The translations under genes and the position numbers were made by a program. 20,472 bases of DNA from assembly GCA_019693395.1 (NCBI GenBank), contig JAAMXP010001201.1, forward strand, positions 86,667-107,138. The letters run 5' to 3'. Position 1 is the stretch's first letter. Each line of letters opens with the position of its first letter. Below are positions 1 through 20,472 of the stretch, one piece after another. The notes below the pieces were generated by a model. It worked only from the letters and a program-made list of their open reading frames with translations, had not been told where the DNA came from and made no database searches. The DNA is from Ettlia oleoabundans. Taxonomy: Eukaryota > Chlorophyta > Chlorophyceae > Chlamydomonadales.

Positions 1-824
1 AAAATTTTTGTAGGGGCTGTTGCTGCTCTCCTGCCCTCCCCTTGCTTACACTTATCCCTAAAGACTTGCTTACATTCAATGCTACCCCCCCAGAGCCGAT
101 AAAAATAGACTTTCAGCCACATTAGGCTTTGTGGAGGCCACCGCCCTGGCCGCCGCTGCCCCTGCTCCTGCTCCTACCCGTACCCCTGCCTCTGCCCAGA
201 TGCGAGAGCATGCCGTGACATGGAGGCAGATATGAGCTGCGTCCCTCCACTGCAACCTGCATTTGGAGGCTGCAGCAAGCAGCAAGAACTGGAGGAATGG
301 CGGCAGCCTGGCCACCACTTTCCACCTCGCTGCCGACGTGGGCCTGGTGACAGTAGCACCGCTCTTCTTCTGCCACCTGTCGTCCCTCTCTACCGTCCCC
401 CCACACCCACACACAACAGGCTTATGTTTCACGACAATGTCGACAGCTTGGGGGCTGTTGATCAGCATGGCTGGTTGATTCATGCTCTTTCTTGCTGGCC
501 GGCTGCGGCTCAGCCCATGACCACATCTACCACCCTCTCAAAAGGGCCTTTACTATTCACTCTGACACTTCCTTTGTACTCCCTGACATGTGGTGTGATC
601 ATCTGGGGCAACCCAAAGATGATAACCAGGCTGAAAACGCTGTTTCCCAAGCTTTTTGTGTTTTGTATATCCCCTCCTCTTTTGACCAGAAAAGAGAGGG
701 GGGCCGCCAAAACAACAAGTCCAGACGGGCTGGCCTTATATATAGTGCATATAGTGGGACTAGCTGTCCGAAGTTTGAGATTCAAATGGGGCTGGGTTCT
801 GTTGTGTTGCATTCCCTGCTTCAG
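1..824. other. Left edge, no firmly assignable gene
   Basis: I cannot place a gene here with confidence. Upstream exons of the lipase-like gene that begins to be readable at 825 should lie here or left of the window, but no frame shows a recognisable lipase segment. Positions 430-820 are more AT-rich and look like intron or spacer. On the minus strand an open frame ends at a TAG at 82-84, with TGTAA motifs just beyond it (74-70 and 50-46). The end of another minus-strand gene is therefore possible, but its Ala/Gly/Arg-rich translation is not recognisable. Confidence 0.4.
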
Positions 825-1554
825 GTACTACCGTGCCAGCCGCCTTCACATGAAGAGCGCAGACACAACAGAAATGTATCCACCAGGTGCGTACTGCACG
901 GCACCCCAAATCTTTTGTGCTGCTGCGCTGGAATGTTGCGGTGCTGGCGTATATCGGGCCAAACTGCTGACTGTTGACCTTCTGCCGAACACAGGGAAGA
1001 TGATTTTCTTGCGGTCGTTCAAGGGCAGGAGGAGGCAGCAAACGGTGTGGGACGCGGTGTGGATTGACGCAGCAAGTGAGTGGCTGGCAGAGCACCTGTT
1101 GCAGACCGATTGTTAATTCTGATCTGCAGCCAGTGGCCTCCTTCACTCTGCCCAGATGGGTTTGATCTCCATCCGCGTGACTATTGCCCGCGCTCCTGCA
1201 GCGCTGATTTCTGAGGGGGTGCTAGTCACACCATCCATGATGGCTCACCACCGCCTGTTCATGCTGGCGGAGGCTTTCGAGGTGTGCTGTGCTTTGCTGT
1301 GCCTGCTGTTGCCGGCATGGCCTGATGTGTTGCACCGAAAGTCTCATGACTGTATCACACAACGTGCTGTAAGGTTGCGTCCTGGCACTCATGCACGCTT
1401 TCTAATATGGAAAACTGTTTCAGCTTTCAATTGGCTGATGCCAAGCCAACCCGCGACCTTTGCCTGCCTGCAGTCCATCTTTGCTGGGCAAGTGGTCAGT
1501 GAGTCTGCCGCACAGGACGAGCAGGGGGAGGAAGGTGTGGTGCACCCGGTTTGA
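825..1554 (+). CDS. Diacylglycerol-lipase-like (class 3 lipase) protein, C-terminal exons
   Basis: Four exons join in phase: 825-886, 995-1075, 1202-1281 and 1474-1554 (TGA). Introns start GTGCGT, GTGAGT and GTGTGC and end in CAG. The joined translation runs through MYPPGKMIFL, then WDAVWID, then LISEGVLVTPSMMAHH, and ends in a short acidic tail. Animal and plant diacylglycerol lipases have the same order after the catalytic alpha/beta-hydrolase core: a (L/M)YPPGr-(I/M)-h segment, a W-x-D strand, then an I-(I/V)-(S/T)P-x-M-x-x-H segment. The GxSxG serine, Asp and His are not in these exons and must lie upstream, where I could not find them. Such enzymes release a fatty acid from the sn-1 position of diacylglycerol at membranes. 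The gene is incomplete, or is a 5'-truncated remnant. The assignment rests on motif order and phase agreement only. Confidence 0.5.
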
Positions 1555-1941
1555 GCAAGCAGCACTTCAGCACCAGCAGAAGCGCTACGTTGGAAGAAGC
1601 TCCCTTGGTGCCACGCATGCTGCCCGAGCGCTTGGCAGTGTTTGCAGCCAGCCTCTGGTGGTTGGTTGCCTGGCTGGCGGAGGCTGTGCCGAAGATTCTG
1701 TTTTCACTGCAATCCATTTACCTACCTTCCTCTACCTGTTTTTCTTGCTAGCACTTTTCCATTCACCTTGTGTATTGACGTAAATGCTCAGTACATGCTC
1801 TATATATTTATTGTTGCCTGATTATTGTATGGTGTTTCGTTACCAATCCCGCATCTGCCATCGTGACTCAAATGATTCAATACATCTTACAAATGAAGTA
1901 AAATTGACCATGACAAAATAGCAGTTATCTGAAGAAGGGAG
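1555..1941. other. Convergent intergenic region / 3' UTRs
   Basis: This stretch separates the tail-to-tail lipase-like gene (+) and ISPE (-). It becomes AT-rich after about 1780 (for example TATATATTTATTG near 1801). I see no clear TGTAA on the plus strand for the lipase-like gene. A plus-strand open frame at about 1551-1751 encodes a hydrophobic stretch but has no recognisable family. Confidence 0.5.
1887..1891 (-). terminator. Poly(A) signal of ISPE
   Basis: TTACA on the plus strand reads TGTAA on the minus strand, the standard chlorophyte polyadenylation motif. It lies about 50 bases past the ISPE stop codon, in an AT-rich stretch. Confidence 0.5.
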
Positions 1942-4900
1942 TCACACATGGTGGATGTTCTGCGACCTCCGCGGTGTGGAACTTGTCGCTGCTGCTGCAG
2001 CTGGGGCAGCATACCACTGCCCAGGCTGCCGTGTGATCAGCCGCGCTGGGCTAACAAACATTTCCGTATACTGGCCTTCAAAAAGGAAGGCAGGAACCTC
2101 ATCTGCACGTCAACACAGGCAGGCACCAGGCGTTGGTGTTATCGCGCTGAACACACCTACGGGAAGGGCGCCTGTGTTCCATCCAGCAAGCCAATCAAAC
2201 ATCGAAATGACAGCAATCTTTACAGGTGTACTCCTGAATGCAATGCATAGTGGTTCCCAAACTGCTGCCTAAGCTCACCTGAGCCCACACAGACGATAGT
2301 GCTGCCGCTGCCAGTCATGAAGACGCTGCTGAAGCCGCTGCCCTCCGCCTGCAGACGTTGCTTCAGCTCCAGCAGCGCCGGCAGCCTGCGGGAGGTTGGC
2401 AATACGGCAACACAGGCTTTTTAAAGAAAGCTGTGCATTGAAGAGGCAGTACAGCAGGCAATACGATTGGGCAGTACGATAGTAGGAATATTGCACCAGG
2501 AAGGCAGCTCGCTTGCTGCGGGGATGACATCGTCTCCTGTGCTCCTGATAGCTGGGCCCCTAGGGGAGGAGGCCTCCCAGCCTGCCTGCCAGAGCTTGCA
2601 ATGCTGTGGCCCACTTAGTCCGATCACCGGCATCTCCGCCCCACACCCCCTCATCATCCTGGCTGGCAGTCCCATGCAGGCCATCCCAGGTACGCACCCA
2701 CTCATTCACCCACACACTCACTCGCCCATCCTGTATGCACCATACACCCGCCTTATGCTCACCATAGCAGCCACCATACGCTCAACCACTCACCGGTCAA
2801 AGGCAGGCTGCTCCAAGTCATTGACCGTCAGCTCCTGCGTGGCTCCTTCCTTTCCCAGCCTTGCCAGCAGGTCAAGCGGGTCTGCCGTGCTGCGCCTGCT
2901 GAGGTCTAGGGCCTGGAATATCTCGGGGGTGGAAAGTCCCACCGGCGGCTTCACCAGCAGCAGCGGCGTGTCAAGCGGCAGCGGCGGGGCCACGTTCTCA
3001 ACAATCTCTCCCCTGCAATGCAGCAACATCAACAAACGAAGTGATCAAGGCAGCACACGACTCTAGTTTGTGCTGGCTGGTTGGAATGGTCGTATGCGCC
3101 TCAAACAGTGTTGTTACTAACTGGCAACACAAGGAAGTGCCACGGGGCACGAACGACAACAGCTCACACCACCACACATACCAGCAAACCAGACCAGGAA
3201 GGAGCATGCAAATGGACCAGATCTTTGCAGACGTTGAACAGCAATCTCCCCATGCTCTCTGAGAACAAAGCACATCGTCGACCTTCGACCATGGGGGCGA
3301 CCCACTGCACCCGCTTGCCCACCCATCCCGCCCAGTCACACAGCCACCTCCACAACCCACCCACCTGCCAGTGCAGTAAGCTGCACCACCTGAGAAGAAC
3401 ACCGAGATGTCGCTGCCAATCTCTCCGGACCTTCATTTCAAAGTCATAGAGTCGAGGCAAAGCTCAAATGGGCACAGCAAGTGTAGTACGGCATTTGAGC
3501 GCTCTATCTTGCTCAAGTTCCCAGACCAAGTCCGACAGTGCTGCAATTAATATTTAAGTGGCTGAGGGCCGGCATGGCTGGTCTGCATTAGAGTGCATAT
3601 TTTGCTGCCTCTAAAATAGCCCCACCGCCCCACCCCACCCACCCAGCCCCCCAACTCCTTGCGCTCACCACTCCAGCAGCTCATCATTGCTGGCCGGCCG
3701 CCCGCACAGCTCGTTGGCAGCCCACAGCGTGGTAGCAGCATTCCCGGAGCCGCCCCCCAGCCCCGCGCCGTGCGGCACTCGCTTGTGCAGGTCAATTTTG
3801 AATCGCTGCTTGCGGCCCGTCTTGGACCGGAACAAGTTCAGGGCCTGATGTCCGTTGCGAGAGGGGGAGTGAGATGAGCGGCTCAAGCAGCTTCAAGGCC
3901 ATCTCATGGTTCAGTACCATAATTTACCATAACTCACAGCGAGGGGGAGAAAGCAGTTGGAGGGCACACAAGTAGAGAGAAACCACGCCAGCCGCAGGGA
4001 GGTGCAAGACCATAGCAGCAGAAGGATATCGCGAACGGAATGGTTTGGGGGCACGGTTGCTGCACAAGTCAGCAGACATGTGCTGCCCCTCCTTGACCGG
4101 CCCATCCCACTGCACCTTAATGACAAGGTTGCTTTCATCAGTCGGCACGCCGTCCATGTTGCAAGAAAGCTGGTCAGCAGCTGCTGTGCTCGCCAGCTCA
4201 TCAAACGCCATTTCGTCACCCAGGTCGATGACGTGGAACAGGCTGGCAACAGGCCGGGTGAGGGAAGGAAGACGAGATGAGAGGCAGGGAGGCGTGCGAG
4301 ATGAAGTTGTTCAATTGAGTTAAGCTGCATTGAGACAAGAAGAACCTAGTACATATTACGACAGCACCAACCCAGGATGCGACGGGGCGATGCAGAGACG
4401 AGGTGACGAGGAAAGAGGCACATCTGTGGCTCGCCCAGGCAAAGCAGGTGTAGTGCAACACGTAAACAATGAAGCTCTGGAGAGGGGCAGGCCATTTCTG
4501 CTTGATGAAATTGTTACAGGCTTCGTGAATATGTCATGGGGTGTATGCATCGCTTGGCAGGCGGCTGCTTGCAACAGCACATGAGCGAAGGGCATTTGCT
4601 TCCCAAGAATGAGTATGGTGGGCAGGCAGACCGACAGCGGCCTGACTGGCAGGCTTGCTGGCCTTACCTGGCCAGATCGTGGAAGCCATCCTCCCGCCGC
4701 CGCATTACACGCAGGAACACGTTGATCTGCCGGCCGAGAAGGTCAGAGCACGTGGCAACACGTGAGCCATGGACAATGGCGGATGAAATTGCACTCGTTC
4801 ATCGGTTTCACACACAACGGCGGTTGAGACAACTTGAGCGATTAGCAATTCATCGCTGGCCTTGCCGCAACTGGTATTTCGACGTGAAACCTAGCATCAG

Positions 4901-5051
4901 GCACATCGATGCCCACCTTGGAGGGTGAGAAGAGCTTGAGCGAGCTGCTGGGGCCGGCTGCGGCTGAGCACAACGCGGGGCGGCGCACAGCTCTGCTGGG
5001 TAGGCGGGGCGGCAAGCTAGCCCGCTGTGCTGGAATAGCTCTTTGTTGCAT
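1942..5051 (-). CDS. ISPE: 4-diphosphocytidyl-2-C-methyl-D-erythritol kinase (chloroplast)
   Basis: The enzyme phosphorylates CDP-methylerythritol with ATP in the plastid MEP pathway to isopentenyl diphosphate. Eight exons agree in phase: 5051-4917, 4726-4668, 4242-4116, 3844-3669, 3430-3365, 3012-2794, 2385-2279 and 2102-1942 (TGA). They give 349 residues (E. coli about 283, plants about 380). Residues 1-35 are rich in Arg, Ser and Ala with almost no acids, as in a chloroplast transit peptide. The GHMP-kinase features follow in order: LFSPSKINVFLRV at about 40-52 (substrate-binding Lys), [18 protein letters not shown], the glycine-rich ATP loop [17 protein letters not shown] at 130-146, GSDISVFF with the catalytic Asp near 173, [16 protein letters not shown] near 205-220, and MTGSGSTI near 284. 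The usual DIPFF is DISVFF here, leaving the Asp intact. The start is the only ATG that precedes the transit-like segment in frame. The gene diverges from the phosphatase-like gene and faces the lipase-like gene tail to tail. Confidence 0.95.
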
Positions 5052-5406
5052 GATGTTGCCTATAGCAGTTTTAATGTGCCCGCGCTGAGCAGTAAAGTTG
5101 GACCGGGCTTGCAGGGACGGGCTGCACGCTAGATATGTCGGTTTTACCGCAAACTAGATACCATACGCCGAGCGATTTTGATTACCAAACAACAAATGGG
5201 CGCCACCAGAAAACGCACCTTATCGATTGGAAAGCGGCCTGACGCTCGCTTTTATTGAACTCCGTTTAGTATTTTGGCTACAGAATAAACGTCCATCCTG
5301 ACCAAAGGATTGATTGGCCGCAAGCGAGCGCCTATCGACACGTGCTGCTGCTTTTGCGTTGCTACCGCCCTCCACCCTACGGCGCTCTAGCCTGAGAGCA
5401 GTGAGC
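5052..5406. promoter_or_regulatory. Divergent promoter region of ISPE and the phosphatase-like gene
   Basis: These 355 bases separate two head-to-head start codons, so they must carry both 5' UTRs and both promoters. I see no canonical TATA box at a sensible distance. The middle (5150-5290) is more AT-rich than the flanking exons. The role is inferred from gene arrangement, not from a recognised element. Confidence 0.45.
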
Positions 5407-7365
5407 ATGATATCCACGAAACCACCGGCCACCGTACAGCAACTTGAATGCAGACATCACAGCGCGATAAGTGCAGCCGCCACCCGGCCCCGCCGCCACC
5501 GCCCAATTGGTGCTGGCACCAGCAGGCACCCTCGTAGAGCTGTAGCGCAGGCGTCAGCTGTCACTGGGTCCTCCACTCCGCAGCAACAGGTGGGCAGGTG
5601 TGCACGCCATGTGGCATGTGGACTCGATTGTAGTTGACGCTCTGAAACCTTCCATACCAGGCTGCCGCAAGCACTGTGCTCTTCATGACCAGGGCCCCCT
5701 AGCACGCCTTGCCTCTCTCCCCCTTTACTGTCACAGAATGCGGCCTCGCTGGACGTGTCTGGTGCAGTGGTACAGCCTGCTTTCCGCCAGACGCCTTGGG
5801 CGGCCGAGGCTGCAGCAGCTGCCGCCGGCAGCAGCCGCTCTGCCGTCCGCATCGCCTTTGTCTCCGAGTCGGGCATCTGCCGCTGCGTGCTGGCGGCAGC
5901 GGCCTTTCAGGCTGCCCTGCAGTCGCGGGCGCCGAGCCTGGCTGCGATGGTGGAGGTGGAATGCCGCTCAACCAAGGATTACTGCGTGGGGGAGGGGCCA
6001 GACCCTCTAGTCACGGCAGTGGCATCCGAGCTTGGCTTGGCTGTGCCACAGGGCTATGCAGTGCAGCAGTTCAAGGAAAGCATAGACATCGTGGACTTTG
6101 ATGTGGTGCTTGTGATGGACAAGTTCACAGCTGCAGACGTGCTCCGTGAGGTGGGTGGGCGCATGAGCACTCAAAGAGAGATCCTGCGGGGTGGGTGTGC
6201 CAAGGTTGCAGCCTGCTGCCACAGCGGTGCTGGGACGCTGCTGCTGGTTGTTGTGCGGTCGTCGCCATCCCGCCTTGCTGCAAGGGCAGCTCAGCATGTG
6301 GTGCATGCTGATGCGCATAGCAGCAGATGAGCAGAAGCCCAGCGGGCCGATTTTGTTGGGCCCTGTGGTCCAGCTGCCACTTGTATGCACAATCTTCCCC
6401 TCTGCTAGTCCACACATCAATCACTTGGCACCACTCACACATGTCTCACATTTCCCTGCCCTGCACCACTGATGTTGTGCGCCCAACACCACCTGCTATG
6501 CAGGTCTCTGTGTTTGCAACTGTCGATCACTTCCCACCACTCACATCGCGCCATGCAGGTCTCTGTGTTTGACACCATCAAGACCTGGGGCAAGGCCAAC
6601 TACAGCAGCAAGGTACGGCGGCTAGGGGAGTTCAACCCCGCGGTGGCGGCGGCAGCGGCCAAAGATCAGGAAGCCGCCGACATTCAGGATGCGCTGTATG
6701 GTGAGGCTAGCAGGGCGTAGAAACTGTGGGTTATCTTGGAAAAACTTCAACTTGAGGAGAATAAAGGATAGAAGGTGTCTTGATGGTACACTGTGTGGCT
6801 CTGTTGTCATGGATGGTTGCAGTTTTGCATAACATGGCGTGTGCGAGTAATGCTGCCGTAACATGAGATGCACCGCTTCAGCGGAGTACACAGCAAACAC
6901 AAGCAAAGTTGCTCCTTCCAGTGTCTTTGTTTGACATGCAGATGGGCCATTGAGACTCATACCTGTGTGGCAATGGCATTGCTGCAAACAACGTTAACCT
7001 GTTTGGCAATGATGCTATCTGGTGCAGGCAACGTGGGAGGGAATGAAGAGCTGCAGGCGGTGCGGCAGGCAGCTGCAGTTATCCAGCAGAGCTGCGAGGG
7101 CCTTGTGGAGTTTCTGGTGGCAGTCGAAGCAAGACACCAGCAGGAGCAGGCACAACAGCAGTCAAAGCATGCACAGCAGGCGCAGCAGCAGCAGCATGAA
7201 TCGTCCAATCGGGCAAGCATGCAAACAGCGCCAGTTGAGCCGCCCCATGGCGGCGTGGGCAGCTCAGACGCAGCGCCTGCCAGGCTGGGAGACAGCTTGA
7301 CGGCGGCGGTTCGGAAGATGGGAGCCATGGACTGGTTGGTGCCGCCCATGCTGCAAGCCCGGTAG
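5407..7365 (+). CDS. Low-molecular-weight protein-tyrosine-phosphatase-like protein, nucleophile Cys replaced by Ser
   Basis: Four exons join in phase: 5407-5589, 5737-6150, 6559-6700 and 7028-7365 (TAG), giving 358 residues. A stop lies in frame just upstream (5311-5313), so ATG 5407 is the first possible start. Residues 1-60 are basic and Ser/Ala-rich, like an organelle, probably plastid, transit peptide. The LMW-PTP fold begins near residue 98 (VRIAFVSESGICRC). In active members this P-loop is C-x5-R-(S/T). Here position 104 is Ser (TCC, 5863-5865), Arg110 is kept, and a Cys follows the Arg. Later segments are VVLVMDKFTAADVLREV, VRRLGEF, and QDALYGGNVGG, where Asp243 could be the general acid of the usual DP motif. 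The C-terminus adds a Gln/Ala-rich low-complexity tail (about 295-315), ending near 358; LMW-PTPs are usually near 160 residues. A catalytically dead or altered enzyme is the simplest reading, but the change may be shared by a plant/algal paralogue family. Confidence 0.8.
6498..6571 (+). repeat. Direct repeat duplicating the splice acceptor of phosphatase exon 3
   Basis: A 19-base perfect repeat (6498-6516 and 6553-6571, offset 55) carries the CAG acceptor and the first 13 bases of exon 3. Only the downstream copy keeps the reading frame. Using the upstream copy adds 55 bases and brings a TGA into frame a few codons later. Confidence 0.8.
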
Positions 7366-7493
7366 TCCAGACGCAAGCCTGACCCTGACCGGATACGTTT
7401 AATCACGTTCCACACCACTCAGACACCCTTTCTCATTTCTATAAAGCCATTGTTCCTGTCTCCACCAGCAAATTGACGATGTTGCTCCTTGTT

Positions 7494-7498
7494 TGTAA
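7494..7498 (+). terminator. Poly(A) signal of the phosphatase-like gene
   Basis: A plus-strand TGTAA about 130 bases past the stop at 7365, the expected chlorophyte motif and spacing. Confidence 0.5.
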
Positions 7499-7540
7499 CG
7501 AATTCTGTAGATATCCCCTTGTTGCTCACAACGTAGCAAG

Positions 7541-7545
7541 TTACA
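7541..7545 (-). terminator. Poly(A) signal of isocitrate lyase
   Basis: TTACA on plus is TGTAA on minus. It is the first such motif downstream of both alternative terminal exons, and I found none between them. Both isoforms would therefore share this 3' end, with a 3' UTR of about 460 bases for the distal exon and about 850 for the proximal one unless it is spliced. Confidence 0.45.
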
Positions 7546-8005
7546 TGCGCTAATGTGCACCAAATTCTATCTATATATCAACAGCTAGCAAGCAACATGG
7601 GGACATGCCTGGACAAGCGAAAGGAATCAAAGGGGGTTGCGCTGCAGCCAGAAGTGGCAAAACTCAGGGGCACACGTATGATGTCCTTGAAAGGAAAATC
7701 CGGGGGGGACTGCAGCAGGCCTTCCGCACACCGACTGCTGCGGACTGGGTTCAATCGCTAAAGAAATGGGGCTAAAGGAATGGGGCAGGTTTCGTTCATT
7801 GGCACAGTGGCGTGATGGCGACTGGTCGCGGCAGGGTGCCTGCAGCCGCTACATGGCAGGTCGCCCTGATGGTACCGCCAGCTACATGCAGCCAGTGCCG
7901 CACTGGCCCACTTTGCTTGAAATGCTCAAAAACCGGAGGGCGGCAGCCACCTAAAACTGGTTCGCTAGTGTTGCTGCTGGCCACGCCGGCGGCACACCCG
8001 GCGGC

Positions 8006-8124
8006 TCAAAACTGGGCGGTCTCAGTTGAGCCCTTGAGTGCGGTGGTGGAGGTCAGGCCCCCAGACACCACTTCGCTAATCGCATCGTAATAGCCGGTGC
8101 CCGCCTCGCGCTGATGGCGTATGC
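8006..8124 (-). CDS. ICL1: Second (distal) terminal coding exon of isocitrate lyase
   Basis: This is a full-length second copy of the last isocitrate lyase exon, 391 bases downstream of the first. It is 119 bases long like the first, enters in the same phase after a good pyrimidine-tract acceptor (TTTCTTTGCAG), and ends in its own TGA. Its translation starts IRHQREAGTGYYDAISEVV and ends in TETAQF. Against the proximal copy it has 6 amino-acid changes (V/I, A/G, F/Y, V/I, Q/L, S/T in 38 residues) but 16 synonymous codon changes, which suggests selection on the protein. It can replace the proximal exon by skipping it (intron of 658 bases from exon 9), giving a 417-residue isoform. Otherwise it lies in the 3' UTR of the proximal form. 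A relic of a tandem gene duplication is the alternative. Confidence 0.75.
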
Positions 8125-8396
8125 CTGCAAAGAAATAATGAAGAGGACAGGCCAAGGGCTGTGGCGGGCGGGCAGCAGAGTCGGGCGCGCGCCGAACTGT
8201 CCAGCCTAGACCAGACCATCTCAGCTTGCTGCGGTGTGCTGCGTTGCACAAGGTTGCTGCTTCTTGTGGGCAGGACAGCAGTGGGGCCTCTCACTGCGCT
8301 TGCTGCTGCCACAGTGGGAGTGGGCCTGCGTCGCCGCTGAGTAGGAATGCGTCTACAGCTGGGCTGCCTCACTGGGCCACTGATGAGGCACCCCAT

Positions 8397-11300
8397 CTAG
8401 AACTGCGCAGTCTCAGTGGACCCCTTGAGGGCGGTGGTGGAGCTCTGGCCGCCGCTCACAACCTCGCTGACGGCATCAAAGTACCCTGTGGCTGCCTCGC
8501 GTTGATGGCGCACGCCTGTTGGGTCAGGTGGGCAGCGGGCCACACACGACGGGGTACAAGGCGAGTAAAAGTGGGCGCTTAGGTGGGCGGAAGTGGGCGG
8601 CGCAGAATGGGATGAAGGTGGGCCAACAGGCAGTTGCAGGCAGAAGCCAGCAACCGGCACAGCACAGCAAAGCACAACACAGTGCAGCCCGTTCAGAATG
8701 CACAGCAGCGCCTTGTGATACCAGAAACACAAGCAAGCCGGCAGACTGCAGCCTTGGGGCCGGCAGCAGCAGCGACACCCACATGTGTATCCGTCCTTCT
8801 CCCGTGCAAACTCCTTCTGCTGCAGCTCGCTGTATGCGGCCATGCCTCGCTCGCGGTAACCGCTGGCTAGGTCAAACATGGAGTAGTTGAGGGCGTGGTA
8901 ACCTGTACGTGTGCACATTGATTGCAAGACGTGTGTGATGACGCGAATGATGGGAGGAATGGAAAGGGTGGCAAAGCTTTTAGGTGTGAAATAGGAAAGG
9001 GAGCATTAATCTTTGCAGAGCCGCCCAGCACAAACCAACTCTACCACTTGAACGATCCTTAGAGATCCAGAGCGAAGCCCACCTGCAAGTGTGACGTACT
9101 GGAACTTGCACCCGGCCCACCTATCCAGCCATCCGCCCAGCGCAGACGGCGCTTACCAACGCTCAACACACCAATGCCCCGACCACTAAAGCATACCCGC
9201 CTGACCAAAGGGCAGGCACCGCCCCAACTCCCTCACCACACCCGCCACAGCTTACCTGCCAGTGTGACGAACTGGAACTTGTACCCCATTTTGCCCAGCT
9301 CCTGCTGGAAGGTTGCAATCTGCTCCTTGCTCAAGTTCTTCTCCCAGTTGAAGGAGGGGGAGCAGTTGTAGGCCAGCATCTTGCCCGGGAACTTGGCGTG
9401 GATGCCCTCTGCGGCAGGCGGCGGGGTAGATGATAGGGGAGATTTCCTTGTGCGGCATGCATGCATGCGGCTGTGTGTGGGGTGGGTTGGGCTGGATTGG
9501 GTGTATAATGCGATGCTTGATAGCAGGATAGCGGCATGTAGCGGATCGAACGTTGGCTAGAACGCCTTCTGCCTGGCTGTCAGTTTGACCTCAAGGCAGT
9601 TACTGCTTGCTGCCCAGTGATTGAAGGTCGTGGTGAGGACGCAGGTTTCTACAGCAGGGCTTTGGGCTTGAATGCTGGCATGCATACTGGAAAACCGCAG
9701 CACACAGCAAATGAATTGTGTGCTGCCTATGGCTGTCTCCCCACCACAATCTGATCCACTGAACTTACCAGCAAACTCGCGGGCCTCCTCCATATCTGGC
9801 GTGGAGGTCTCACACCAGATCAGGTCGGCATAAGGGGCGTAGGCCAGGCCGCGTGCGATGGCCAGCTGCAGCAGGACGAATGGGTGGGGAGGCAGGCTTG
9901 CAGGAGGGATGGGTAGGGAGGAGGGTGGGCAGTTGGTGTGTTGGCAGGGGTGGGCATAGGCCAGGCCAGGCCGGTGCCACCCAGCAGAATGCAGAAGGGA
10001 ACAATGGAGGGCAGCCGGGCAGCAGGTGTGTGGGACGGCGGGGCGTGCCGGCGCAAGGCGGGTAGGAATGCAGGGACTAGCGGGCAGGCACACAGGCAGG
10101 CGGAGCATGGAGGTGGGGTGATGGGCAATAACCAAATCGCTTAAGCAAGACGCTCTTTGCTTAGTTGCTGGCAAGGAAGGGAAGGGAGGATGGTAGAACA
10201 ATTGAGGCAGCCATGCCACCGCAAGCAGGCAGTGCAGTGCATCAGCCGCGTGGCAGCCAAGCAGCAGCCGCTGCACCAGGCACCTTCACCCCGCAGAGAC
10301 GCACGCACCCCCCTGCAACACTGTCAGAAAGGCCAAACAAAAAAAACCTGGCGAGCCGCCGCACCTTTACGCCGCAGTTGACGTAGAAGAAGCCCTCTGG
10401 GGTGCGTTTGCCTGTGGTGAAGGGCTTGTCTGCCTCGTCCACGTCGCTGGTGAGCAGGTTGGCAGAGTGGGCGTCGGTGCGGGCGATGAGCACGGTGGGA
10501 ACGCCCGCCACGTCGGCAGCCAGCCGGGCTGCAGCACACCGCGGCGATGAGGCAGTCAGGATAAGGGGAAAGGTGCCGGCAGGCCGGGCTGCCAGCCAGG
10601 GGACAGGACTGTGCAATGGCCCGAGGCCATTGGCGCTCTTGCTAGCGCAATACATCCGGCAGCTGTGCTTGTTACAGGTATCATTCCGGGGCAGCGGTTG
10701 AGCAGCACACTAGCACGCCACTCAGCCCCCGCTCCTCTTTGCCCGCACTTGGGCTGTAGGTTATCAACCCTAACTCACTACTCACTATAGGTCCTGGGCT
10801 GGGGCATAGGACATAATAATGTGAACACCAACACCCAAACCAAAGTGTGCAGCGCGCAAGCGTACAAGCTCACCGGCAATCAGGTTGCGCACTGCCTGCT
10901 GCGTGGGCACCAGCACCTTTCCTCCCAGGTGGCCGCACTTCTTCTCAGAAGACAGCTGGTCCTCAAAGTGAACTGCGGTACAAAGCGGTACATATGACTG
11001 GTGGTAAGCACTAGCAACGCAACACGCTGCATAAATGAGGGATAGACAGGCACGTGTTGCTTGTGCTGAGCAGGCAGGCGGCAGGGGCTGCTGCATACGG
11101 GGGAAGAAAGTTGCAGAGGACTGCTCAAAGCAGGCTGGCAGCAGCAGGCGGGCAAAGCAACATACATATAGACGCGCAAAGCACTGCAGCACAAGCACGC
11201 AGTAGGCAGCTTCTGGTGTGCACCCTAAACTCATCTACTCACCGCCGGCGGCGCCTGCCTCAATCAGGTGCTTGGTGAGCTCATAGGCATTGAGGGGCCC

Positions 11301-12657
11301 ACCAAAGCCAGCCTCTGCGTGGAGGCACACGTAGACAAAAAAGAAAAGTGGCGGTTCAATAGCTTCGCAAGGAAGAACGCTAATTGCTGCACCGCGAGTC
11401 AATGGGTTGGCAGGTTTATATTACCCCAGCGGGCTTTGTGTGGCTCGACCATCACGCCCTGTTGCTGGCTGTGTTCTTCCCATTCACATTGCACAAGCTA
11501 ATGACCCCCAACAGATCTCCCTCGTCCTTGCTTGCTGTGGAGTACCCATTCGCCACACAAGTTGATGGCACCTGTGAGCTTCCTCACCTGCATCCGCCAC
11601 AATGGGCAGGAAGTAGTCGCGCGTCACCTTGCCCTCAGCATACTCAATCTGGTCGGCACGCTGAAGGGCCTGCACCACAAAGCAAAAGGGAAATGGGCAG
11701 ATAACAGAGAACCGTCAGTTAGGACTTGTACGGCTTGCATATCAGCAGCAAAGCGCAGTGAGCACATTGTGCGCCCGAAAGCGGGCGATGCGATAAGCAC
11801 GGGCACCAGTGGCCAATGACGGCAGGGCTGAAAGAAGAGTAATGACGCAAGCCGCAGCTAGTGCCCTCGTTCATCAGGAAACACGCCCACATCACAAACC
11901 AACCCAACTAGCACACACAACAACTATTATTGACTGATATAAGGTGTGGGACCCTGCAAACCCCCCCCTCACGTTGTTGATGCGCTTCACCAAGACTGGC
12001 ACAGAGTTGACGGGGTAGAGCGACTGGTCGGGGTAGGTAGCGTAGGCAGTGTTGCTCTCCGCGGCTACCTGCCACCCCGACAGGTAGATGGCCTTGAGGC
12101 CTGCCTTGGCCATCTGGACGGCCTGCAGTGAGGGTGTTGGGGTGGTGCAAAGGGGAGAGTTAAGAAAAGGCACACCAAAAATTCAAGAACCACTGATAAA
12201 AGCAGAGAGGCAGGAAAATGGCCGAAAACCGGGCAGTAGACAAGTGCTTGAAACTATAAAACATACGTAGCGCACTGGTCAGCAGGAGGAAAGCAATGTC
12301 GGCTTGAGGGCATCACGGCAGAAGCAACATAGGATGTGAGGTTTTGTACGGTGCACAGCACGTGCAGTGAACAGGAACCGCAACGCAAATGGTACCACCC
12401 GCACTTCATGCCAGAAGCACCCACCCTTGGTCTCGGATGCAGCCCCAGTGCCGGCGCACCTGGTTGCCCGACAGCGCTCCCAGAGCGTGCACGTAGGGCT
12501 CGTTGTTTAGAAGCTCCCAAAGCTTTTCCGCGCCGCGCTGCGCCAGCGTATTTTCAATCTTGAGGCTGCCGCGAAGCCGCTGCACATCCTGCTCGGTGTA
12601 AGGGCGCGTGAGGCCCTCAAACCGGCCCGCAGGGGCTTTGACGTCAGAAAAGGTCAT
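8397..12657 (-). CDS. ICL1: Isocitrate lyase (glyoxylate cycle), proximal-exon form
   Basis: The enzyme cleaves isocitrate to glyoxylate and succinate, letting cells grow on acetate or fatty acids. Ten exons fit in phase: 12657-12460, 12122-11973, 11669-11588, 11314-11243, 10972-10874, 10528-10365, 9865-9769, 9408-9256, 8902-8783 and 8515-8397 (TAG). They give 417 residues, the size of bacterial and algal enzymes and shorter than land-plant ones. Motifs include [20 protein letters not shown] (from about 61), [38 protein letters not shown] with the catalytic KKCGH at 178-182 (Cys180), [12 protein letters not shown] near 272, NCSPSFNW near 302, and the C-terminal [18 protein letters not shown]. 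The protein begins with no targeting peptide and ends in AQF, not a PTS1 tripeptide, so a cytosolic location is likely. A second terminal exon lies at 8006-8124. The next gene upstream on the same strand is the succinate/fumarate carrier. Confidence 0.96.
9081..9113 (-). repeat. Partial copy of the 3' end of isocitrate lyase exon 8 inside intron 8
   Basis: A 33-base segment matches the end of exon 8 and its splice donor (9254-9286) at 30 of 33 positions. Read on minus it encodes CKFQYVTLA followed by a usable GT donor; the real exon has YKFQFVTLA. There is no convincing acceptor in front of it, so it looks like an exon fragment and not a functional exon. Confidence 0.7.
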
Positions 12658-13821
12658 GCTCTATGCGCAAAAGAATGGGCAGGGCAAAAGCTGATGTTAG
12701 GAAGAGGTTGCGGGGCAAACAGGGCATGGGCGGCGGCAGCATGCAACTGCAGCCCAGCGACCGTGTCGGCAGCGGTAGCGCCCGGCTCGGCACATTTCCG
12801 CCACACATTTGGGGCGGCTGCACTGCACATTACGTGGCTGGGTGGCGAGTTGGGTCGCATCTAACACGCCGGCGGCAACCGCAATAGGCGTGATTCGGTG
12901 TCGAGAAGCTGCTTGAGGGCCGATGCACAGCATGGGGCAGGCTTTCGGACATACGCCGTCTTTGGGTTCACTCACTGGGGGTGTGATGAGCGTTGCAGCG
13001 TCCAGCGGCGGCGGGAGAGCTAGCGGCACCGAAAGGAGCAAAATGCAGGAAACAGCTTGTCAAGTGCACTCCCGGGCACAGTACGAATGAACGAATTGAG
13101 AGCGGCCGAGCACCTTTCCTTGAACGGGTTGAATTTTAGTAACCTGTTTGGGCGAGGTATTGGAGGCCCTTGAGGCCCTGGCAGTCCCTTACATGTATAA
13201 TCAACGTCTCAATCAAGAAGTTACGCTTGTCGGGCCATCCTGGGGTTCCGCCCTCGCATCTTTTGCCTTGACTGCAACACTGCCCGCCACCAGCTGCACA
13301 ACACGAATAGCACGTCACCGCCCTCGCTCTCAACGTCCCACATTTTAACGCTACAACGCTACTGTTACACAACGATAATGGCAGAACATAGGAAGCCTCT
13401 GCCGATAGCAGGGTCACCGCTAAGTCACTAAATCTATCAAAATTGGAGCCGCAAAAAGGGGTAAATGAGCCGGAAGGGCAGCATTCATTCATCAAAGGGG
13501 GACGCGCAGACAAAAATGAAAAGAATAACAGAGGAAAATTGTGCAGGGATTCAATCCAGACAACAGGGAGGTCCTGGGCAGGGAAGCATGGTGCAAGTCG
13601 AAAAGGGTGCCAGGCATGTACACTATGTATCTATGTAACGAGCGTAACACGAACAAGCGTACGACATGAGGGTACCGGGCAGGCAGGCGGAGCGGGCTTG
13701 CTCAAATCTGATCCGTGCCTGGCTGGCAATGCTGGTAGAGGGAGCAAGCAGGTAAATGCAGGTCTAGCATGGAGGGTATGGGCAGCAAAGCGGCTCAGCT
13801 GGGCAGGCCCGCATGCCAGCC
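12658..13821. other. Isocitrate lyase promoter side and carrier 3' UTR
   Basis: No gene is recognised in these 1.16 kb. The low-coordinate part must hold the isocitrate lyase promoter and 5' UTR, and the high-coordinate part the 3' UTR of the carrier. A 125-residue minus-strand frame (13136-13513) is Cys/Ser-rich without family features and is probably UTR. I could not identify a specific acetate-response element by eye. Confidence 0.45.
13365..13369 (-). terminator. Candidate poly(A) signal of the succinate/fumarate carrier
   Basis: This is the first minus-strand TGTAA (TTACA on plus) after the carrier stop codon, implying a 3' UTR of about 460 bases. A second motif at 13189-13193 is an alternative. 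Confidence 0.3.
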
Positions 13822-16188
13822 TCACGCGGCCGCCACCTGCTCGCGTCGCTGCCGCTCAAAATATCCTGTTATCTGATCGCTGACAGACCACACGATGGCC
13901 TGCCCAGGAGGCGTGCGCGCCAAGCGCGGCACAAGGCCCTTCCAAAGCGCGGCCAAGCCCTCTGTCCTACCAATAGAGGTGAGGCAGTGGAAGAACCCGT
14001 TGTACTGCGGGCCGCCCTTGCTGGAAGCTTGCCTGCAGCCACACAAAAGAGGGCAACCGGAGTCAACGCAGGCCACCCCAGCAGCAGGATAGCAGAAAAG
14101 AGGGACCAGCCACTTCTCACCCACGTTACAAGTGCAAATGCAACGGATCACAGCACACCCCCCAGCCCTACTCCACCCACCAACCCACCCATGCTCAACC
14201 GCACAAACATACACCCCAAACTTGTTTCCCACACATCGAAAACGTCCCAGCTCACATGCGCGTTTTGACGACATCAAAGGGGTTGTTTAGTATTGGCCCA
14301 ATGCATGCCGCCACAAAGCCTGACAGCGCAGACTGTGCGGGGGATAGCAGCTTGCCATCACCCTCCTGCACATACAACAGGCAGCAGGTGGCAAATAGGC
14401 AGAGGCAGGAGTGAGCACACATGTGGTGGAGTAACATTCTCGCCAGGTGACAGGTGCCTGTGCCTGCTGCTGCTCATCGGGCAGGGCAACTATCAGGTTT
14501 CAGTCACGCTAAATGAAGACCCGTACCAGAAGCACAACACCCGGCCGCAGGTCCGCCCACATCTGAGGCTGATCCCCACCAGCACAACAACACTGAGTTG
14601 TGGGTGACACCTGCAACAACAGGCCCACTCACGTGTTTGTCAAAGAAGATGCCGTCGCACACCGCCTTGCCCCAGAACAGGCTCATCTGGTTGCTGCCTT
14701 GGCGTATGGTGGTGGCAGTGGCGCCGCTCCAAAGCTTCATCACACCCTCCTCCCGTGCCACAGTCAGCGCGGTGTGGACGGGGCCCTGCGGGTGGCAAGA
14801 GGGGGAGGACTTAATAGCAACTTGACAGCTGGAATATAGTCGAGCAAGCATGCATTGGTCCTCAATTGTGAGATCAAACAACGCTGCAGTGGCAGCCAGT
14901 ACAGCAGGCACAGCAGGCATGACCGTGTCTGCCCTCCAGCAGCAGTGCCATTGCAGCCGCGTTAGCAGCTCAGCAGATGGAACACTGCAGCAGAGCACAT
15001 GACAGCAAGCGCAGCACTCGCGACCCAACCCAAGCCAAGTAGAAGCCTCACCCGATACTTCAGCAGTGCCTTGTCTGTGCCCTTCTGCTGCTGCAGCCGT
15101 GTCTTCACCACCTCAAATGGTGTCACGATCAGCAGAGCTTCAGACACACCAGCCCCCAGGCCGGCAGTCAGCCGCGCACCCTGAGATAGCTTGCCCTCCT
15201 GCAAGAGCGACCGGGGCAACAGACATTGCACCAAATGTGGTCTGCGCCAGCAAGCGACTGTAGCAATCCAACACAGCTGGCCACATGAAAGCCTGTTGGA
15301 CACAACCATGCAGCCTGTTGGTGCTGCTGCCACAATGGGCGCACACGTGTCTCCTTTCCCCCCTTTTTCATCCTTCTGCAACCCCGGGCTCCTGCCAGGC
15401 CCACTATCTGCTGTTCCCTCTCCGGCTCCCTGCACCCCCGCTTTCTGCAGCCCCCTTCCCCAGCCCCACACCTGATCCCGCATGAGCTCCAGGAAGAAAG
15501 CGTTGGATCCCATGCGCAGCGCGTACTTGAGAGTGAGCTGCCCCACAAAAGGGGTCAGACCCTTCCACAGCGACCGGACGCCTTCCTCTTGCGCGATGGT
15601 GCGACCGCAGTGCAGCATGCCTGTAAGCGAAGGCGAGTACGCAGCGGCTTGTGGGTTGAGCTGATGAAAGGACCAGACAGGCTCCGCCCCAAACAGCAAG
15701 TGCAAGTTGATGCAGCAAACAGTGGCGGGAGAAAGCACAGCAGCATGGCGCACCCTTGTACTGCCCCGAGTGGTCCAGCTGCAGCCTCGTCTTCATCACG
15801 TCAATGGGCTGCAGCATGCAGGCCTCCACCACGCCGCCAATTGAGCCAGCCACCGCCTTGACGGTGGGGCTCACCTGCATGTCAGGGGACAAGATATGGA
15901 CCATTACTACTAAACATGCAAATCAACACCTGATTGCATGCGCCATACACACAACGCACAGTGCAGCATGCCCCAGGCCAGGGACCCTTGTCTGTTGATT
16001 CTGTTGAGCAGGCCTGTCGTGCAAGTCGCAGGCCTGTGGTAGAATGAGGCCCATTAAAACCCACTCAAAGCCACTCCTTTTGGGCAGGCATGACGAGCCG
16101 CAAAGGCTAGGTCAAGGTCTGCAGGGGAACTCACCGTCACAATCCTAACATTTTGGTCGCTATTTGAAGGGCTAGATGCGCGTGACAT
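13822..16188 (-). CDS. SFC1: Mitochondrial succinate/fumarate carrier (MCF/SLC25 family)
   Basis: This inner-membrane carrier exchanges cytosolic succinate for mitochondrial fumarate. Seven exons agree in phase: 16188-16135, 15874-15754, 15620-15472, 15198-15052, 14785-14633, 14365-14256 and 14032-13822 (TGA). They give 314 residues, the family's normal size. The three carrier repeats each have a P-x-(D/E)-x-x-(K/R) signature: QPIDVMKTRLQ (Pro41), TPFEVVKTRLQ (Pro135) and NPFDVVKTRMQ (Pro237). Features typical of the plant mSFC1/yeast Acr1 branch are KAVAGSIGGVVEACMLQPID, LHCGRTIAQEEGVRSLWKGL, TLKYALRMGSNAFF and ARTPPGQAIVWSVSDQI. The ATG gives a short 18-residue polar lead, as expected since most such carriers lack a cleaved presequence. 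The gene precedes isocitrate lyase on the same strand with 1.16 kb between them. In yeast this carrier is needed for growth on two-carbon sources, which fits that neighbour. Confidence 0.93.
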
Positions 16189-17257
16189 GGCTGGCGCGAG
16201 GGGTGCCAGCCGCCCTGTCTCCTGCTTGCCTGCCGCTGCCCGGCTGAGTCAAGTGAATGGCGGGGACCACGGACAATAACTTGGGGAATGTGCAGCGCAA
16301 CTTAAAAAACCAGGCCTGCAATCAGGAGTATGCGCATGGCAGCAACCAATCGTCATTAGCTAGGTTTGAGAGGCAGCAGCGCAGCCGGTGCGGGTCACGT
16401 GGCGACGACAACAGTGCTGAAGGGTCGGAGCCTTAAACCTTTAGCTGCACTGAGCTGTTGCGACCCCCACGGGCTTTGCTGGGCGCAATGCACCGTCTCG
16501 GAGCAAGCAGCGGCGGAGCTTTGTCCGACTTCCGCAAGTGCTGGCTCCAACCGAGCGCTGCAAAAACGGGTGTCTGCTCTAAAGCTACATCGACATGCGG
16601 AGCGCTGCTCGCGGCAGAGACACAGCGTCGTTTCGGGCTCTGTGACTCCAACTGCGCCTGTAGTAAACTTACTTGGCTCGAGCACAAGCTAAGCCCTCCT
16701 TCCGCAGGTTAGCACATATTACCAGAGGAATAAATGGAGTGCACAGCATGTAGCAACACGGAGCACATTACAATCTTGTGAGCAGCAATTGGAAGGCTGG
16801 GAACGACTCAACGGGTTCCACCTTTCACTCATATGTAACGTATGATGTTGTTGTTAGGTTCACACGGGGCTGGGCTTTCGGAAATGTCACGCCCGAACTA
16901 CATGGACGTCCTCTCAGCAATCTAGCAGTTACTAGCAGGCCCTTAGAACACTACTGCCCGCTACACTGTATCTTTGCATGCCGCCGCAATAGTGGGCGCC
17001 GCCACTTTGAACGCCGCCCCGAGCGCCGCCACCGCCGATGCTGTCATTGCTGCCGACGCCAGCAGTTTGCCTGCTTATAGCCATGCCATCCCGCCGTAGT
17101 TGCATATGATTCATCTCCAAAAGCAGTTGCTGTTTGAGTCTGTATCATAGGTTGCTTGTTGCCCAATCAGCGGACTGTTGCTCTCGGCAGGCAGGAATGT
17201 CAGTAGCGTCCGACGATGAATGCCCAGTGCTGCAGTACGCCGTTTCAGTAGTCGTAT

Positions 17258-17271
17258 TTACAACGTTTACA
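17258..17271 (-). terminator. Candidate poly(A) signals for the MYND-type gene
   Basis: Two TTACA words (17258-17262 and 17267-17271) read TGTAA on minus, about 570 bases past the candidate stop at 17840. They are weak evidence that minus-strand transcription ends here. Confidence 0.25.
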
Positions 17272-17727
17272 TCATGACAAGAGGTCGTGTTTGAGCCACT
17301 CAGCTCTTCGTTGTGAGGGTGTGAAGTTGTTTGTTGATAAGGGAGGAATAGACAAGTGATGGGTGATGGAAGGGACCGCAATTTAAATTCCAAGGGTTGT
17401 TCTACTCAACGTTGCCAAGCTGGGTGAAAATTTGCATGTCTTGTGGTGCTGGCAGGGGAATTCAGTCGTCTAGGCTTTTCCTGGTTGGGAGATTGACGCC
17501 TCGGTCAGATGCTGCTCACTGGCACTGGGTTGGGTTAAAGCCGCATGCAGTGGCGACAATCGTGACCACTGCAGAAACGGGGGTGGGCAGGGCCATGTCA
17601 ACGTCAAGTGGTCAACGTTCAGCAGTCCGTGCAGGCAAAAGGTGCCATGTGGTTGGTGCACGTTGGCAAACATATGAGCCCTTAAATTAGAGTTGTGCTT
17701 TGCATGTCTACAACATTCCTGCCACAG

Positions 17728-17823
17728 CATGCACAATGCACTTCTCTGCCTGCAAGTCGAAGACAGCTATTGTGAAAAACATGCACAGTGTGTTTTCCCT
17801 GCCCGCAAGTCAAAGGTAGCTGT
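17728..17823. repeat. Imperfect tandem repeat, about 44 bases, two copies
   Basis: Segments 17728-17770 and 17780-17823 (offset 52) both start CATGCACA and share GCAAGTC, AAG and TAGCT/CAGCT blocks in the same order, with about a quarter of positions changed and one small gap. It lies in the presumed 3' UTR of the MYND candidate. Confidence 0.4.
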
Positions 17824-17839
17824 ATCATTCACGACTCAC

Positions 17840-18677
17840 TCACAGCTCCGGCTGGCCAGCCGCCAGCATGGGACCCCCGAGGGGCACGCTGCACTCCCGC
17901 TTGTGCTGCTTCCAGTGCGCCACCTGGCACTCACGGTGCAGTACACACATTTGGGCAACCATGAGGAGGCTATTGCAGCACCTCAGTAGAAGTTTCGTTG
18001 AGCAGAAGCCAACAAAACGCCCGAGTGCAGGCAGTTGGGCTGAAGTAATTTATACAGACACGGCATGACTCGCCCTACCTGCAGCACTTCAGCTTACTTG
18101 CAACGCGAGCAGGTTGCAGCCCTTGCTGCTTGCAGTACAAATTGGGAGAGGCCAGTATCCCTCAGCCAGACAGCAGATCGGAAAAAAAGCGAAGCAGTTT
18201 GCCGCTGATTGGTGTGCTTCAATTACTCTAATCGCGTCGTGGCCGTGTGCCCTGGAATCTGCCAGCAGGCAACCAACTGCTGCAGATGACCTTGCAGCTG
18301 TTGATGGCGCCGCTATTGTCAGCGAGTTCGCCTCAGTACCATCTGCGGTATTTTTCATGCCCAAGGTGAAGAAGGAGGGGCTAATGGCCAGAGGTTGACT
18401 GGCGTGCCCAAATACAGCTCCACAGCCGAAGGAGCAGAAAGGCGGGACAGTTTGAGCAGCCACCAACAGCTGCTCTTGCTTTACAGCTCAACTCTGCGAT
18501 AAGTGCGTCCACACCTACCAGACAAAAGAGGCGCGCCAGGGCGGGCACAGGTTGTCGGAGAGTGAAGCCAGTAGCCACTACAATGGGGATCGCCGTCCGC
18601 GGATACAGATGCTGTTCACCAGCTCTGTTGTCGGGTGAGCACCCAAGGAGCTTCGCCACCTCGCGCAGCTCGCTCAT
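17840..18677 (-). CDS. Probable MYND-type zinc-finger protein, with frame disruption
   Basis: The best-supported part is the last exon, 17969-17840 (TGA), whose frame encodes RECQVAHWKQHKREC and then a short tail. This matches the second half of a MYND zinc finger (YC-x-x-x-CQ-x-x-HW-x-x-H-x-x-x-C), a protein-protein interaction domain. Upstream, 18204-18098 encodes LSQFVLQAARAATCSRC and then a GTAAGC donor; CSRC would be a CxxC of the same finger. The expected Tyr-Cys is present (TACTGC, about 17943-17938) but one base out of frame with RECQ, as if one base were lost. An in-frame splice using AG at 17971-17970 exists but gives abnormal finger spacing. An ATG at 18677 opens a plausible N-terminus (MSELREVAKLLGC, then PALARLFCL with a GTAGGT donor), but I could not join it to the finger. 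It may be a decaying gene, a sequence error, or a gene with missed introns. Confidence 0.4.
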
Positions 18678-19051
18678 GCCACGTTACATATTCCCAAGGT
18701 ATCAAGATGCGTGAGTGAGGTCACGACGTTTAGCAGCAGTTGGTTGAGGTTGACAGTATGTTGTGATGCAAGCACAGGATCACGCAGTGCCAGAGAAAGT
18801 GCAACTCGTACAATGGAAAGTAGTTCCAGCGCCCTTCTGCAAAGGAGCCCAGCACTGCCACGCATATCCAGGTTGGATGCCTGCAGCTCTCTTCTTCTCT
18901 TTCATCTTGCTCCGAACACAACAATTGGATGGAAACCTCCACGCACGCTCTATTTAACGGAGCAGCGAGGGTGGCCCCGCACCGCATGCCGCAGCGCATT
19001 GCAGGCTGGTGTAACCCAAGAGCCCTGCGGCGGTAGAGCCAGTGTTTGGCG
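18678..19051. promoter_or_regulatory. Upstream region of mitochondrial EF-G (possibly shared with the MYND candidate)
   Basis: These 374 bases precede the EF-G start. A TATTTAACGG at 18951-18960, about 95 bases upstream of the ATG, is TATA-like. If the ATG at 18677 on minus is real, this is a bidirectional promoter. The function is inferred from position. Confidence 0.3.
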
Positions 19052-20394
19052 ATGATAAGGGCCAGGCACGGCTTGAGGCAGGGCCTGGGCCTCATCGCCA
19101 GTGCCTTGTCCTGCGATGCGGCGGCGCTACCCTTTGCCGGTTCAAGCGGCAGTCGGCCTGCAGCAGCTGTTTTACTGAGTAGAACGGATCCGCAAAATAG
19201 CTGGAGCCGGCTATACGCGGCGCAGCCGGAGGGTGTGACCGAGGAGGACAGGGCAGCCTTGACCGACGTCCGCAACATTGGCATCTCTGCGCACATTGAC
19301 AGTGGCAAGACCACGCTCACTGAACGCATTCTCTTCTACACTGGACGTATCCATGCCATCCATGAGGTGTGGGATGGGCAGTGTTGTGAGGGTGCCCCTC
19401 TTGCTGCGATGCCCTGCCGCTGCCGTATTCTCCGTCCCGCCTTTTGCCGTCGCTGCAACCATCCGGCTGTTGTTCCCATCTTCTGCAAGGTGGCTTTCAA
19501 CGGCTGCCATTCCTGATCATACACCTTGCTTGTATCAAGAGCTCGTCTCATGTTGACTAGCTTTGTAGGCTGGGGCGCGCCTTGCAGCCAACTCATTCTT
19601 GTGCCTCTTGTTACCCCCAAGCCCCCGCCCGCAACCCACCCACATTCAACCGCCACTGTCACCACGTAGGTTCGTGGCAAGGATGGCGTGGGAGCCAAGA
19701 TGGACAGCATGGACTTGGAGCGTGAGAAAGGCATCACCATCCAGTCAGCAGCCACCTTCTGCCGCTGGAAGGACACACACATCAACATCATCGACACACC
19801 AGGACACGTGGACTTCACAATAGAGGTGGGCCAGCGAGAGGGGCTTCGTACTGCAGCAGCAAGCAAAGACACGATGCAGGGGTCATTGATGAATCGCGAG
19901 AACCTGGTTTGCAAAACCAGGCACATTTTGCTTGGGGTGTTGATGGTTAGTAGGGGGCAACAGGCGGAAGATCCCTGCAGGCGCACGATAGTCTCTGCAT
20001 GGCACCTTGAGGTGGATTAGAAAGTGTAGTACATGCGTGGTGGCTCTATGGCTGTCACCCAGTTGGTGGCTCGGTCTGGCTGCCTGCAGGTGGAGCGTGC
20101 GTTGCGGGTGCTGGATGGTGCCATCTTGGTGCTCTGCAGGTGGGGCCTCAGTAGTCTCAGGTGCTAATACAGTAACATCTGCCCTTAAATGCGATTACGC
20201 TGTGCTAAACTTACTCCTTTACCGCAATCACGTGTATTGCCACCACGTGACTAGCTCTGCCCTTGCTCTCCTGTGCCTTGCCATGCTGTGTGTATTGCAG
20301 CGTTGGCGGCGTTCAGTCTCAGTCCATCACCGTGGACCGGCAGATGCGGCGGTACGACGTACCTCGGGTGGCCTTCATCAACAAGCTTGACCGG
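19052..20394 (+). CDS. GFM1: Mitochondrial elongation factor G, N-terminal exons (runs off right edge)
   Basis: EF-G is the GTPase that drives translocation on the mitochondrial ribosome. Exons 19052-19366, 19670-19825, 20090-20139 and 20301-20394 join in phase and give the first 205 residues. A GTGAGG donor follows at 20395, so the gene continues beyond the window (the family is about 750 residues). Residues 1-60 are Arg/Ala/Ser-rich, as in a mitochondrial presequence. The GTPase motifs are G1 AHIDSGKTT (80-88), the [13 protein letters not shown] switch region, G3 DTPGHVDFT (147-155) and G4 NKLD (201-204). [16 protein letters not shown] and [24 protein letters not shown] match mitochondrial EF-G1 more closely than the plastid or bacterial forms. 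ATG 19052 is the first in-frame ATG before the presequence; the triplet at 19046 is TTG and not a likely start. Confidence 0.93.
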
Positions 20395-20472
20395 GTGAGG
20401 CAGACGTGGCAGGAGAGACAGCAGTCGATTGTACACGAGTACCATCGGCGGGGGTTGCGCGGGGAATGGGGG

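Follow-up and report, generated by a model that had tools for sequence, protein, structure and literature searches.

A candidate pair of homologous alternative last exons in the single isocitrate lyase gene found in the green alga Ettlia oleoabundans

The window analyzed here, meaning the whole stretch of 20,472 nucleotides, is located within contig 398 of an Ettlia oleoabundans assembly (32.9 Mb, 1230 contigs). It contains a complete gene for isocitrate lyase (ICL) on the minus strand, in which all introns are GT...AG and either of two last exons leads to a protein of 417 residues. Exons 1 to 9, with edges set from the sequence and from homology, are common to both forms (12657-12460, 12122-11973, 11669-11588, 11314-11243, 10972-10874, 10528-10365, 9865-9769, 9408-9256, and 8902-8783, minus strand). 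Exon 9 (8783..8902) ends in CAT before the donor GTGGGTGTC, from which either last exon, denoted A and B, would be joined. Exon A (8397..8515, minus strand; own-genome match G000:C398:95066-95185) is preceded by an intron of 267 bases (intron 9, 8516..8782, minus strand) with the T-poor acceptor CCACCTGACCCAACAG. Exon B (8006..8124, minus strand; own-genome match G000:C398:94675-94794) is located beyond a further 272 bases (8125..8396, minus strand) that end in the T-rich acceptor ATTATTTCTTTGCAG. Both exons are 119 bases long, are entered in the same phase with one codon base contributed by exon 9, and hold 39 codons followed by their own stop, TAG in A and TGA in B. The acceptor AG is found in CCCAACAG before A and in TTTGCAG before B. 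These coordinates, the equal length, the common phase, the AG acceptors, and the separate stops agree with a preliminary description of this DNA and were all confirmed on the minus strand.

Several other features were observed in the window. Intron 8 contains a 38-base stretch (9076..9113, minus strand) that partly duplicates the exon 8 end together with its donor, matching the source at 9286-9249 in 33 of 38 bases. It spans 11 residues in translation and represents a second small local duplication within the ICL gene. A low molecular weight phosphotyrosine phosphatase domain (PF01451) was identified at 5689-6327 on the plus strand, opposite to ICL. Three mitochondrial carrier pieces (PF00153; 13825-15922, minus strand) apparently belong to one intron-containing gene upstream of ICL, and two elongation factor GTP-binding pieces (PF00009; 19040-20017, plus strand) at the right end of the window also apparently form one gene.

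The identity of the 417-residue protein as an ICL was supported by several searches. The KKCGH signature of the bacterial-type enzyme was found in exon 5, the protein matched PDB 6lrp with 667 bits in a comparison with solved structures, and PF00463 scored above its cut-off in four of the ICL exons when the genome was searched by family. The C-terminal lid segment SSTTAL.GSTE..QF occurs as such in A, and with TSTTAL in B. Among the matches listed (the best 120 of 8000), Parachlorella kessleri protein P0006 was 85% identical to the ICL over its full length, and the other best relatives listed were from Nannochloris (82%) and three assemblies (89-90%), giving an overall range of 82-90%. The introns and these best matches suggest a green alga close to Parachlorella and Nannochloris, which are trebouxiophytes. 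A Prototheca genome paper, in its passages on this enzyme, describes the ICL of those algae as acquired from bacteria (PMC11302234).

A second ICL copy was not found, as family and protein searches of the unmasked genome matched contig 398 only. Exon B used as a DNA query against the genome recovered B alone and missed even A, which makes this search insensitive to diverged copies. In 19 sampled loci of the genome, 46,353 of 190,000 bases were N, and a masked copy could escape these searches. Malate synthase (PF01274) gave three matches, two of them above the family cut-off (G000:C351:39713-40729, minus strand), which indicates that both enzymes of the glyoxylate shunt are encoded in this genome.

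We compared the two last exons and found that they differ at 29 of 119 bases. The recount over 39 codons gave six nonsynonymous and 16 synonymous differences plus the stop codon, the same amino acid and synonymous counts as in the preliminary description. The encoded tails share 33 of 39 residues (85%), with no indel and no internal stop. Estimates of dN and dS were 0.104 and 1.40 (NG86), 0.098 and 1.38 (LWL85), and 0.096 and 2.54 (maximum likelihood), which places dN/dS at about 0.07 over the 39 codons. The maximum-likelihood dS of 2.5 together with counting estimates of about 1.4 suggests that synonymous sites are near saturation, and recent gene conversion between A and B was ruled out by the dS of 1.4. 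The resemblance ends abruptly at the exon boundaries and the flanks are unlike: identity in 20-base blocks of fixed register was 0.65-0.85 in the six exon blocks and 0.20-0.40 in the twelve blocks outside. We also searched the window, together with 19 loci from this genome, for internal repeats (20 sequences, 164,119 unmasked bases, three loci being all N; pairs within 3 kb, E <= 1e-6). This search uncovered nine direct pairs of at least 60 bases, among which A/B was the sole ungapped pair; the other eight were gapped and located in three loci. Third-position G+C was 0.80 across exons 1 to 9, compared with 0.77 for A and 0.72 for B.

To place the duplication, we retrieved 337 proteins and compared the tails of the 323 that carry the HQRE motif; two of the match lists used covered the best 120 of 8000 and the best 120 of 4064 matches. 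The protein database is clustered at 90%, such that each relative is represented by one tail (that of the cluster representative) and isoforms would be hidden by the clustering. B differs from A at six residues and from any of the 323 tails at eight or more (best match 31 of 39). Four of the 323 tails lie closer to B than to A but share no more than 29 of 39 residues with it, and 29 are equidistant. Each B residue at the six differing sites occurs in other ICLs, some of them rarely (ungapped counts in the 323 tails: I 2, G 306, Y 7, I 27, L 27, T 4). A B-type tail was not found among those retrieved, as none carries more than three of B's six distinguishing residues. The pair had been described as conserved, and this was not established across species, given these counts and the grouping of B with A in the tree below.

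We constructed a tree from 20 tails using high-ranking or alga-like matches, some of which are perhaps not algal; the alignment had 39 columns, and most forks stayed unresolved. P0012, P0019, and P0026 were left out of the 23 tails. A and B were sisters (90/82), with a branch length of zero for A and 0.17 for B, and all six replacements fell on the branch of B, suggesting that B has been less constrained than A. The distance to A (5-13) was always smaller than that to B (9-16) in 19 of the 21 relatives chosen for the tree; P0012 and P0019 have indels that spoil an ungapped count and were left out of this comparison. The tree and the distances suggested that the duplication postdates the divergence from the relatives sampled and that B has evolved faster than A. 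The A/B duplication thus looks lineage-specific from the sequences compared, and early gene conversion would yield an identical picture in the tree.

A genomic reading frame from one relative (P0132) has an A-like exon after its last intron. In the same frame exon 8 is continuous with exon 9, and this absence of intron 8 indicates that intron 8 is not universal among the relatives. Pattern scans of the genome contig and viral contig sets found no algal ICL tail locus (the viral set returned 0 twice, and the genome contigs 0 and then 1). The sole genome contig match, in a Chloroflexi MAG, was rejected as a chance occurrence of GVRHQREA, as its translated frames contain no ICL tail. A protein search of the viral contigs gave identities of at most 71% among the best 80 of 323 loci.

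We then asked how B would have changed had it been free of constraint since the duplication, using 2000 simulated runs at each of four mutation loads. The simulated neutral copies accumulated on average 12 to 23 replacements across loads, and a stop-free copy with at most six replacements arose in 0.05% of runs at the lowest load and never at the three higher ones. These neutral simulations averaged only 6-7 synonymous codon changes, compared with the 16 observed, and the 20 neutral runs that reached 14-18 synonymous changes all had more than six replacements. With omega set to 0.03 for A and 0.3 for B, 90, 57, 27, and 9% of runs stayed within the observed limit, from the lowest to the highest load. 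It is therefore most improbable that B is a neutral, decaying duplicate devoid of function, a reading with which the confinement of all six replacements to B's branch, and the zero length of A's, would agree. The simulation strongly disfavors B as a long-dead relic, so both exons are very probably protein-coding, and judging from their sequences they are probably used as alternative last exons. The dN/dS of about 0.07 and the simulation indicate purifying selection on both coding exons, apparently weaker on B. The earlier proposal of an old divergence with the protein constrained in both copies was borne out, dN/dS being far from 1 and the simulation in agreement.

The same divergence bears on whether B could have been wrongly joined to this gene from another allele, a paralogue, or another organism. 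The assembly is a draft in 1230 contigs and its N-masked parts (see the sampled bases above) could hide a second copy. However, a dS of 1.4 far exceeds allelic divergence, and a second ICL copy was found nowhere else in the searchable genome, which makes an assembly artefact very unlikely.

The constraint test suggests that B was translated for most of its history, either in the ICL gene or, less likely, in a tandem copy since lost. In the latter case, B would be the last exon left over from an old tandem copy of ICL whose remainder was recently deleted, and would now be an unused and as yet undecayed part of the 3' untranslated or intergenic sequence. Such a history accounts for the old, constrained divergence, for the missing TGTAA between A and B, and for the failure to find a second gene. 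It requires, however, that a recent deletion left both acceptor and exon intact, and the ICL protein, searched against the translated window, uncovered no further remnant of a second copy: the best match outside the exons was the 11-residue duplicate of the exon 8 end, which is closer to its source, and all remaining matches had E >= 1.5. We consider this history unlikely.

To understand how B could be reached, we analyzed the splice sites. Between positions -20 and -4 (17 bases), the B acceptor contains 11 T and its pyrimidine share is 0.82, both the top values among the gene's ten acceptors; the A acceptor contains 2 T and its share is 0.65. The A acceptor is ordinary for this gene: a count of 2 T recurs in two further acceptors, and a smaller pyrimidine share (0.53 and 0.47) was found in two. 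As it is not an outlier, a regulated weak site is unsupported. The donor of exon 9, GTGGGT after CAT, departs from the GTGAG/GTAAG pattern of six of the nine donors. From its sequence, the strong far acceptor of B would be compatible with the passing over of A. RNA folding of the exon and intron stretch was ordinary (z 0.60), and a docking/selector RNA structure was ruled out as the mechanism on this basis.

The 3'-end signals leave room for another route to the same two forms. On the minus strand TGTAA is absent from the stretch between the two exons and first appears downstream of B at 7545 (7541..7545, minus strand), where it may be a shared polyadenylation signal. From this absence the preliminary description had concluded that the choice is made by exon skipping. 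The absence itself was confirmed, but the conclusion is weak, since TGTAA shows no excess in the genome sequence sampled (181 seen and 174 expected in 164,119 bases on both strands under a second-order model), and a choice made at the 3' end is possible. In that case early polyadenylation after A would yield form A, and later polyadenylation form B. This alternative overlaps with the reading in which two forms are made by splicing; it has the lack of TGTAA between A and B, with one at 7545, against it and the lack of enrichment, which means that the absence proves little, in its favor. We regard it as possible, though not the likelier course. The exons had also been called mutually exclusive. 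A choice between two last exons is likely, but strict exclusion is unneeded, because inclusion of A ends translation at its own stop and B may remain in the 3' untranslated region.

To see where the two forms would differ, we placed the six residues relative to the lid described for a bacterial ICL. In exon numbering, the replacements from A to B are V2I, A9G, F13Y, V16I, Q24L, and S25T, and the final 14 residues are identical despite six synonymous changes. The lid of Mycobacterium tuberculosis ICL comprises residues 411-428 (PNSSTTALTGSTEEGQFH), and the preceding helix 14 (399-409) contacts neighboring subunits, according to the structural description in PMC5430663. With the lid register set by aligning the STTAL block to this protein by eye, Q24 and S25 correspond to M. 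tuberculosis residues 412 and 413 at the start of the lid, and V2I, A9G, F13Y, and V16I precede it. F13 and V16 probably lie in the helix before the lid, as judged from motif order and a low-confidence helix (390-399) in the AlphaFold model of the relative P0001, where the protein residue is the exon residue plus 378. In this model pLDDT is below 50 for residues 383-417, and helices 379-385 and 390-399 are weakly supported. This placement suggests that the lid proper is common to both forms and that the differences lie mainly in the segment before it. The earlier suggestion that the forms differ only in the lid did not hold, as two changes fall at the lid start and four before it, and the accompanying idea that they serve different carbon states is speculative. 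Altered targeting via the C-terminus was ruled out, both forms ending in the same 14 residues (...AQF). Peptides spanning EAGTGYYDAISEVVSGG and its 17-residue counterpart would tell the two forms apart.

Taken together, we consider it probable that this is one ICL gene with two homologous alternative last exons, in which B is reached by passing over A; the splicing choice, the expression of B, and the effect on the enzyme are what we infer from the sequence. The final coding exon, or the 3' end of the gene, would have been duplicated in the lineage of this alga. When exon 9 is joined to A, translation would end there and the downstream sequence, possibly including B, would be 3' untranslated. 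Alternatively, A would be passed over and exon 9 joined to B, whose T-rich acceptor, unlike that of A, may allow the distal exon to compete with the proximal one. The predicted products are two catalytically competent ICLs of 417 residues with six mostly conservative differences. Most of these would lie in the C-terminal segment that precedes the lid and is predicted to pack on the neighboring subunit, with the lid proper in common, and the two forms could mix within one tetramer. A more speculative extension, to which we give a rather low probability, is that the single gene supplies two kinds of regulated subunit, distinct in the helix that packs against the neighboring subunit, and that these assemble into mixed tetramers. 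If true, mixed tetramers would tune the activity or stability of the glyoxylate shunt by splicing, with no second gene needed. The A/B pair would also be a natural swap experiment on what the C-terminal segment of ICL does to the enzyme. As a constrained homologous pair of last exons in an enzyme of central carbon metabolism, it would be a clean case of algal protein diversification by splicing, a process reported for few green algal genes (about 3% in Chlamydomonas from ESTs, as given in PMC4378016). A literature search, judged by titles and the openings of abstracts, found no description of homologous alternative last exons for ICL. In the relatives with a bacterial-type ICL, such as Parachlorella kessleri (P0006), a single tail is represented per relative and is nearer to A.

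The arrangement can be compared with three known systems. Mutually exclusive exons are of equal length and alike, are thought to be tandem-duplicated, and in many cases are linked to RNA structures that compete and to duplicated parts of introns, as summarized in PMC6071210. A and B share with such clusters the equal length, the similar sequence, and the presumed origin by tandem duplication. Mutually exclusive exon duplicates are mostly internal. A and B, in contrast, are terminal exons with dissimilar flanks and no unusual folding. Plant enzymes with alternative last exons are also known, from the examples described in PMC9266299. There, too, the C-terminus of a metabolic enzyme in the plant lineage is picked at the last exon; however, the ends of that enzyme come with or without a membrane segment and alter its location, and the ICL forms show no difference in targeting. 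The third system is KRAS, in which exons 4A and 4B are homologous alternative last exons of one gene, with tightly regulated use and, in the account of PMC9882654, a possible origin of 4A from a paralogue. A and B are likewise adjoining homologous last exons, entered in the same phase and with their own stops as in pairs of this type, and would swap the C-terminus of an otherwise identical protein. The KRAS forms differ in membrane targeting. The ICL tails differ from this case in being 85% identical (33/39) with an unchanged extreme C-terminus, and in that the use of B is deduced from sequence. Homologous alternative last exons are already known from such genes, and their occurrence in ICL is apparently new.
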